Assembly: GCF_038751955.1 (NCBI RefSeq)
Contig: NZ_JBCEXH010000005.1
Location: 62,001-126,000, forward strand
Direction of reading: 5' to 3'
DNA: 64,000 nucleotides
Origin: Methanocalculus natronophilus
Lineage (GTDB): Archaea > Halobacteriota > Methanomicrobia > Methanomicrobiales > Methanocorpusculaceae
Below the pieces are notes generated by a model. The model saw nothing but the letters and a program-made list of their open reading frames with translations, was not told the DNA's origin and did not search any database. Within the stretch, counting starts at the first letter, position 1. Every line of letters starts with the position of its first letter. Made by a program: the position numbers and the translations under genes. This document shows positions 1 through 64,000 of the stretch, piece after piece.

Positions 1-170
1 TCGAAGCGGAAGAACTGGTCGATGTCATCATGGACTTCTGATCCGATCTCTTCGCCGGGCTTTAAGCTCATCAGCACGAGCTGGCTGTACTTTCCTGTAT
101 AGAGGACTCTGCGGAAATCGGTGTTCTTTACGGTCTCTGTCTCAATATCTGCTGCAAAACCTTTCTTCAT
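1..170 (-). CDS. Cupin-domain protein, N-terminal part (runs off the window)
   Basis: The minus strand reads from an ATG at 168-170 for 56 codons and stays open to the window edge. The visible protein has the first strands of a small cupin barrel: a 'VLYTGKYSQLVLMSLKPGEEIGSE'-like stretch followed by V-H-x-D-x-D-Q-F-F-R, the usual first cupin motif of mannose-6-phosphate-isomerase-like cupins. A GAGGT ribosome site lies about 8 bases upstream of the ATG. These proteins bind a metal and often a small molecule, but the substrate cannot be judged from 56 residues. The gene is divergent from the GyrI-like gene at 484. Confidence 0.75.
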   Translation of the reverse strand, partial: MKKGFAADIETETVKNTDFRRVLYTGKYSQLVLMSLKPGEEIGSEVHDDIDQFFRF

Positions 171-385
171 GGGTAAAACCTCGCATATGGGTACGGCTGA
201 AGTTGCTGAAGGCTCTGGAGTGAAGGTACTGATACGTCTCTGCCGTTCTACACAATAATTGGAGAGGCGACTATTTCTTCGTACGTATACCGGCATGAAT
301 GTTCCTGCCTGACACCCCGGTGCCGGGAAGGCAGGCCTCCTGTGCCGGGAAGGGAGTGCAATCACTTTCATGCTCCGGGGTACCG

Positions 386-457
386 GGTATATGAACCAGG
401 TCAAAGAGACATACGTTGTAATCCAGGCAATGGAGAAGAGACTCCTCCCACCTGGAT
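386..457 (+). promoter_or_regulatory. Probable promoter and 5' leader hairpin of the GyrI-like gene
   Basis: A TATA-like GGGTATATGAA lies near 386-396, which would start transcription near 415. The leader would begin with a nested inverted repeat: ATCCAGG (421-427) pairs with CCTGGAT (451-457), and GGAG (432-435) pairs with CTCC (442-445). This sits 15 bases before the AGGTGAT ribosome site of the gene at 484. It may be an operator or an RNA hairpin. The pairing is seen directly; the role is inferred. Confidence 0.35.
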
Positions 458-483
458 TGGAACAGAAAAACAGGTGATATGAT

Positions 484-1083
484 TTGAAGATCATACTTGA
501 ACCAGAGATCAGGGACATTGAAGAGAGAACTGTCGCAGCAGTCTCATTTGTCGGCAACTACATTGGAAATCCAGCCGTTTTTGAGCGGCTCTTCAACACG
601 CTCTTTCACTTTGCAGGGCCGCGGCAGCTGATTCAGCCGGAGACGGTCTTTCTCTCTGCATACTATGATGATCCCGACACAACACCCCCTGAGGATCTGT
701 TCGTCGATGTCTGCATGACCATTGGACCTGATGTGGTTATCGAAGCTGATCAGAATCAGGGAGAGGCAGAAGGAGAAGGAAAAAGAAAAGGAGAAGGAAA
801 AGGAAAAGGAGAGTTCCTGCAGGGAGACCAGGACGATCTGCCCGGAGAGATACAGGGAGGAGTTCAGAAGAAGCAGCTTCCGGGGGGCAGGTTCCTCGTT
901 ATGCGTGTTGAGCTGAACGGGCCGGAGGAGTATGCTCCTGCATGGTACCAATTGGTGGAATCAGCAGCTGAACAGAACCTGGAGCTGGATCTCTCCCGGC
1001 CAGGCTATGAGATCTATCTCAACTCACCAAATGACCATCCGGAAAAGCACCATATCGTGGAGATCAGCCTCGGGCTGAAGTGA
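484..1083 (+). CDS. GyrI-like / AraC-effector-binding small-molecule-binding domain protein
   Basis: This 199-residue protein resembles stand-alone GyrI-like (SBMC/SOUL-type) domains that bind small hydrophobic or cationic ligands. It begins with the usual 'EPEIRDIEERTVAAVSFVG' strand and has 'ETVFLSAYYDDPDTTP' and the closing 'GYEIYLNSPNDHPEKHHIVEISLGL' segment. The start is a TTG at 484 with AGGTGAT five bases upstream; an ATG at 479 is out of frame and stops after two codons. About 40 residues longer than usual, it carries a highly charged Glu/Lys/Gly insertion at about residues 93-110, encoded by a purine-only repeat. The substrate is unknown. In bacteria such proteins act as drug-binding or transcription co-effector domains; no regulator gene is adjacent here. 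Confidence 0.8.
   Translation: MKIILEPEIRDIEERTVAAVSFVGNYIGNPAVFERLFNTLFHFAGPRQLIQPETVFLSAYYDDPDTTPPEDLFVDVCMTIGPDVVIEADQNQGEAEGEGKRKGEGKGKGEFLQGDQDDLPGEIQGGVQKKQLPGGRFLVMRVELNGPEEYAPAWYQLVESAAEQNLELDLSRPGYEIYLNSPNDHPEKHHIVEISLGLK
769..813 (+). repeat. Purine-only (GGARAA)n tract inside the GyrI-like gene
   Basis: Forty-five consecutive purines are built from GGAGAA and GGAAAA hexamers. Hexamer gain or loss keeps the frame and only lengthens or shortens the Glu/Lys/Gly linker of the protein. Confidence 0.8.
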
Positions 1084-1090
1084 ATGGGAA

Positions 1091-1307
1091 GTGACGGGGG
1101 GGCAGATGTATCCTCCCGTGGTGTATCCTCCCGTGGATAGGAAGACTGAAGGTAAGACCGTGTTCGTGTCAGCTACCGTATTGCTGTATGTGTTCCCGTG
1201 GCTGATACCAGCTGCACCCGGCCAAGGCCCCCCGGTGCACTTTTTTGCATGCAGACTGGCCTGTCTGGGAGACTATGAGTTGATATTATAAGCAAGATAT
1301 TAGTTGG
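1091..1307. other. Intergenic stretch between GyrI-like gene and kinase promoter
   Basis: No credible gene was seen. It contains a short direct repeat (TATCCTCCCGTGG at about 1109 and again 15 bases on) and a C-rich segment followed by a T-run at 1239-1244 that could end transcription of the GyrI-like gene. Confidence 0.4.
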
Positions 1308-1316
1308 CATATAAAT
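1308..1316 (+). promoter_or_regulatory. TATA box of the (now interrupted) kinase gene
   Basis: CATATAAAT fits an archaeal TATA box. It predicts a transcript start near 1337, 20 bases before the ATG at 1358, which has a GGAG ribosome site at 1351-1354. Confidence 0.5.
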
Positions 1317-1357
1317 CAAATGGACACCTTTATCGTTCTCTGTACCAATTGGAGATC

Positions 1358-1408
1358 ATGCCCCATCCGGGATCCGGCAATAATGAGATCCCGATCCTGT
1401 ACGTGGAT
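1358..1408 (+). pseudogene. Severed first 17 codons of the receiver-PAS-histidine kinase gene
   Basis: From the ATG at 1358 the sequence reads MPHPGSGNNEIPILYVD, the leader and first beta strand of a receiver domain. The reading frame then enters the insertion sequence at 1409 and stops within it. Removing the element together with one copy of the 6-bp duplication joins this to the codons from 2985 to give ILYVDDDPEL, a typical receiver start. A promoter and GGAG ribosome site precede it, so this was the original start of the gene now left at 2979-5522. Confidence 0.9.
1403..1408. repeat. Left target-site duplication GTGGAT
   Basis: GTGGAT directly abuts the left end of the element and is repeated exactly at 2979-2984 abutting the right end. 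Six bases fits the IS1634-type members of the IS4 superfamily. Confidence 0.9.
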
Positions 1409-2978
1409 CCCAAACTTTTCAACACATAGGGCATAATCTCTTCACATAATGCTTTTTTCATCAAATCATGGCCGCATGACCAAAAGATCTATATAGTATT
1501 ATTCCCTAATATTATGTCATGGAAGACTGGGCTAAAGAGTGGCTTGCAAAACAGCGCAAGATGGGAAAGAAGTGCCTTGAGATCAAGTATATCCAAGGGA
1601 AACCCTACGTCTATTACTCGACCAGTACATACAACAGGGAAACAAAGAAGACAAAGAAGATCTCGGAATATATCGGGCGACTTACTCAGGACAGAGGTCT
1701 TCTTGTCAAGGGTTCAACCCGCCCGTCTCAGGAGGCTGCTACCACGAATACATCCATTCCAAGACCGCGTTCTGCACATGAATATGGGAACGCAAAACTG
1801 ATGGTTGACGAGGTTCAGGATCTTATTCCCATCGTCACTGAGGCATTCCCTGACCACTGGGAAGAGATTCTCGCCCTTGTCTTCACCCGTGTCTCCGGGT
1901 ATCTGCCTTTGAAACGAGTCAAACCGGCATGGGAGAAACTGGATAATCTGCTGGATATCTCACCGAATTGTTCTCCCAAGAACCTTTCTCTCACACTCCG
2001 GGCTATCGGTGACGATATCATCGGACAGGATATGGTCTTCAAACATCTCTGCCAGGGAAACCGCCATCTCATCTATGATCTCTCGTTTATCTTCTCACTC
2101 TCAGATAATCTCTCTCTTGCCGAATGGGGACGCAACCACGAGGAGATTGCCCTGCCTCAGGTAAACCTGGCCCTGTTTTGCGGACTCGAAACTGGCCTCC
2201 CGGTGATGCTTCGAGCGATTCCCGGATCAGTGAAGGATGTCAAAACACTTCTCCCCTCAATGGATGAGTTGAAACTTGAGGATGCGATCCTCATCCTTGA
2301 TCGGGGATTTGTCTCAGAGGAGGTGCTGCAAGGAATATTTGAGCGGAACTGCTCGGCGATCGTTCCACAACGACGAAATAGTACATATTTCGAGACGCGG
2401 ATTCATTTGAAAGAGAAATTTTTGTACCATAAAAGATTGATTCGTGGCGGTAAAAGAGAGATTGGAGATAGGTTCCTTTATCTCTTTGAGGATAAGGACC
2501 TTGAGCTTGAAGAATGCAAAACACTCTTTAAAAACGTCAGGAAAGGGAATATTACCGAGATTGAAGCGAAGAAACAGGAGAAGCTGGCAGGACGCATTCT
2601 CTTTGTTTCGAATGTCGATAAAACGCCCGAGGAGATTTATGAACTCTACAAGACCCGTGATCTTGTTGAACGGTTCTTTGATACTCTGAAAAATGAAGTG
2701 CAGGCAGATGTGTTGTATCTTGGTGACCGGAGCGCAGTATGTGGGCACCTGTTTGTCGGGTTTCTCTGCCTGTATCTCTATTGCAAGCTTCAGGCAGTTA
2801 TTAAGAGAGCCGGGTTGACATCCGAGTATGCTCCCAAAGATGTCCTACTGATCTTTTCTAAAGTGATGCGGATCTCCTATGATGGATTTGAACAGATCAC
2901 TGAGGTGCCAAAGAAGGTTCGAGAGCTTGAGAAGAAGCTGAACCTCGATTTATTCCCTAAGTGAGAGCATAGTTTGGG
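1409..2978 (+). mobile_element. Insertion sequence of the IS4 superfamily (IS1634-like), 1570 bp
   Basis: The element is bounded by imperfect terminal inverted repeats. The left end reads CCCAAACTTTTCAACACATA and the complement of the right end reads CCCAAACTATGCTCTCACTT, with a shared TAGGG a few bases further in. It is flanked by perfect 6-bp direct repeats and carries one transposase gene that fills most of its length. Perfect duplications and an intact transposase point to a recent insertion. It sits inside a receiver-kinase gene. Confidence 0.92.
1519..2964 (+). CDS. Transposase, IS4/IS1634 type
   Basis: This 481-residue DDE transposase cuts and joins the ends of its own element. The catalytic acids are probably D187 (IYDLSF), D261 (ILILDRGF) and E384. 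E384 lies in Y377-x2-R380-x3-E384-x6-K391, the exact Y-(2)-R-(3)-E-(6)-K signature of IS4 transposases. The N-terminal 90 residues hold the basic, probably DNA-end-binding region. The start ATG lies about 110 bp inside the element and the stop is 14 bp from its right end. The gene looks intact, so the element may still be active. Confidence 0.95.
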   Translation: MEDWAKEWLAKQRKMGKKCLEIKYIQGKPYVYYSTSTYNRETKKTKKISEYIGRLTQDRGLLVKGSTRPSQEAATTNTSIPRPRSAHEYGNAKLMVDEVQDLIPIVTEAFPDHWEEILALVFTRVSGYLPLKRVKPAWEKLDNLLDISPNCSPKNLSLTLRAIGDDIIGQDMVFKHLCQGNRHLIYDLSFIFSLSDNLSLAEWGRNHEEIALPQVNLALFCGLETGLPVMLRAIPGSVKDVKTLLPSMDELKLEDAILILDRGFVSEEVLQGIFERNCSAIVPQRRNSTYFETRIHLKEKFLYHKRLIRGGKREIGDRFLYLFEDKDLELEECKTLFKNVRKGNITEIEAKKQEKLAGRILFVSNVDKTPEEIYELYKTRDLVERFFDTLKNEVQADVLYLGDRSAVCGHLFVGFLCLYLYCKLQAVIKRAGLTSEYAPKDVLLIFSKVMRISYDGFEQITEVPKKVRELEKKLNLDLFPK

Positions 2979-2984
2979 GTGGAT
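2979..2984. repeat. Right target-site duplication GTGGAT
   Basis: This exact copy of 1403-1408 follows the right terminal repeat of the insertion sequence. Its first three bases also supply the GTG codon that could now start the truncated kinase. Confidence 0.9.
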
Positions 2985-5522
2985 GATGACCCGGAGCTTC
3001 AGACAGCTCTGAAGGCTTTTCTTGAAAAGAGTGAGGAAGTACGGGTTGATACCGCAGGCTCGGCTGAAGCAGCGTTGCCGATGCTTGAGACGTGCAGGTA
3101 TCATGCAGTCGTCTCAGACGATCTCTGTACCAGCAGTACCGGAATGGATGGGAGAGCCTTTGTCCAGGCACTCCGGGAGCGGGGCGACAGAACACCTGTT
3201 CTCTTCTTCTCAGAGAGAGGAGGAGAGGAGTTCATCATTTCAGCCTTTGAGAGCGGCGTGGATTTCACGCTCCTGAAAGGTGATAACCCGGAATCCCGGT
3301 TTGCCGAGCTTGAGAGGAAGATCAGGAAAGCTGTTGCTCTTCGCGGATGTGAAGACGGAGAGAGAAGAACAGAAGACGAGGAGAGGGTGAGAGCCGAGAA
3401 GTACCAGATACTGGTGGATCGGGCAAGCCAGATGCTCTTTGTACATGATCTCTCCGGGGCATTCCTCGATGTCAATGAAAAATCGGTTCAGAACACCGGA
3501 TACAGCCGGGAGGAACTCCTCTCGATGACCGTGTGGGATATTGACCCGGATACAGAGGAACATGAGTTCACAGAATGGCTCTGGAAGGAATCCAAACCCT
3601 ACGAGGAGATGATCTTTGAGACACGGCACCAGCGGAAGGATGGATCTGTCTACCCGGCAGAAGTGCATGCAACAAAGGTGATTCTTCATGGGGAACCCTG
3701 CATCATGGCCCTTGCAACCGATATAACAGACCGCAAAGAGGCTGAAGCAGAACTCAGGGAGAACGAAAAGACGTTCCGCGGCATCATCGAAAACTTCCAG
3801 GACATCTACTATAGAACAGATCTCGAGGGGAGAGTCCGTATGGTGAGCCCCTCAGCCGCCCGGATCCTCGGATATGACTCAATAGAAGAGATAGTCGGCG
3901 TTCCTGCCTCGGATTTCTGGGTAAACCCCGATGAGCGGGACGAATTTATGAAGAGGATTACTGAAGAGGGGAGGGTGCATGATTATGAGGTTTTGTTCAG
4001 AAAGCGCGATGGAACAACCCTCCCAGCTTCTGTCTCCAGCAGCTGCTACTTTGATGATTCCGGTGCTTTTGCCGGAATTGAAGGAGTTGTCAGGGACATT
4101 TCCCAGAGAAAACATGCAGATGAAGCACTCAGGCAGTCAGAGGCAGAAAAAAGTGCAATCTTCCATGCACTTCCGGTGATGCTCACATATTATGATACTG
4201 ATATGAAGGTGCTCTATGCAAACCAGGTATCAGGAGATTCGGTCGGGCAGAGGCCGGAGGAGATGGTTGGGAGGCACTGTTATGAGATCTGGCAGAATCG
4301 ATCTGAGCCCTGCCCGGACTGTCCGGTGATCCGGTCCATGACCACCGGGATGGTGGAAGAAGGAGAAGTTGTGGTGCCGGATGGCAGGATCTTTTTGATC
4401 AGGGGGTGCCCTGTGTATGATGAGGAGGGGGAGATCAGCGGACTCATTGAGTTTGGCATGGATATTACCGAGCGGAGACGTGCAGAGTTTGATCTTGCGG
4501 CTGCACAGATGCGGCTGAAGGAGGCGCACCAGCTTGCAAATATCGGTGTCTGGGACTGGGTGGAGGCAACAGACAGTATGACCTGGTCTGAAGAGTTATA
4601 TTCAATCGCCGGACGGGATCCGGCTCTCCCGGCACTGAACTACCAGGAGCATGAGCCACTCTACACCCCTGCCAGCTGGGCTCTTCTGAAGCCTGCGATT
4701 CACCGGACACTTGAGGCCGGGGAGCCCTTCAGTCTTGAGCTTGAGATGGTGCGTCCGGATGGCAGCATACGAAACGTGCATGCGCTCGGGCGCAGGAGCC
4801 ATGATTTCAATGGCAGCTGCATCGGGCTTCACGGTGCAGTACAGGATATCACCAGACGGAAAGAGACTGAGGAAGCATTACAGATGGCAAACAACAAGCT
4901 CCGGATCCTCGCTGGTATCACCCGCCACGATATCCAGAACAAGCTTATGACGCTCCAGGGATACCTCGAACTTACAAGTCAACAGGCTGAAGATCTTGGA
5001 AAATCCGGATACCTGGCTGAGATAGACAGGGCAGCACGAGAGATACAGCGGCAGATTGAGTTCACCCGGACCTATGAGGAGCTTGGGATGCGGCAGCCGG
5101 TATGGCAGGCAGTGAGGGATCTCATCAGCACAGTCTCCGATTCGGGGATGCCTGTCGAGGTAGACTGCGTCGGTTACCAGGTGCTTGCCGATCCGATGAT
5201 CGAGATGGTTTTTGCAAACCTGATGGCAAATACCATCCGGCATGCAGAGGGGGCGAGCAGGGTGACCATTTGGTGCGAGGAGCGGGATGGGAGGCTTGCG
5301 ATCCTATGGGAAGATGACGGGCCGGGGATCCCGGATGATCAGAAAGAGCGAATATTTGAGCGGGGCGTTGGCAGAAACACAGGCTTTGGCCTCTTCCTCT
5401 CGCGTGAGATCCTCTCGATCACCGGGATTGCAATTGCCGAGTGCGGAGCGTATGGGACGGGGGCGGGGTTTGAGATACTGGTGCCAAAAACGGGATGGAA
5501 GAGACATTCTGGCAATACCTGA
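2979..5522 (+). CDS. Receiver-PAS-histidine kinase, 5'-truncated by the insertion sequence
   Basis: This 847-residue remnant encodes a soluble sensor kinase. Its parts are a receiver domain (about 1-118) lacking its first beta strand, four PAS domains (about 138-256, 262-385, 388-500, 510-632), an H-box with His650 in ITRHDIQN, and an ATPase domain with EDDGPGIPDDQ and GFGLFLSRE boxes. The third PAS carries a CPDC pair. The presumed phosphorylation site SDDLCTSSTGMDG is three residues longer than the SDYQMPGMDG of the next gene. The only available start is the GTG of the target duplication. A GTGAG in the transposase stop region could serve as a weak ribosome site and couple translation to the transposase. 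The kinase core may still be made, but the receiver is probably unfolded. The original start is at 1358. Confidence 0.85.
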   Translation: MDDDPELQTALKAFLEKSEEVRVDTAGSAEAALPMLETCRYHAVVSDDLCTSSTGMDGRAFVQALRERGDRTPVLFFSERGGEEFIISAFESGVDFTLLKGDNPESRFAELERKIRKAVALRGCEDGERRTEDEERVRAEKYQILVDRASQMLFVHDLSGAFLDVNEKSVQNTGYSREELLSMTVWDIDPDTEEHEFTEWLWKESKPYEEMIFETRHQRKDGSVYPAEVHATKVILHGEPCIMALATDITDRKEAEAELRENEKTFRGIIENFQDIYYRTDLEGRVRMVSPSAARILGYDSIEEIVGVPASDFWVNPDERDEFMKRITEEGRVHDYEVLFRKRDGTTLPASVSSSCYFDDSGAFAGIEGVVRDISQRKHADEALRQSEAEKSAIFHALPVMLTYYDTDMKVLYANQVSGDSVGQRPEEMVGRHCYEIWQNRSEPCPDCPVIRSMTTGMVEEGEVVVPDGRIFLIRGCPVYDEEGEISGLIEFGMDITERRRAEFDLAAAQMRLKEAHQLANIGVWDWVEATDSMTWSEELYSIAGRDPALPALNYQEHEPLYTPASWALLKPAIHRTLEAGEPFSLELEMVRPDGSIRNVHALGRRSHDFNGSCIGLHGAVQDITRRKETEEALQMANNKLRILAGITRHDIQNKLMTLQGYLELTSQQAEDLGKSGYLAEIDRAAREIQRQIEFTRTYEELGMRQPVWQAVRDLISTVSDSGMPVEVDCVGYQVLADPMIEMVFANLMANTIRHAEGASRVTIWCEERDGRLAILWEDDGPGIPDDQKERIFERGVGRNTGFGLFLSREILSITGIAIAECGAYGTGAGFEILVPKTGWKRHSGNT
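5190..5500 (+). repeat. Near-identical kinase 3' segment, copy 1
   Basis: This 311-bp stretch matches 8988-9298 without gaps and with few mismatches, while the rest of the two kinase genes has diverged strongly. It encodes the ATPase domain. Confidence 0.85.
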
Positions 5523-5585
5523 TTTCCCTGCACACCTGCCCAACTGAGAAAGAATTTTTCTACTTCAGTGTTCATCATACAATGG

Positions 5586-8500
5586 ATGAAAAGCACCGGA
5601 ACCGGGGAACTGCCTGTCTCCGTTCTCTATGTTGATGACGAGCCTGCACTCCTTGAGATAGGGAAACTCTTCCTTGAACAGGCAGGTGATATTACCGTTA
5701 CAACAGCGGAGGGTGCAGAAGAAGCAATCCAGCTCATTAAAGGCCGCCATTTTGATGGAATCGTCTCTGATTACCAGATGCCTGGTATGGATGGGATCGC
5801 GTTTCTCAAACACCTGAGGGAATCCGGTAATACCATTCCTTTCATAATCTTCACCGGGAAAGGGCGTGAGGAGGTGGTGATCGAAGCCTTAAACAGCGGC
5901 GCGGACTTCTACCTCCAGAAAGGCGGCGATCCGAAGTCCCAGTTTGCCGAACTCACCAATATGATCCGCGCCGCCATCAGCCATAAGATGGCTGAAAAAC
6001 TCGCAAAAGAGACGGAGAAACGGCTCTACGATATCATCCAGTTCCTCCCTGACCCCACATTCGCAATCGATTCTTCCGGAGTGGTAATCGCCTGGAACCA
6101 TGCAATCGAGGAGATGACCGGCATTGCTGCACAGGATATGGTTGGAAAGGGCAATTACGAATATGCTGTTCCCGTTTACGGGGAACGCCGGCCGATCCTG
6201 ATCGATCTCGTATCAATCGCTGATGATGAATTACTGCAATCAAAATACGCTTCCATCAGGAGGGAGGGGGATATCCTCATTGCCGAGATAGCAATGCCAG
6301 GACAGAGTGGGGGATACGCCATCTTCGCCGGAAAGGCATCCCCCCTCTATAATGAGGATGGAGAGGTCGTCGGGGCAATCGAGACATTACGCGATATTAC
6401 AGAACAGAGGCGCTCTGAAGAGGCACTCCAGGAGAGCGAGGAGCGGTACCGTCTCACACTGGATGCAGCCAATGACGGAATCTGGGACTGGGATATTACA
6501 AGTGGCAGCGCCTTCTTCAGTGACCGCTGGTATACGATGCTTGGGTACAAACCAGGCGAGATGCCGGGATCATATGCAACATGGAGATCGCTTGTTCACC
6601 CAGACGATCTGAAGCGGGCTGAAGATTTTATCCAGAACCATATCAGGGAGGAAAAAGGAAGTTTCCAGCTTGAGTTCCGGATGCTGACAAAAGATGGCGG
6701 CTGGAGATGGATCCTTGCCCGCGGCAGGATCGTCAGCCGCGATGCAGAGGGAAAGCCTCTCCGGCTCCTTGGAACCCATACCGATATCACCGGGCGGAAG
6801 GAGACTGAGAAAGCATTAGAGGAGAGCGAGCGGCTGTACCGGCTGATCACCGAGAATATGACCGAGACGATAACGATCATGGATCTCTCGTTCCGGTTCA
6901 GGTACGTCAGCCCGTCAATTGAAGCCCTGCGGGGATATACAGTTCTGGAAGCTCTCTCTCAGTCTCTGGAAGATATTCTGGCACCAGATTCCCTGGCGAT
7001 TGCCCACCAGACATTCCATGAGGCAATGGCTCGTGAGGCTGCCGGAGAACCTGTTGGGGTTATGAGCCTCGATCTTGAAACCTACCACAGGGATGGAAGA
7101 ACGATCTGGGTGAATAATACCATGACCGTCCTTCGTGACAGCGATGGGGTTGCCACAGCAATCCTCATCGTCGGCAGGGATGTGACCGAAAGGAAGAGAG
7201 CTGAACTTGATGCTGACAGGAACAACCGCCTCATTGAAGCGATGCTGGACGGCATCCCTGATATCGTCGGCGTCCAGCTGCCGGATCATACGATCCTCAG
7301 GTACAATAAGGCAGGCTATGAGATACTTGGCCTGACACCAGGGGAGGTTGAAGGGAGGAGATGTTTTGAGATCATCGGCCGGACAAGCCCCTGCGAGGAC
7401 TGTGCCACAACGCAGGCAGTCAGATCAAAGAAGCTGGAGACCGTCGAGAGATACATCCCAGAATTTGGAAAGTATCTGGAATGCACGAGCAACCCGGTTC
7501 TTGATGAGAACGGCGAGGTCGAGCAGGTAATCGAGATCCTCCATGATATAACCGGGTGGAAAGAGTCCGAAGAGGAGCTTCTCAGAAGCGAGGAGCGGTT
7601 CAAAACCATCTTTATGGAATCCCCGGTATCTATTATTATCCATGATCGTGACTCTGGCGGGATCATTGACGCGAATACAAAAGCATGTTCCAGTTATGGC
7701 ATCTCTTCAGTTGAAGAGCTGAAAGCACATGATTTCTGGATGGAACCGCCGTATTCCTTCAATGAGGCCTATGCCTTGCTGCAGAAGGCAGCAGCAGAAG
7801 GGCCGCAGGAGTTTGAGTGGCAGAGCCGCTCTGTGACAGGGGAGCGGTTCTGGGAACAGGTCCGGCTGATCACTGTGGTCATCGGTGGCGTGGAACGAAT
7901 CCTGGCGATAGCTGTTGATATCACAGAGCAGAAGCGTGCGGAGGAAGCACTGCTTGCCACTGAAAGGCGCTTCAGAACCCTTTTTGAGAACATGACTGCC
8001 GGTTTTGTCCTCTTTGAGGTTATCGGGGATGAAACAAACAGTCCTGTGGATCTTCGCATTCTCGAAGCAAATAAAGGTTTTGCTACCATTGCCGGATTAA
8101 AGACAGAGGATATCATAGGCAAATCATTAACAGAAGTATTACCCGGAATAGAGCATGACCGGGCAGATTGGATCAAAAGGTATGGAAACGTTGCGCAGAC
8201 CGGGGTGCCGCTACGGTTTGAGCAGGGATCAGAGCTCCTTGGTATCGAGTTTGATATCGCTGCCTACCAGGTCGAGCCAGGCCAGTGTGCTGTAACATTT
8301 TCAGACATCACCAAACGGAAGAGACAGGAAGAGGAACTGGAAGGCTTTTTCACAGTTAATCTGGATTTGTTGTGCATCGCCGACCTGGATGGAAACTTCA
8401 TAAAGACCAATGAGGCATGGAGTACTATTCTTGGGTATTCAACCAGGGAACTTAATACAAGGAAGTTCCTTGATTTTGTGCATCCAGAGGATATGCAGGC

Positions 8501-9332
8501 CACTCTCGATGCCATTGCCGATCTCAAACGGGGTGAGGAGGTCCTGAACTTCACCAACCGCTATCTCTGTAAAGACGGTTCATACCGGCATATCGAGTGG
8601 CGGTCACATCCCAAAGGCAACCTGATTTACGCGGCTGCACGGGATATCACCGAGCGGGTAGCCGCTGAGGAAGCACTCCAGGAAGCAAACAAAAAACTCA
8701 GCCTGCTCAGCTCCATCACCCGTCATGATATTCTGAATAATATCATGATACTGAAGGGATATATTGAGCTTGGCAGCGATATGAGCAGCAATCCGAAACT
8801 CACCGGATATCTCAATGAGATGGAGAAGGCAACATCTTCCATACAGAAACAGATAGAATTTACACGATTATACGAGGAGATTGGTGTCACGGTGCCTGCC
8901 TGGCAGACCATAGATGATCTCATCGGATTGATTGATACACCACACATTCCCATCCAGCACTGTTGTCACGGTATCGCTGTCTTTGCTGATCCGATGATCG
9001 AGAAGGTCTTTTTCAACCTGATGACAAATACCATCCGGCATGCAGAGGGGGCAAGCCGGGTAACCATTTGCTGCGAGGAGCAGGATGGGAGGCTTGCGAT
9101 CCTATGGGAAGATGACGGGCCGGGGATCCCGGATGATCAGAAAGAGCGAATATTTGAGCGGGGCGTTGGCAAAAACACAGGCTTTGGCCTCTTCCTCTCG
9201 CGTGAGATCCTCTCGATCACCGGGATTGCAATTACCGAGTGCGGAGCGTATGGGACTGGGGCGAGGTTTGAGATGGTAGTGCCAAAAACGGGATGGAAAA
9301 GAGAGCAGGGAGACTCCAAATTGGGATCATGA
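5586..9332 (+). CDS. Receiver-(PAS)7-histidine kinase
   Basis: This 1248-residue cytoplasmic sensor kinase has an intact receiver (about 1-125, phospho-acceptor Asp62 in SDYQMPGMDG, conserved Lys in LQKGG). Seven PAS units follow, beginning near FLPDPTFAID, GIWDWDITSG, TITIMDLSFR, DIVGVQLPDH (with a PCEDC pair), SIIIHDRDSG, GFVLFEVIGD and LLCIADLDGN. The H-box contains His1047 (ITRHDILN) and the C-terminal ATPase domain has DDGPGIPDDQ and GFGLFLSRE. It has no membrane segment. The ATG at 5586 gives an N-terminus comparable with the intact neighbour; a GTG at 5568 is an alternative, and neither has a clear ribosome site. It lies 63 bases after the truncated paralogue and may share its transcript. 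Confidence 0.9.
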   Translation: MKSTGTGELPVSVLYVDDEPALLEIGKLFLEQAGDITVTTAEGAEEAIQLIKGRHFDGIVSDYQMPGMDGIAFLKHLRESGNTIPFIIFTGKGREEVVIEALNSGADFYLQKGGDPKSQFAELTNMIRAAISHKMAEKLAKETEKRLYDIIQFLPDPTFAIDSSGVVIAWNHAIEEMTGIAAQDMVGKGNYEYAVPVYGERRPILIDLVSIADDELLQSKYASIRREGDILIAEIAMPGQSGGYAIFAGKASPLYNEDGEVVGAIETLRDITEQRRSEEALQESEERYRLTLDAANDGIWDWDITSGSAFFSDRWYTMLGYKPGEMPGSYATWRSLVHPDDLKRAEDFIQNHIREEKGSFQLEFRMLTKDGGWRWILARGRIVSRDAEGKPLRLLGTHTDITGRKETEKALEESERLYRLITENMTETITIMDLSFRFRYVSPSIEALRGYTVLEALSQSLEDILAPDSLAIAHQTFHEAMAREAAGEPVGVMSLDLETYHRDGRTIWVNNTMTVLRDSDGVATAILIVGRDVTERKRAELDADRNNRLIEAMLDGIPDIVGVQLPDHTILRYNKAGYEILGLTPGEVEGRRCFEIIGRTSPCEDCATTQAVRSKKLETVERYIPEFGKYLECTSNPVLDENGEVEQVIEILHDITGWKESEEELLRSEERFKTIFMESPVSIIIHDRDSGGIIDANTKACSSYGISSVEELKAHDFWMEPPYSFNEAYALLQKAAAEGPQEFEWQSRSVTGERFWEQVRLITVVIGGVERILAIAVDITEQKRAEEALLATERRFRTLFENMTAGFVLFEVIGDETNSPVDLRILEANKGFATIAGLKTEDIIGKSLTEVLPGIEHDRADWIKRYGNVAQTGVPLRFEQGSELLGIEFDIAAYQVEPGQCAVTFSDITKRKRQEEELEGFFTVNLDLLCIADLDGNFIKTNEAWSTILGYSTRELNTRKFLDFVHPEDMQATLDAIADLKRGEEVLNFTNRYLCKDGSYRHIEWRSHPKGNLIYAAARDITERVAAEEALQEANKKLSLLSSITRHDILNNIMILKGYIELGSDMSSNPKLTGYLNEMEKATSSIQKQIEFTRLYEEIGVTVPAWQTIDDLIGLIDTPHIPIQHCCHGIAVFADPMIEKVFFNLMTNTIRHAEGASRVTICCEEQDGRLAILWEDDGPGIPDDQKERIFERGVGKNTGFGLFLSREILSITGIAITECGAYGTGARFEMVVPKTGWKREQGDSKLGS
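8988..9298 (+). repeat. Near-identical kinase 3' segment, copy 2
   Basis: This is the partner of 5190-5500. The local near-identity in otherwise diverged paralogues suggests recent gene conversion. Confidence 0.85.
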
Positions 9333-9434
9333 AAGACAGGGGAGGAGGAATAAACCCTGGATATGGGCGAAAAGGAGATCAGTTGGGAACAACGAAGTTC
9401 TCAGGGTTGTTTACACAGTCGCCAGAGAGCCTTC

Positions 9435-10622
9435 TTACCCCGAATCAGAAGCCCTGGTATTAGTTATATCCGTTATATCCGTTATATCCTCGACTGAAGA
9501 GAGTATGCAGGGTCTGTTCTCTATTGTGATGAAATTTGAAGAGATACGGCAGATACCTATCTCGCCTGACTTTTTTCGGAAGCGCAGTTCCATGCCCCTG
9601 ACAACCCGTTCTTCCCTGAGTTTTGAATAGAAAGCATCCCATTTTTCATCGGCAACAAGAAGACCAGGTTCTTCAACAGTCTTTCCGATCACCTCATCCC
9701 GGGAGTAGCCAAAGCTCTCCTCAAACATATCATTGACATCCACAAACACCCCGTCTTCAAGGGAGACGAGTATCAGGGAGACCGGGGTGTGCTTAAAAAT
9801 TGCCCTCAGCCTCTTCTCGGATTCTTTTATAGCAGTTTCAGCTTCAATCTGCCCGGTTATATCCCTGATAGATAAGAGGACTGCGGGTCTCGTACCAAAT
9901 TCAATTTCATTCCCGATACATTCAACGACCAACTCATTTCCCCTGAGTGTCTTAATCCGGTACTGGAGATAATATGGTTCATTCTCATTCCGGACCCCGG
10001 CAAGAGCTGAAACGGCTCTCTCCCGCTCTGCTGGGGGGATGATGAAATCAAGTGCATTGATGTTGTCGTTTGTGTCTATACCAGGATCGCTCTCAATTAT
10101 CGCTGATGCCCTGGGGTTTGCAAAGAGGATCCGTCCATTATAGTCCACGATGATGATCCCTTCGTATGATTGTTCAACCAGGGTCCTGAATATCTCTGTG
10201 CTCCTCCAGAGTGCTGCCTCTGCCTGTTTCCTCTGAATGGCGTATTCGATCTTTCTGCTGAGTTCTGCAAACAGGGCTGCCGGGCTTCCACCTTTCTGGA
10301 TATAGAAGTCTGCGCCGCTGTTTAAGGCATCGATCACCACCTCCTCCCTTCCCCTTCCGGTTAAGATGATGAAGGGAGTCTGGCTGTCCATCTCACGGAG
10401 ATACTGGAGAAGCGAGATCCCATCCATACGCGACATCTGGTAATCGGAGACTATCGCATCAAAATGCTGTTCCCTGAGGAGAAAAAGAGCGTCCTCTGCA
10501 TTATCCACAACAGTTACAGAAAAAACTCCGGATTTTTCCAGAAAATACTTTCCCACATCCAGAAGCGTAGGTTCATCATCCACGAGGAGAAGGCGGAAAA
10601 CCGGGTTCCCGGTTGGCGGCAT
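9435..10622 (-). CDS. Receiver-PAS-PAS protein without a kinase domain
   Basis: This 395-residue protein has a receiver (about 1-125, Asp60 in SDYQMSRMDG, TGRGREE, IQKGG) followed by two PAS domains (about 140-258 and 270-385). It ends abruptly with DITDITDITNTRASDSG and has no H-box or ATPase domain. It may be an output partner of the adjacent kinases, or a kinase that lost its 3' end. The extra DIT units come from a 9-bp tandem repeat. The ATG at 10622 follows CACATATAT with no ribosome site. The gene converges on the kinase gene at 5586. Confidence 0.85.
   Translation of the reverse strand: MPPTGNPVFRLLLVDDEPTLLDVGKYFLEKSGVFSVTVVDNAEDALFLLREQHFDAIVSDYQMSRMDGISLLQYLREMDSQTPFIILTGRGREEVVIDALNSGADFYIQKGGSPAALFAELSRKIEYAIQRKQAEAALWRSTEIFRTLVEQSYEGIIIVDYNGRILFANPRASAIIESDPGIDTNDNINALDFIIPPAERERAVSALAGVRNENEPYYLQYRIKTLRGNELVVECIGNEIEFGTRPAVLLSIRDITGQIEAETAIKESEKRLRAIFKHTPVSLILVSLEDGVFVDVNDMFEESFGYSRDEVIGKTVEEPGLLVADEKWDAFYSKLREERVVRGMELRFRKKSGEIGICRISSNFITIENRPCILSSVEDITDITDITNTRASDSG
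9463..9489. repeat. 9-bp tandem repeat GTTATATCC x3
   Basis: Three perfect units encode the repeated Asp-Ile-Thr at the C-terminus of the receiver-PAS protein. DIT is the normal end of a PAS domain, so unit gain extends the protein in frame. Confidence 0.85.
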
Positions 10623-10672
10623 ATATATGTGATTGGGCTAAAAGACAATAATTTTTCCGATGAGGTTTATAT

Positions 10673-10694
10673 GAGAGAGAGAGAGAGAGAGAGA
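10673..10694. repeat. (GA)11 microsatellite
   Basis: Eleven GA units lie in the short gap upstream of the receiver-PAS gene, about 50 bp from its start codon on the minus strand. No gene was seen from 10623 to 10821. Confidence 0.85.
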
Positions 10695-10821
10695 GGCAGG
10701 AACATTCGGCTCTCATTACTCCAGACATTCCTGTTTTTAGAGAGCTCGTCTGTAGTTCTTCAGCCGACCACTTCACCCGCAAACACCAATATCCAAAGAT
10801 AATACCATATTTACCACGATT

Positions 10822-11523
10822 TTACCCAAAACCCACCAGAAACGCCGTTATGGGAATGACCTCAATCTTCAATCCATCCACCATCATGGTCTTCTGCTGG
10901 TGTTCTGTGATGATCGTTCCCCCCGGTAGGCCGAACTTTTTGCAGGCCATGATGAGACCGGCAACCTCCCGCTCCATATTCTGATCATGCAGCTCATAGC
11001 AGACCTGATAGAGAGCGGTGATCCGGCCCTTCTCCTGTATGATAAAATCACATTCATACCCGCCCTGACCCCCTTCATTGAGATAGAAGAGCCCTGTTCC
11101 CTGCCCCCGGCGGACGAACTCGTTGAAGATGATGTTCTCATATAGCCGGCCGATATTGTCGGAGAAGAGGAACGAGACGGCATTGACAAATCCGGTGTCG
11201 ATACAATAGTATTTCAGATCACTTCTCAGCTGCTTCTTCAGGGAGTAATCATAGTTCCGGAGCTCTGCTATCATATATGTTGCTTTGAGGTAATCGAGAT
11301 ACCCGGATACGGTGGTGTAGTTGTACGAAAGCGCCTTACTGATACTGTGGACGCTGTTCTGTTTCGTATCATTTGTCAGGAGATATTCGACCATTTTCTT
11401 CAGCATACCATAGTTTCTCAGGTTATATCGTGCCAGGATATCATGCAGCAGGATCGTGTTGAAGTATGAGAGGATCTCTTCCTTCTTCAGATCCCAGTCA
11501 GCAAGTACGACCTTCGGAAACCC
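10822..11523 (-). pseudogene. C-terminal remnant of a DUF4143-type ATPase
   Basis: The reading frame matches the second half of ATPases of the AAA_14/DUF4143 group. It starts at GFPKVVLADWDLKKEE and runs through the 'FNTILLHDILARYNLRNY', 'YLKATYMIAELRNY' and 'YENIIFNEFVRRG' segments, then a PD-(D/E)XK-like end with ECDFIIQEKG. The roughly 180-residue N-terminal ATP-binding part (Walker A and B) is missing. Upstream of the Gly-Phe-Pro the frame reads low-complexity Tyr/Asn, then meets the start region of the divergent ATPase gene. It is best read as a truncated gene whose 5' half was lost at about 11523. The C-terminal end looks undamaged. Confidence 0.75.
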
Positions 11524-11533
11524 CCAACAATAA

Positions 11534-11544
11534 TTATATCTATA
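11534..11544 (+). promoter_or_regulatory. TATA box for a leaderless ATPase transcript
   Basis: TTATATCTATA is centred about 27 bases before the ATG at 11566, the spacing that places the transcript start at or next to the start codon. No ribosome site precedes that ATG. Confidence 0.55.
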
Positions 11545-11565
11545 ATGATTACAATAATAATCATT

Positions 11566-12972
11566 ATGAGATTCTATGGCAGGAGAGACGAGCTCAGGCT
11601 GATGGAGCACCTCTATGCACAGAGCCCTTCATTCCTCGTCGTCACCGGCAGGCGGCGGGTTGGAAAGACTGAGCTGATCCTTGAGTTCTGTAAAGAGAAG
11701 CCTGCCATCTACTTCTATGTTGATGCAAACAAGAGCATCGGAAGCCTGCTGGAAGAATTCTCCCGGCTGATGAGAGAGACCCTGAATCTCCCAGGCTATG
11801 TCAGGCTGGAAACACCGGAAGCCTTCCTTGAATTCCTCTTCTCGTACAGGGAGCCGCTTGTTGTCGTCTTCGATGAGTTCCAGCGGTTCCAGAAGATTGA
11901 TCCCTCCTTCATCTCACAGCTCCAGCGGTATTGGGACACCTCACGGCGTAACTCCAGCCTCTTCATCATTGTATCGGGATCATCTGTTGGCATGATCCGT
12001 GAGATCTTCCTCTCAGGCGGCGCCCCCCTCTTCAAGAGGGCAGACACCATCCTCACCCTGAAGCCATTCGGTCCGGAGGAGTGCCTCGCTATCCTCGGCG
12101 ATATCGGGGTGTTGGAACCAGATGATCGCCTCGATCTCTACCTCCTCTTCGGTGGAGCGATCTACTACTATACATATCTTGAGAAGTTCGGATGTACGGA
12201 TATGGAGAGTGCACTCAGCCGCCTGCTCCTCAATGACTTTGCTCCGCTTGCATACGAGATGAGAGATATCGTTGTTGAGGTGTTTGGCCGCGAACATGCA
12301 ACCTATTATGAGATACTCGCTGCAATCGCCTCAGGGAAACAGTCGCAGAAAGAGATAGCAGATGCAATCCATATTGCCCCGACATCGCTTCCCACATATC
12401 TCCGGGATCTTATCGATCTCCTCGGGATCATCGAGTACCGCACACCCGTCACCGAGAGGGGCAGGCGCTCGAAGATGGGCAGGTACATCTTCTCAGACAA
12501 CTTCTTCCGGTTCTATGCCCGATACATTTACCGAAACAGAAGCCTCTACCAGTCCGGCCGCTACGGAAAGCTGCTGAACCTGATCCAGGATGAGTGGAAG
12601 GGCTTCTCGGGGTTTGCATTTGAAGAGATGGTGAGAACCCTTCTCAGGGAAAGCCTCATCCCGGAATATGATGCAGTCGGCTCATGGTGGAACCGCCGGG
12701 GAGACGAGATCGATCTCCTCGCCTTATCCGGGGGAGCAGATCTTGTGGTGGAGATCAAGAACACAACACTCACCCGCTCCGAGGCATATTCCCTTCTCAC
12801 CTCTTTACAAGCCAAACTTCCCGCCGTGCAGGGGCTCTCCGAGCAGGTAACGCTCGGCATCGCTGCCCGTGAGATTGAGGATAGAGAAGAGTTAAGGGAA
12901 GAGGGTTTTTACTGTATGGAGATTGAGGAGATGCTTGGGCAGAACACTATGAAGAAGGCAAAAGAGACGTGA
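11566..12972 (+). CDS. Archaeal ATPase with DUF234 C-terminus
   Basis: This 468-residue protein has an ATPase_2 AAA domain: MRFYGRRDEL start, Walker A GRRRVGKT at 28-35, Walker B VVVFDEF near 97-103, and an IIVSGSS sensor motif. A winged-helix section (about residues 240-310) and a DUF234 nuclease-like end follow, with EIDLLALSG and LVVEIKN, the D-(E/Q)xK pattern of a PD-(D/E)XK fold. The family is abundant in archaea and of uncertain role. An ATG at 11545 would add seven mostly Ile residues; 11566 fits both the family start and the TATA spacing. Confidence 0.85.
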   Translation: MRFYGRRDELRLMEHLYAQSPSFLVVTGRRRVGKTELILEFCKEKPAIYFYVDANKSIGSLLEEFSRLMRETLNLPGYVRLETPEAFLEFLFSYREPLVVVFDEFQRFQKIDPSFISQLQRYWDTSRRNSSLFIIVSGSSVGMIREIFLSGGAPLFKRADTILTLKPFGPEECLAILGDIGVLEPDDRLDLYLLFGGAIYYYTYLEKFGCTDMESALSRLLLNDFAPLAYEMRDIVVEVFGREHATYYEILAAIASGKQSQKEIADAIHIAPTSLPTYLRDLIDLLGIIEYRTPVTERGRRSKMGRYIFSDNFFRFYARYIYRNRSLYQSGRYGKLLNLIQDEWKGFSGFAFEEMVRTLLRESLIPEYDAVGSWWNRRGDEIDLLALSGGADLVVEIKNTTLTRSEAYSLLTSLQAKLPAVQGLSEQVTLGIAAREIEDREELREEGFYCMEIEEMLGQNTMKKAKET

Positions 12973-12994
12973 ACCCTTTCCTACTTTGTCCCGC

Positions 12995-13008
12995 CCACCT
13001 CAAGGTGG
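12995..13008 (+). terminator. Short hairpin after the ATPase gene
   Basis: CCACCT and AGGTGG form a perfect 6-bp stem with a 2-base loop, 23 bases after the stop codon. No T-run follows at once, so a terminator role is only possible. Confidence 0.3.
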
Positions 13009-13060
13009 CCTCATCCGTTTCAGAAAGGTCTTACTCACTATTCAGATGATTGGCTTGATG

Positions 13061-13082
13061 AAAATAAAAACTATTCCAAAAA
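13061..13082 (-). terminator. T-rich terminator of tRNA-Leu
   Basis: Directly after the tRNA 3' end the minus strand has TTTTT (13082-13078) and TTTTTATTTT (13070-13061), typical archaeal T-run termination signals. Confidence 0.55.
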
Positions 13083-13085
13083 CGA

Positions 13086-13168
13086 TGCGAGTGGCAGGAG
13101 TCGAACCTGCGAACCCCTACGGGAATCGATCTTGAGTCGATCACCTTTGGCCTCTCGGTAACACTCGC
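13086..13168 (-). tRNA. tRNA-Leu (anticodon CAA)
   Basis: The minus strand folds as a class II tRNA. The acceptor GCGAGTG pairs with CACTCGC, the anticodon arm is ATCGA-CTCAAGA-TCGAT with anticodon CAA, and there is a long variable arm (CCCGTAGGGG). The T arm is GCAGG-TTCGACT-CCTGC, followed by discriminator A. No CCA is encoded and no intron is visible. It reads UUG codons. Confidence 0.95.
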
Positions 13169-13180
13169 TCCTGAAGGAAG

Positions 13181-13190
13181 TATATTCGCA
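13181..13190 (-). promoter_or_regulatory. TATA-like element of tRNA-Leu
   Basis: The minus strand reads GCGAATATAC just upstream of the tRNA 5' end, in the position expected for a short-leader tRNA promoter. Confidence 0.4.
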
Positions 13191-13217
13191 CTCAAATGCA
13201 AAAAAACATTCCTTGAC

Positions 13218-16200
13218 CTACATAAAATCCGCAAGACCCAGCTGAAGCTTCTCCTCCTCGCCAAACGTCGAGTTGATCGAGGCATCGATAACGGCGATCC
13301 GCTGTTTCGTATAATCTGAGACCCGGAACTGATCGCAGATCAACAGAGACGCCGCCAGGTACTTCTTCACCGACCCTTCAGTGACCGTCGCAATGATCTT
13401 GTTCCCGCACCGGCACTTCCCGGCAAGCGGCATCCTCCGGAACTTCTGGCCGCACCGGGGACAGCGGAACCCCTGTTTTGAGAAGGCATTGAGGTTTCCG
13501 ATCATATCCCGGATGAAATGCGTCGTCAGCACCCGCTCAGCCAGATCATCCTCATCAACAGCCCGGATCATCTTTGCAAGATCAAGCTCCGCATTCAGCT
13601 TATCCACCATCGACCCAAGCCGCGTATACATCGTCGTCTGAGGCCCCGCCGAGATATTGCTGGTATCATGTGTAAACGAGAACCCCTCGTACTGGGCCGG
13701 AGTTCCAAGCCGCTTCTCCACGTAATCCACAACCCCTTCAAGATCCTTTGGAGGCGTATAGGTCAGGCAGGCCTCGTACACGGAAAGCGGATACCTGCCC
13801 ATCACATCCAGATTCAATGTCTCCTTATCCACCTCTTTTGGATCAATCCTGCTCGTTAAGACAAGCGGCGCATCCATCGTACCACCACGGGTTTCCGGGA
13901 GAAACGATCGCGAGAAGTTGATGAAACCATCCAGAAGCAGCATCACGCAGTCCTCATCCCCATCGCACTGGCCGCAGAAGATCCCGTTCGCATGGAGCGT
14001 ATGATCCTCTGCAACCGTAAGACAGTAGACACGGTCTTCCAGGCAGGGAGCAGGTTCCGCAGACCTGATCCGATCCGAGATCACCATCCCCCCCTCCAGT
14101 ACCGGGACACAATCACCCGGCTTCACCTCAACTGCCCTGATCTTTTTGAGATACGCACAATCCCAGACCAGCATCGCATGATCCGGTGTCACCGCAAGTT
14201 TCTTTCCCCGCTCAGTCTCGAAGATGATGAGATGATCAGGGGAGCGGTGGACCGAGACTGACGTAATCGTACGCATCTTCGGTGTTCCGTTCGTATCAAT
14301 AGCAACAACCATATGGGGGGATGCGGGATCAGAATAAAATGTCCCGAGCCGGTCCGTTCCGGGTTGTGAGATATCGAAATTCTCAAGCACAAATTCCCGG
14401 ATCGGCATATCCCGCCATCCTTTATCTCCATAGACCCCGATTACCGTATCGCCGTCGAAACAGTTCCGCCGTTTCGCCGCATGGAAGAAAGGATGCGCAT
14501 ACCCGACAAGCGCCTCAGAAAACCCGATCAGGCGGGCGAGCACGCCTGCACTCGTATGCGGTGCAAGACCAACCAGCAGCTGGCCGACGAGATCCTCGGG
14601 CTTTTCCGCACGATAGAACCGGGGAAGCCCATACAGCTTCTCCAGGAGATCATCCACAAACCCGGCAACCCTGACCAGGTACTCGCCGCAGTCCCTGGAT
14701 ACCAGGATATCCTGCGGCTTCAGTTCACAGACCTGTTCCCCACCCGTGAGCGGTTCGCCATGGATATCCTGCAGGTAACCAAGGCTTTGAAGCATATCCG
14801 GCGACACACCGATCTCATCGGCCCGGAAATGTGTCAGTGGAAGATCAATCATATCATACCTGACAGTCCCGTCCTTGAATACAAAGAGATCGCGGACTGC
14901 CCGGAGCGCCCCTTTCTCGATCGGCTCAACCGCACGCTCCCTTGAGATCAGCCCCTTCACGCCTTTCAGGAGCTTGAGATCACCAGGCTTCATGCCAAGT
15001 GTTGCAAGCGCATCATCATACTCCTTCCTGATATTCACCTCAAACTCACGGGAACAGGAAGACTGGGTCCCGCACCGGGGACATCGTGCCTCCTCCATCT
15101 CTTTGCCGCACGCAACACACCGGAAGACAGGGTCGGTATGGCTGCCGCAGCCGCAACGGTTCCAGAACACAAGATCTCCACAGGACCTGCACCGGCGTTC
15201 ACCGGCCTCAACCCGGATCTGCCCCTCTGTCTCGATAGCCATCAGGATATCCCCGTTCTCCACCGTCTCCTGCCTGCGTTTTGCTCCCGCTCCCTGGAAC
15301 GAGCGGCGTGCACCTCCGTCATCTCCGATAGGGAACAGGGCATGGGGTGCGGTCTTCATCTTCCGTGGAGCAGATTTTCCGGGCCTGCCCATCCGGGCAC
15401 CTATCCGGGTGCCTGCCTTTGAACGGATCCGAAACCCGCTGAGATGGCATGCGGCATCAAGGCCTGATCCAGACTCCTTCAGGCTCTCCCATCCGGGGCG
15501 CTTCGCCAGGTCAAATGAGAGGCCGAGGCAGGCAAGCAGGGCATAGCAGCTGGATACCACAATATCATCACCCTGCACCCGGTGCGGAATAAGAATCTCT
15601 TCAAGAAGCGCCTTGATCTCCTGGCCATGGCGGATCAGCAGTACCCCCTCTTCCATTCTCCCCTCGGAACAGATGAGATCGGCAAGCCGGCAGAAATCCC
15701 GGAGTGATAAATCCTCAAAATACCAGGTATAGTCGGGGTGGAGAGGGGCACCATGCATCGCAAAACTGATCGCCTCCATCTCATTCTCCGGGTGCCGCAC
15801 ACCCCCCTCCTGAAGCCACCATTCCTCACAATATGATGGCGGCACAAGCGGATGGTTGTTCTCCAGGAACTCCCCGTATCCGATCAGGATCTCGCCGACA
15901 TCCAGGATCATCTCAATAGAGGAGCCAAGACGGATCGCATTATCCAGATCATCTATCCTGAGAACCTCACCTGTATCCAGCCGGACAGTCGGCCCTTCAA
16001 CAGAGTCCACCGGCACAACACCGGCGGCTTTTCCCGGCCGCTCCACTTTCATCTGGGTACCAGGTGCCAGATACTCGCCCAGGATATGCATGGTTGCTGG
16101 ATTGAGGCCTGCTGCAGCAAACCCGGAATTTCTGGCCCGTCCGAGCCGGAGACGAAAACCCCCTTTTCGCATCGGGTAGGCAAAGACCGGGCGGCCGGCG

Positions 16201-17111
16201 ATGGCATCCTTGAGGTACTTGTCTTTTGGAAGGATCCCATGCTCCTCCTCGTCACCGGCAGATGAATCCCCCTGGACCAGCCCATCAAGCCAGTCCCAGC
16301 CTTCGATCTTCATCTTCTTCACATTTTTCTGGACCTTTGGGGCTTTCAGTGCCAGGCCTTCTGCGATAACAAGTGCCATCCCGCCCCGGACGGCATTCGT
16401 CTCCACCCGGTCGAGATTCCGGTATCCCGAAACCTCCTCCTTCTCGGTCGGCTCGCCATCAATGCAGACCGGGCAGTTCCCGATGATCAGCCGGAGCTCC
16501 TGGTCGCTTGGAGCATACTGGAGGCTGAGAATATTGTTATACTGCCTGATCTCCTCAATATACCTTTCGATCTCTTCGTTGCGCGGGATATAGCGGTTAA
16601 TACCAAGCGCCTGCCTGACATAGTCCCCGACCAGCACAGAGAGCGCCTGTGCAGTGCCGCCTGCCGATCGGATCGGGCCGGCATAGTAGATCCTGAGATA
16701 TTCCGACCCGTCGTCATTCTTTCCGAACCCGACTTTTGCGATCCCCTCAGTCGGGGCAGAGACCACACCTTCTGTCAGGAGCGCCATCGAACAGCGGATC
16801 GCGTGATCCACCACCTCTTCCCTGGTCGTCTCCCCGAATTTCCGTGCAACAAAATCATCCCCGATACGAAGGGCTGCCTCCTCACGGGACATCTCCGCTT
16901 CAAGTTCCCTGATTCTGGCGGCAACACCCGGCAGATCAAGGAGCGCCTCGACACGGTCAGCAAGATCGTTTGCGATTGGGATCTCGGGTACCGTCTCTGG
17001 ATCAAACCCAAGCAACCGGGCCTGCCTTGCTATCGAGAGCGCTTCCTCAAGCTGTGCATTGATGGAGGCGAGGTAGCCTTCCATGGCAGGGGACATCGCA
17101 GGAAGACTCAT
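13218..17111 (-). CDS. polC: DNA polymerase II (PolD) large subunit DP2, with intein
   Basis: This 1297-residue precursor is the catalytic subunit of the replicative archaeal family D polymerase, partner of DP1. Seen are the N-terminal '[16 protein letters not shown]'-like block (here [16 protein letters not shown]), the zinc-ribbon series ([32 protein letters not shown]), the catalytic NCDGDED motif, and a C-terminal [20 protein letters not shown] finger. A 165-residue intein splits the catalytic motif; the spliced protein is 1132 residues, a usual DP2 size. A basic, low-complexity stretch lies at about residues 560-620. The ATG at 17111 follows closely on the HEAT gene (9-base gap), and the MscS-HEAT-DP2 genes look co-transcribed. 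Confidence 0.97.
13968..14462 (-). other. Mini-intein (165 residues) in DP2 with C-terminal Gln
   Basis: The intein starts with Cys ([15 protein letters not shown], block A) and has the TPDHAML block B (T-x-x-H). It ends with [20 protein letters not shown] before the +1 Cys of CDGDED. There is no room for a LAGLIDADG or HNH homing endonuclease, so it is a mini-intein. The last residue is Gln rather than the usual Asn, as known for PolII inteins of Pyrococcus. Insertion is between Asn and Cys of the NCDGD active-site motif, so polymerase activity depends on splicing. Confidence 0.92.
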
Positions 17112-17120
17112 AGGTATTGC

Positions 17121-17624
17121 TTACCTCGTCTCATCGGGAAAGAGTGAATGGATTCCCTCTTCACCCATCCGGAAGAGCACCAGTTCCGCACAGGTCCTGA
17201 GGAAGGGATCTTCCCCTTCGGTTGCCTCTTTCAGGGCAGGGATAGCAGAATCCCCAATTCTGCAGAGCGCAAGGGCAGCTGCTCCCCGGACATGGACATC
17301 ATCATCTGAGAGTGCCGGGATGAGAAATGGAATGACCGCCTCACCCATTGCCGCGAGTGCTGCGGTAAGATACTGGCGGATTTCAGGATCATCAGACTCC
17401 CGGATAGCATCGATTGCGGGTTGTGCCGCACCAGTACCCATCCGTGCAAGAGCACGGGCAAGATACCACCGGGTTGTTGCATTCGCTTCGCTCAGGGCAG
17501 CCATAATCTCCGGAAGGGCTGCCGGCCCGCGGGCGGCAAGCGCCTCTTCAGCTGATCTCCTTGCCTCAAGATCAGGCTCAGTCACCACCCGTATCAGTGT
17601 GCGGATCTCTTCTTCACCAGTCAT
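17121..17624 (-). CDS. HEAT-repeat (PBS-lyase-like) protein
   Basis: This 167-residue protein consists of about five HEAT repeats of around 31 residues (for example PEIMAALSEANATTRWYLARALARMG and IPFLIPALSDDDVHVRGAAALALCRIG). Such scaffolds mediate protein-protein contacts. The ATG at 17624 has GGGAGAGAC just upstream and overlaps the last 11 bases of the mscS gene, so translation is probably coupled. An in-frame longer version would start inside mscS. Its position between mscS and the polymerase gene does not reveal its partner. Confidence 0.85.
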   Translation of the reverse strand: MTGEEEIRTLIRVVTEPDLEARRSAEEALAARGPAALPEIMAALSEANATTRWYLARALARMGTGAAQPAIDAIRESDDPEIRQYLTAALAAMGEAVIPFLIPALSDDDVHVRGAAALALCRIGDSAIPALKEATEGEDPFLRTCAELVLFRMGEEGIHSLFPDETR

Positions 17625-18576
17625 ATGTCTCTCCCGGTTTTGATTTTCCAATCCCTGCATCGGGCTTCTCCGCCTCCTGGAGGGGCACCTCCTTCAAGGG
17701 GGGCGGACCCTTAATGGTTTTCATATCAGTCTTTAAGATATTATTGAACCAGAGCTCTCTCTGCGGGAAGGGTACGATGATATCATTCTTCTCAAGCTCA
17801 ACCTTCAGTTTCCAGAGGAGTTCTGTCCGTAAGCCCCACCAGTAGAGTGATGGAGACCATATCCTGACGACAATATTGACACTTGAATCATCAAGCTTAT
17901 CCACATAGACAGCCGGTCCCGGGCTCTTCAATGCATACGGCTCTTTTTCGATCATATCCTTGATAACCCTGATCGCCTTGTCTGCATCATCCTGGTACCG
18001 GATCCCGATAGTATACTCAAACCGGCGTGCCGGGTGGATCACCAGGTTGGTGATGTCACTTGTGAAGAGTTTCGCATTTGGCATCCGGATATAGGTGCCG
18101 TCAAATGCCCTGACGATCGTCGACATAAGCTGGATCTTCTGTACAGTTGCCCAGGTTGAACCGATGATAACGGTATCTCCGATCTTGATCGGCCGCTCGA
18201 ACATCAAAAAGATCCCCGAAACAAAGTTCGCGACGATATTCTGGGTGGCAAACGCAATTGCGACTGCACCGATACCTCCCGCAACCCAGAGACCGGTCAG
18301 ATCAAAGTGGAGGTGTGGCAGGATGCTCAGGATCACCACCAGGTAGATCAGGTACGTGACGATGGTGGTCATCAGATCGAGATCTGACGCCGGAACCTTA
18401 TCCCCAAGCGACCTCTTCAGCCATATTTTGACGAATTGGGCGATCGTAATACCGGCAATGAGAATGATAGCGATCCAGAGGATATCAAGCGTTGTGATCT
18501 CCCCGATCAGGGGTCGTGTCAGCAGATCCAATACACTTCCGTCAGCTGGACCGGGAAGTTCTTCTTCGCCATTCAT
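17614..18576 (-). CDS. mscS: Small-conductance mechanosensitive channel MscS
   Basis: This 320-residue membrane protein has three transmembrane helices (about 30-50, 70-88, 95-130). The pore helix is Gly/Ala-rich (VAGGIGAVAIAFATQNIVANFVSGIFLMFERPIKIGD pattern), followed by the beta domain and a C-terminal alpha/beta domain. It releases osmolytes on hypo-osmotic shock. Its ATG begins immediately after the TAG of the DUF432 gene (no gap), and its 3' end overlaps the HEAT gene, so the three form one translational unit. Confidence 0.93.
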   Translation of the reverse strand: MNGEEELPGPADGSVLDLLTRPLIGEITTLDILWIAIILIAGITIAQFVKIWLKRSLGDKVPASDLDLMTTIVTYLIYLVVILSILPHLHFDLTGLWVAGGIGAVAIAFATQNIVANFVSGIFLMFERPIKIGDTVIIGSTWATVQKIQLMSTIVRAFDGTYIRMPNAKLFTSDITNLVIHPARRFEYTIGIRYQDDADKAIRVIKDMIEKEPYALKSPGPAVYVDKLDDSSVNIVVRIWSPSLYWWGLRTELLWKLKVELEKNDIIVPFPQRELWFNNILKTDMKTIKGPPPLKEVPLQEAEKPDAGIGKSKPGETYDW

Positions 18577-19302
18577 CTAGACCAGCCCCTCCAGCATTTC
18601 ATAGTAGTTTGGTTTCTCAACACCCGCAACCGTCCGGGTGTAGTAGAGTTCAATTGACTTCTGCATTCCATCCCGTAACGGTTTATTCTCAAATGCGGTG
18701 TAGGCAACATTCTGCTTTATAATCTTCATCCCCGCACTCATCGAGACGAGGTCGGTATCATAATAGATCTTCATCCCATAGTTCTCAAAGACCACGCGGG
18801 AGACCTCAACCCATCCCTTCATGGTGTTCATCAGATCCAGCTCAACCACCCCGTAGAGACTCGGATCAGGGTTTGGGGATCTGAGGAAGAGCTCGCTGTA
18901 GTGGTACCTCGTAATCACACCGGAATCAGTTGGTCCATAGAGGGAGTACTTCGGCGTAACCCGTGAGAGGATATCGATGCACCGGTATGCATCATCCTTC
19001 ATCACAAAGACTGCAATCTCTATTGGAAAGGTGAGGTAGACCCGGCGTGTCGCCCCAGGTTCGATCTCAATTGGCTCAAACCGGATCTCAAGATACCGGG
19101 TCACTTCATCGGGCAGGTTCAAAGGCTCAACCGGGTTGATGATCACTGTACCGGATTCCGATGCAATAACCCGTTCCACCTTTGATCCGCCCAGGTCCCG
19201 GGAATACCTGAGAAAATCATCATCCCGTGAAAAACAGAGAGAGAGATCATCTTTCTCAATGCAAAATTCATATCCATACCGCCCATACATCAGGTGAACC
19301 AT
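18577..19302 (-). CDS. DUF432 family protein
   Basis: This protein of about 241 residues is recognised as DUF432 by its order of segments: YGYEF start, a central 'NLPDEVTRYLEIRFEPIEI' and 'RRVYLTFPIEIAVFV' beta-rich part, and 'YGPTDSGVITRYHYSELF'. It has no transmembrane segment and no catalytic motif that I recognise. DUF432 genes are often next to mscS in methanogens, and here stop and start codons abut exactly, suggesting an accessory of the channel. The ATG at 19302 is preferred; a TTG at 19317 and an ATG at 19290 are alternatives without clear ribosome sites. Confidence 0.75.
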   Translation of the reverse strand: MVHLMYGRYGYEFCIEKDDLSLCFSRDDDFLRYSRDLGGSKVERVIASESGTVIINPVEPLNLPDEVTRYLEIRFEPIEIEPGATRRVYLTFPIEIAVFVMKDDAYRCIDILSRVTPKYSLYGPTDSGVITRYHYSELFLRSPNPDPSLYGVVELDLMNTMKGWVEVSRVVFENYGMKIYYDTDLVSMSAGMKIIKQNVAYTAFENKPLRDGMQKSIELYYTRTVAGVEKPNYYEMLEGLV

Positions 19303-19372
19303 GTACCCCGATACCAATAAATGTTATCTCACATGGGTCTGGTTCAGAGAATGAGAGAGAAAAACCACTCCA

Positions 19373-20758
19373 TCATACGTCTTCATCATTCAATTCACCT
19401 GGAGGAGATGATATGGAACATTCGCCGATCCGATCAAGGAGTGGCGCAATCCTCTGGCGTGTCGGTTCATCTGCAGCATCAAAGAGGACGGCAAGCCGCT
19501 CGGCAACACCGGGATCGGCAAAGAGCCTCTGCAGGCGCTCAGGGGAGGCCGAATCAAGGATCTCAGCAAGAGCCGGTATGGCCGGAGATCCAATCTGGTG
19601 AAGTGCTGCTGCTGCTTCGGCCTTCACCCGGTCCACCGGGTCAAAGAGTGCAGCAGCAAGGCCTGGAACAGACTCCTCTGATCCGATTTCCCCAAGCGCG
19701 GATACCGCAGAGAAACGGACATGCGGATCATCTGAAGAGACCTGCCGGATCAGGTCAGGAACAATCCGATCACCAAACCGGGCAAGGGCAAATGCCGCCC
19801 GGCTCCGGACATAGGCATCGGGATCGGCAAAAAGCGAGAGGAGCGGTTCAACTGCCCGTGTATCACCGATCTCGCCAAGTGCAATCGCCACCTTCCAGCG
19901 GACATCCTCATCCGGATCAGTGAGCATCGTGATGAGCGGGCCAACAGCAGGCTTTCCAATCCGGGCAAGGGCTTCTGCTGCCTTCCACCTGAGACCGGAG
20001 TAGGCATCGCTCCTGAGGGATTCCACCAGCAGCTCAATGGCTTTTGGATCCCTGAGAAGGCCAAGTGCATCGATGGCAGCATACCTCTGATCCATCTCGC
20101 CGTGGGCAAGAACAGAGAGGAGGGATGTGACATCCCCCTGCTTTCGCATCTCCATAATATCCTCCTCCCGCACCATCATCGCCCGGACACGGTACATACC
20201 CTCCTGGAGGGTTTCTGAGACCGGGGTTCTGGCTGGCAGTGCTGTGAAGAGAAATGCCGAGAGGACAGCTGTTGCCAGAAACGATCCGGACCGGAGCAGG
20301 GCATCGGGTGAAGGCGTTCCCGTCAGGAGGATCTCAGCAGAGATATGGATAAAGGCGAGATAGAGGGCAACAATTGCCCCCGTATACCGGAAATAGTACG
20401 CAGCGAAGATGATAACCAGGTAATAGAGATGCGTATAGCCACTCACAATACCTGCTCCCGCATGAAGGATCAGTTCAGCTGCGGATGCAAGAAGAAGACC
20501 AAGGATAATGATCGTAACCTGCAGATTGTGGCCACCCTGCTGGTGCATACCTCCCCATATCAGCATCAGGGAATATATGACCATCGGAAACGCCAGGCCG
20601 GGAGCCTGCGGGCAGGACCAATCCACGAACCCTAAAAATCGCAGGTTACGCAGGATCTCTCTCTTCTGTTCATGCGCACAGGCAGACGGAACGCCAGCAG
20701 ATTCCAAATCTGTTTCGGATTTTTTCTGGAAAGCCCGACATGTTGGGGCATCCATCAT
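19373..20758 (-). CDS. Membrane-anchored HEAT-repeat protein
   Basis: This protein of about 461 residues has a cytoplasmic N-terminus with Cys residues and around four to five hydrophobic helices (about 55-190). About seven HEAT repeats follow (from LLSVLAHGEMDQRYAAIDALGLL to VPGLAAALFDPVDRVKAEAAAALHQIG). The ATG pair at 20758/20755 follows GGGAGGT directly; the second ATG has the better spacing. It is probably a membrane-tethered scaffold; the function is unknown. A similar soluble HEAT protein lies two genes downstream. Confidence 0.8.
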   Translation of the reverse strand: MMDAPTCRAFQKKSETDLESAGVPSACAHEQKREILRNLRFLGFVDWSCPQAPGLAFPMVIYSLMLIWGGMHQQGGHNLQVTIIILGLLLASAAELILHAGAGIVSGYTHLYYLVIIFAAYYFRYTGAIVALYLAFIHISAEILLTGTPSPDALLRSGSFLATAVLSAFLFTALPARTPVSETLQEGMYRVRAMMVREEDIMEMRKQGDVTSLLSVLAHGEMDQRYAAIDALGLLRDPKAIELLVESLRSDAYSGLRWKAAEALARIGKPAVGPLITMLTDPDEDVRWKVAIALGEIGDTRAVEPLLSLFADPDAYVRSRAAFALARFGDRIVPDLIRQVSSDDPHVRFSAVSALGEIGSEESVPGLAAALFDPVDRVKAEAAAALHQIGSPAIPALAEILDSASPERLQRLFADPGVAERLAVLFDAADEPTRQRIAPLLDRIGECSISSPPGELNDEDV

Positions 20759-21177
20759 ACCTCCCGAAGCACCAGAGTATAGAGTAAGCAATCCGGTTGC
20801 GGCCAAGAGGGGGGGTGTTCACCTGGGCAATGCAATGGCACCCCCCGGGCAATACCGGATTGCACCAGATAAAAAACATAATGGAGGTGAAGAGAAAAAG
20901 AAAAGAGATACGGGGTGCCAGGGAGACAGAGCAGACGGAGGCTTCTGTCACACCCTGCACACATTGTTCGATTGGAGTACCTCATCAGCCAGGGTACCTT
21001 AATACCTCATCCAATACCTGTCGGATATGACACAGAACCAGCAACACATTTCATTGATGCACCAGCCAGACAGGCACTCTCTCCGTTCTCCTTTTATGTA
21101 TTCTTTTATTCCATCTCGGATACAGAAGCATAACCAAAACCTTTTCGGGAACTATTCTTATCTCCGGAAGACTGATA
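20759..21177. other. Intergenic region between divergent HEAT and DtxR genes
   Basis: No supported gene was seen. A 49-codon frame from an ATG at 20881 has a lysine-rich start and a CTHC pair but no other sign of coding. The stretch should contain the promoters of both divergent genes. Confidence 0.4.
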
Positions 21178-21201
21178 TGATAGTAATCAATGGTACTATC
21201 A
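21178..21201 (+). promoter_or_regulatory. Candidate operator of the DtxR-type regulator
   Basis: TGATAGTA (21178-21185) and TACTATCA (21194-21201) form a perfect 8-bp inverted repeat with an 8-base spacer, 73 bases before the regulator's start codon. Dyads of this size are typical for DtxR/MntR-type dimers, so self-regulation of the operon is likely but inferred. Confidence 0.5.
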
Positions 21202-21274
21202 GCAGGTGGGATTTCAATTGATGCATCAGCACCGGGGAGCAGATTCAGATCATGGCAGGCAGAGAGGATGTTCT

Positions 21275-21709
21275 GTGAATAATCTCTCCAGAAAGGCAGA
21301 AGATTATCTAGAGGCAATCTACCGGGTTGCCAGCTCAAAAGGGTATGCACGAACAAAAGACGTGGCACTGGAACTTGGTGTCCGGCCTTCAACTGTTGTT
21401 GAGATGTTTCGGAAACTCCATTCATTTGGCCTGCTTGAGTACCGGAGATATGAAGGAGTCGTTCTCCGTCCTGAAGGTGAAAAGATCGGCAGAACCGTCC
21501 ATCTCAGGCACGAGACACTCAAGGAATTTCTCCTCCTCCTCAGGGTTCCTGAACGGGTCGCCGAGGAGGATGCCTGTTTCATGGAACATGAACTCCATCC
21601 TGAGACGATCCAGCAGATCAGAACACTCCTTGACTGCCTTGCAGCAGAACCCGATGCAGCAGATGCGCTCAGGCGACACCTGACAGCAGCCCGCCTCAAA
21701 GAACTTTAA
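21275..21709 (+). CDS. DtxR/MntR-family metal-dependent transcriptional regulator
   Basis: This 144-residue protein has an N-terminal winged helix (LSRKAEDYLEAIYRVASSKGYARTKDVALELGVRPSTVVEMFRKL) and a dimerisation/metal-binding part with ERVAEEDACFMEHELHPETIQQI, where Cys, Glu and His are the usual ligands. It lacks the C-terminal SH3-like domain, as in MntR. The GTG at 21275 has GAGAGG six bases before it; in-frame ATGs upstream give a poor N-terminus. It is the first gene of a five-gene run that ends in sulfur-transport genes, and probably controls it in response to metal. Confidence 0.88.
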   Translation: MNNLSRKAEDYLEAIYRVASSKGYARTKDVALELGVRPSTVVEMFRKLHSFGLLEYRRYEGVVLRPEGEKIGRTVHLRHETLKEFLLLLRVPERVAEEDACFMEHELHPETIQQIRTLLDCLAAEPDAADALRRHLTAARLKEL

Positions 21710-21755
21710 AGCAACCTTTTTCTCTCACCTGTTCCAATCAGCAGTTATCAGTCAG

Positions 21756-23534
21756 ATGGATATCCAGATCATACTTGTCGGACTCGTACTTGCCGTCACA
21801 ATTCTGCTCTTCATAAGTGACCGGGTGCGGATCGATCTCGTGGCGATATTCGCGGCACTCTCACTGGCATGGCTTGGCCTCATCAGCCCGATGGAAGCAA
21901 TCTCAGGGTTTGCCTCAAATGCGGTCATGGCGATGGCTGCGGTGATGATCCTTGGATATGGGATCGAGCGTACCGGAATCACCGCAAAACTTGCCCGCTC
22001 GATTATCAGGTATGCGGGTTCGGGGGAGCGGCGGGTCAGCACAACTGTCGGGATGACGGTCGGGCTCTTATCCTCGGTGATGCAGAACATCGGATCTGCC
22101 GCACTCTTCCTGCCTGCAATGAGGAGGATCTGCAAACAGACCAGGATACCCGTCTCCCGGCTGATGATGCCGATGGGGTTTGCCGCAATCCTTGGCGGAT
22201 GCACAACCATGATCGGATCCAGCCCCCTGATCGTCTTAAACGACCTGCTTATCCAGTCAGATGCTGAGCCCTTCGGTCTCTTTGCCGTCACCCCGGTAGG
22301 TCTTGCCCTCCTTGTTGCGGGAGTTGCCCTCTTCGCCTTCTTTGGCGACCGGATACTCCCGAAGAAAGAAGAGAAACCTCCCGGCCCATCCATTGCCGAG
22401 ATCTGGGGGATCGATCATCCGGTCAGGACCTGCAGCCTCCCCCCAAGCTCCCCGTTTGTCGGCAAAACACGGGAAGAGGCGTTCTTCAAGATCCGTTATG
22501 GCCTTGACCTCCTGGCGGTCAGGACCTATACAGATATAACAGTCGCCCCATCCCGATCAATCAGGCTTGAGCCAGGACAGGAGCTCGCCTTCCTTGGGTC
22601 TGAGGAGCATTTTCAACAGTTTATCAATGATTCGGGCTGCATCCCGTCCGGAGAAGAGAGCAGGCTCAGGGAGATCCTCGATGGCGAGGGGTTTGGGTTT
22701 GCCGAGCTCACTGTTGCGCCACGAGCATCAATCATCGGGAAGACCCCGCGTGAGATCGGGTTCCGGCAGCGTTTTTCTGTTGAACCGATCCTCCACTTCT
22801 CAGGTGAGACCGAAAACCGTGTCGATTTCTCAGATATCCCGCTCGCACCCGGAGACACCATCGTCGCGTTTGGATCCTGGGACACGCTCCGGCTCCTTGC
22901 AGGGAACCGCGATCTGATCCTGCTCACCCACCCGGAAGGTGAAGGGATGCGGTATGGAAAAAGCACACTGGCAGTTCTGATCTTTGCAGCAGCCCTTGGA
23001 CTCACCCTGACCGGTATTCCTCTTTCAATCGCTCTCCTCACCGGCGCCCTTGCAATGGTGATCACAGGAGTCCTCACGATAGATGAGGCATACCGGGCAA
23101 TAGAATGGAAGACGATCGTCTTAATCGCAGGGCTTATACCGCTTGGGATCGCGATGGAGAAGACAGGGGCTGCCGCATTACTGGCAGGATCCCTCACAGA
23201 CGCATTACTCGGCATGCATCCGCTGGTCATCATGGCAGCTGTTGCGGTGCTTGCCACGATCCTCTCCCTGATCATCTCCAATGTGGCGGCAACCGTTCTT
23301 CTTGTTCCGCTTGTGATGATCACCGGCGCCGGTACAGGGATCGATCCCCGGGCCCTTGCACTCTTGGTTGCTGTCTGCGCCTCAAACTCGTTCATCCTCC
23401 CGACCCACCAGGTCAATGCCCTCTTAATGGGGCCTGGAGGGTACACCACCAGGGACTTCCTCAGGGCAGGGAGTATTATGACCGTGATCTTCATTGTCAT
23501 CGCCACAACACTCATTTACCTTCTGGTTGCATAG
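21756..23534 (+). CDS. SLC13/DASS-type anion permease with two TrkA-C domains
   Basis: This 592-residue membrane protein has five to six helices, a cytoplasmic insert holding two TrkA-C-like regulatory domains (about 215-290 and 300-375), then five to six more helices. The conserved motifs NIGSAALFLPA and NVAATVLLVPL fit the two transport signatures of the ion-transporter superfamily. Relatives carry sulfate, dicarboxylates or other anions. Given the downstream sulfur genes, a sulfur oxyanion is plausible. Spacing to the regulator is 46 bases and to the next gene 16 bases. Confidence 0.88.
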   Translation: MDIQIILVGLVLAVTILLFISDRVRIDLVAIFAALSLAWLGLISPMEAISGFASNAVMAMAAVMILGYGIERTGITAKLARSIIRYAGSGERRVSTTVGMTVGLLSSVMQNIGSAALFLPAMRRICKQTRIPVSRLMMPMGFAAILGGCTTMIGSSPLIVLNDLLIQSDAEPFGLFAVTPVGLALLVAGVALFAFFGDRILPKKEEKPPGPSIAEIWGIDHPVRTCSLPPSSPFVGKTREEAFFKIRYGLDLLAVRTYTDITVAPSRSIRLEPGQELAFLGSEEHFQQFINDSGCIPSGEESRLREILDGEGFGFAELTVAPRASIIGKTPREIGFRQRFSVEPILHFSGETENRVDFSDIPLAPGDTIVAFGSWDTLRLLAGNRDLILLTHPEGEGMRYGKSTLAVLIFAAALGLTLTGIPLSIALLTGALAMVITGVLTIDEAYRAIEWKTIVLIAGLIPLGIAMEKTGAAALLAGSLTDALLGMHPLVIMAAVAVLATILSLIISNVAATVLLVPLVMITGAGTGIDPRALALLVAVCASNSFILPTHQVNALLMGPGGYTTRDFLRAGSIMTVIFIVIATTLIYLLVA

Positions 23535-23550
23535 TCGATGTTGAGAGCCT

Positions 23551-24915
23551 ATGATCATCCAGCAGTTTTTCGTGCCCGGCATCGCCCACAGCTCATACAT
23601 TGTTGCCGGGAACAGGAAATGTGCCGTCATCGACCCTTGCCGTGATGTCGGACCGTATATCGAGTATGCATCGCAGAACGGACTTCAGATAACGCATATC
23701 CTTGAGACACACCTTCATGCAGACTTCATCTCAGGCCATCTCGATCTGGCTGAACTGACTGGTGCGACAATCTATGCCCCGAAATCCGGAAAATGCGCTT
23801 TTCCGCATAAAGCAGTCGCAGAAGGAGACGAGATTCTGGTAGAGGATATCCGGTTTTCTGTGATCGATACCGCAGGCCATACGCCTGAACATATCTGCTA
23901 TATCGCAGCCGATCTCGGCCGTGGGGAGAGCCCGGTTGCCCTCTTCTCAGGCGACACCCTCTTTGTCGGGGATGTCGGGAGGCCGGATCTCTTCCCCGGA
24001 CAATCAGTTGAGCTTGCATCATCTCTCTATGAGAACCTGCATACAAAGATCATGACACTCCCAGACGAAGTCGAGGTCTATCCGGCGCACGGGATGGGAT
24101 CCCTCTGCGGGAGGGCGATGGCGGCAAAGCGGACAAGCACCATCGGGTACGAGAAGAAATACAATTATGCCCTCAATATCGCGACAAAAGAGGAGTTCAT
24201 CCACGCCCTCACTTCAGACATGCCTGCTGCACCCGACCACTTTGCCCGCTGTTCCGAGATCAACAGGACAGGACCTGCCCTGATGCGGACACTTGATCAG
24301 CCCGGACCAGTTGATCCAAAACCATTTCTGGAAAAGATCCAAAGCGGCGCTCTCCTCCTGGATACACGGAGCTATCCAGCCTTCTCAGGGCTGCATATCC
24401 CGGATGCCTGGCATATCGATCTCTCCGGGAACTTTGCCACGCAGGCGGGCTGGGTGCTCCCTCCTGAGAGGGAGATTCTCCTGGTTGTTGAGGAGAAACG
24501 GCAGGCAGAAGAGGCAGCGCTCCAGCTCAGGCGGGTTGGGTTTGACAGAATCAGCGGATTCCTCAGCGGTGGGATGCTTGCCTGGGGTACAGCCGCACTC
24601 CCGGTGAGCCGGGTGCCGGTGCTATCGCCTGAAGAGGCTGATGCAGAGGTCAAATCCGGCACAGCAACCCTGATAGATGTCCGGTCCCAGGAGGAGTGGG
24701 ATGCTGCCCATGCCGAAAAGTCGATCCATATCCCCTGGCATGATCTCAGAATACGGTATGAGGAACTCGATGCAGAGGGATCATATATCGTGATGTGCCG
24801 GGGCGGCCAGCGTGCCAGTATCGCTGCAAGCATCCTGAAGATGAAACAAATTGAAAGGGTCGCAAACCTCGGCGGCGGCTACACCGCATACAGCCGGGCC
24901 GGGTTTGCACCCTAG
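23551..24915 (+). CDS. CstB-like persulfide dioxygenase / pseudo-rhodanese / rhodanese
   Basis: This 454-residue three-domain protein begins with a metallo-beta-lactamase persulfide dioxygenase (about 1-240: ETHLHADFISGH metal motif, DTAGHTPEH, SGDTLFVGDVGRPDL, VYPAHG). Next is a rhodanese-like domain without the catalytic Cys (about 260-345). A rhodanese with active Cys follows in VMCRGGQRAS (about 355-454). CstB of Staphylococcus has the same order and converts persulfides to thiosulfate and sulfite. Oxygen dependence is odd for a methanogen, so it may act during oxygen exposure or do another persulfide reaction. It lies directly upstream of two sulfur-transport genes. Confidence 0.9.
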   Translation: MIIQQFFVPGIAHSSYIVAGNRKCAVIDPCRDVGPYIEYASQNGLQITHILETHLHADFISGHLDLAELTGATIYAPKSGKCAFPHKAVAEGDEILVEDIRFSVIDTAGHTPEHICYIAADLGRGESPVALFSGDTLFVGDVGRPDLFPGQSVELASSLYENLHTKIMTLPDEVEVYPAHGMGSLCGRAMAAKRTSTIGYEKKYNYALNIATKEEFIHALTSDMPAAPDHFARCSEINRTGPALMRTLDQPGPVDPKPFLEKIQSGALLLDTRSYPAFSGLHIPDAWHIDLSGNFATQAGWVLPPEREILLVVEEKRQAEEAALQLRRVGFDRISGFLSGGMLAWGTAALPVSRVPVLSPEEADAEVKSGTATLIDVRSQEEWDAAHAEKSIHIPWHDLRIRYEELDAEGSYIVMCRGGQRASIAASILKMKQIERVANLGGGYTAYSRAGFAP

Positions 24916-24938
24916 AATATCAGTGAGTGAGGGTTCCT

Positions 24939-25463
24939 ATGCTTGAATGGTTCACAGCGGCGACCTGGTCGCCCTATATCGTCGGGGCGGGGATTGGTGT
25001 TCTGATATGGTTCACCTTCCTCCTCTCTGACCGGCCCCTTGGGGCATCGACAGCCTATGCAAAGACCGCCGGGATGGTTGAGACGGCTCTCTCACGGGAG
25101 AAGGCAGAATCCATGCCCTATTACCAGAAGTTCACGCCGACTGTTGACTGGCAGTGGATCCTTGTTATCGGGATAGTCATCGGCGCCTTTCTCTCGGCGG
25201 TTCTCTCAGGCACATTCTCGGTGATCACGGTGCCGCCGCTCTTTGCAGGGGCGTTTGGGACAGATATGATCTTCCGGGGGATAGTCGCGCTTGCAGGCGG
25301 CATCCTGATGGGGCTTGGCGCCCGGTGGGCAGGCGGCTGCACCTCCGGCCACGGCATATCCGGGACACTCCAGTTATCGCTTGCAAGCCTGGTTGCTGCA
25401 ATCTGCTTCTTTGCAGGGGGCATCCTGGTCGCCGGGATGATCTATGGGTTCACATTCATCTGA
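24939..25463 (+). CDS. YeeE/YedE-family sulfur transporter, first half
   Basis: This 174-residue membrane protein has four to five helices and the signature GARWAGGCTSGHGISG, with the Cys that handles thiosulfate in YeeE/TsuA proteins. Full-length transporters have two such halves; here two adjacent genes seem to supply them. The ATG at 24939 has GTGAGGG six bases before it. Confidence 0.88.
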   Translation: MLEWFTAATWSPYIVGAGIGVLIWFTFLLSDRPLGASTAYAKTAGMVETALSREKAESMPYYQKFTPTVDWQWILVIGIVIGAFLSAVLSGTFSVITVPPLFAGAFGTDMIFRGIVALAGGILMGLGARWAGGCTSGHGISGTLQLSLASLVAAICFFAGGILVAGMIYGFTFI

Positions 25464-25476
25464 GGAGGGAAAGAGA

Positions 25477-26034
25477 ATGGGTTTTGATGAACTGAGATCC
25501 AATAAAAGTGCCCAGGTTCTCCTCGGGCTCTTCTTCGGCATCATATTCGGCTTCCTCCTCCATAAAGGCGGGGTGACACAGTATGACGTGATACTCGGCC
25601 AGCTCCTCCTCACCGACTTCACGGTTGTGAAGGTGATGCTCTCGGCTGTTCTGGTTGGGATGATCGGGATCCATATACTGAAGGCAGCAGGGCTTGTCAG
25701 GCTCCATTACAAGGTGGGATCTGCTGGAGCCACCATTCTCGGCGGCCTGATCTTCGGCGCCGGGTTTGCGATCCTCGGATACTGTCCGGGTACGGTCGCA
25801 GGCGCGGTGGGTTCAGGTGCAGCTGATGCACTCATCGGCGTAATCGGTATTGTGATCGGGGCTGCAGTCTTTGCCCGCTTCTACCCGGTACTTGACCGGA
25901 ACATCCTGAACAAGGGCGTCTTCCCGGCCGAGACGATCCCGGAGCTCCTGGGGGTTCGGCCGGGTATCATTGTCGCAGTCTTTTCGATCTGTATTGTCGG
26001 GATACTGTACGTGCTCAGGATGATCGGATTCTGA
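25477..26034 (+). CDS. YeeE/YedE-family sulfur transporter, second half
   Basis: This 185-residue membrane protein has five helices and the matching Cys motif GYCPGTVAGAVGSGAAD. The ATG at 25477 has GGAGGGAAAG upstream, 13 bases after the stop of its partner. The two proteins probably form one channel for thiosulfate or a similar sulfur species. It is the last gene of the run that starts at 21275. Confidence 0.88.
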   Translation: MGFDELRSNKSAQVLLGLFFGIIFGFLLHKGGVTQYDVILGQLLLTDFTVVKVMLSAVLVGMIGIHILKAAGLVRLHYKVGSAGATILGGLIFGAGFAILGYCPGTVAGAVGSGAADALIGVIGIVIGAAVFARFYPVLDRNILNKGVFPAETIPELLGVRPGIIVAVFSICIVGILYVLRMIGF

Positions 26035-26063
26035 GATGAGAAAAAAAATGAGAACGGGGGGAG

Positions 26064-26843
26064 CTAGTTCCGTCTTCCCTCGATCTCAATTCCTGCTACC
26101 GGGATGGTTGCGCCACTCTCCCCGGACTGGTGGTACAGCGTTTGATATATCCCCATCAGTGCCGAGACGAACTGGTCAGAGACACTCCGATCGAGACGTG
26201 AGACGAGCGGGTGCCAGGTCTTCTCCACCCATGCAGCAAACGATGATTCATCAGGAAACGTGAGCAGGCGCTCTATTCTCTCAAGGCTGAGAAGATAGAA
26301 CCCTGCATCTTCGCAGAGCTCCATTGCCTCATCCTCGGTCACCAGGGAATATGGGAAGGAATACTCCCTGAAGTACCCACTCCATGCCGGATCGTTCAGG
26401 AGGGCGGATATCTCCCTGACCACCTCTTCTGACAGGCCGTCTGCATCCAGCCAGATAAGGATACGCCCCTCGGGAGAGAGGGCTGTATAGAGAGCCTCAT
26501 ATGCTTTTTTCGGATTCACTGCCCAGTTTAATGCATACTGGGAGAAGATGGTATCAAACTCTCCAGAAAAGTGCATCTTTTCAATATCTGATGCAATGAA
26601 CGTGATATTCTGGTACCGGTTACGGAGGAAGAGGTCACCCGGATCCCGGGTAAGTCCAGGAGACAGACCCACCACGCTGCCTCTCGACAGGCATGCAGCA
26701 AGTGCAGCAGTCTCCAACGCATCAGCCGATCCGCAGTGCAGAAGCCGTTCATGCCCTTTCAGGGCGAGCCGCAGGATTGCCTTCCGGAACAGTACTTCCG
26801 GTGTAATCGTCTGTGGCAGGTTGTCCCCTTCAATCTGATACAT
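26064..26843 (-). CDS. Class I SAM-dependent methyltransferase
   Basis: This 259-residue protein has the Rossmann pattern of a methyltransferase: RLLHCGSADALETAALA for motif I (CGSADAL in place of the usual DxGxGxG), FIASDIEKM, FDTIFSQYALNWAVNPKKAYEALYTALSPEGRILIW. It resembles trans-aconitate methyltransferase-like enzymes, but the substrate cannot be told. Motif I is atypical. It follows the aconitase X gene on the same strand, 64 bases downstream. Confidence 0.75.
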   Translation of the reverse strand: MYQIEGDNLPQTITPEVLFRKAILRLALKGHERLLHCGSADALETAALAACLSRGSVVGLSPGLTRDPGDLFLRNRYQNITFIASDIEKMHFSGEFDTIFSQYALNWAVNPKKAYEALYTALSPEGRILIWLDADGLSEEVVREISALLNDPAWSGYFREYSFPYSLVTEDEAMELCEDAGFYLLSLERIERLLTFPDESSFAAWVEKTWHPLVSRLDRSVSDQFVSALMGIYQTLYHQSGESGATIPVAGIEIEGRRN

Positions 26844-26907
26844 GCTCTTTCAGACCAGTTATCTGCAAGCAGGAACCATAAAGGGGTAGCCTCCCTGTTT
26901 GCCCACG

Positions 26908-28086
26908 TCACTCTGTGGCGACCCTGACACACTCCTCAATTGTCCCAAGTCGTGGAACAACCCCGCACATCGCCGGAAGATAGGTGAATGCCTTGCCGGA
27001 GTTGGTCATCACCGATCCAAGCCGGTCCGTTGCCGGTGAGACGACCATGCAGGTATCCGCATAAACCCGTGCACCGGACTTATCAATTGTCATGACGAGA
27101 TCGCGGTGCTCTTTCATCATCTCTTCTGAAACAAAGACAAAAAACTCTTTTTTAACCTTTTTCCCGGAGAGGAGAGCAGCAAGGGATCTCAGTTCATCTT
27201 CAGAGAGGTGCGGACATCCAACAGCGATTGCATTCACCTCTGTCTCAGAGAAGACCTCATGCACATCTGCAACTGAAAGCGATATCGTCTCGGTATCTGC
27301 AGATAACGACTGTTTGATAAACGGCACTCTCGTCTCCGGGGTGATGCCTTCCACATGGAAGAGGGCGACTGCTCCTGTTGCTGCCATCGCAGCCCCAAGC
27401 GCCTTGAGGCGGTCGCGGTTCCCCCTGATACCACGGAAGTATGGAATCCGGTTTCCTGCCTCTTTCCCGGCAAGATACCCAAGCGCTCCATATTCTGCTA
27501 TACCCCACTCTTTTGCAGCATCCGGATCATCCAGTTCGATGATGAGATCGGGTATCCGGTTCTTCATGATATGAAGGCCGTACTCCGGCGTCTTCCCTAT
27601 CAGTGCAGAGGCAAGCGCAGACGGACCCCCCTCGCGGTTTGTCCGTGCGCCGAGAACCGAGTTCGCATAGGCAACCGCTGAGGATTCTGACCAGGCAAGG
27701 TGATCCCCATACTGCACGATCTGGTGGTAGTAGGGGGTGCAGGTGCAGGTGAGGCGGATGCCAAGCCGCCTGTAGGCATTGAGGATCTCCTGCTGTTTCG
27801 CCGCAAAATGTTCGTCAATCCCCATCTCGCTCCACTGCTCCCGCGGCATCCCGATCGGGTTCAGGAAGGAGGGGACAACCGCACGTGCGTCAAGGCCTTC
27901 GAGCCATTCGAGGCCTGCATCGCCGATGGTCTTATACGAGGCTCCGCTCACCTGGACACTCGAGACCGGGATGAGGCGTTCTGCATCGTAGATCTTTCCA
28001 AGTGCGATTAATATCTCAAGCATCATCCGTGGCGTCTCGCCGTATTCTCCATTCAGTACCTCTTCATCAGATCTATCCAGCTCCAT
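26908..28086 (-). CDS. Aconitase X large subunit (phosphomevalonate dehydratase)
   Basis: This 392-residue protein is an AcnX-type [4Fe-4S] dehydratase. In archaea the large subunit, with a small DUF126 subunit, dehydrates mevalonate 5-phosphate to trans-anhydromevalonate 5-phosphate. Supporting segments are NGEYGETPRMMLEILIALGKIYDAERLIPVSSVQVSGASYKTIGDAG, cluster cysteines in LTCTCTPYY, and YADTCMVVSP near the C-terminus. The ATG at 28086 overlaps the UbiD-like stop as TAATG and matches the family start; an ATG at 28098 is possible. The small subunit gene is not adjacent. Confidence 0.9.
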   Translation of the reverse strand: MELDRSDEEVLNGEYGETPRMMLEILIALGKIYDAERLIPVSSVQVSGASYKTIGDAGLEWLEGLDARAVVPSFLNPIGMPREQWSEMGIDEHFAAKQQEILNAYRRLGIRLTCTCTPYYHQIVQYGDHLAWSESSAVAYANSVLGARTNREGGPSALASALIGKTPEYGLHIMKNRIPDLIIELDDPDAAKEWGIAEYGALGYLAGKEAGNRIPYFRGIRGNRDRLKALGAAMAATGAVALFHVEGITPETRVPFIKQSLSADTETISLSVADVHEVFSETEVNAIAVGCPHLSEDELRSLAALLSGKKVKKEFFVFVSEEMMKEHRDLVMTIDKSGARVYADTCMVVSPATDRLGSVMTNSGKAFTYLPAMCGVVPRLGTIEECVRVATE

Positions 28087-29330
28087 TATGCATCCCATCC
28101 TGCCCTGACATATTCTTCTTCTTTTCCGGCGGGAATCGTCGCATCCACACCGACTTTCACGTTCAGCCCGTCAGCAATCCTTGACGGATCAAGGGACGAG
28201 CCACGGACACCGGGGATGATCATGATATCCCGGTCGCCACGGACACGGGTTGCTATTGCAAACTCGACATCCCCGGGATCGTGGATCGCGATATCGCAGT
28301 CGACGACACAGACATGCTTCAGCGATGTATGTGCAGCAAATGCCGCCATGATCGCGTTTTTCCCGTCTCCTTCAGTCTGTTTCTCTATCTGCACCACCGC
28401 ATGGAGATAGCCTGCACCCCCCGGGGTCAGGAGGACGTCGCGCACCTTCGTCACCCCTGCAACCGACTGGTAGATCCGGGGCTCATACGGCGCTCCCATC
28501 AGGAGACGGTGCTCTGCACCTGCCGGCATGATCCCATGATAGATCGGATCCGGCCTCTTTGCGATCCCGGTGATCTCGATCACCGGCTGGCTCCGGACGG
28601 GATCATAGGTTCCCGTAATATCCACAAACGGCCCTTCTGTCGCGGTTTTGTCGGTGAGATACCCTTCGAGGATATATTCTGCCTCTGGTACGCAGACACC
28701 ATTCTGGAGAGTCTGGACCCGGAGCTCGCCGCCCATCAGTTCGGCTGCATATGCAAGTTCTTTTCCCTCGGGAACACGGGTGCATGAGGCGAAGGTGACA
28801 GCAGGATGAACACCTATTGCTATCCCGACCGGCAGTTTCTCCCCGGCACTGCAGGCAGACCTCTGAAGCTGGTAGGTGTGCCTCCCCTCGACAATCCGGG
28901 CAGTAAGCCGATCTTTGCCGGTCACCAGCATCCTGTGGATTGCGGCATTCTCAACCCCTCCAAACGAGGAGAAGACGATCCCGGCGGTGATGTAGGGTCC
29001 TGCATCCAGTGGAAAATGGGTCAGGACAGGAATCTGCCCGAGATCCGGGGTATGGGTTGGAAGGGTACCTTCCTCAACAACCCTGCCGTCATACCTGCAC
29101 CTGGCAAGTGCGGGAACCATGGCTGCCGGATCAACACCGAGGGCAAGTGCCAGTGTCTCCCGTGTTGCGGTGACATTCATCACACCGCGGCTGCCGCCTC
29201 CGAACTTATGGAAAAAAAGCGGCTTATCGGTTGATTTTGCCATCTTCGCTGCTTCAAAGACAAGACCGGTCTCTTCCTCCACATCAATGAGGAGATCCCG
29301 CTCACGCAGCTCTTCGATAAAGTCACGCAT
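28086..29330 (-). CDS. UbiD-family decarboxylase (anhydromevalonate phosphate decarboxylase)
   Basis: This 414-residue UbiD homologue has MRDFIEELRERDLLIDVEEE, the E-x-x-R-type catalytic region and the prenyl-FMN pocket (TGKDRLTARI, GIHP-like GVHPAVTFAS). Next to aconitase X and UbiX it fits the enzyme that decarboxylates anhydromevalonate phosphate to isopentenyl phosphate in the archaeal mevalonate pathway. The ATG at 29330 has GGAGCGGA upstream and overlaps the ubiX stop by eight bases. Confidence 0.9.
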   Translation of the reverse strand: MRDFIEELRERDLLIDVEEETGLVFEAAKMAKSTDKPLFFHKFGGGSRGVMNVTATRETLALALGVDPAAMVPALARCRYDGRVVEEGTLPTHTPDLGQIPVLTHFPLDAGPYITAGIVFSSFGGVENAAIHRMLVTGKDRLTARIVEGRHTYQLQRSACSAGEKLPVGIAIGVHPAVTFASCTRVPEGKELAYAAELMGGELRVQTLQNGVCVPEAEYILEGYLTDKTATEGPFVDITGTYDPVRSQPVIEITGIAKRPDPIYHGIMPAGAEHRLLMGAPYEPRIYQSVAGVTKVRDVLLTPGGAGYLHAVVQIEKQTEGDGKNAIMAAFAAHTSLKHVCVVDCDIAIHDPGDVEFAIATRVRGDRDIMIIPGVRGSSLDPSRIADGLNVKVGVDATIPAGKEEEYVRAGWDA

Positions 29331-29874
29331 GGTATCCGCTCCATCGCGAGCCAACAGTATGATCGATTCTGAGATGATCCAAAACACGCTGGACGATCAT
29401 ATCGGCAAGATCCTCGATTCCACCTGGATTCTGGTAGAATGGAGGTGATGCGGGGAGGATAACAGCACCTGCATCATGTGCGGCAAGCATGTTGGTGAGA
29501 TGAACCCTTGAATACGGTGTCTCCCTCGGGACAAGGATCAGCGGCCGCCGCTCTTTCAAACAGACATCAGCGGCCCTTCCGATTAAGGAATCTGATATGC
29601 CATGCGCAATCCCGCCAAGCGTCTTCATCGAACAGGGGATGATGACCATCCCGTCAAACCGAAACGATCCGCTTGCAATTGCGCTTGCGAGATCTGCGTT
29701 CTCTTCGTGGATACAGTGGTAGTCCGCAAACGAGATCCCTTCAAGTCCTGCTATCATCTCAGCTGTCTCACTTATGATCAGGTGCACCCGGCACTCCTTC
29801 TCAAGAACAGCAAGCAGCCTGGCGGCATAGATCATCCCGCTTGCACCTGTCACTCCAATGACCAGTTCTTTCAT
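29323..29874 (-). CDS. ubiX: UbiX-family flavin prenyltransferase
   Basis: This 183-residue flavoprotein joins dimethylallyl phosphate to FMN to make the prenyl-FMN cofactor for the adjacent UbiD-like enzyme. It has the VTGASGMIYAARLL flavin loop, IIPCSMKTLGGIAHGISDSLIGRAADVCLKERRPLILVPRETP, and the C-terminal PASPPFYQNP. It starts 18 bases after the HD gene stop and is coupled to the UbiD-like gene by overlap. Confidence 0.93.
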   Translation of the reverse strand: MKELVIGVTGASGMIYAARLLAVLEKECRVHLIISETAEMIAGLEGISFADYHCIHEENADLASAIASGSFRFDGMVIIPCSMKTLGGIAHGISDSLIGRAADVCLKERRPLILVPRETPYSRVHLTNMLAAHDAGAVILPASPPFYQNPGGIEDLADMIVQRVLDHLRIDHTVGSRWSGYHA

Positions 29875-29891
29875 CGCATCTTCCCCTTCCT

Positions 29892-31091
29892 TTACTCTGT
29901 TTCTATTGGGAGCTTATCTTGTTTTGTCGGGGGCCGTACGTTCAGCACCCCGGCTGCTGCCCGGGCGACGGCATCCTCAAGGCCATGCGGGCAATAGATT
30001 CCAAGCCGCCACTGTGAACGCCTGATCTCGTTCATGCCCCTGATTAAAGGCGAGATCTCCTCGATTGATATGACGTCATGGCGGTTCTGTACATAGACCT
30101 CCATCACCATATCCTCGGGAAACTCCGGGATATCCACACAGACCTCATGCGGCAGAACACCTGCACACTCAGCAATCTCTTCTGCAAGCCGCATGGATTC
30201 ACGGAGATCCGGCTGCGGTATACGGAGACGGTTAATCGAGCCGACCCCGACATACACCGCACGCTTGTAGAGTTTTCTCGTCAGCAGGCTTTTGATAATC
30301 GATCTCGTGACGAAACTATCTGATTCCCGGAAAGCTGTTACACATGCGGGATCATCCATCAGGATCAGGGATTGTGGATCACCACCATGGTCGCAATGAT
30401 CCAGTGCCGCTACCAGAAACATCCGCTCAGCAATCCTTGAGACATGGTGGTAATAGACAGACGGCCTCATCAGTGTCCGGGCAACCAGGAGAGATTCTGC
30501 TGCCTGGACACCTGACTCATCAAGGACAGGGCCTTTTTCCGAGAGGAAGATGCTCCTGATGATCCTGCTCGAGTCAACCGAGCCATAGGGAACACCGGTA
30601 TAATGTGCATCCCGCCTGAGGTAGTCCATCCGGTCCACATCCAGCTCACCATGAATGACCCCTGCAAGCGGGTGCGTGCCATCAATAACCCCGGCAACCT
30701 CCCCGGGATCAGCTCCAAGGCGGGTGAGAGCACGGGATGTTTCGGCATCTTCAAGGAGATGGTCAACCCGGTCATGGCCATGACCGAAGAAAGCCCGGAT
30801 CAGCGGCTCGATTGCATGCGAAAACGGCCCGTGGCCGATATCATGGAGAAGAGCCGCTGCCCTCAGGAGCCGTGACTCATCATCATGCAGGCAGAGACGG
30901 GTGCAGAGCTGTCCGGCAAGGTGCATCGTCCCGAGTGCATGTTCGAACCGGGTATGGTTGGCACCCGGATAGACCAGAAACGAGAAGCCGAGCTGGCGGA
31001 TCATCCGGAGACGCTGGATGGCAGGTATGTCAAGGAGGGATCGGATCTCCTGGTTCACCTCAATATCGCCATGGACCGGATCCTTGATCAT
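29892..31091 (-). CDS. HD-domain phosphohydrolase (SAMHD1/dGTPase-like)
   Basis: This protein of about 399 residues begins MIKDPVHGDIEVNQ, has HTRFEHALGTMH (first His), LLHDIGHGPFSH (the HD pair) and VDRMDYLRRDA (last Asp), the arrangement of dNTP triphosphohydrolase-like HD proteins. The substrate is unproven. The ATG at 31091 has GGAGAGG upstream. It is the first gene of the minus-strand set leading into the isoprenoid genes. Confidence 0.87.
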   Translation of the reverse strand: MIKDPVHGDIEVNQEIRSLLDIPAIQRLRMIRQLGFSFLVYPGANHTRFEHALGTMHLAGQLCTRLCLHDDESRLLRAAALLHDIGHGPFSHAIEPLIRAFFGHGHDRVDHLLEDAETSRALTRLGADPGEVAGVIDGTHPLAGVIHGELDVDRMDYLRRDAHYTGVPYGSVDSSRIIRSIFLSEKGPVLDESGVQAAESLLVARTLMRPSVYYHHVSRIAERMFLVAALDHCDHGGDPQSLILMDDPACVTAFRESDSFVTRSIIKSLLTRKLYKRAVYVGVGSINRLRIPQPDLRESMRLAEEIAECAGVLPHEVCVDIPEFPEDMVMEVYVQNRHDVISIEEISPLIRGMNEIRRSQWRLGIYCPHGLEDAVARAAAGVLNVRPPTKQDKLPIETE

Positions 31092-31160
31092 CTTCGGCCT
31101 CTCCAGGGGGTCTCCCTCTGTTCTGCCAGTATGCATGCACCTGATCTATGATGCATGAGA

Positions 31161-31172
31161 TTTATTATATAT
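31161..31172. promoter_or_regulatory. TATA box between divergent HD and cofD genes
   Basis: TTTATTATATAT lies about 67 bases from each start codon and could serve either gene; the match is good on both strands. Confidence 0.45.
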
Positions 31173-31238
31173 CCCCTTCCCCAAAATTACGGGTAGTTTC
31201 CGACAATCTTAAACAGATCTGACATAGAGGTGATCAGT

Positions 31239-32141
31239 ATGATCACGCTCCTCTCAGGCGGAACAGGAACCCCGAAGCTGCTCCAGGGCATCCGCCAGAT
31301 CGAAAACGATCCCGATATCTCTGTCATCGTCAATACCGCAGAGGATATCTGGGTATCGGGAAACCATCTCTCACCTGATATCGATACGGTTCTGTACCTC
31401 TTTGCCGGTATCCTGAATACCGAGACCTGGTGGGGGATCCGGGGCGACAGTTTTGAGACCAACCGGTACCTGGAGCGGATCGGTCTGCCGGAATCGATCG
31501 CAATCGGTGACCGGGACCGGGCTGTCCATATCGCACGCGGCGAACTGCTCAGGCAAGGAAAGACACTCACAGAGGCAACAGACGCAACTGGAGCAGCACT
31601 CGGCGTCCAGGCGCGGGTGCTGCCGATGTGTGACACGCCTGTTGCAACCTGCGTCGCAGCAGAGACCGGGCCGATGCATTTCCAGGAGTACTGGGTGAAG
31701 CACCGGGGCAATGTCCGGATATCCGGGATCATCCGGCAGGCTGAGACGCCCCCTGTTGCAACCGAGGCTTCTATCGATGCAATTCAGCGAAGCGAAGCGG
31801 TGATCATCGGGCCGTCAAACCCCGTCACCAGCATCGGGCCGATCCTTGAGTGCAGAGGGATGCGTGAGGCGCTTGCTGAAGCCTTTGTCATTGCGGTCAG
31901 CCCCTTTATCGGGAGCAGGCCAATCTCTGGTCCTGCTGCCGCACTGATGGAAGCCTGGGGAAAAACTCCTGATTCCCGGGGGACACGTGAAGCCTACGGC
32001 GATATCGTCGATATCTTTGTCCAGGATACCCGTGACGAGATCGAGGTGGGCGGCAGCCTCAGGCTCGATACCATGATGACCGGGATTCGGCAGAGCGAAT
32101 CACTCGCCTGGGACCTCCTCTCGCTTGTCCGTGCCCGATAG
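31239..32141 (+). CDS. cofD: 2-phospho-L-lactate transferase CofD (coenzyme F420 synthesis)
   Basis: This 300-residue enzyme transfers the phospholactyl group to Fo to give F420-0, essential for methanogen hydride transfer. Motifs include [17 protein letters not shown] at the N-terminus, [25 protein letters not shown], and [16 protein letters not shown]. The ATG at 31239 has GAGGTGAT at 31227-31234. Confidence 0.95.
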
Positions 32142-32178
32142 GCTCCACAATTTGTTTGAAAAATCAATGCGGGAGGGC

Positions 32179-32187
32179 TTTATATAT
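32179..32187 (+). promoter_or_regulatory. TATA box of the HEAT-repeat gene at 32226
   Basis: TTTATATAT predicts a transcript start near 32209, shortly before the GAGAGGT ribosome site of the gene. Confidence 0.55.
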
Positions 32188-32225
32188 CATGGTTCAACAG
32201 ATACACGGTAGAGAGAGGTAGCATA

Positions 32226-33404
32226 ATGGGTTTCTTGAAAGGGCTCAGATCCCGTTTCGGCAGGGGCAGAAAGACTGTTGAGGATGAGGCAGACGCTGAA
32301 GAGCACCTGCCCCGCATTTCACTGGACGATTCACTTGGAAGTCCCGATCCAGAGGTTCGGATCCATGCAATACATGCGATCAGCGAGATCGGGGCTGCAG
32401 CGGTTCCGCTCCTGATTGACGCACTCAGGGATGAAAGCTGGAGGGTCAGGAGAGCAGCGGCATCAGGACTTGGAAAGATTGGTGAACCCGCAATTCAGCC
32501 CATGATCAAGGCTTTTGAGGGTGCGAGAACCGATGTCAGGAGGGAGTTGATCCGGGCACTTGGTATTGCAGGAGACCGGGCATTCCCATCCCTTGCCGCT
32601 GCCCTTGACGATCCAGACAGCGGGATCAGATCAGGAGCAGTCTCTGCGATTGCATTGACAAAAGCCGGTAATCGGGGAGACGCGCTCCAAAAAGCACTAC
32701 ATGATCCCGATCCCGGTGTCAGGGCAGCTGCCGCAGCAGCGTTTGGATACCTCCCCGGCGAACAGGCGATGCCGGTGCTCAAAAATCTCCTCTCCGACCC
32801 CGTGGAGGAGGTTCGGACCGCTGCGGTATCTGCTGCCATCCGGATTGGAAAGCCGGCAGTTCCCCCTCTTCTTGCGCAACTGCCCGAAACTGATCCCGCG
32901 TTCAGGGAGTCTGTTGAGCAGGCGCTGATCGGGATAGGAACAGCTGGCCGATCAGATGTTGTCACGCTTCTTCGCCACCAGGATCCGGCAATACGTGAAT
33001 CCGGTGTCCGGATACTCGGCGGGATTGGTGATCTGAATACCGTCTCCCACCTCATCGGTGCGCTTGCCGACCCTGATCCCGAGGTCAGGAACTGCACCAT
33101 TGCAGCACTTACAGGTTTTGGAAAAGCCGCGCTCCCCGAAGTCACAGCCGCATTTGAGAACGATAACCCCCGTATCCGGGAAGGGGCTATGGAGATCCTC
33201 GCAGGCATGGGTGATCCTGCTGTTCCCACCATGATCACCTATCTCTCACATGACGATCCGGTCATGAAAAAGCGTGCAGCAGTCGTGCTTGGTGAAATCG
33301 GAAACTACGAGGCACATGAGCCCCTCACCGATCTCATCCATGACAGCGATCCGGGTGTGCGACGGGTTGCATTTGAAGCGCTTGAGCAGATCAAGAGGCG
33401 GTAA
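32226..33404 (+). CDS. HEAT-repeat protein
   Basis: This 392-residue protein has a basic N-terminus (MGFLKGLRSRFGRGRK) and then about eleven HEAT repeats from residue 35 to the end (for example IQPMIKAFEGARTDVRRELIRALGIAG and LIGALADPDPEVRNCTIAALTGFG). It is a soluble scaffold with no enzyme motif. GAGAGGT lies eight bases before the ATG. It is monocistronic between cofD and the convergent DUF2179 gene, and the partner is unknown. Confidence 0.87.
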   Translation: MGFLKGLRSRFGRGRKTVEDEADAEEHLPRISLDDSLGSPDPEVRIHAIHAISEIGAAAVPLLIDALRDESWRVRRAAASGLGKIGEPAIQPMIKAFEGARTDVRRELIRALGIAGDRAFPSLAAALDDPDSGIRSGAVSAIALTKAGNRGDALQKALHDPDPGVRAAAAAAFGYLPGEQAMPVLKNLLSDPVEEVRTAAVSAAIRIGKPAVPPLLAQLPETDPAFRESVEQALIGIGTAGRSDVVTLLRHQDPAIRESGVRILGGIGDLNTVSHLIGALADPDPEVRNCTIAALTGFGKAALPEVTAAFENDNPRIREGAMEILAGMGDPAVPTMITYLSHDDPVMKKRAAVVLGEIGNYEAHEPLTDLIHDSDPGVRRVAFEALEQIKRR

Positions 33405-33405
33405 T

Positions 33406-34008
33406 TCACTTCTGTTTCCGCCTCACCTTCATTGCATTATACCGTGAGCTGAGAAAACCCTTTTTTTCAAGGGGAAATACCCCTTCTTTCACAGACCGGA
33501 CATCCTCGACTGAATAGAATGCATTTGGATTGAAGTGTTTTATCTGGTTGATCACTTCAGTCAGGTGGGATCGTTTGATAACAAGGAAGATCAGTTTGAC
33601 GTCACCGGTTGCACCTTCCGCATCTATCGAGGTGATTCCATAATTTTTCTGTTTTAGTGATTCAATGAGCTGTGTGGCATCACGGCTTGTGATCACCCTG
33701 ACGATCACCTGCCCGATTGAGAGATGATCCTCAAGCAGTATCCCCAGATAGTTGCCAATGGCAAATCCAAGGCCGTATGCAATATAGGAGGCAGGGTTAT
33801 CGAGGTTCTTCATGATCTCGCCGATGGCAAGAAGCCAGATGATCACCTCAAAAAAGCCGATTGCCGGTGCAAGGAAACGATACCCCCGGGCAACAAAGAT
33901 GATCCGGATTGTCCCCATACTGACGTCGAGAATCCGGGCAAGAATGATTAAAGCGGGTATGATCACCCAGGTATAGAGATCAGTAAACGGTATACCCAGG
34001 ATCTCCAT
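33406..34008 (-). CDS. UPF0316/DUF2179-DUF5698 membrane protein
   Basis: This 200-residue protein has three transmembrane helices in the first 100 residues (YTWVIIPALIILARILDVSMGTIRIIFVARGY and FEVIIWLLAIG segments) and a cytoplasmic DUF2179 domain (about 105-180, VIVRVITSRDATQLIESLKQKNYGITSIDAEG). The family is widespread and uncharacterised. The second ATG at 34008 is preferred since GGAGTGAT then has normal spacing; the first ATG (34014) abuts it. Confidence 0.85.
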   Translation of the reverse strand: MEILGIPFTDLYTWVIIPALIILARILDVSMGTIRIIFVARGYRFLAPAIGFFEVIIWLLAIGEIMKNLDNPASYIAYGLGFAIGNYLGILLEDHLSIGQVIVRVITSRDATQLIESLKQKNYGITSIDAEGATGDVKLIFLVIKRSHLTEVINQIKHFNPNAFYSVEDVRSVKEGVFPLEKKGFLSSRYNAMKVRRKQK

Positions 34009-34054
34009 ATCCATATCACTCCAAAAACAGGCCTGGGGGGGTTGGGATCAGCTC

Positions 34055-34609
34055 TTACAGGACAAAGACTGCAGCTGCGATGACTGTCACCCATCTGCCG
34101 TCAGAATCTCCCTCTGCTGACTGGCAGATATGGGTTGTCTTGATGATCCTGCCGCTTGCTTTATAGATCTGTTCCCGTTCCTGCCATGCCTTGTCGGGAT
34201 CAAACTCGATACCGAGGGTTGTTGCAAGCATTGTTGCTGCGAGATCTTCTGCATACTCACCGGAGACAAACGCGGTTTCTCCAAATGCGTGGTGCTCTGA
34301 GAGATAGCCGTATTCATTTGCCTCTTTGGGCAGGGCAAGCCCTATTGCTGAGGATAAAAGCCGGTTCGGCTCATTTGTCTCATTCCGGGCCATCACGCAG
34401 TAGACGATCTCACCTGCATTCAGCTCTTGTAGCCCCTCCTCGGGAGCCACAATTGTTGCATGGGGCGGGAAGATACTCGAGACATAGACAAGATTGTACT
34501 TCTCGATACCTGCTTTTCTGAGCGCCAGTTCAAATGATGCCAGCTTGTCCTTGTGGACACCGACACCCTTCGTAAAGAAAACCTTTGAGGGAACAACCAT
34601 AACCATCAT
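34055..34609 (-). CDS. pdaD: Pyruvoyl-dependent arginine decarboxylase
   Basis: This 184-residue proenzyme makes agmatine, the route to polyamines and agmatidine in methanogens. It cleaves itself between Ser44 and Ser45 in [12 protein letters not shown] to form the pyruvoyl group. [18 protein letters not shown] is also conserved. Its first ATG overlaps the upstream MBL gene's stop as ATGA; ATGs at 34606 and 34600 are alternatives. Confidence 0.95.
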
Positions 34610-35493
34610 TCGTAGTGTCTGAAGTTTAAGGTTTGTCCATCAGTAATCTCACCCGAATCCCAGCACAGCCTGGTTCCAACACCAATTGGCGTGAGTATAT
34701 GGTTCTGTTGGAGTGCGATTGCAGCAGGCATTCCGGTGCAGTGGCAGGGGTAGATGTCACCTACCCCTGATTGCGCGCACCACGCCGCCACCTCCCTGAT
34801 CCTGGCTGAGTCAGCCTGGTAAAGATGGAGTCCACCAATTATTGCGGCAATTCTCTCATCCCCACAGATATGGCGCGCATGGCGAACTGTATTCTCGATA
34901 CCGGCATGGGTGCACCCGCATATCAGGACAAGACCCCGGTCACTTCGGTAGACAAGACACGAATCCTCAATAACCGGATCAGGTTTTGGGCCTTCAGGCG
35001 ATTCGATATATGCGCTGCTTTTCTGGATCCTGTCAGGATAATATCGTGGAATCTCTCCAAGAAACAAGAGGCGGGGGGTTATCAAAAGAGGTTTGTCTGT
35101 TAACGTAACCTCTCCAAAACGCCGGAGATACTCCGGGGAGAGGGGGCAGCCAACGGGAACTCCTTCTGCTGCAGTCTTTTGGGTAAAGGTTGCCGGGTGG
35201 GTGAGAAAGACCGGCCGGGTGATCCTTTTTTTGTCAGATGATGCCCGGATATGATATGCAGTAAGGTGGGGGAGCCCGCCTGTGTGATCGATATGGCCAT
35301 GGGAGAGAACAATAGTGTCAGTTTCAAGAAGATTGATGCCCATTGCTTCTGCATTCTGAAGGAAGATGTCCGAGTACCCGCAGTCAAATAGTATCTTTGT
35401 ATCGCCATCCTCGATAAAGAAGGAGAGGGCGGGCTCTCCGCGATAGTACCGATCGATCAGTGTGGTGTTCTCGACAAGGACAGAAAGCTGCAT
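34606..35493 (-). CDS. MBL-fold metallohydrolase, COG1237 type
   Basis: This 295-residue beta-lactamase-fold hydrolase has the metal motif [16 protein letters not shown], a GCTHAGIEN second His loop and a late GGLHL / YPCHCTG. A Methanocaldococcus relative was assigned a role in methanopterin synthesis (the dihydropterin ribofuranosylaminobenzene phosphate step), but the family is mixed. It is translationally coupled to pdaD. Confidence 0.82.
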
Positions 35494-35555
35494 GATGGTA
35501 TGGTAGGTCTCCCGGAGACGAAAGGCTCTTTGTTCTTCCGGCAGATGAAGTGTGT

Positions 35556-36749
35556 ATGAGGTTGTGGGCTGTTGCCTCTCTTGCCCTGGCTCTTCTCCTG
35601 GTCCAGGCTGCCGCTGGATTCTTCGTCGATGATGCAGAGGGATTGCCTGACGGGTATCTTATTTCGGGTGAATTGCAGGAGATCGATCTCTGGATCAGTT
35701 TTCCAGGGTTTGATGATCCGGCGTTTCCATCAGGCGACAGGCTCATCCTGGAGACGGACCTGGTTAATCCCGCATGGAATGCGGATCTGAAGAGACATGG
35801 AGGGACGAGTACCCTCAGGCAGGAGAGACGAACCCGGGTTACCATCACGGGATGGGAACTGGCCTACCCTGCAGCTGATGGTATGATTCTGCATATCAGG
35901 CTCACCGGGATCATCCCGGACATGGAGTCTCCTAAAAAAATACAACTCCTCCGGATCCGCCAGATTGACGGGACCAGCCAGGTACGGCAAAACGGTGAGT
36001 ATTCGATCTCCCAGATCGCTTCAAACCAGTCAGATCTGCCTTCAAAAACCCCACCTGCACCGGTTGTGGTTGAACCGCCACCTCCTGATCTCTCGGCCTT
36101 CACCGTCAGTTCCAGGTTAACAACTCCAACAGGTGATCTTGAGCCCGGAGAGACTGTAACCCTCCGTACACATCTCTCGTTTGACAGACTGACGCAGACG
36201 GCTTTTCCGCTCTCTGACACCCTCCGTCTCAGGACGAGTCTTTCCGATGCCAGGTGGGATGTCAGGATCAGTATACGTGGCGGGGAAAGCGTACGGGCCC
36301 CGGGGTGGGGCTATTTTTACTCGATTCCCGGGTTTGAACTCAGTTATCCGGCAAGAGACCGGGTCTCGGTCTCGGTTGCCGTGACGGGAGAGGTTCCTGA
36401 AGCAGCTGGCGGACCGCTTCTTGAGATCAGCCAGTGCGGGCCTGACGGCTATGCACGGGAAGGAGCAGTCTTCGCTCACCCGGCTGTGATCGCCGGATCT
36501 CACACCACAGAGCCGCCGGATACCATCGAGCCGACACCGACAGAGCCCCCCACCATCACTCCCACCCCAACTGAGGTGCCAGAACCGGTGCCACCGACAC
36601 CCGTGCAGACACCCCTGCCCAGGCCGACACCGAAAGGCGAACTCTTTCCGGACGGCTTTTCCCTCAGTGCTCTTGGCGATCTCACCGCTGATCTGATCGA
36701 CCATGCCAGGCTCTTTGTGGAACGGGTTACGTCCGTAGTCGGGGCGTGA
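35556..36749 (+). CDS. Secreted protein with duplicated beta domain and Pro/Thr-rich linker
   Basis: This 397-residue protein has an N-terminal signal or anchor (MRLWAVASLALALLLVQAAAGFF). Two related beta-rich units follow, each with an 'FPSGD/FPLSDxLxLxTxLxxxxWxxxL/I' pattern (about 45-140 and 185-300), then a Pro/Thr linker of TPTEPP-type repeats (about 318-360) and a hydrophobic/amphipathic tail. It is probably exported and surface-held. The ATG at 35556 is preferred to a GTG at 35550. The function is unknown. Confidence 0.7.
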   Translation: MRLWAVASLALALLLVQAAAGFFVDDAEGLPDGYLISGELQEIDLWISFPGFDDPAFPSGDRLILETDLVNPAWNADLKRHGGTSTLRQERRTRVTITGWELAYPAADGMILHIRLTGIIPDMESPKKIQLLRIRQIDGTSQVRQNGEYSISQIASNQSDLPSKTPPAPVVVEPPPPDLSAFTVSSRLTTPTGDLEPGETVTLRTHLSFDRLTQTAFPLSDTLRLRTSLSDARWDVRISIRGGESVRAPGWGYFYSIPGFELSYPARDRVSVSVAVTGEVPEAAGGPLLEISQCGPDGYAREGAVFAHPAVIAGSHTTEPPDTIEPTPTEPPTITPTPTEVPEPVPPTPVQTPLPRPTPKGELFPDGFSLSALGDLTADLIDHARLFVERVTSVVGA

Positions 36750-37300
36750 ACGGGTTTATGTCAGCCACCATGCGGGACCATATCCTGAAGAGCCGGTACC
36801 TGCTCCCTGGTGAAGAGACGTTCTCTGATCTCTGCCGGCGTGTTGCAGACGCTGTCGGAAGAGATGAGACCGAGCGAGAGGTTTTCTTCCGGATGTTGGA
36901 GCGGTGCCGGTTTCTTCCGAATTCACCGGCCCTGATGAATGCCGGAACCGCCAGCAGCCAGCTTGCAGCCTGTTTTGTCCTGCCGGTCGGATCAACAGTT
37001 CCTGAAATCTTTGAGAGTATGAAGCAGGGTGCAGTCATCCAGGTCTCAGGCGGGGTGCTCGGGATGTCGGCAGCAGGGGTTTCTTCAGCGCTTGCAAGCC
37101 TCCAGAGCAGCGCGCAGCAGGTCTCTCCCTCCAGCCGGCCGCAATGGTATGCAGGCCAGACGACCGGGATTGCATGGAGGAAGGAGCGTGGATATACCTG
37201 GAGTGGAGAACCAGGTGCTGATGGGTCCGTGGATCCGGATCTGCCACAACCCGATCCCGATGATGATTCAGATCCCCCGTATGGGAGGGATCAGGAGTAA
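36746..37300 (+). pseudogene. Remnant of B12-dependent ribonucleotide reductase (NrdJ-like) N-terminus
   Basis: About 95 residues match the start of adenosylcobalamin-dependent ribonucleotide reductases: RYLLPGEETFSDLCRRVADAVG, RFLPNSPALMNAGT, QLAACFVLPVGSTVPEIFESMKQGAVIQ. The expected HxSGGGTGFSFSRLRP that follows is replaced by VSGGVLGMSAAGVSSA and then low-complexity Ser/Gln and Asp/Pro sequence to the stop. All catalytic cysteines and over 80 percent of the usual length are absent, so this is a decayed fragment. It overlaps the stop of the previous gene at a GTG, with ATGs at 36758 and 36770. Confidence 0.7.
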
Positions 37301-37441
37301 GAGAAGAGAAGCGGGCCGCCTGTGAGTGACGTGTTTCAGATCTGGCGGGAGTTAAAGATCCAGGGAGCCACGTTTTCTCAAGAGAGAGACCCGGTGAGTA
37401 AACCCTTTTCACCTTCAAGGGCAGTACCAGTAATGGATTCT

Positions 37442-38734
37442 ATGCGTATACCAGTAGCAGAGGTAACAGCCGATATGGAACGGGCCGCGATCGCCGGGTG
37501 GGTCCATGAAGAGCGGGATCTTGGTGGTCTTGCATTCTTCCTGGTACGTGATCGGACAGGGATCATCCAGGTGACTGTTCCAAAGAAGAAAGTCCCAGAA
37601 GAAGTTCTTAAAGCCATAAAAGAGGTCTCGCGTGAGTCTGTTGTCAGGGTTGAAGGAGTCGTCAAGGCCACAGAGAAGGCACCCGGGGGCCGCGAGCTGG
37701 TTCCCGAGACATTTGTGATCCTCGCAAAGGCAGCCTCCCCGCTTCCCCTTGATGTTGCCGAGAAGGTGCCTGCCGAGATCGATACCCGGCTCGATGCACG
37801 GTTCCTTGATGTCAGGCGGCCAAAGATCGCTTCTATCTTTGCGATCCGCTCACGCGTCATGGAGACGGTGCATTCTTTCCTCTTTCGTGAAGGGTTTCTG
37901 CATATCACCACCCCGAAGGTGGTTGCCGCAGCCACAGAGGGTGGAACCGAACTCTTCCCGATAGCATACTTTGAGAAAGAGGCGTTCCTGAGCCAGAGCC
38001 CGCAGCTGTATAAACAGATGATGATGTCGGCAGGATGTGAAAAAGTCTTTGAGATTGGGCCAATATTCCGGGCAGAAGAACATAACACCGTCCGGCACTT
38101 AAACGAGGCAACCTCAATTGATATCGAGGTCAGTTTTGCCGATCATGAGGATGTGATGCAGATCCTGGAGAGGATGATGCATGAGGTATACACCTCAGTT
38201 GCAGACGACTGTGGAAGCCACCTTGAGCACCTCGGTATCCGCGATCTTGAGATCCCGGGCAGAACACTCGCGAGGCTGCCCTATGCCGAGGCTATTGAGA
38301 TTGCTGCTGAAAAGATCGAAGAGCCGATCCAGTACGGCGATGATCTCGGCACCGCATCGGAACGTGCAATCGGCGAAGAGATGGGGGAGCATTACTTTAT
38401 TACCGAGTGGCCGACTGCCATCCGGCCGTACTATGCGATGCCGTCTGCAGCAGATGATTCAATCTGCAACGCATTTGACCTGATGCACCCAAAAATGGAG
38501 CTCTCATCAGGCGCACAGCGCTGCCATGTCTATGAGATCCTTGTCAGACAGCTCCAGGCAAAAGGGCTGTCTCCTGAGGGTTTTGAGTTTTATCTCAGGC
38601 CCTTCCAGTACGGGATGCCGCCGCATGCCGGATGGGGACTTGGTGCCGAGCGGCTCGTGATGACGATCTGCGGACTCCAGAATATCCGTGAAGCGGTCCT
38701 CTTCCCGCGGGATCGCCACCGTGTCACCCCATAG
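37442..38734 (+). CDS. aspS: Aspartyl-tRNA synthetase, archaeal type
   Basis: This 430-residue class II synthetase begins MRIPVAEVTADMERAAIAGWVHE, the family start. It has an OB-fold anticodon domain (1-105) and the catalytic domain with motif 2 FEIGPIFRAEEHNTVRHLNE and motif 3 GWGLGAERLVMTI. Whether it also charges tRNA-Asn is not decided here. The frame stays open upstream to a GTG at 37322, but those 40 codons lack homology. No clear ribosome site is seen at either ATG (37433, 37442). Confidence 0.95.
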   Translation: MRIPVAEVTADMERAAIAGWVHEERDLGGLAFFLVRDRTGIIQVTVPKKKVPEEVLKAIKEVSRESVVRVEGVVKATEKAPGGRELVPETFVILAKAASPLPLDVAEKVPAEIDTRLDARFLDVRRPKIASIFAIRSRVMETVHSFLFREGFLHITTPKVVAAATEGGTELFPIAYFEKEAFLSQSPQLYKQMMMSAGCEKVFEIGPIFRAEEHNTVRHLNEATSIDIEVSFADHEDVMQILERMMHEVYTSVADDCGSHLEHLGIRDLEIPGRTLARLPYAEAIEIAAEKIEEPIQYGDDLGTASERAIGEEMGEHYFITEWPTAIRPYYAMPSAADDSICNAFDLMHPKMELSSGAQRCHVYEILVRQLQAKGLSPEGFEFYLRPFQYGMPPHAGWGLGAERLVMTICGLQNIREAVLFPRDRHRVTP

Positions 38735-38743
38735 GTGACTATC

Positions 38744-39655
38744 ATGACATCCAGGGCATTCACACCCGGCATCCTGATCCCAACAACTGTTGTCGGGAGC
38801 TTTCCGGCAGTTCCGGGAAGAGGGCTTGGTGCGCTCATTGACCCGTACCGGCATGCAGTGCAGTTTGCTGTCGCCGAACAGATCCGTGCCGGAATCGATA
38901 TCATTTCTGACGGACAGGTCCGCGAAGGGATGATCCAGGCTTTCACTGGCAGTCTGCCCGGGATCAGGGATGACCAGGTGATCTCCCGTGTCGGTGCTGC
39001 TCCCGGCGGGATCACCGTGAAGGATACTGCATATGCGCTGACACAGGCAGCAGCTGTCAAGGGCATTCTCACCGGGCCGACATCGCTTGCCCATGCACTC
39101 AGGATCACAACACCCGGGTACCGGAACAGGGAAGAACTGGTCATGGACCTTGCTGCTGCTCTTGCCGCAGAAGCCCGGGCGCTTGCCGATACCGGCGTCT
39201 GTATCATCCAGGTGGATGAGCCGATCCTCTCAACAGGTGTTGCGGATCTACACACCGCAGTCGATGCAATCAAAATGATTGCTGAGAATGTTCCGGTTCC
39301 TCTCTGCCTGCATGTCTGCGGACCGCTTGGGGATATCATTGATCCGCTCCTCTCCCTCCCGATAGCAATCCTTGATTTCGAGGCTGCAACTGAGCCGGCA
39401 AACCTGGAGGTCTGCTCGGAGAAGGATCTCGGCGGGAAGATGATCGGCTGCGGGTGTGTTGCCTCTGCCGATCACGAGGTTGAGCCTGTTGACCTGATAA
39501 AAAGCCGGATCGAGAGGTGCATTGAGGTGTTTGGGCCTGAGAATATCCTGGTCGACCCGGACTGCGGACTCAGGATGCATACGCCGGAAGGGGCGTTTGC
39601 AAAACTTTCACGCCTCGGCGAGGCTGCACGGCTGGTGAGAAACGAACTGGAGTAA
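38744..39655 (+). CDS. Short (core) MetE-type methionine synthase
   Basis: This 303-residue protein equals the C-terminal catalytic domain of cobalamin-independent methionine synthase. Starting with IPTTVVGSFP, it has the zinc ligands in LCLHVCG and VDPDCGL, and IIQVDEPILS. In methanogens such short forms take methyl from a corrinoid protein or methylcobalamin to make methionine. The ATG at 38744 has AGGTGA at 38733-38738, overlapping the aspS stop. Confidence 0.9.
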   Translation: MTSRAFTPGILIPTTVVGSFPAVPGRGLGALIDPYRHAVQFAVAEQIRAGIDIISDGQVREGMIQAFTGSLPGIRDDQVISRVGAAPGGITVKDTAYALTQAAAVKGILTGPTSLAHALRITTPGYRNREELVMDLAAALAAEARALADTGVCIIQVDEPILSTGVADLHTAVDAIKMIAENVPVPLCLHVCGPLGDIIDPLLSLPIAILDFEAATEPANLEVCSEKDLGGKMIGCGCVASADHEVEPVDLIKSRIERCIEVFGPENILVDPDCGLRMHTPEGAFAKLSRLGEAARLVRNELE

Positions 39656-39727
39656 GGGGGTGAGCCTGACGATATGCCGCCATTTCAGGTTTATGTCGAA
39701 CCAGGCGGCATGCCAGAGCAGCCTCCC

Positions 39728-40306
39728 TCAGACCACTCGTGATGTTGTCGAGAGCTCGATTCCGTCTGCTGAGATGATAAACGGTATGGTTCTGTCCGGG
39801 ATCCTCATGCCGCGGAACTTCATGATCTGAAGCCTGCGTTCGATCTGGGACTGGTGAGTATCTGCATGAAGGGCGATGACGATATCCGCCTGCCTGAAGA
39901 TGAGCAGTTCCTCTTGTTTTGGATGAATCCCTTCATACATCGTGCAGAGAAGGCAGCCCCCCTCTCTGCGGAAGGGTGCTGTTGCAACCGTCAGAAGCCG
40001 GAGTGCCTGGGTGATGCCGCGATCAAGGATCACCGTCGAGAGCGAGTCGAGTACCGCGGCATCGCCCCTGATATCATTTGCCAGATCCTCAATTGAGAGA
40101 CCGGCTGCCGGGATCATCGCTTCTCCCGGCTCTTCATCAAGCACCAGGTAGACCCCGCCTGAAGCTTTGGCAAACTGGGCGGCAAACCTGTCCAGTCCGG
40201 AGAGAGGGGAGCCCCAAATGATGATCCGGGTGCCGTGGGGAAAGCCACCCCCGATAACCGGATCAAGCCCCGGAATGCCACTTTCTTTCATCTGGTATTC
40301 ATTCAT
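39728..40306 (-). CDS. KaiC/RecA-superfamily protein with degenerate Walker A
   Basis: This 192-residue protein has the KaiC-like start MKESGIPGLDPVIGGGFPHGTRIIIWG. The P-loop position reads GSPLSGLDRF instead of GxxxxGK(T/S), so the Lys is missing. A Walker-B-like AAVLDSLSTVI and FRQADIVIALHAD follow, and it ends with the usual RLQIMKFRGMRIPDR(T)IPFIIS strand. It is probably a non-hydrolysing or weakly nucleotide-binding regulator. No partner is adjacent on its strand. Confidence 0.8.
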   Translation of the reverse strand: MNEYQMKESGIPGLDPVIGGGFPHGTRIIIWGSPLSGLDRFAAQFAKASGGVYLVLDEEPGEAMIPAAGLSIEDLANDIRGDAAVLDSLSTVILDRGITQALRLLTVATAPFRREGGCLLCTMYEGIHPKQEELLIFRQADIVIALHADTHQSQIERRLQIMKFRGMRIPDRTIPFIISADGIELSTTSRVV

Positions 40307-40545
40307 ATCTGCACTTCCAGGAACCGGACTGTGATTTGGACAAAAAAAGCAGCCATTGAAAGCAAAGACAGAGGCAATTGTAGTAGAAAATCACCCACTG
40401 ACCGCATGCCGGGTGCTGCCGTTCCAGGACCGGTATCACTGCATATCGATGGTCAGTCAAGGGGTATCAGCTTTTCCAGGGGGGGAGACTTCCGGGTGAG
40501 TGCACCGGATGACCGGCCAAAGACCCCCCTGAACGTTTCCCTGTA
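40307..40545. other. Intergenic stretch with strong hairpin
   Basis: No gene was seen. A long hairpin at 40477-40531 pairs CAGGGGGG with CCCCCCTG. It lies 3' of the acyl-CoA ligase gene on the minus strand and may end that transcript. Confidence 0.45.
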
Positions 40546-42069
40546 CTATGCCTGGTCCATATATTCTTCCCTGAGTGTTTTTCTCATCAGTTTCCAGCCG
40601 TTTTTCCTTGGAAGAGAGGTTTGTATGATAATGTCCCGTGGCACCTTGTACCCGGCAAGGTGCTTTCGGCAGAAGGCTCTGATCTCGTCTGCTGCCAGTT
40701 CCACCCCCTCCTTTTGGATGACTGCCGCAACCGGTATCTCTCCTCGCCGGGTATCAGGCACCCCAAAGACAGCGGCATCGGCTATTGCCGGGTGACGGAG
40801 GAGGATATTCTCCACCTCGGTCGGGTAGATCTTCCACCCCGACATGATGATCATGTCTTTTTTCCGGTCCGTGACCATGAGCCTTCCTTCCGGATCGAGG
40901 CACCCTATATCGCCGGTCAAAAACCAGCCTGAGGGAAGGAAGGCTTCTTCTGTCTCTTTCTCCATGCCATAGTATCCAAGGGCGACTGCCGGGCCGCGGA
41001 GGGCAATCTCGCCTTCTTCTCCAGCCGGAAGTGTTTTTGTCGGATCATCGGTATCGACAATGCTGACCTCGGAGTACCCGACAGGATGTCCGACTGATCT
41101 GACCTGGTCACGGAGAGGATAGTCTGCTACACGGATCGCTGTGCCGGTGCCGACGACGATCGTCTCTGAGAGGCCGTATGCGTTCACGATCGGGATCCCA
41201 AACCGCTCGTAAAACGAGTGCCAGATCCCCGGATGAAGTGGGCCTCCGCCGGAGATGATAGCACGGACTGACCTGATCCGGTCTTCTGTGCCTGGCGGCT
41301 GGTCAAGGAGGGAGTGGATCACCGGCGGCATGCCTGCGAGGATAGTGACCCGGTACTCTTCTGCAAGCTGCAGGTACCGTTCAGGGTCGAACCGCTCCAT
41401 CACGACGAAGGTGGCTCCCGCCTTCAGTGCCGCTATGCCCCATGAGATGCCGACATGGCCCATCGGGTAGATCCCAAGATAGACGTCGTCTGCAGTGAGA
41501 GCGAGGACGTCAGCCTCGGCATCCAGTGCCGCCATCCAGCCGCCATGCGTGAGCATCGCTCCTTTGGGGTTTCCGGTTGTTCCGGAGGTATACTGGATCT
41601 GGCAGAGATCAGTTGGCGAGCAGTTCACGGGGCTGTCATATACTCTTTTTCCCTCAGTATCCGGCCAGGCAGGGGTGCCACCTGGCGATTCTTTTATCCG
41701 GAGTATGGTGATGCCGGGTATCGTCTCTGCAATCATTGCCCCATCCGGATCAGTGATCAGAAACCGTGATCCCGAATTCGTGACCGCATAGAGAAGTTCG
41801 TCCCGGGTATGGGTTTTGTTTGTTGGAACCGCCACTGCCCCGATCCGCCATGCCGCAAAGTAGCTGATCAGGTATCCGGCGCTGCTCCCCAGGTACAAGA
41901 CGATCCGATCACCCTTCCGAACACCCGAGGAGGAGAGGAGATCTCCAGCCGCTGATGCAGCATTCAGGAGATCACCCATGGTGTATGATTCGCCTGTTGC
42001 AGGGATGATCATGACGGGTTTTTTTGATCTGGCTGCTCCGATATCGAGGAATGCGGTGACATTTGGCAT
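40546..42069 (-). CDS. AMP-forming acyl-CoA synthetase/ligase
   Basis: This 507-residue ANL-superfamily enzyme activates a carboxylate with ATP and joins it to CoA. Seen are the P-loop YTSGTTGNPKG (about 150-160), AYGLSE, the hinge TGDIGCLDPEGRLMVTDRKKDMII, and the catalytic Lys region PRKNGWKLMRKTLRE. The acid is unknown; the sequence is closer to medium/long-chain or aryl ligases than to acetyl-CoA synthetase. The ATG at 42069 has GGAGACGAT upstream. Confidence 0.9.
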   Translation of the reverse strand: MPNVTAFLDIGAARSKKPVMIIPATGESYTMGDLLNAASAAGDLLSSSGVRKGDRIVLYLGSSAGYLISYFAAWRIGAVAVPTNKTHTRDELLYAVTNSGSRFLITDPDGAMIAETIPGITILRIKESPGGTPAWPDTEGKRVYDSPVNCSPTDLCQIQYTSGTTGNPKGAMLTHGGWMAALDAEADVLALTADDVYLGIYPMGHVGISWGIAALKAGATFVVMERFDPERYLQLAEEYRVTILAGMPPVIHSLLDQPPGTEDRIRSVRAIISGGGPLHPGIWHSFYERFGIPIVNAYGLSETIVVGTGTAIRVADYPLRDQVRSVGHPVGYSEVSIVDTDDPTKTLPAGEEGEIALRGPAVALGYYGMEKETEEAFLPSGWFLTGDIGCLDPEGRLMVTDRKKDMIIMSGWKIYPTEVENILLRHPAIADAAVFGVPDTRRGEIPVAAVIQKEGVELAADEIRAFCRKHLAGYKVPRDIIIQTSLPRKNGWKLMRKTLREEYMDQA

Positions 42070-42125
42070 CTGATCGTCTCCAGTACTGGTCTCCAATGTG
42101 GAGGCGGATATATAAAAATGTGCGA

Positions 42126-43244
42126 TCAGGTGCCGGGATCCTGACCATGTATCCTGATTTTTCGCCGTTCTGCAAGCCCATAGCCGCATATGACGCGTAT
42201 TGTATCGGGAAAGGTTCTGTCGAGGTCGCGATCCCCGGTGTCGATATGAAGGTCTGGTGTGGCTCTCAGTTTGCCCGGAGTTGCCACCACGATGATATTG
42301 TCATGGCCGATCACCTGCAGATTGTCTGGCGTGATCACCTGGGTTCCCCTCCCGATGATGAAGCCCTGGGATCCGATCGGGCTGATGATGAGGCGGGTAT
42401 CCGGGTGATCATCGAGAAATTCCCGGAGAGCGTGTGCATCACCGTCAGAGATGACGAGCCTGCCGCCGGCATAGGCATCGAATCCAAGGAGTGTCTTTGG
42501 AAGAGCCATTGCACCTGCTATGGCCGTGGTGGTCGACCCGGGTCCAAGGATGAAGGGTCTGCCTGATGCAAGGACTCCTGCCATGAAACCGGCAATGTCC
42601 TGTTGATCATCTGCATCGTTTTTGGCTCCCCGGAATGTCTCTTTTGCATGCTGGACATAGCCCGGACGGTAGGGTGTTCTGGCGATCCCATAGAGCGTGG
42701 TGCTGAGCCTGCCCTCACGGTATGCCGTCTCATCGACATCGAGCACCTCGGCATCACGGACCGGCAGCCTGCCGGCATCACGGATCAGGGCTGCTGCGGC
42801 TGCCGGATCTGTTGCAAAGACTGCAGAGTACATCTTGACACCGGCTGGTATACCAAGTATCGGGATTGTTGTGCCGACTGCGGCAACAACATCCCGTGCT
42901 GTGCCGTCGCCGCCTGCAAAGACGAGGAGGTCTGCCCCGGCATCACGGATTGCAACGCAGGCAGCCTCTGTGTCAGTTGCAGTCGTCTGGTTCCCGCAGT
43001 GATAGTGGATGGTATAGCCGGTGATGCCGGCTGCAAGCATTGCATCTTCACCCATTGGCCCGGATGCGGTGAGGAACCTGGTTTTGGTTTTTCCAAGGTA
43101 GGAGAGGGCTTCTGCTGCCCGTCTGCAGGAGCGGGGTGTTGCACCCCGCCGGAGAGCCTCCAGGGAGAGACCGTCGGTCCCTTTGAGCCCGACTGTCCCT
43201 CCAAGACCTGCAATCGGGTTGATCACAAGCCCGACTGACACCAT
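42126..43244 (-). CDS. ATP-NAD kinase family protein (COG3199)
   Basis: This 372-residue protein has the NAD-kinase fold signs LVINPIAGLGG, VFAGGDGTARDV and GIPAGVKMYSAVFA. Relatives in archaea are annotated as NAD kinase-like or diacylglycerol-kinase-like; NADP formation is not proven. Its ATG overlaps the trpB stop as TGATG, so the two genes are translated together. Confidence 0.85.
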   Translation of the reverse strand: MVSVGLVINPIAGLGGTVGLKGTDGLSLEALRRGATPRSCRRAAEALSYLGKTKTRFLTASGPMGEDAMLAAGITGYTIHYHCGNQTTATDTEAACVAIRDAGADLLVFAGGDGTARDVVAAVGTTIPILGIPAGVKMYSAVFATDPAAAAALIRDAGRLPVRDAEVLDVDETAYREGRLSTTLYGIARTPYRPGYVQHAKETFRGAKNDADDQQDIAGFMAGVLASGRPFILGPGSTTTAIAGAMALPKTLLGFDAYAGGRLVISDGDAHALREFLDDHPDTRLIISPIGSQGFIIGRGTQVITPDNLQVIGHDNIIVVATPGKLRATPDLHIDTGDRDLDRTFPDTIRVICGYGLAERRKIRIHGQDPGT

Positions 43245-44602
43245 CACGATCGCTTCGGGAGGTTTGCAAGTGACTCTTTGATCAGGTCATCAGGGCATTC
43301 GTAATCGATGATCTCGCCTGCATGGTAGGCATCGTATGCAGACATATCGAAGTGGCCGTGGCCGGAGTTGCAGAAGAGGATCGTCTTCTCCTCGCCGGTC
43401 TTTTTACAATCGAGTGCGACATCGATTGCACCTTTTGCTGCATGTGCTGCTTCAGGAGCGATGATGATCCCTTCAGTCCTGGCAAAGATCTCTGCTGCTT
43501 CAAAGATCTCGTTCTGGAGATATGATCTCGGGGTGATGATACCGTCATGGACGAGCCGGGAGACGATCGGCGAGTCGCCATGGTAGCGGAGGCCGCCTGC
43601 ATGGAGGGCTGGCGGGATGAAGTCGTGGCCGAGGGTGTACATCTTCAGCATCGGGGTGAGGCCTGCAACATCGCCATAGTCATATTCATACAGCCCCCGT
43701 GTCAGTGTCGGGCAGGCAGCCGGTTCGACCCCGATGATCTCGGTCCCTGTTGCCTTCCCGGTCAGCTTGTCGCCTGCAAACGGAAACGCGATCCCGGCAA
43801 AGTTCGATCCGCCGCCGACGCTCCCGATGACGTAATCAGGATAGGTATCTTCCATTGCGAGCTGTTCGCGTGCTTCAAGCCCCATGATGGTCTGGTGGAG
43901 GCAGACATGGTTTAAGACAGAGCCGAGTGCGTAATGGGTGTTGCCATTGGTGGCTGCATCCTCGACAGCTTCGGAGATGGCAATCCCAAGCGATCCCGTG
44001 GTCTCTGGATCTTTCTCAAGCATTGCACGGCCGGCAGCCGTTCGCGGGCTTGGGCTTGGGATGCATTCTGCACCCCAGACTTCCATCATGGATTTCCGGT
44101 AGGGTTTGTGCGCATAACTTGACCTGACCATGTAGACAGTACATTCGAGTCCAAAGAGGCTGGTTGCAAAGGAGAGGGCTGATCCCCACTGGCCCGCACC
44201 GGTCTCGGTTGCGATCCGCTCGGTTCCCTCTTTCATATTGTAGTATGCCTGGGGAACTGCGGTGTTTGGCTTGTGGCTGCCTGCGGGGCTGACACCTTCG
44301 TACTTATAGTAGATCTTTGCCGGTGTCTTGAGGTACTGCTCAAGCCGGTGGGCACGGTACAGGGGAGCCGGCCTCCAGAGCTGCAGAATCTCCCTGACTT
44401 CATCCGGGATAGGGATCTCACGCTTCTGGCTCATCTCTTGTCCGATCAGCTCCATTGGAAAGATCGGGGCGAGATCGTCTGGTCCAACCGGCTTGCCTGT
44501 TGCCGGGTGGAGCGGCGGGTCAAGGGGAGAGGGGAGATCTGCCTGGATATTGTACCAGGTCTTTGGCATGCTCTCCTCGTCAAGATATATTTTTGTCCTC
44601 AT
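43244..44602 (-). CDS. trpB2: TrpB2-type tryptophan synthase beta chain
   Basis: This 452-residue PLP enzyme is of the longer TrpB2 class. The N-terminal extension is [18 protein letters not shown], the PLP lysine lies in GSHKPNTA, the phosphate loop is [16 protein letters not shown], and the ending has [11 protein letters not shown]. It condenses indole with serine and may salvage indole or act on O-phosphoserine. The ATG at 44602 has GAGGAG upstream. TGTAC boxes overlap its start and promoter region. Confidence 0.93.
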
Positions 44603-44658
44603 AGTACACAAACTCCTCTTAGGGTAAAAGTATGTTGTATGATGTACACATTTGTACT
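44603..44658. promoter_or_regulatory. TRP-box-like TGTACA elements upstream of trpB2
   Basis: TGTACA (44643-44648) and TGTACT (44653-44658) are spaced one helical turn apart, and a third TGTACT on the minus strand covers 44608-44603 next to the trpB2 start codon. In Methanothermobacter the repressor TrpY binds TRP boxes of consensus TGTACA to control trp genes including trpB2. The boxes are seen; their use here is inferred. Confidence 0.5.
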
Positions 44659-44663
44659 CAAAA

Positions 44664-44672
44664 CTTATAAAG
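44664..44672 (+). promoter_or_regulatory. TATA box of the lipoprotein gene
   Basis: CTTATAAAG is a good archaeal TATA box; it predicts a start near 44693 for the gene at 44733 (or 44715). It overlaps the TGTAC box region, so the divergent trpB2 control could affect it. Confidence 0.5.
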
Positions 44673-44732
44673 AAACCGCCTGAACCGATATGACCAAAAT
44701 GTTAATACCTCGTAATGCCGAAAGACACTAGT

Positions 44733-45095
44733 ATGAAGAGTCTGTCTTTTCTCGTGCTTGTTACACTTCTTGTAGCGGGCGTTCTGGTATCAGGGTGTAT
44801 GGATCGTGAAGAGGTGCTCCACGACACAACCCTGACGTTGGATAGTGGAAAGTTTGTCACCTACGATCTGGAGGCAGGTACCTACTGGATTCACGTCACC
44901 TCTGATGAGAAGGTGGATGTTGCCTTTGACACCGCCTCCACCTATGACAGGAAAGGCGTCACCGTCTACGATCAGGTGATCACCCTCGGAAGCGCAGCCA
45001 AGATGAAGGTTGAAAATCCCGGCAGATTCCTTGGAATTGGTGCTAAGGAGGCGTCTGTAACCCTGAAGATTGTAAAGAACCCGGCAAACCGGTGA
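44733..45095 (+). CDS. Small predicted lipoprotein
   Basis: This 120-residue protein has a signal peptide ending in a lipobox-like LVSGCMDREE, so the Cys near residue 22 may be lipid-modified. The remaining 95 residues are beta-rich (FVTYDLEAGTYWIHVTSDEKVDVAFD), like small surface-exposed sandwich domains. An ATG at 44715 would add six residues. No function is recognised. Confidence 0.7.
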   Translation: MKSLSFLVLVTLLVAGVLVSGCMDREEVLHDTTLTLDSGKFVTYDLEAGTYWIHVTSDEKVDVAFDTASTYDRKGVTVYDQVITLGSAAKMKVENPGRFLGIGAKEASVTLKIVKNPANR

Positions 45096-45243
45096 ACTGC
45101 GTGGGCAGCATTCTGCCCTCTTTTTCAAATTGTTTACACCATCCGAAAAGCGAATGCCCTGTTCCGGCGGGAGGTTATCCCAAATACAATCTTTTTTCAG
45201 GGCCTATACACGCTTTTTTTCAGGAAAACTGTCCATTCGATAT

Positions 45244-45255
45244 CCTTAAATAATA
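45244..45255 (+). promoter_or_regulatory. TATA box of the zinc-ribbon/SPFH operon, leaderless spacing
   Basis: CCTTAAATAATA is centred about 26 bases before the ATG at 45275, and no ribosome site precedes that ATG. The first gene of the operon is probably translated from a leaderless mRNA. T-runs at about 45119 and 45191 precede it. Confidence 0.55.
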
Positions 45256-45274
45256 ACATAAACCCTTATCAATT

Positions 45275-46018
45275 ATGTCGGCTTTTCAATGCCCGAAATG
45301 CGGCGCACCCATGAAAGTGGACTCCGGCATACATTTTTCGAAGTGCGCATATTGTGAGAGCACGGTTTTTGTGGATCGGGCAGGCGTGATGTTTTTTTAC
45401 GCACTCCCCTTCACAATCAACGAGGATAAAGCAAAAGCCATATTCAGGCGCTGGACAGCAGGGCCTCTCATGGCAAAGGAGCTTGAGAAAGGAGCTGAAA
45501 TAACGTCATTTACAAAGATCTACTTCCCCGTTTACCAGTTTAAGCGGGATGAGAACGGACGGGAGAAGATTCTGGTCAGGCCAGCGAAAGGAACAACCCT
45601 GCCGGGTATGCAGGAGCTCAAGATCCCGCCAGGCGATATCACCCTCTATGACAGTTCATTTGATGCAGGTGATGCACTGGTTGAGGAGGTTGAGATCAAT
45701 ATGGACGCATACCTTGAGGAGATGCCGGGCACCCCAAAGGAGCAGTCGCTCATCTACTTCCCGATCTATTCGGTCACCTACTCCTTCAATGGCGAGGAGT
45801 TCAATGCCATAATCGATGGGTCAGGCGGAACAGTCTATGCAGGGACATTTCCAACGAGATCCTCGTTTCCGTACATGCTTGTTGCCGGTGCCGGGTTTGG
45901 GATCGCCTTTATCGGAGCGCTTCTCGGGGGGATTGTCGACGCCATCTTCTTCATCCTGGTTGTTATCGGGCTTGGCGTGTCGCTTTACCTTGGCCACCGG
46001 GTCACACGGGAGGTCTGA
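45275..46018 (+). CDS. Zinc-ribbon membrane protein A of the SPFH operon
   Basis: This 247-residue protein starts with a zinc ribbon (CPKCGAPMKVDSGIHFSKCAYCES), then a roughly 150-residue beta-rich domain containing 'KIYFPVYQFKRDENGREK' and 'QSLIYFPIYSVTYSFNGEEFNAIIDGSGGTVYAG'. It ends with two transmembrane helices near the C-terminus (about 190-240). The same plan recurs in the next gene. It is the first gene of a six-gene operon ending in an SPFH protein. Confidence 0.8.
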   Translation: MSAFQCPKCGAPMKVDSGIHFSKCAYCESTVFVDRAGVMFFYALPFTINEDKAKAIFRRWTAGPLMAKELEKGAEITSFTKIYFPVYQFKRDENGREKILVRPAKGTTLPGMQELKIPPGDITLYDSSFDAGDALVEEVEINMDAYLEEMPGTPKEQSLIYFPIYSVTYSFNGEEFNAIIDGSGGTVYAGTFPTRSSFPYMLVAGAGFGIAFIGALLGGIVDAIFFILVVIGLGVSLYLGHRVTREV

Positions 46019-46021
46019 GAG

Positions 46022-47038
46022 ATGAGCCAGAAGATTGTTTTCGGGATGAACTGCCCCTCATGCGGTGGCAGAATCGATATCCAGGAGGGTGAGCAGCTTG
46101 CCCTCTGCCCGTTCTGTGAAGCCGCCCATTCACTTGTTGTTGATAAGGGTGTTGGCAAGATCAGGCTGAAAAATACTCTTGATGCCGGGAAGGCAGAAGA
46201 GATTGTCAGGGCCTGGTTCAAAAAAGGGCTCAAGGCCCGCGATCTGACGGAAGAGTCACGGATAACCGAGGTCTCCTCGCTGTATCTTCCCTTCTGGAGG
46301 CTGGTCGGCCAGGGCAGGGCTATTGCCTGCGGGTATACCGAGCGGCAGGATACAGATGATAAGGGGAATACACAGACCTCCACTGATTACTACGAGAGGG
46401 TTGTTGACCGGGAGTTTACCTGGACTGAGATCGCCTGTGACAGCGGGGATATCGGCGTTACGACCCTCCGAAATACCGAGGGGGAAGCCGCTCCACTTGA
46501 GGAGGGTGAAGTTCCGACCTTTGAGCCGACGAGTTCGCGGGATGATGCAAATGACCGGGCCAAAGAAGGGATCAGGAACATGGCACTGGCAGAGGCCACT
46601 GCCGGGATTGAAAATGTCACCTTCTCACGGTCATTTATTCTGCCAAAAGGGTTTGAGCTGGTCTACTACCCGTTCTGGATCGTCAGGTTCAGGTACAAGG
46701 AACGCGGGTATTTCGCGATTGTGGATGGGGTAACAGGCCAGATCCTCTCGGGGAGGGCGCCTGGGGATCCACTCTACCAGACGCTCATCATCGGGTTTGG
46801 ATCTGCGGTTGCCGGCAGCCTGACCGGGTTTGGCATCTCGATGCTTGCCGCAGACGATGGTCTTGGCTTCCTGCTGATTATCGTCGGTCTGGTGATGATA
46901 GCCGGAGCCTACTACAAGTTCAGGTATGGATCAGAGATTGTGGAAGGTGACCGGCCGGGTGCTTCGGCAGGTATGGATATGTCGAAGCTGAAGGGATCGG
47001 TTTCGATTGGAAAGCCGCAGATCAGGTTTGGACGGTGA
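46022..47038 (+). CDS. Zinc-ribbon membrane protein B of the SPFH operon
   Basis: This 338-residue paralogue of the previous protein has an N-terminal ribbon (CPSCGGRIDIQEGEQLALCPFCEA), a long domain with 'VSSLYLPFWRLVGQGRA' and 'LVYYPFWIVRFRYKERGYFAIVDGVTGQILSG', and two C-terminal transmembrane helices (about 255-300). A cytosolic tail follows. The gene starts three bases after its neighbour's stop. Each contains a YFP/YPFW-type motif, suggesting a shared fold. Confidence 0.8.
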   Translation: MSQKIVFGMNCPSCGGRIDIQEGEQLALCPFCEAAHSLVVDKGVGKIRLKNTLDAGKAEEIVRAWFKKGLKARDLTEESRITEVSSLYLPFWRLVGQGRAIACGYTERQDTDDKGNTQTSTDYYERVVDREFTWTEIACDSGDIGVTTLRNTEGEAAPLEEGEVPTFEPTSSRDDANDRAKEGIRNMALAEATAGIENVTFSRSFILPKGFELVYYPFWIVRFRYKERGYFAIVDGVTGQILSGRAPGDPLYQTLIIGFGSAVAGSLTGFGISMLAADDGLGFLLIIVGLVMIAGAYYKFRYGSEIVEGDRPGASAGMDMSKLKGSVSIGKPQIRFGR

Positions 47039-47046
47039 GCTTTGCT

Positions 47047-47634
47047 ATGTTACGACTGAAATCATTAGCCTGTACATCATGCGGGGCGTCTCTCTCGGCA
47101 AAGAAACGTGACCTCGCACTCGCCTGCCCGAAATGTGAAAAGATCATGGAGTTTGATACCGGGAACCTCAATGATCTGGTAACCCGGGTGGCAGGTTTTG
47201 GAACAGAGAAAGGCGGAGAGAAGATCTATATCCCGTTCTGGGTTGTGGATGCTGATCTCAATGTCACGGACAAGAAAGTGATCGGAGGACGGATCGGACG
47301 GTTCTTCAAAGGCCAGAAGCAGTTATCAGGGCAGATGAAGTTCTGGATATGCGCAGCAGATATTGAAAATGACCAGAGAAAAGAATGGAATATGGAATAT
47401 ACGCTCAAACAACCATCATTTACAGAACAGAACGGTTTCCAGAGGGTTGACCGCCTGCCGGTTGTGATGAACCGGGAAGATGCGGCACAGGCTGCTGAAT
47501 TTCTGTTCCTGCGCCATGAGGTTGAGATATCCGGAACACTCCAGTCTCTCACCTATGACTTCACGGTTCATGGAAAAGAGCTTATATACCTACCATTTTA
47601 CAAGAGCAATGCAAAATATATGAGTGGATTGTAG
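47047..47634 (+). CDS. Zinc-ribbon protein C of the SPFH operon (soluble)
   Basis: This 195-residue protein has a ribbon (CTSCGASLSAKKRDLALACPKCEK) and one copy of the domain seen in A and B ('EKIYIPFWVVDADLNV' and 'KELIYLPFYKSNAKY'). It has no membrane helix. The ATG at 47047 has GGTGAG upstream, overlapping the previous stop region; a GTG at 47035 is an alternative. Confidence 0.78.
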   Translation: MLRLKSLACTSCGASLSAKKRDLALACPKCEKIMEFDTGNLNDLVTRVAGFGTEKGGEKIYIPFWVVDADLNVTDKKVIGGRIGRFFKGQKQLSGQMKFWICAADIENDQRKEWNMEYTLKQPSFTEQNGFQRVDRLPVVMNREDAAQAAEFLFLRHEVEISGTLQSLTYDFTVHGKELIYLPFYKSNAKYMSGL

Positions 47635-47666
47635 TTGACAAAACCCTTACGTTGGAGATGATAGAG

Positions 47667-48002
47667 ATGAAACAGGAAGATAAACGATTTCAGATGGGAT
47701 GGGCAGCAGTTGCCCTTATGTTTGGTGTCGCACTGCTTGTGAACTATTTCAGGGAGGGCGATATCTATATTGTCGTGTCGGTATTCTTTGTCGGTCTGGC
47801 ATTGATACTGGCAGGGCTCTCAATGGGTGTTGGCACCCAGAACAAGTACCTTCTCGGGTTCGCAGGCATACTTGGACTTATTGGCGTTGTGGCGCTTGCG
47901 TTACGGCCAGTCTGGCCGATTGTCGACATCGGGCTGCTGCTTGGCGGTATCATTGCCGGAGCGGCGCTTGCATTCATGGTCTATACATTTGCCAGGAAGT
48001 AG
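47667..48002 (+). CDS. Four-helix membrane protein of the SPFH operon
   Basis: This 111-residue protein is almost entirely four transmembrane helices, with a short charged N-terminus (MKQEDKRFQMG) and a C-terminal Arg-Lys. GGAGATGA precedes the ATG at 47667. It probably anchors the complex. No family is recognised. Confidence 0.75.
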   Translation: MKQEDKRFQMGWAAVALMFGVALLVNYFREGDIYIVVSVFFVGLALILAGLSMGVGTQNKYLLGFAGILGLIGVVALALRPVWPIVDIGLLLGGIIAGAALAFMVYTFARK

Positions 48003-48022
48003 GAATTGAGGACGGAAAAAAA

Positions 48023-48559
48023 ATGGCAGATCTCAGGGAACGAGTCGAGGATGATCGCGGGCTGATCAAGCAGATCCAGCTTGCGATCCCTGGATTCAGA
48101 GGATACAGGAAACGTGAGGATCTTCGTATTGCAGATAATCTTCTCAGGATACAGCTTGCCGACAAAATCCGTGATGACTGTATGGCTCCAATTATGCAGT
48201 CACGGGAGGCGGCATCACGGGCACTGGAGCTGCCGGTGATGAATGATCTTGGAACACTCATCCAGTCACTGAAGACGCTTGAGGCAAAGATCCGTCATGC
48301 AGACCAGGGGTATTCGGGGATCAACCCGAATTTCCGGATCGACGAGAGTCAGCTGGATACCCTGTACGAGTATGATCTCTCCATGCTCGAGTATGTGAAC
48401 GGGCTGAAGGAAGCAGCAGAGAAGATCCTCGCTGATGCGGAGATCGGAGATTTCAAGGCGGTCGGGCCGGCCTGCCGTGAAGCAAAGGCAGGTGTGATTC
48501 AGTTTGGCACTGTCTTTCGGGAGCGGCACCAGGTAATGGCTGATCTGGGGGCAATCTGA
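48023..48559 (+). CDS. Helical coiled-coil protein of the SPFH operon
   Basis: This 178-residue protein is nearly all helical and charged (MADLRERVEDDRGLIKQIQLAIPGFRGYRKREDLRIADNLL start). It has no membrane segment and no Cys cluster. In place and shape it could do for this operon what PspA-type helical proteins do in bacteria, but no sequence relation is seen. Its stop overlaps the next start as TGATG. Confidence 0.75.
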   Translation: MADLRERVEDDRGLIKQIQLAIPGFRGYRKREDLRIADNLLRIQLADKIRDDCMAPIMQSREAASRALELPVMNDLGTLIQSLKTLEAKIRHADQGYSGINPNFRIDESQLDTLYEYDLSMLEYVNGLKEAAEKILADAEIGDFKAVGPACREAKAGVIQFGTVFRERHQVMADLGAI

Positions 48560-49776
48560 TGGTATTTTTCAGGCGTTCAAAAGATACGGGAGCGGGAAGC
48601 GACATCAAGGGAACAGAGGCCCGGAAACTCTTCTACTGGGTGGAGGAGCATAAGGGCGAGAACGTGATGTGGCGGCTCCCCCAGAATGTGATGTGGAACG
48701 ATAACGTCCTTGTCCGTGAGGATGAGTGGGGTATCTTCTTCCGTGACGGCAAGGCCATGCAGGTCTTTGACCGGCCGGACCGCTACGCACTCACAACCCA
48801 GAACATCGCCGGGCTCCAGGCACTCTCCGCAACCCTTGTGGGTGTCAAGCAGATCGGCGAGTTCTACTGGGCACAGAAGCGGGAGTTTCGGGGAACGTTT
48901 GGGACATCTGAGCCTCTGACCTTCCGTGACACCGACTTTGGGGTTGTCAGGATCCGGATCTTTGGCCAGTTTGCGTACAAAGTTGCCGATCCGATGCTGT
49001 TGATCACCCAGTTTGTCGGTACAAAAGGGATGACAACCTCTGAGGAGATCATCAGCTGGCTGAAAGACCAGATCATCATGATCCTCAATGATACCCTCGG
49101 CGAGCTGAAGACCCACAAGCAGATGGGCATTCTCGATATGCCTGCGTATCTCACCGAGATAGAGCAGTTGTGCCTTTCAAAGCTTGGGTCCGAGACGAGC
49201 AACTACGGTCTCTCCATCACCAAGTTCTCAGGCCTGAATATCAACCTCCCCGAAGAGGTGCAGGAGGCTGTTGATAAACGCGGTGCGATGTCTGCACTTG
49301 GTGTCAACTTCATGCAGTACCAGTCCGGCCGTGCAATCGAGAATATCGGACGGGGTGCTGCAGAGGGCGGCGGCGGTGAAGGAGCCGGGTTTGCCACACT
49401 CGGTGCCGGTATGGGCGCCGGTATGGGTATGGGCAATGTTATGGGCCAGTCCATGGCAGGCGGCGGCGGTCCCGCTGCACCGTTTGGTGGCGGGGGTCAG
49501 CAGCAGGAGGCACCGCAGCAGCAGCAGACTGTTGCCTGTGTCAAATGCGGCCAGCAGATTTCACCCGGCACAAAATTCTGTCCCCACTGCGGTTCACCGC
49601 AGGTTCAGGAGAGCGAGCCGTGCGGGAGTTGCGGTGCATCTGTGAAGAAAGGGATGAAGTTCTGCCCCGAGTGCGGTGCTAAAATGGATGCCGGGCCCAA
49701 AACGTGCGGGAAATGCGGCGAGGAGCTTGCACCCGGTACAAAGTTCTGTGCAAACTGCGGAACACCGGCTGAGTAA
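48559..49776 (+). CDS. SPFH-domain protein with C-terminal zinc ribbons (YdjI-like)
   Basis: This 405-residue protein has an N-terminal SPFH/YdjI-like domain (about 20-250, with FFRDGKAMQVFDRPDRYALTTQNI and FGVVRIRIFGQFAYKVADP). A Gly/Met/Gln-rich linker (about 265-325) follows, then three zinc ribbons (CVKCGQQISPGTKFCPHCG, CGSCGASVKKGMKFCPECG, CGKCGEELAPGTKFCANCG). SPFH proteins assemble rings or patches on membranes. Bacillus YdjI works with YdjG, YdjH and PspA at stressed membranes. This gene closes the operon and is followed by a T-rich terminator. Confidence 0.88.
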   Translation: MVFFRRSKDTGAGSDIKGTEARKLFYWVEEHKGENVMWRLPQNVMWNDNVLVREDEWGIFFRDGKAMQVFDRPDRYALTTQNIAGLQALSATLVGVKQIGEFYWAQKREFRGTFGTSEPLTFRDTDFGVVRIRIFGQFAYKVADPMLLITQFVGTKGMTTSEEIISWLKDQIIMILNDTLGELKTHKQMGILDMPAYLTEIEQLCLSKLGSETSNYGLSITKFSGLNINLPEEVQEAVDKRGAMSALGVNFMQYQSGRAIENIGRGAAEGGGGEGAGFATLGAGMGAGMGMGNVMGQSMAGGGGPAAPFGGGGQQQEAPQQQQTVACVKCGQQISPGTKFCPHCGSPQVQESEPCGSCGASVKKGMKFCPECGAKMDAGPKTCGKCGEELAPGTKFCANCGTPAE

Positions 49777-49782
49777 AGAGAT

Positions 49783-49797
49783 CTTTTTTATTTTTTT
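49783..49797 (+). terminator. T-rich terminator of the SPFH operon
   Basis: CTTTTTTATTTTTTT begins seven bases after the stop codon and overlaps the 3' end of the convergent recQ gene. Confidence 0.55.
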
Positions 49798-51011
49798 CCT
49801 GGCAGGCAGGAGTCGCAGCTGCCGCAGCTGGTTTTCCCATATTCTTCCCCAAAGATGGCGAGGAGGTGTCTGCGGCGGCAGGTTGCTGATTCGCACCATT
49901 CCTGCATGAGCGCGAGTTTCCGAAGCCGGATCTCGCGGTCTTTCTGGTTCTGGTACTCTTTTTCGATAAGTTTCCCTGCGATCACGAAGTCCTGCCTGCT
50001 GTAAAAGAGGAGGGATTCGGCGGGTTTGCCGTCCCTACCAGCTCTGCCGCTCTCCTGGTAGAAGGACTCGATATCTTTTGGAGGATGGTAGTGGACGACG
50101 AACCGGACATCGGGTTTGTCGATCCCCATCCCAAACGCAACAGTTGCCGAGATGACCTGCGTATTGTTCTTCAGGAATGATTCCTGTATCCGTTCGCGTT
50201 CGTTTCCCGGGAGTCCGGCGTGGTAGGAGAGGGCAAGGATATGCCGTTTCCGGAGTTTTGCTGCGATCTCGTCTGCTGCGTTTCTTGAACGGCAGTAAAT
50301 GATCCCGGATCCGTTCCTGTGGCCTGCGATGAATGCAACAAGTCTCCGGAACCGTTCTGAATCGCTTTTTTCGAGGAGTGCGGTATACCGGATGTTTGTA
50401 CGGTCAAAGCCGCCGACATACTGGCGGGGGGATCTGAGGCGGAGCTGGGTGGTGATATCGGATCTCACCTCCTCAGTTGCAGTGGCGGTGAGGGCGATGA
50501 TCGGCGTGTGTGGGAAGAGATCGCGGATGATCCGGAGTTCCCGGTAGTCTTTCCGGAACTGGTGCCCCCACTGGGAGATGCAGTGGGCTTCATCTATTGC
50601 AAAGAGTTTCGGCTGGATTGACCCAAGGAGTGCCTGGAATGCAGGGAGGCTCAGGCGTTCCGGGGAGACGTAGAGGATACTGATCGCCTGGTTTCTGAGA
50701 TCCTCCTCAACTGCCTGCCGCCTGTCATAGGTCTGGTTTGAGGTGAGGAGGGCAGCTGCGATCCCCTGTCCCCTGAGATCGTCGACCTGGTCTTTCATCA
50801 GGGCGATCAAGGGTGAGATGACGATTGTTGTACCCCCGAGGAGGAGGGCGGGGAGCTGGTAGCAGAGGGATTTGCCGCCGCCGGTTGCCATGACGGCGAG
50901 GACGTCCCTGCCTGCGAGGAGGTCATCAACGATTGCCTCCTGGTTTGGCCGGAATGTCCGGTGGCCAAAGTATGCTTCCAGGGTCTGCTGGGAGGTGGTG
51001 TCATCCTTCAT
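49788..51011 (-). CDS. recQ: RecQ-family DNA helicase
   Basis: This 407-residue 3'-5' helicase has Walker A MATGGGKSLCYQLP, the DEAH box AIDEAHCISQWGH, SAT-like LTATAT, motif V/VI AFGMGIDKPDVRFVVHY and QESGRAGRDG. The RecQ zinc-binding region WCESATCRRR...SCGSCDSC follows. It stops there, without winged-helix and HRDC domains, as in short RecQ forms. Its ATG overlaps the upstream gene's stop (ATGA). Confidence 0.93.
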   Translation of the reverse strand: MKDDTTSQQTLEAYFGHRTFRPNQEAIVDDLLAGRDVLAVMATGGGKSLCYQLPALLLGGTTIVISPLIALMKDQVDDLRGQGIAAALLTSNQTYDRRQAVEEDLRNQAISILYVSPERLSLPAFQALLGSIQPKLFAIDEAHCISQWGHQFRKDYRELRIIRDLFPHTPIIALTATATEEVRSDITTQLRLRSPRQYVGGFDRTNIRYTALLEKSDSERFRRLVAFIAGHRNGSGIIYCRSRNAADEIAAKLRKRHILALSYHAGLPGNERERIQESFLKNNTQVISATVAFGMGIDKPDVRFVVHYHPPKDIESFYQESGRAGRDGKPAESLLFYSRQDFVIAGKLIEKEYQNQKDREIRLRKLALMQEWCESATCRRRHLLAIFGEEYGKTSCGSCDSCLPGKK

Positions 51012-51646
51012 GGGATCTCACCGAAGGTTCGATACTCACGGTAGCTGACAAGCACAAGCCAGAGGAGGGCGCCGAGTGCCGGGGCGAGGATGAAGAGGAA
51101 GAGGTAATCGGGATAGAATGAGCCAAGGAGGGTGATCCCGGCTGCTGCCTGCATGACCCGGCCGCTCTTCTGGTGGGTTCGTATCCAGACTGCTTCGCTC
51201 TTCATGGTCCATGGTGTCCGGATGCCGATCAGTTTGTTTGGTTTTCTGAGGCGGGGGAGGAGGATCGAGGTCCCAAGGTAGAGGAGGGAGAAGAGGATCG
51301 GGAAGAAGAAGTTTGTGGGGACCGGGTAGCCGGTTGCGGTGAGCCCGGCAAATACCTGGATACCAAGGAGAAAGGCGAGCAGCAGAACGATGAACCAGCC
51401 GGTGGCTCTCCTGGTCTGTGTGTCGCCTGACCCAAACTCCCGTGAGAGAAGAGCAAGGCCAATTCCTGTGGCGATGATGAGTGCCGGCAGGATCGCGATG
51501 CCGGTGCGTGCATCTGCCCAGGCATCGGGTTCGCCCGCGATATTCCAGTGTATCGGAACGGTGTCGGGGGCAGCCGGCCAGACCAGGGCTGCAAGGAGGA
51601 GGGATGCGGCGATGATGGTATAGAATGCGATCCGGTGGGTTTCCAT
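51008..51646 (-). CDS. SdpI/DUF1648-type membrane protein
   Basis: This 212-residue protein has about six transmembrane helices. The DUF1648 start contains VPIHWNIAGEPDAWA, and the SdpI-like part has NKLIGIRTPWTMKSEAVWIRTHQKSGR. Bacillus SdpI gives immunity to the SdpC toxin, but archaeal relatives have no known role. It is coupled to recQ by overlap. Confidence 0.87.
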   Translation of the reverse strand: METHRIAFYTIIAASLLLAALVWPAAPDTVPIHWNIAGEPDAWADARTGIAILPALIIATGIGLALLSREFGSGDTQTRRATGWFIVLLLAFLLGIQVFAGLTATGYPVPTNFFFPILFSLLYLGTSILLPRLRKPNKLIGIRTPWTMKSEAVWIRTHQKSGRVMQAAAGITLLGSFYPDYLFLFILAPALGALLWLVLVSYREYRTFGEIP

Positions 51647-51823
51647 TGTGTGGTGATCCCTGTTGATCGCTCATCCTGAAAAGGGCTCTGGATCGCTTTT
51701 TCTTCAGAGACTCCTGATGGTTCAGTACTGCAAAGCGGGATGGTTTCTTCTGTTCTCTGCCCGCACGTTCGCTGTTGGGTGTTCAGAAGGATTTTAGTGC
51801 AATGGAAATAGAGAGGAGGAGTT

Positions 51824-52708
51824 ATGAGGAGATCCAAACGTAAAACGGTGTCTGTCCCAGGCGGCGTGGTGACATACTGTAGTGCAGGGGAAGAGGAGGC
51901 AGGGGATCCGCTGATCCTCGTTCACGGTGGGCCTGGGGGAAGCTATGATGCATTTGAACCGTTCCTGTTGCTTGCCGGGGCACGGCCGGTGATCTGCTAT
52001 GACCAGCTCGGATCGTTTCGCTCCCCTGCTGCTGTTGATGAGTCGCTGCTCTCGCCTGAGCGGTTCGCCCAGGAGCTGCATGCAGTCAGGACGGCGCTTG
52101 CACCGGGGCGGGTGCATCTCTTTGGCCATTCGTTTGGGGCGATGGTTGCACTCGCCTACATTGAGCAGTTTGGGCAGGATGAGATAGCATCCCTTGTGCT
52201 CGCCGGGCCCCTCATCTCGTCTCCACGCTGGGAGGAGGACCAGCGGCGGCTGCTTGCCGGGATGCCGCCGGATACCCGGGCGGTAATCGAGATGCACGAG
52301 TCATGCGACGTCTATGATTCGCCCGCATACCAGGAGGCGATGATGGAGTACTACCGCCGCCATGTCTGCCGGATGGATCCCTGGCCGGACTGCCTGAACC
52401 GGATGTTTGAGCGTCTGGCAGTCCCGATCTACCTGGCGATGTGGGGGCCATCTGAGTTCACGGTCCGGGGGAGCCTCCGGTCCGTGGATATGAGGCACGT
52501 GCTGCCGACGCTCCGGCTGCCGGTGCTCTATACCTGCGGCGAGTTTGATGAGGCACCACCCATCTCTGTCCGTGATTTTGCCGATATGACCGACGGAGCG
52601 GTGGTGAAGGTCTTTGCCGGGGCATCACACATGCATTTCCTCGAGGCAGAAGATGAATATCTGGCGATGATGGAGGCGTTCCTGGCGGGGACGGAGGAGG
52701 GGAGGTGA
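51824..52708 (+). CDS. Alpha/beta hydrolase, proline iminopeptidase-like
   Basis: This 294-residue hydrolase has the oxyanion strand VHGGPGGSYDAFEP, the nucleophile elbow FGHSFGAM, a late catalytic Asp in CGEFDEAPP and His in GASHMHFLE. It resembles proline-specific peptidases. GGAGGAGTT precedes the ATG. It is the last ordinary gene before the repeat-rich accessory region. Confidence 0.88.
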   Translation: MRRSKRKTVSVPGGVVTYCSAGEEEAGDPLILVHGGPGGSYDAFEPFLLLAGARPVICYDQLGSFRSPAAVDESLLSPERFAQELHAVRTALAPGRVHLFGHSFGAMVALAYIEQFGQDEIASLVLAGPLISSPRWEEDQRRLLAGMPPDTRAVIEMHESCDVYDSPAYQEAMMEYYRRHVCRMDPWPDCLNRMFERLAVPIYLAMWGPSEFTVRGSLRSVDMRHVLPTLRLPVLYTCGEFDEAPPISVRDFADMTDGAVVKVFAGASHMHFLEAEDEYLAMMEAFLAGTEEGR

Positions 52709-52812
52709 AGTGAAGAGAGAGAGAGGGGGGGGTGAGAAGGTGAGGTGGATTGAGAGAGACGGATGGAAAGGAAGGGCAGGAAGGGAAAGGAAAAGAACGG
52801 GAGAGGAGGGTG
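52700..52812 (+). repeat. Long purine-rich tract
   Basis: From the end of the hydrolase gene about 110 bases are almost only A and G, including (GA)n and G8 runs. Such tracts can form triplex DNA; no gene lies here. Confidence 0.7.
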
Positions 52813-53114
52813 CCTCTCAGGTGACAAGGGGGGGGTTTGAATATCTCTTGTACTAGTACTGCTCACAACAATAACACGATCTTTTTCTTTTGCAATTTTG
52901 CTCCTCTCACGCAACAGAAACACTCACACCATGCAGGGTGTGGCTCTATATACCTGGGACAGCGACCCTGAAATGAGCAGAAAAAAACAGATCAGAAGAG
53001 AGTTTTCAATCATCAGGAGTGTACACTCTGAAGACCATACATTGAGCCAACACGAATAACACGATTACCATTGTTGTCCGGGTGGTTTCCACCCCCCCTT
53101 AGCCCGGAACGTTT

Positions 53115-53138
53115 GGGATGGGATGGGATGGGATGGGT
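53115..53138 (+). repeat. (GGGAT)4 tandem repeat
   Basis: Four GGGAT units plus GGG form five evenly spaced G-triplets that could fold as a G-quadruplex. It is internal to the chromosome, so it is not a telomere. Confidence 0.75.
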
Positions 53139-53214
53139 GACAGGGTAATTTTCACACAGCTATTCTTAACACAGATACTCTTACACAGATACTTTACACT
53201 GATTTTCTTACACG

Positions 53215-53302
53215 GAAATGCTGCTTGCAGAAATGATGCTCCGAAATGATGCTCCAAAATGTTGCTGCAGAATGTTGATGCAGAAATGCTGATGCAGAAA
53301 TG
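53215..53302 (+). repeat. Degenerate 13-15 bp tandem array (AAATGMTGMTSCAG)
   Basis: About six units related to GAAATGATGCTCC and AAATGCTGATGCAG follow head to tail. Stops occur in all frames, so it is not a coding repeat. Confidence 0.6.
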
Positions 53303-53441
53303 CTGATCCGGATTTTTTTCAGACGCACACACACTCACATACTCACACACTCACATACTCACCTACCCCCACACTCAAACACTCAAACACTTACACTCCG
53401 CACGGCAACCACCTATTACCTGGCTTTGCAAACGAGATTGT

Positions 53442-53615
53442 ATGCTAAGAACGAGCGTAAATGACGAACTTTCAGGGCTTCAGAAAGTCAATCCAGGCAC
53501 AGGAGTCGCCTTTGGAGAAGAACCCTTTATGAGCGGAAATCCACGTGCGGGTGATTTGCACTGTGCGGGAGATTTACACTGTGCGGGAGAGATCCCTGCC
53601 CGGGGGGTCTGCTGA
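53442..53615 (+). CDS. Possible 57-residue small protein coupled to the next gene
   Basis: The frame from ATG 53442 encodes 57 residues (MLRTSVNDELSGLQKVNPGT start) ending in a duplicated GDLHCA unit (AGDLHCAGDLHCAGE). Its TGA overlaps the next gene's ATG as TGATG, an arrangement common for real coupled genes in this window. No ribosome site or homologous family is recognised. The base composition is more GC-rich than the flanking repeats, which favours coding. Confidence 0.45.
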   Translation: MLRTSVNDELSGLQKVNPGTGVAFGEEPFMSGNPRAGDLHCAGDLHCAGEIPARGVC

Positions 53616-54316
53616 TGGCATTTACAAAATCCCTCTCCCTTGCCGATCATCTCCATCCCTATCTTGAGTCCTACCATGCAGAAGGCCGATCCATATCGGC
53701 ACTCGCCTCCCGCCTCTTCACCGAGTACTTCACCGGGACATCGGGGATTTCGGGAATATCAGGAGTATCGGGGGTATCAGGAGTTTCAGGAGTATCCAGG
53801 AGTAACGAAGATGATGAGAATGTTCTGGCAGGGAAGATTGCCGACATCAGGTACAGCCTGATACAGCAGGATCTTGACCGTGTCAGGGCTGATCTTGCTG
53901 CCATCGAGCAGGAGCTGAACCAGGCCAAAACCACCTTCCAGGCGGTGGCAGAGCAACGCAACGCCCAGAGACACCAGCAGGAAACCCTGCTCCTGAAAGA
54001 GATCGACCGCGAATTTGCGGACCTCACAGCCAATGGAACGGCTGTGGCAGCCAGGGAGGCTGCGGGTGCACGTGTCAGTGCAGGTGCAGGGGGAGGGACT
54101 GATCCAGGCGTACCTGCTGGCCCGGATCCTGGCATCAGAAAGAATGAGGCGGGCCGCTACCGTGCCTGGGCCCGTGGCCTCCACCTTGAGGGATCTGATC
54201 CCATCAGCATCATCAACCACAGAATCGCCGCCATCGCCACCCGCACGGGCCAGCCATCAGCCGAGGTCAGGGAGGCACTGTACCGGCACCTGCCGGGGAT
54301 CGAGGAGGTGATGTGA
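53615..54316 (+). CDS. Unrecognised 233-residue accessory protein with Gly-Val-Ser repeats
   Basis: I do not recognise the family. The N-terminus is helical (SLADHLHPYLESYHAEGRSISALASRLFTEYF). Then comes a tandem G-(I/V)-S repeat at about 42-61 from 9-bp DNA units, a coiled coil (about 72-135, DRVRADLAAIEQELNQAKTTFQAV), a Gly/Ala/Pro linker, and a 60-residue C-terminal helical domain. There are no membrane segments. A GGGGGGT lies before the ATG. It sits alone between two repeat fields upstream of the restriction operon. Confidence 0.65.
   Translation: MAFTKSLSLADHLHPYLESYHAEGRSISALASRLFTEYFTGTSGISGISGVSGVSGVSGVSRSNEDDENVLAGKIADIRYSLIQQDLDRVRADLAAIEQELNQAKTTFQAVAEQRNAQRHQQETLLLKEIDREFADLTANGTAVAAREAAGARVSAGAGGGTDPGVPAGPDPGIRKNEAGRYRAWARGLHLEGSDPISIINHRIAAIATRTGQPSAEVREALYRHLPGIEEVM
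53748..53807 (+). repeat. In-frame 9-bp tandem repeat (TCAGGAGTATCG type)
   Basis: Six or so variants of TCRGGRRTW in register encode the Ser-Gly-Ile/Val run of the 233-residue protein. Length change would stay in frame. Confidence 0.7.
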
Positions 54317-54369
54317 GGGGAGGGGGAGGTATGATGAAGGGGTGGAGGGGTTACGAAGAATATCGGTTC

Positions 54370-54758
54370 GTTGCCGGGTGGTTTCACTTCGAACACTTTT
54401 CAACCCCATTTACCCCTTATTTCAAAATCAAACCGAAATCCTTGTTGCAGTGACATTTCGGAGCAATATTTTGGCACCCCTGATCCCGATTTTCACCCTC
54501 GCAATGTAGCCCATTTGATGTTGCCGGGTAGTTTCACCAAAGCCATTATTCCAGCTCATTTAAGCTGGTTTCAAATTTTAACGGAAATCCTTGTTGCACA
54601 GAAATCTCCTTTCGGCAATTCCACATTACCATCTCAGTTTTCAACCACACAGTGCAGCCCTTTTTTTGTTGCCATTTAGTTGCCGGGTAGTTGCAGATGA
54701 ACCATTAATTCGCCCATATTCCCATCTTTTTCAAAATTCAAGGAGATTCCTTGTTGCA
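54370..54758 (+). repeat. Three ~80-bp direct repeats with ~75-bp spacers
   Basis: Units at 54370-54449, 54520-54598 and 54679-54758 each begin GTTGCCGGGTRGTT and end with (A/G)A(A/T)TCCTTGTTGCA, with a shared TTTCAAAAT-like middle. Unit 2 contains the palindrome CCAGCTCATTTAAGCTGG at 54551-54568. The units are imperfect, so they are old, and no gene overlaps them. Confidence 0.75.
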
Positions 54759-54830
54759 GGAAAAATTCCACCAGTTTTTTCCCTCTTAATCATCACGTTT
54801 GCCGGACTTCCGGACTTGTGTTGTGGTTCT

Positions 54831-54999
54831 ATTTGACGGGTATTTGACAGCCATAGAAAGAAAACGCTGATTCAAGCTCTAATCGCGGATACAAGCAATT
54901 CTGTATTTGATGGGTATTTGACGGGTATTTGACAACCATAATGCGAAAAGGTCATTTCAAGCCCTGATTTCAAATCAGAGCAAAATTGTATTTGATAGA
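54831..54999 (+). repeat. Two 85-bp direct repeats (ATTTGACGGGTATTTGACA units)
   Basis: Copies at 54831-54915 and 54916-54999 share the start ATTTGACGGGTATTTGACARCC, an internal TTCAAGC, and the end TGTATTTGAT. A partial third unit follows to about 55035. This leads up to the restriction operon; the stretch 54317-55328 holds no credible gene. Confidence 0.75.
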
Positions 55000-55328
55000 G
55001 AGAGTGATAGCCAGAGCAGATGACAGGCTTTTGATAGTGGAAACAATATGATAGTGGAGTCCATACAGACCAACGGTCAGAATAGTGCATGGTCACAAGT
55101 GATTCCGAATTTGAGCAATACTTCGCATGGAATGAGAAATCAAAGTCTTTATCGTTGGTGGAGAGAGAGTAATCCTTCAGAATACCCAATAAGTGAGTGT
55201 ATCGCAGATCCACACTGCAAGATCCGTCCTGACGATCATTTTCATTGTCCAGCTGTGGCATACACTTCATACATACAACCCGTAAGAAAAGCTCAGAACA
55301 AACTTCCATTAAACCAGGTAGCAAATCC

Positions 55329-56903
55329 ATGAACCATAACGGAAATCATATCGAATCACGGCTCTGGGCAGCAGCCGATGAGCTGCGTGCCAACTCCAGG
55401 CTGAAGTCATCTGAATACTCAGTTCCTGTTCTCGGGCTCGTCTTCCTCAGGTATGCTGACCACCGGTTCCAGGCAGCAGCAGCAATGATAGAAGGCGGGG
55501 GGAGCGGAAGCAAAAGCGTTGGCAGGAGCCGTCGGCGGACAATTGGCCCTGACGATTACAAGGCACAAGGTGTTCTCTTCCTGCCTGAGGAGGCACGATT
55601 TGGGACGCTGATGAGGCTCACGGAGGCATCCAATATCGGAGAAGCGATCAACGAGGCGATGCGGGCAATTGAGGTTCATAACCAGGATCTGAAGGGAGTG
55701 CTCCCCCGGAACTACAACCGCTTCGAGAATGCATTATTGATGGAACTTCTCAAGACCATGAACTCGATACCGATGGATATCGAGGGAGATGCGTTCGGGA
55801 GGATCTATGAGTACTTCCTCGGCAATTTCGCACGGGCAGAAGGACAGAAAGGCGGGGAGTTCTTCACCCCGCTCGCACTTGTCCGGCTGATCGTCGCCAT
55901 CATCGAGCCGTTCCATGGGAGGATCTATGATCCCGCCTGCGGGTCCGGCGGTATGTTCGTCCAGAGTGCCCGGTTTGTGGAGGAGCACCGGAAAAATCCG
56001 GGATCTGATCTGAGCATCTTCGGGCAGGAGAAGGTCGAGGAGACCGTCCGGCTCGGGAAGATGAACCTCGCGGTCCACGGCCTTTCAGGGGATATCCGCG
56101 AGGGGAACGCCTATTATGAGGATCTCCACAAATCACCCGGCAGATTTGATTTTGTGATGGCAAATCCCCCCTTCAATGTTGACCGGGTGGATAAGGAGCG
56201 GCTGAAAGATGACCCCCGATTCCCCTTCGGGCTCCCCCGTGTTGATAACGGCAACTACCTCTGGATACAGATCTTCTATAGTGCACTCAACGAGAACGGG
56301 CGGGCGGGCTTTGTGATGGCGAACTCCGCATCCGACGCCCGAAGTTCCGAGTGTGATATCAGGCGGCAGATCATCGCCGACCGTGCCGTCGATGTGATGG
56401 TCGCCGTCGGCTCGAACTTCTTCTATACCGTCACCCTCCCCTGCACCCTCTGGTTCTTTGATAAAGCCAAGCGGAAGACCGACCGGGCCGACCAGATCCT
56501 CTTCATCGACGCACGGCATATCTACACCCAGGTCGACCGTGCCCACCGGGACTGGACACCCGCACAGATCGAGTTCCTCGCCAATATCGCCCGCCTCTAC
56601 CGGGGCGAGGCAGCAGAGAACCTCCACGAAAGTGCTGACCTGATGGCTGAGCACTTCCCGGACGGAACCTACATCGATATCCCCGGCCTCTGCAAAGTGG
56701 CGACCATCGAGGAGGTGGAGGCACAGGGCTTCAGCCTCAATCCAGGCCGGTATGTGGGAGTGAAGGCACGGGAAGAGGATGACTTCGACTTCAGGGAGCG
56801 GCTTGAGGAGCTGAACGAGGAGCTGGAGTTGCTCACCCTGGAGGCGAGGGAGCTTGAGGAGCGGATCGCGGAGAATGTGGGGAAGTTATTGGAGGGGGAA
56901 TAG
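55329..56903 (+). CDS. hsdM: Type I restriction-modification methyltransferase subunit
   Basis: This 524-residue N6-adenine methyltransferase has an HsdM N-terminal helical domain ([33 protein letters not shown]), SAM motif [11 protein letters not shown] (from Asp201) and catalytic motif NPPF (from Asn279). A C-terminal coiled coil is rich in Glu/Leu. With HsdS it methylates and with HsdR restricts DNA. The ATG at 55329 matches the family start; the frame is open upstream but without homology. Confidence 0.95.
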
Positions 56904-57152
56904 GAAAAGATATTACTCCAGACATACAGAAGAGCATAAATTGCTATCTGCGGCAACTATTCGAAATTCCGAAGAGTTCAAATAGATAAGTGAAAAGATG
57001 TACAAAAGAGTGTACCTGAAAAGCTACATACTGATCAGATCTTTACCATTAATAAGGATCAAGAGGAGAGCAAGCTCTTGGAATCTCCTGATTATGTAAC
57101 TTCAGTGTATGATAAATAAATTAGTAAAAATATCAGGGGTGGAGCGGATTTC
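56904..57152. other. AT-rich gap between hsdM and hsdS
   Basis: No gene was seen. An inverted repeat CAAGAG/CTCTTG lies near 57069-57087. The composition is AT-rich like the start of hsdS, suggesting that the exchanged segment begins before the hsdS start. Confidence 0.4.
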
Positions 57153-58337
57153 GTGGCGGGAAAATGGAATAAAATATCTTTAGGTGAGGTTTTAACTTTT
57201 CAAAGAGGATTTGATATCACAAAAGCTGAACAAAAGAATGGATCATACCCTGTTTTCTCTTCCTCTGGCTATAAATCAAATCATTCTGAATATAAAGTTC
57301 GAGGTCCAGGTGTTATCATTGGTCGAAAGGGTACTTTAGGTACTGTTTTCTATTCAAAAACAAACTTTTGGCCACATGATACCACTCTTTGGGTGAGAGA
57401 TTTTCACAACAATGAGCCGAAATTCGCTTACTATTTCCTTCAAACAATGGGCTTCGAGCGATTAGATGCTGGAGCCTCAAACCCTACTCTCAACCGGAAC
57501 CACATACATACCCTTAAAATCAAATGGCCTCCCCTCCCCACCCAACACAAAATCGCCGCCATCCTCTCCGCCTACGACGACCTCATCGAGAATAACACCC
57601 GGCGCATCAAAATCCTTGAGGAGATGGCGCAGAACCTCTACCGCGAGTGGTTCGTCAAGTTCCGCTTCCCCGGCCACGAGCACGCCCAGTTTGTGGACTC
57701 GCCTCTGGGGCGGATTCCGGAGGGGTGGGAAGTAATGGAGTTAAGAAACATTGTTGTTCTCTGTCGAAATGGTGTTCAACCAAAGGAATATCCAGAAGAA
57801 ATTTTTGAATACTTTAGTTTTCCTGCATATGATTCAGGGAAGTTGCCTGCAATTGAAAAAGGTAGTGAGATTAAAAGTAGCAAATATCTAGTACCACAGG
57901 ACTGTGTATTAGTCCCGAAATTGAACCCTCATATATCCAGAGTATGGCTTCCAAAACCAAAAAATAATCTTCGGTCTATAGCTTCAACTGAATATCTCAT
58001 TTTAGAACCCAAAAGGGGTTCTTCAGCATATTATTATGTTTTTTTTAGTCGACCAGAAATGATAGAGAAACTTGCAGGTCGTGCTGATGGAACATCAACT
58101 AGTCATAAGAGACTTAAACCAGTTGATTTTTTAGATCAGTTAGTAGTTATGCCACCAGACTCTATTACGGATTCTTTCGACTTACAAATAATACCTATGA
58201 TGGATATAATAGATACTTTAATTAATACTAACACCACCCTCCGCACCACCCGCGACCTCCTCCTCCCCAAGCTCATCTCCGGCGGGGTGGATGTTTCAGA
58301 AATAGATATAACGATTCCAGTTGAGGTTAAAACATGA
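57153..58337 (+). CDS. hsdS: Type I R-M specificity subunit
   Basis: This 394-residue protein has two target recognition domains (about 1-115 and 195-355), each followed by a conserved helical spacer (PLPTQHKIAAILSAYDDLIENNTRRIKILEEMAQNLYREWF, and NTTLRTTRDLLLPKLISGGVDVS). It selects the two half-sites of the DNA target. The recognition domains are clearly AT-rich, while the spacers are GC-rich like hsdM, a mosaic typical of domain exchange. The start is a GTG at 57153. The last codons overlap the next gene as ATGA. Confidence 0.93.
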   Translation: MAGKWNKISLGEVLTFQRGFDITKAEQKNGSYPVFSSSGYKSNHSEYKVRGPGVIIGRKGTLGTVFYSKTNFWPHDTTLWVRDFHNNEPKFAYYFLQTMGFERLDAGASNPTLNRNHIHTLKIKWPPLPTQHKIAAILSAYDDLIENNTRRIKILEEMAQNLYREWFVKFRFPGHEHAQFVDSPLGRIPEGWEVMELRNIVVLCRNGVQPKEYPEEIFEYFSFPAYDSGKLPAIEKGSEIKSSKYLVPQDCVLVPKLNPHISRVWLPKPKNNLRSIASTEYLILEPKRGSSAYYYVFFSRPEMIEKLAGRADGTSTSHKRLKPVDFLDQLVVMPPDSITDSFDLQIIPMMDIIDTLINTNTTLRTTRDLLLPKLISGGVDVSEIDITIPVEVKT

Positions 58338-60607
58338 CTGATACTGTTTTTACAAAAGTTGACTATGATCTCAATTCTCTGATAAAATATATTAGCATGG
58401 GGAATATTGGGCTGCCTGATATCCAGCGACCCTTTGTCTGGAAGAATACCAAGGTGCGTGATCTCTTTGACTCAATGTACAGAGGATATCCGGTTGGGTA
58501 CCTCCTTTTCTGGAAGAATGCTCTTACCGATGATAACCAAATCAATAAAGCGAAAAAAACCATCGGATCAGATCCAAAGCAGAAAACTCCAGATCTTGTC
58601 ATTGTAGATGGTCAACAGCGCCTAACGTCCCTTTATGCTGTTATAAAGAATATTCCAGTATTACGAGATACCTTTGAGACAGAGCAGATTCGCATCGCCT
58701 TTAATCCACTCGAAGAAAAGTTTGAGGTAACTGATGCTGCAATACTTCGTGATAAAGCGTACATTTCAGATATTTCTGTGATATGGAATGATAACACAGA
58801 TCTCTTTGAAGTTGTTGATAACTATCTGGATGAATTGAGCAAAACCCGTGAAGTAACAGCAGAAGAAAATAAAGCTATTAAAAAAGCCATCAGCAAACTC
58901 AATGGCTTGTTGAGCTTCCCATTTACCGCCCTTGAATTGGCATCTGACATCAACGAAGAGGCCGTATCCGAAGTCTTCGTCCGCATTAACAGCAAGGGAA
59001 CACCGTTGAATCAGGCAGACTTTATCCTGACCCTGATGTCGGTCTTCTGGGATGAGGGGCGTGCCGAACTCGAAAAATTCTGCCGTGAATCACGCAAACC
59101 ATCAAAAGGAACTGCTTCTCCATTTAACTACTTTATCGAGCCATCGCCAGATCAGCTCCTCCGGGTAAGTGTAGGTGTTGCCTTTAAACGTGCCAGACTC
59201 AAGTATGTCTACTCCATCCTGCGGGGGAAGGATCTGGAAACAGAAGAATTCAGTATTGAGAGGCGTGAAAAGCAGTTTGAAATCCTGAAAGACGCCCAGA
59301 AAAGAGTCCTGAATCTGCAATACTGGCATGACTTTTTGAACTGCATCCGCCAGGCTGGTTTTCGTAGCAAGGGGATGATCAGTTCAAACAGCAACCTTCT
59401 GTTCTCCTATATGCTGTATCTGATCGGCAGAACCGAATACAAGGTTCCAGAGTACGATCTCAGGCAGATTATTGCACGATGGTTCTTTATGTCGGCTGTT
59501 ACCGGCCGATTTACCAGTTCACCCGAATCTGCGATGGAATTTGATCTTGCCCGGTTGCGGGATGTCAAATCTGCTGATGATTTCGTGAATAATCTGACCA
59601 AAATCTGTGAGATTACCCTTACGAACGACTTCTGGGCAGTCAATCTTCCAAACGACCTTGCCACATCATCATCACGGAGCCCGTCACTTTTTGCCTACTA
59701 TGCAGCCCAGGTATTACTGGATGCAAATGGTTTATTTTCAAAGATAAAAATCGCTGATCTTCTCGATCCAACCACGAATGCACATAAAAGCGCACTCGAA
59801 CGCCACCATCTCTTCCCCAAAGATTATCTGAAAAACCAGGGATTCCAGGGAACTCGTGAGATTAACCAGATTGCAAACTATGCCCTTGTTGAGTGGGGGG
59901 ATAACATTCAGATCTCAAATAATGCTCCAGAAGAGTACGTTCCTAAAATAAAAAGCCGGTTTTTTCAATCTGAAATCGAAAAAATGTACCGTCTGCATGC
60001 TCTCCCACCAAACTGGGAGCATATGGAATACCGGGACTTTCTGGAGAATCGCAGGGAACTGATGGCACAGATCATCGCAGAAGGGTATAGAATCCTTGTT
60101 TCAGGTCAATCAGAGGAAGATACCAGTCCTGATGAAATTAATCTGATATCATTGGTTCAGTCAGGAGAATCCGAAGCAGTTGAGTTCAAGTCCACACTCC
60201 GGACGAATCTGCATACAAACAACAGAGATCAGCGAATGGAGCAGTCTGTTCTTAAAACACTCGCCGGTTTCTTAAACACGAATGGTGGAACATTGATCAT
60301 CGGACTCTCAGATGATGGCAGCCCTGTCGGAATTGATGTGGATGGCTTTGAAAATGAGGATAAGATGAGTCTTCACCTTGTCAATATCATCAAAGCCCGT
60401 ATGGGGATCTCAGCAATGACCAATGTGCATATTCATTTTGATGATCATAAGAACTCGCGTGTCATGGCCGTGAATTGTCAGAAATCTCCTTCCCCGGTAT
60501 TTGTGAAAGATAATGAGATAGAACGGTTCTATATCCGGACCGGACCATCCACCACTGAGTTAAGTGCAAGCCAGACACAGGAATTTATCAAACAGAGGTT
60601 TCGCTAA
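58334..60607 (+). CDS. GmrSD-like DUF262/HNH protein fused to an AlbA domain
   Basis: This 757-residue protein has a DUF262 domain with GLPDIQRPFVWK and the nucleotide-hydrolysis motif DGQQR at 92-96, and FVRINSKGTPLNQADFILTLMS. A helical middle follows, then a DUF1524-like HNH nuclease part with ERHHLFPKDYL at about His491-His492. At the end (about 608-757) is an AlbA_2/Schlafen-type domain (ESEAVEFKSTLR, LNTNGGTLIIGLSDDGSPVGID). DUF262/DUF1524 proteins are type IV restriction enzymes that cut modified phage DNA; the AlbA fusion is unusual. It is translationally coupled to hsdS, so it belongs to the operon. Confidence 0.9.
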   Translation: MTDTVFTKVDYDLNSLIKYISMGNIGLPDIQRPFVWKNTKVRDLFDSMYRGYPVGYLLFWKNALTDDNQINKAKKTIGSDPKQKTPDLVIVDGQQRLTSLYAVIKNIPVLRDTFETEQIRIAFNPLEEKFEVTDAAILRDKAYISDISVIWNDNTDLFEVVDNYLDELSKTREVTAEENKAIKKAISKLNGLLSFPFTALELASDINEEAVSEVFVRINSKGTPLNQADFILTLMSVFWDEGRAELEKFCRESRKPSKGTASPFNYFIEPSPDQLLRVSVGVAFKRARLKYVYSILRGKDLETEEFSIERREKQFEILKDAQKRVLNLQYWHDFLNCIRQAGFRSKGMISSNSNLLFSYMLYLIGRTEYKVPEYDLRQIIARWFFMSAVTGRFTSSPESAMEFDLARLRDVKSADDFVNNLTKICEITLTNDFWAVNLPNDLATSSSRSPSLFAYYAAQVLLDANGLFSKIKIADLLDPTTNAHKSALERHHLFPKDYLKNQGFQGTREINQIANYALVEWGDNIQISNNAPEEYVPKIKSRFFQSEIEKMYRLHALPPNWEHMEYRDFLENRRELMAQIIAEGYRILVSGQSEEDTSPDEINLISLVQSGESEAVEFKSTLRTNLHTNNRDQRMEQSVLKTLAGFLNTNGGTLIIGLSDDGSPVGIDVDGFENEDKMSLHLVNIIKARMGISAMTNVHIHFDDHKNSRVMAVNCQKSPSPVFVKDNEIERFYIRTGPSTTELSASQTQEFIKQRFR

Positions 60608-60635
60608 CGAATCCTCACAGCATTGAGCACCCCCC

Positions 60636-62390
60636 ATGACCACCCCCGCCGATCTCAGCATCCTCCTCCAGGAGGGCGAAGGCGTCACGCTCGAGTACAA
60701 GGAGCGAGTGAACGACTCCTTCGCCCGTGAGCTTGTCGCCTTTGCCAATACCGCCGGGGGCCGTGTCCTCCTTGGGGTGCGGGATGACGGGACCGTGAAG
60801 GGGATTTCGGATACCAATGATCTCCGTGCCAGAATTCAGGATATCGCCCGGAAATGCGATCCCCCGGTAAAGGTTCTGCTTGAGCGGATCGGCGAGGTGA
60901 CGGTGGTGACCGTCCGGGAGAGTACAGAGAAGCCGGTCCAGTGCAGTGACGGCTTCTTCTGGCGGCTTGGGGCGGTCTCGCAGAAGCTCTCCCGGAATGA
61001 GATCCGGGATCTCTTCCAGCAGGAGGGTGCGATCCGGTTCGATCACTCCGTCTGCACCCGGTTCTCCTATCCTGAGGACTTTGATACCGATAAATTCAGG
61101 AACTGGCTTGGAAAGAGCAGCATCTACCGGGATGGATCGGTCGAGGATGTCCTCGTCAATATCGAGGCGGCAGAACGATCAGGGGGGAGGCTCCTCTTCA
61201 GGAACGCCGGTGTCCTCTTCTTTGCAAAAGAGCCCCGCCGGTTCTTCAACCAGGCATACATCACCTGCCTCCTCTTCAAAGGCACTGTCAAGGTCCATAT
61301 CCTTGACCGGAAGGACTTCGACGGCGGCATCATCGCGGATATCGAGGATGCACTCCGTTTCATCGAACGGAACACACGGACCGCATACCGGATCGAGAAA
61401 CTCCAGCGGGAGGATATACCCGAGTACCCGATGGCAGCACTCCGGGAGGCGATCACAAACGCCGTCATGCACCGGGACTGGTTCTTGGAGGGCGCAAATG
61501 TCTTTGTGGAGATATTCACTGATAGAATCGAAGTCTCAAGCCCCGGCGGGCTCCCAAAAGGGATGCAGGTTTCTGATCTTGGCCATAAGAGTGTCCGGAG
61601 AAATCCACTCATCGCTGATCTCCTGCACCGGATTGCCTATATCGAAAAAGCCGGAACAGGGATCAAGCGGATGCGGGACGGTGCAACAACGCTTGGCTAT
61701 CCTGCGCCGGAATTCAGATCAGACAGCTTCTTTTCGGCGATATTCTATCCAATGCCGATTGGTGAGATGGAAAAGGCCGGTGAGGAGACAGGTCGGTACC
61801 ATGCAAGTACCCCGCAGGTACCCCGCAGGTACCCCGCAAGTACCCCGCAAGTTGTTAACATATTACAAGCCGCATGTGATGAACTCAAATCACGTGATGA
61901 GCTTCAGGAAGCTGCGGAACTCAAAGATAGAGAGAACTTCCGTAAAAACTACTTAAAACCCCTTTTAGAAGACGGTTTCCTTGAACCAATGATTCCAGAT
62001 AAGCCAAGCAGCTCAAACCAGCGGTACCGCACAACCGCCGCCGGACGTGCATTTATCGAAGCGGCTTCGGAGGAGAAGGCCGGTGAGAAAACACGCAGGC
62101 ACCCCGCAAGTAACCCGCAGGTACCCCGCAGGTACCCCGCAGGTACCCCGCAAGTTGTTAACATATTACAAGCCGCACGTGATGAACTCAAATCACGTGA
62201 TGAGCTTCAGGAAGCTGCGGGACTCAAAGATAGAGAGAACTTCCGTAAAAACTACTTAAAACCCCTTTTTGAAGACGGGCTCCTTGAACCAATGATCCCA
62301 GATAAGCCAAGCAGCTCGAAGCAGCGGTACCGCACAACCGCTGCTGGGCTGGCTCTCATCGAAGCAGCTTTGGAGGAGGAGGAGAGATGA
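60636..62390 (+). CDS. AlbA_2/Schlafen-domain protein (RecG-like ATPase-type C-terminus) with duplicated winged helix
   Basis: This 584-residue protein has an N-terminal AlbA_2 domain (GEGVTLEYKERVNDSFARELVAFANTAGGRVLLGVRDDG) and a HATPase_c_4-like middle (REAITNAVMHRDWFLEGANVFVEIFTDRIEVSSPGGLP, EKAGTGIKRMRD). Two nearly identical 101-residue winged-helix-like units follow (about 379-480 and 480-581), joined by linkers encoded by 11-bp tandem repeats. The gene lies 28 bases after the DUF262 gene and its stop overlaps hsdR as ATGA. It is probably an accessory or regulatory DNA-binding part of the operon. Confidence 0.88.
   Translation: MTTPADLSILLQEGEGVTLEYKERVNDSFARELVAFANTAGGRVLLGVRDDGTVKGISDTNDLRARIQDIARKCDPPVKVLLERIGEVTVVTVRESTEKPVQCSDGFFWRLGAVSQKLSRNEIRDLFQQEGAIRFDHSVCTRFSYPEDFDTDKFRNWLGKSSIYRDGSVEDVLVNIEAAERSGGRLLFRNAGVLFFAKEPRRFFNQAYITCLLFKGTVKVHILDRKDFDGGIIADIEDALRFIERNTRTAYRIEKLQREDIPEYPMAALREAITNAVMHRDWFLEGANVFVEIFTDRIEVSSPGGLPKGMQVSDLGHKSVRRNPLIADLLHRIAYIEKAGTGIKRMRDGATTLGYPAPEFRSDSFFSAIFYPMPIGEMEKAGEETGRYHASTPQVPRRYPASTPQVVNILQAACDELKSRDELQEAAELKDRENFRKNYLKPLLEDGFLEPMIPDKPSSSNQRYRTTAAGRAFIEAASEEKAGEKTRRHPASNPQVPRRYPAGTPQVVNILQAARDELKSRDELQEAAGLKDRENFRKNYLKPLFEDGLLEPMIPDKPSSSKQRYRTTAAGLALIEAALEEEER
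61796..61850 (+). repeat. 11-bp tandem repeat GTACCCCGCAR x5, first array
   Basis: Five units (first slightly changed) are read successively in all three frames to give STPQVPRRYPA-type linker. Since 11 is not a multiple of 3, gain or loss of one unit would shift the frame. Confidence 0.9.
62099..62153 (+). repeat. 11-bp tandem repeat GTACCCCGCAR x5, second array
   Basis: This second copy of the array is carried by the 303-bp duplication, again with five units, the first two slightly changed. Confidence 0.9.
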
Positions 62391-64000
62391 CACCGGCAGG
62401 GTATACGGAAGACGAACTCGTTGAGAAGCCTGCAATTGAAGTCTTCAGAGAGCTCGGGTGGGAGGCGATCAACGCTTATGACGAGTTCGATCACGGTGTC
62501 AGCACCCTGGGCAGGGAGACGAAATCCGAGGTCATCCTCAAGAGAAATCTCCGGGATGCCCTGCTCCGGCTCAACCCGGATGCCCCGCTGGAGGCGATCC
62601 ATGAAGCCATTGCGGATCTCACCCGTGACCGCTCCCTGATGAGCATGGCCGCCGCCAACCAGGAGATCTATCACCTGCTGAAGAACGGCGTCCGGGTGCC
62701 GGTTCCGGACCCCGATGGCGATGGCGAGACGATTGAGCATCTCCGGATCATCGACTGGGAGAAGAGCAGAAACAACGACTTCCTCCTCTGTTCCCAGTTC
62801 TGGGTCACCGGGGAGATGCACACCCGGCGGGCCGATCTCGTCGGGTTCGTCAACGGCATCCCCCTCCTCCTGATCGAGCTGAAAGCCGCCCACCGGAGGC
62901 TTGAGACGGGATTTTCAGGCAATATCCGGGATTACAAAGACACCATCCCCCAGCTCTTCCGGCCAAATGCGATGATCATCGTCTCCAACGGGAGCCAGAG
63001 CCGGGTCGGGAGTGTCACGGCAGGGTGGGAACATTTTGCAGAATGGAAGAAGGTGGGGAGCGAGAGGGAGCCGGGGCGTGTCTCGCTTGAGACGATGCTT
63101 CATGGGATCTGTGCACCGGACCGCCTCCTCGATATCGTCGAGAACTTCACTCTCTTCCAGGAGATCCCGGGGGGTCTCATCAAGCTGGTAGCAAAGAATC
63201 ACCAGTACCTCGGGGTCAACAACGCAATCGATGCCCTCACAGATATCCGTGAACATGATGGAAAACTGGGTGTCTTCTGGCATACCCAGGGGAGCGGCAA
63301 AAGCATCTCGATGATCTTCTTCTCCCAGAAAGTGCTCCGTACCATTCCCGGCAACTGGACATTTGTCATCATCACCGACCGGCAGGAACTTGATAACCAG
63401 ATCTACAAGAATTTCGTATCAGCAGGAGTCGTAACCGAGAGAAGAGCAAAGGCAGATAGCAGTCGCCACCTCCGCCAGCTCCTCACCGAGGATCACCGCT
63501 ACGTCTTCAGCCTCATTCACAAGTTCAGAACTGAAAAAGGGGAGAGCCACCCTGTGCTCTCTGAGCGGGATGATATCATCGTCATCACCGACGAGGCGCA
63601 CCGGAGCCAGTACGATACCCTCGCGCTGAATATGAGAACAGCTCTCCCAAACGCCTCCTTCCTCGCCTTTACCGGCACCCCCTTAATCATCACCGAAGAG
63701 AAGACCCGGCAGGTCTTCGGCGAGTATGTCAGTGTCTATGACTTCAAGCAGTCGGTCGATGACGGGGCAACGGTTCCACTCTACTATGAGAACCGCATCC
63801 CGCAGCTCCAGCTGACAAACGAGAACCTGAATGCAGATATGGCAGAGCTCCTTGAAGCTGCTGAGCTTGACGAGGGACAGGAGAAGAAGCTTGAGCGTGA
63901 ATTTGCACGTGAATACCACCTGATCACACGGGATGACCGGCTTGAGGCAATTGCACGCGATATCGTCGATCACTTCACAGGACGTGGCTTTCGAGGCAAG
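62387..64000 (+). CDS. hsdR: Type I restriction endonuclease subunit, N-terminal 538 residues (runs off the window)
   Basis: The gene starts at ATG 62387, overlapping the AlbA gene stop, with a GGAGGAGGAGAG ribosome site. The nuclease domain includes ADLVGFVNGIPLLLIELKAAHR (D...E-x-K). The motor domain includes Walker A WHTQGSGKS (about 298-306), TDRQELDNQIY, the DEAH box ITDEAHRSQYD (about 400) and FTGTPL. It translocates and cuts unmodified DNA as part of the HsdRMS complex. The frame is open to the window edge. Confidence 0.95.
   Translation, partial: MTPAGYTEDELVEKPAIEVFRELGWEAINAYDEFDHGVSTLGRETKSEVILKRNLRDALLRLNPDAPLEAIHEAIADLTRDRSLMSMAAANQEIYHLLKNGVRVPVPDPDGDGETIEHLRIIDWEKSRNNDFLLCSQFWVTGEMHTRRADLVGFVNGIPLLLIELKAAHRRLETGFSGNIRDYKDTIPQLFRPNAMIIVSNGSQSRVGSVTAGWEHFAEWKKVGSEREPGRVSLETMLHGICAPDRLLDIVENFTLFQEIPGGLIKLVAKNHQYLGVNNAIDALTDIREHDGKLGVFWHTQGSGKSISMIFFSQKVLRTIPGNWTFVIITDRQELDNQIYKNFVSAGVVTERRAKADSSRHLRQLLTEDHRYVFSLIHKFRTEKGESHPVLSERDDIIVITDEAHRSQYDTLALNMRTALPNASFLAFTGTPLIITEEKTRQVFGEYVSVYDFKQSVDDGATVPLYYENRIPQLQLTNENLNADMAELLEAAELDEGQEKKLEREFAREYHLITRDDRLEAIARDIVDHFTGRGFRGK

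What the first reader, a model, noticed from the sequence alone, without database searches (positions are those of the whole stretch)
61772..62390. Frame-shifting 11-bp repeats and a fresh 303-bp duplication just before hsdR: possible phase-variable switch
Two arrays of five 11-bp units lie in a coding region, and 11 is not divisible by three. Loss or gain of one unit would end the AlbA protein early and uncouple translation of hsdR, which depends on the ATGA overlap. The 303-bp duplication is nearly unchanged and gives RecA a substrate to delete or expand the unit. Both features would allow reversible control of restriction.
Basis: partly seen in the sequence, partly recalled or inferred. Interest (0 to 1): 0.6.

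Follow-up and report, generated by a model that had tools for sequence, protein, structure and literature searches.

The report
Repeat-coded linker before swappable DNA-binding modules
Just before the cutting-subunit gene of a methanogen's restriction system lies a gene whose two 11-base repeat arrays encode floppy linkers to a duplicated, exchangeable winged-helix module; the arrays could shift the reading frame, but relatives keep them in frame, so a routine on/off switch is possible but not supported.

Summary
Two arrays of five 11-bp units (61795-61849, 62094-62152) lie in one 584-codon gene inside a type I restriction operon of a Methanocalculus-type archaeon, and the 303-bp unit around them is tandemly duplicated (274/303 identical, so not fresh). 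A one-unit change would truncate the protein. The gene encodes a Schlafen/AlbA_2 plus ATPase head joined to two Fic-like_C winged-helix (wHTH) modules. The arrays encode disordered linkers. Such linker repeats precede this domain across bacteria and archaea, always with period 11 or 12 bp in the unselected sets. Related Methanocalculus arrays keep the frame: five units in four species, and in a fifth six units including one 12-bp unit. Genes with an intact head are in frame in 30 of 31 11-bp arrays. One clean natural out-of-frame allele exists, one unit shorter than a 98%-identical relative. Loss of a 303-bp module is in frame and would not switch hsdR off; one species naturally has a single module. 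What varies at this locus is the wHTH: two types (about 50% identical DNA) sit between conserved flanks, with conflicting trees. That indicates cassette swapping with the array at the 5' joint. I read the arrays as frame-constrained linker minisatellites; phase variation is possible but unproven.

The parts
60636..62390 (+). gene with both arrays: SLFN_AlbA_2 + HATPase_c_4 + two Fic-like_C winged-helix modules, 584 aa
   Evidence: open frame; Pfam PF04326, PF13749, PF21247 with 2 stretches
60636..61769 (+). head: Schlafen/AlbA_2 domain and ATPase (RecG-C-like) domain, 94-96% aa identical in three congeners
61769..62071 (+). 303-bp module, copy 1 (array + winged helix)
62072..62374 (+). 303-bp module, copy 2; 274/303 identical to copy 1
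61795..61849 (+). array 1: five 11-bp units (GTACCCCGCAR), perfect tract 61807-61838; encodes disordered linker about residues 387-405
   Evidence: pLDDT under 50 at residues 376-402
62094..62152 (+). array 2: five 11-bp units, perfect tract 62114-62152; encodes disordered linker
   Evidence: pLDDT under 50 at residues 481-500
61857..62064 (+). winged helix 1 (Fic-like_C)
   Evidence: solved relative 4rgl, E 2e-9
62160..62370 (+). winged helix 2 (Fic-like_C); the first about 120-150 bp are the segment swapped between species
62372..62390 (+). Shine-Dalgarno-like GGAGGAGGAGGAG and ATGA stop/start overlap with hsdR; NTGA overlap and purine-rich SD-like stretch in five species
62387..64000 (+). 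hsdR (runs past the window end; 1051 aa in the genome)
58334..60607 (+). GmrSD_N protein with its own C-terminal SLFN_AlbA_2 domain; present in G014, not found between hsdS and the head in G018 and G012
57153..58337 (+). hsdS; only 36-42% aa identical in the congeners
55329..56903 (+). hsdM; 92-94% aa identical in the congeners

Best explanation
The arrays are a minisatellite that encodes a disordered linker between an enzyme head (Schlafen/AlbA_2 + ATPase, by published analogy a backup RNase effector) and C-terminal winged-helix modules, in an accessory gene of a type I restriction operon. The 11-bp unit runs through all three frames (TPQVPRRYPAS) and most likely derives from the 12-bp TPQV repeat usual at this place by loss of one base per unit. 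Units turn over and modules duplicate and are exchanged by recombination in or near the array, but selection keeps the reading frame open in the lineages sampled. Shown: array, frame effect, linker disorder (predicted), frame and length conservation, module swapping with the array at its 5' side. Inferred: origin from 12-bp units, the head's RNase role, the wHTH as a target- or partner-recognition part whose diversity is selected, the array as the actual recombination joint, and continuous translation into hsdR as a reason why frame is kept.
For: Unselected wHTH sets show repeats of period 11 (17) or 12 (35) and no other among 8-19. Mixed 11/12 arrays exist. Array-coded residues have pLDDT under 50, and the modules after them mostly 65-87. 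Five-unit arrays in the window (twice), G014, G013 and G012; G018 has six units including one 12-bp unit, net +12 bp, in frame, in both modules. 30 of 31 intact-head 11-bp arrays in frame, against 1/3 expected under free slippage (relatedness not corrected). Trees: head groups window+G012 (99/99), hsdR groups window+G012+G013 (100/100), wHTH groups window+G014+G013 against G012+G018 (100/100). Identity falls to 48-50% at 62184-62273 between the types, against about 84-94% in the body of the head and 82-86% by 62304-62393. Module duplication also in G018 and in a Bacteroidia gene, L252. Head architecture described as Schlafen RNase + minimal histidine kinase + wHTH in BREX loci (PMC12839542).
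Against: One clean out-of-frame allele (L105) and several damaged ones show that unit loss does happen. Frame-broken copies seemed commoner with 11-bp than 12-bp arrays (8 of 39 against 0 of 31, p 0.007, hand count in a partly pattern-selected set), but not in unselected sets (1/17 against 0/31, p 0.35). One genome per species cannot show population variants. The recombination joint is placed only to within tens of bases.
Confidence: 0.62

Rival explanations
1. Phase-variable switch: slippage of 11-bp units turns the wHTH modules of the accessory protein, and by polarity or uncoupling HsdR, off and on.
For: Unit length not divisible by three; all single-unit changes truncate. Natural pair L080/L105 differs by exactly one unit, with an intact head and an intact wHTH in another frame. 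Capnocytophaga L083 is out of frame while L082/L073 are in frame. Known precedent: about 10% of type I systems carry simple sequence repeats in hsdS, hsdM or hsdR (PMC7394358).
Against: 30 of 31 intact-head arrays in frame; length conserved in the genus; perfect tracts of only 3-3.5 units, short for fast slippage (own knowledge of VNTR rates); L083 and most other out-of-frame genes have deletions or frame breaks elsewhere too; hsdR has its own SD-like site.
Confidence: 0.2
2. DNA-level element: the 11-bp units are binding sites on one helical face for a regulator (perhaps the wHTH itself) and are kept for that, the peptide being secondary.
For: The same unit occurs in noncoding clusters of 3-5 units, repeated about every 177 bp, upstream of an ATPase gene in M. 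taiwanensis and, fewer, in two congeners. 11 bp is close to one helical turn.
Against: Most arrays elsewhere are 12-bp, not helically phased; unit sequences differ between lineages (GTGGGGACCAA, GGCACTAAGAT); the in-frame requirement points to the peptide. No binding data.
Confidence: 0.07
3. Recombination joint first of all: the array is kept because it provides homology for swapping wHTH modules, and its coding as a linker is a by-product.
For: Type A and B wHTH change place next to the array; the G018 array 1 looks like a hybrid of both types with a 12-bp unit at the join; L098 and L110 share 95% identity from the array onward and none before it.
Against: Arrays of 3-5 imperfect units are short as homology; the 3' end of the swap lies in ordinary conserved coding sequence; only about 100 bases lie before the array in L110, so that break may be a contig-end artefact.
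Confidence: 0.08

Closest known systems
Schlafen-family RNase + minimal histidine-kinase-type ATPase + wHTH accessory proteins of BREX/BREX-related loci (PMC12839542)
   Same: Domain order AlbA_2/Schlafen, ATPase, wHTH; sits inside a defence operon
   Different: Here in a type I R-M operon, with two wHTH modules on repeat-coded linkers; RNase activity untested
Fic proteins with Fic-like_C domain (PF21247; 4rgl)
   Same: Same C-terminal wHTH and, in many, the same 11/12-bp linker repeats; a Fic gene lies between hsdS and hsdR in a Shewanella plasmid
   Different: Different enzyme head
Simple-sequence-repeat phase variation of type I R-M genes (PMC7394358)
   Same: Frame-changing repeat in a gene of the operon
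   Different: 11-bp imperfect units, accessory gene, frame conserved, no population variation shown
EcoR124 hsdS 12-bp repeats (from memory)
   Same: Short repeat array coding a spacer in a type I operon
   Different: Those are 12-bp, in hsdS, and change specificity without a frame change
Recombinational shuffling of hsdS target recognition domains
   Same: Domain exchange between conserved flanks in a type I operon
   Different: Here the wHTH of the accessory protein is exchanged, in one gene copy, between species

Membership tests
SSR phase-variable (contingency) locus | repeat unit not divisible by three inside an open frame | tested here: met
SSR phase-variable (contingency) locus | out-of-frame alleles common among otherwise intact genes | tested here: not met
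   1 of 31 intact-head arrays (L105)
SSR phase-variable (contingency) locus | copy number varies between close relatives | tested here: inconclusive
   constant in four Methanocalculus species, +12 bp in a fifth; one-unit difference L080/L105
SSR phase-variable (contingency) locus | variation within a clonal population and effect on expression | not testable with these tools
   no reads or strains available
Schlafen-ATPase-wHTH defence accessory protein | SLFN_AlbA_2, HATPase_c_4 and C-terminal wHTH in this order | tested here: met
   fold match 3lmm, E 3.8e-18, although TM-score only 0.3
Schlafen-ATPase-wHTH defence accessory protein | RNase activity | not testable with these tools
   not assayed; catalytic residues not checked
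Type I restriction-modification operon | hsdM, hsdS and hsdR together and open | tested here: met
Fic-like_C (PF21247) domain | match over the family cut-off | tested here: met
   140 bits against a cut-off of 27, two stretches

The most novel reading that the evidence does not exclude
Frame-changing 11-bp repeats in front of Fic-like_C winged helices are a widespread, so far unnamed contingency device in bacteria and archaea: slippage by one unit cuts the sensor/targeting module off Schlafen or Fic effectors, and the same array lets cells exchange the module.
Probability: 0.18. Interest if true: 0.68.

Novelty: new variant of a known kind. Interest (0 to 1): 0.45.

Why it matters
It names a recurrent, apparently undescribed feature: linkers of period exactly 11 or 12 bp before one winged-helix domain in defence-associated effectors from archaea to Bacteroidota. 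It also shows that this domain is exchanged between species while the rest of the gene stays, much as target-recognition domains are in hsdS. That suggests the wHTH is the part under diversifying selection, and it gives a testable guess at what these accessory proteins recognise.

Tried and rejected
Fresh duplication: rejected, 90% identical with mostly amino-acid-changing differences. Module loss as a switch of hsdR: rejected, in frame, and a single-module gene exists in G014. Three-frame openness as a sign of design: rejected, about 59% of random 11-mers at this composition are stop-free in all frames. Within-species test in E. coli genomes: no homologue found; plasmids and phages gave only distant hits. 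Viral contigs hold the 11- and 12-bp patterns, but no wHTH was found beside them. A broad pattern search in 393 Bacteroidales genomes gave only 3 genomes with a hit. Literature searches found no description of this linker array. No sigma-70-like promoter was found between the arrays and hsdR; this scan is not valid for archaea.

Full report
Observation. The gene at 60636-62390 (584 aa) lies between a GmrSD/AlbA_2 gene and hsdR in an operon with hsdM, hsdS and a full-length hsdR of 1051 aa. It has an AlbA_2/Schlafen domain, a HATPase_c_4 domain and two Fic-like_C winged helices. Two arrays of five 11-bp units (GTACCCCGCAR) lie just before each winged helix. Array plus winged helix form a 303-bp tandem duplication, 274/303 identical. 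None of 100 shuffles of the window has a match to the two-unit pattern.

Frame effect. In silico, one unit more or fewer in either array ends the protein 128-529 nt before the hsdR start; three units keep the frame. Loss of a whole module (303 bp) keeps the frame, and the genome G014 (UBA456) has exactly such a one-module gene, 482 aa, with the same kind of stop/start overlap. The NTGA overlap is conserved in five species, but all five also keep a purine-rich, Shine-Dalgarno-like stretch in front of the hsdR start, so dependence on coupling is open.

What the arrays encode. AlphaFold gives pLDDT below 50 at residues 376-402 and 481-500, which cover most of the array-coded residues, and block means mostly of 65-87 in the modules that follow (9-row alignment, mean 66.8, so only the pattern of confidence is used). 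The peptide TPQVPRRYPAS cycles through the three frames.

How general it is. In sets found by protein similarity without regard to repeats (Methanomicrobiales; Bacteroidia PF21247), the stretch before the winged helix carries a repeat of period 11 in 17 cases, period 12 in 35, no clear repeat in 24, and no other period. A pattern scan of 85,000 species found the GTACC-type 11-bp array in 39 stretches from Bacteroidota, Proteobacteria, Acidobacteria, Elusimicrobia, Omnitrophota, Methanocalculus and others, most of them before this domain, on either Fic or AlbA/ATPase heads. The 12-bp unit is simply TPQV or TPEV in frame. Mixed 11/12 arrays (L073, L088, L090, L107) and differing unit sequences with the same period (L036, L038, L043, L020) suggest repeated derivation of 11 from 12; this is inference.

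Is it a switch? For: L105 has exactly one unit less than the 97.8%-identical L080, so its Fic protein ends after the linker while the winged helix stays intact in another frame. Against: 30 of 31 intact-head 11-bp arrays are in frame (related sequences not down-weighted, and L105 added by hand because it was merged with L080). Other out-of-frame copies (L078, L083, L084, L098, L110, L123, L126, L274) have missing or broken heads. In Methanocalculus the count is five units in the window (both arrays), G014, G013 and G012; in G018 it is six with one 12-bp unit, net +12 bp. Frame is therefore maintained over species divergence. Frame-broken copies were commoner among 11-bp than 12-bp arrays in the pooled set (8 of 39 against 0 of 31) but not in unselected sets; the pooled set is partly chosen by pattern and was counted by hand, so this is weak.

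What does vary. Heads are 90-93% identical in DNA and hsdR 85-89%, while the winged helix comes in two types with 100/100 support: A in the window (twice), G014 and G013; B in G012 and G018 (twice). Identity drops to about 50% at 62184-62273 between types, against about 84-94% in the body of the head, and recovers to 82-86% by 62304-62393; the linker itself is already lower, 63-80%. Head and hsdR trees disagree with the winged-helix tree with high support. The simplest reading is exchange of a cassette whose 5' edge lies at or near the array. G018 carries its own duplication, 84-85% identical; the tree puts each pair together, which fits independent duplication or conversion.

Function. [quoted passage not shown] The present gene has that architecture in a type I operon. 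I infer that it is an accessory effector whose wHTH decides what it senses or binds. No activity was tested.

Limits. One genome per species; draft assemblies; no reads; the exact recombination joint and the age of the duplication are rough. Shown and inferred steps are listed apart in the best explanation.

Noticed in passing
L085:1831-2716; also L087:2482-2993 and L077:634-789: Noncoding clusters of the same 11-bp unit, about every 177 bp (six clusters) in M. taiwanensis, between an XRE/ImmA-type gene and an archaeal ATPase gene; fewer in two congeners.
   Followed up: partly
window 54830-54996: 85-bp imperfect repeat with 11-bp GTATTTGACGG units in the gap upstream of hsdM; the same gap has GTTGCCGGGTRGTTTCAC-like copies near 54374, 54519 and 54682.
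   Followed up: no
L241:8990-10000 (M. chunghsingensis): Array, one wHTH and hsdR are kept while the AlbA/ATPase head is not found in the 9 kb upstream; a transposase-like frame lies before it.
   Followed up: partly
L094 (minus strand, near 117): Relative of L080 with three units and the whole winged helix deleted, one end of the deletion at the array.
   Followed up: partly
L252 (G802): A Bacteroidia gene with two tandem array+wHTH modules on 12-bp repeats, only 52% alike.
   Followed up: partly
window 58334-60607: GmrSD_N protein with a C-terminal AlbA_2 domain; present in G014 but not seen between hsdS and the head in G018 and G012, so a variable insert of the operon.
   Followed up: partly
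L097:1-37: The contig of a Fluviicola MAG begins inside the array, as an assembly graph would break if variants coexisted; equally a plain repeat break.
   Followed up: no
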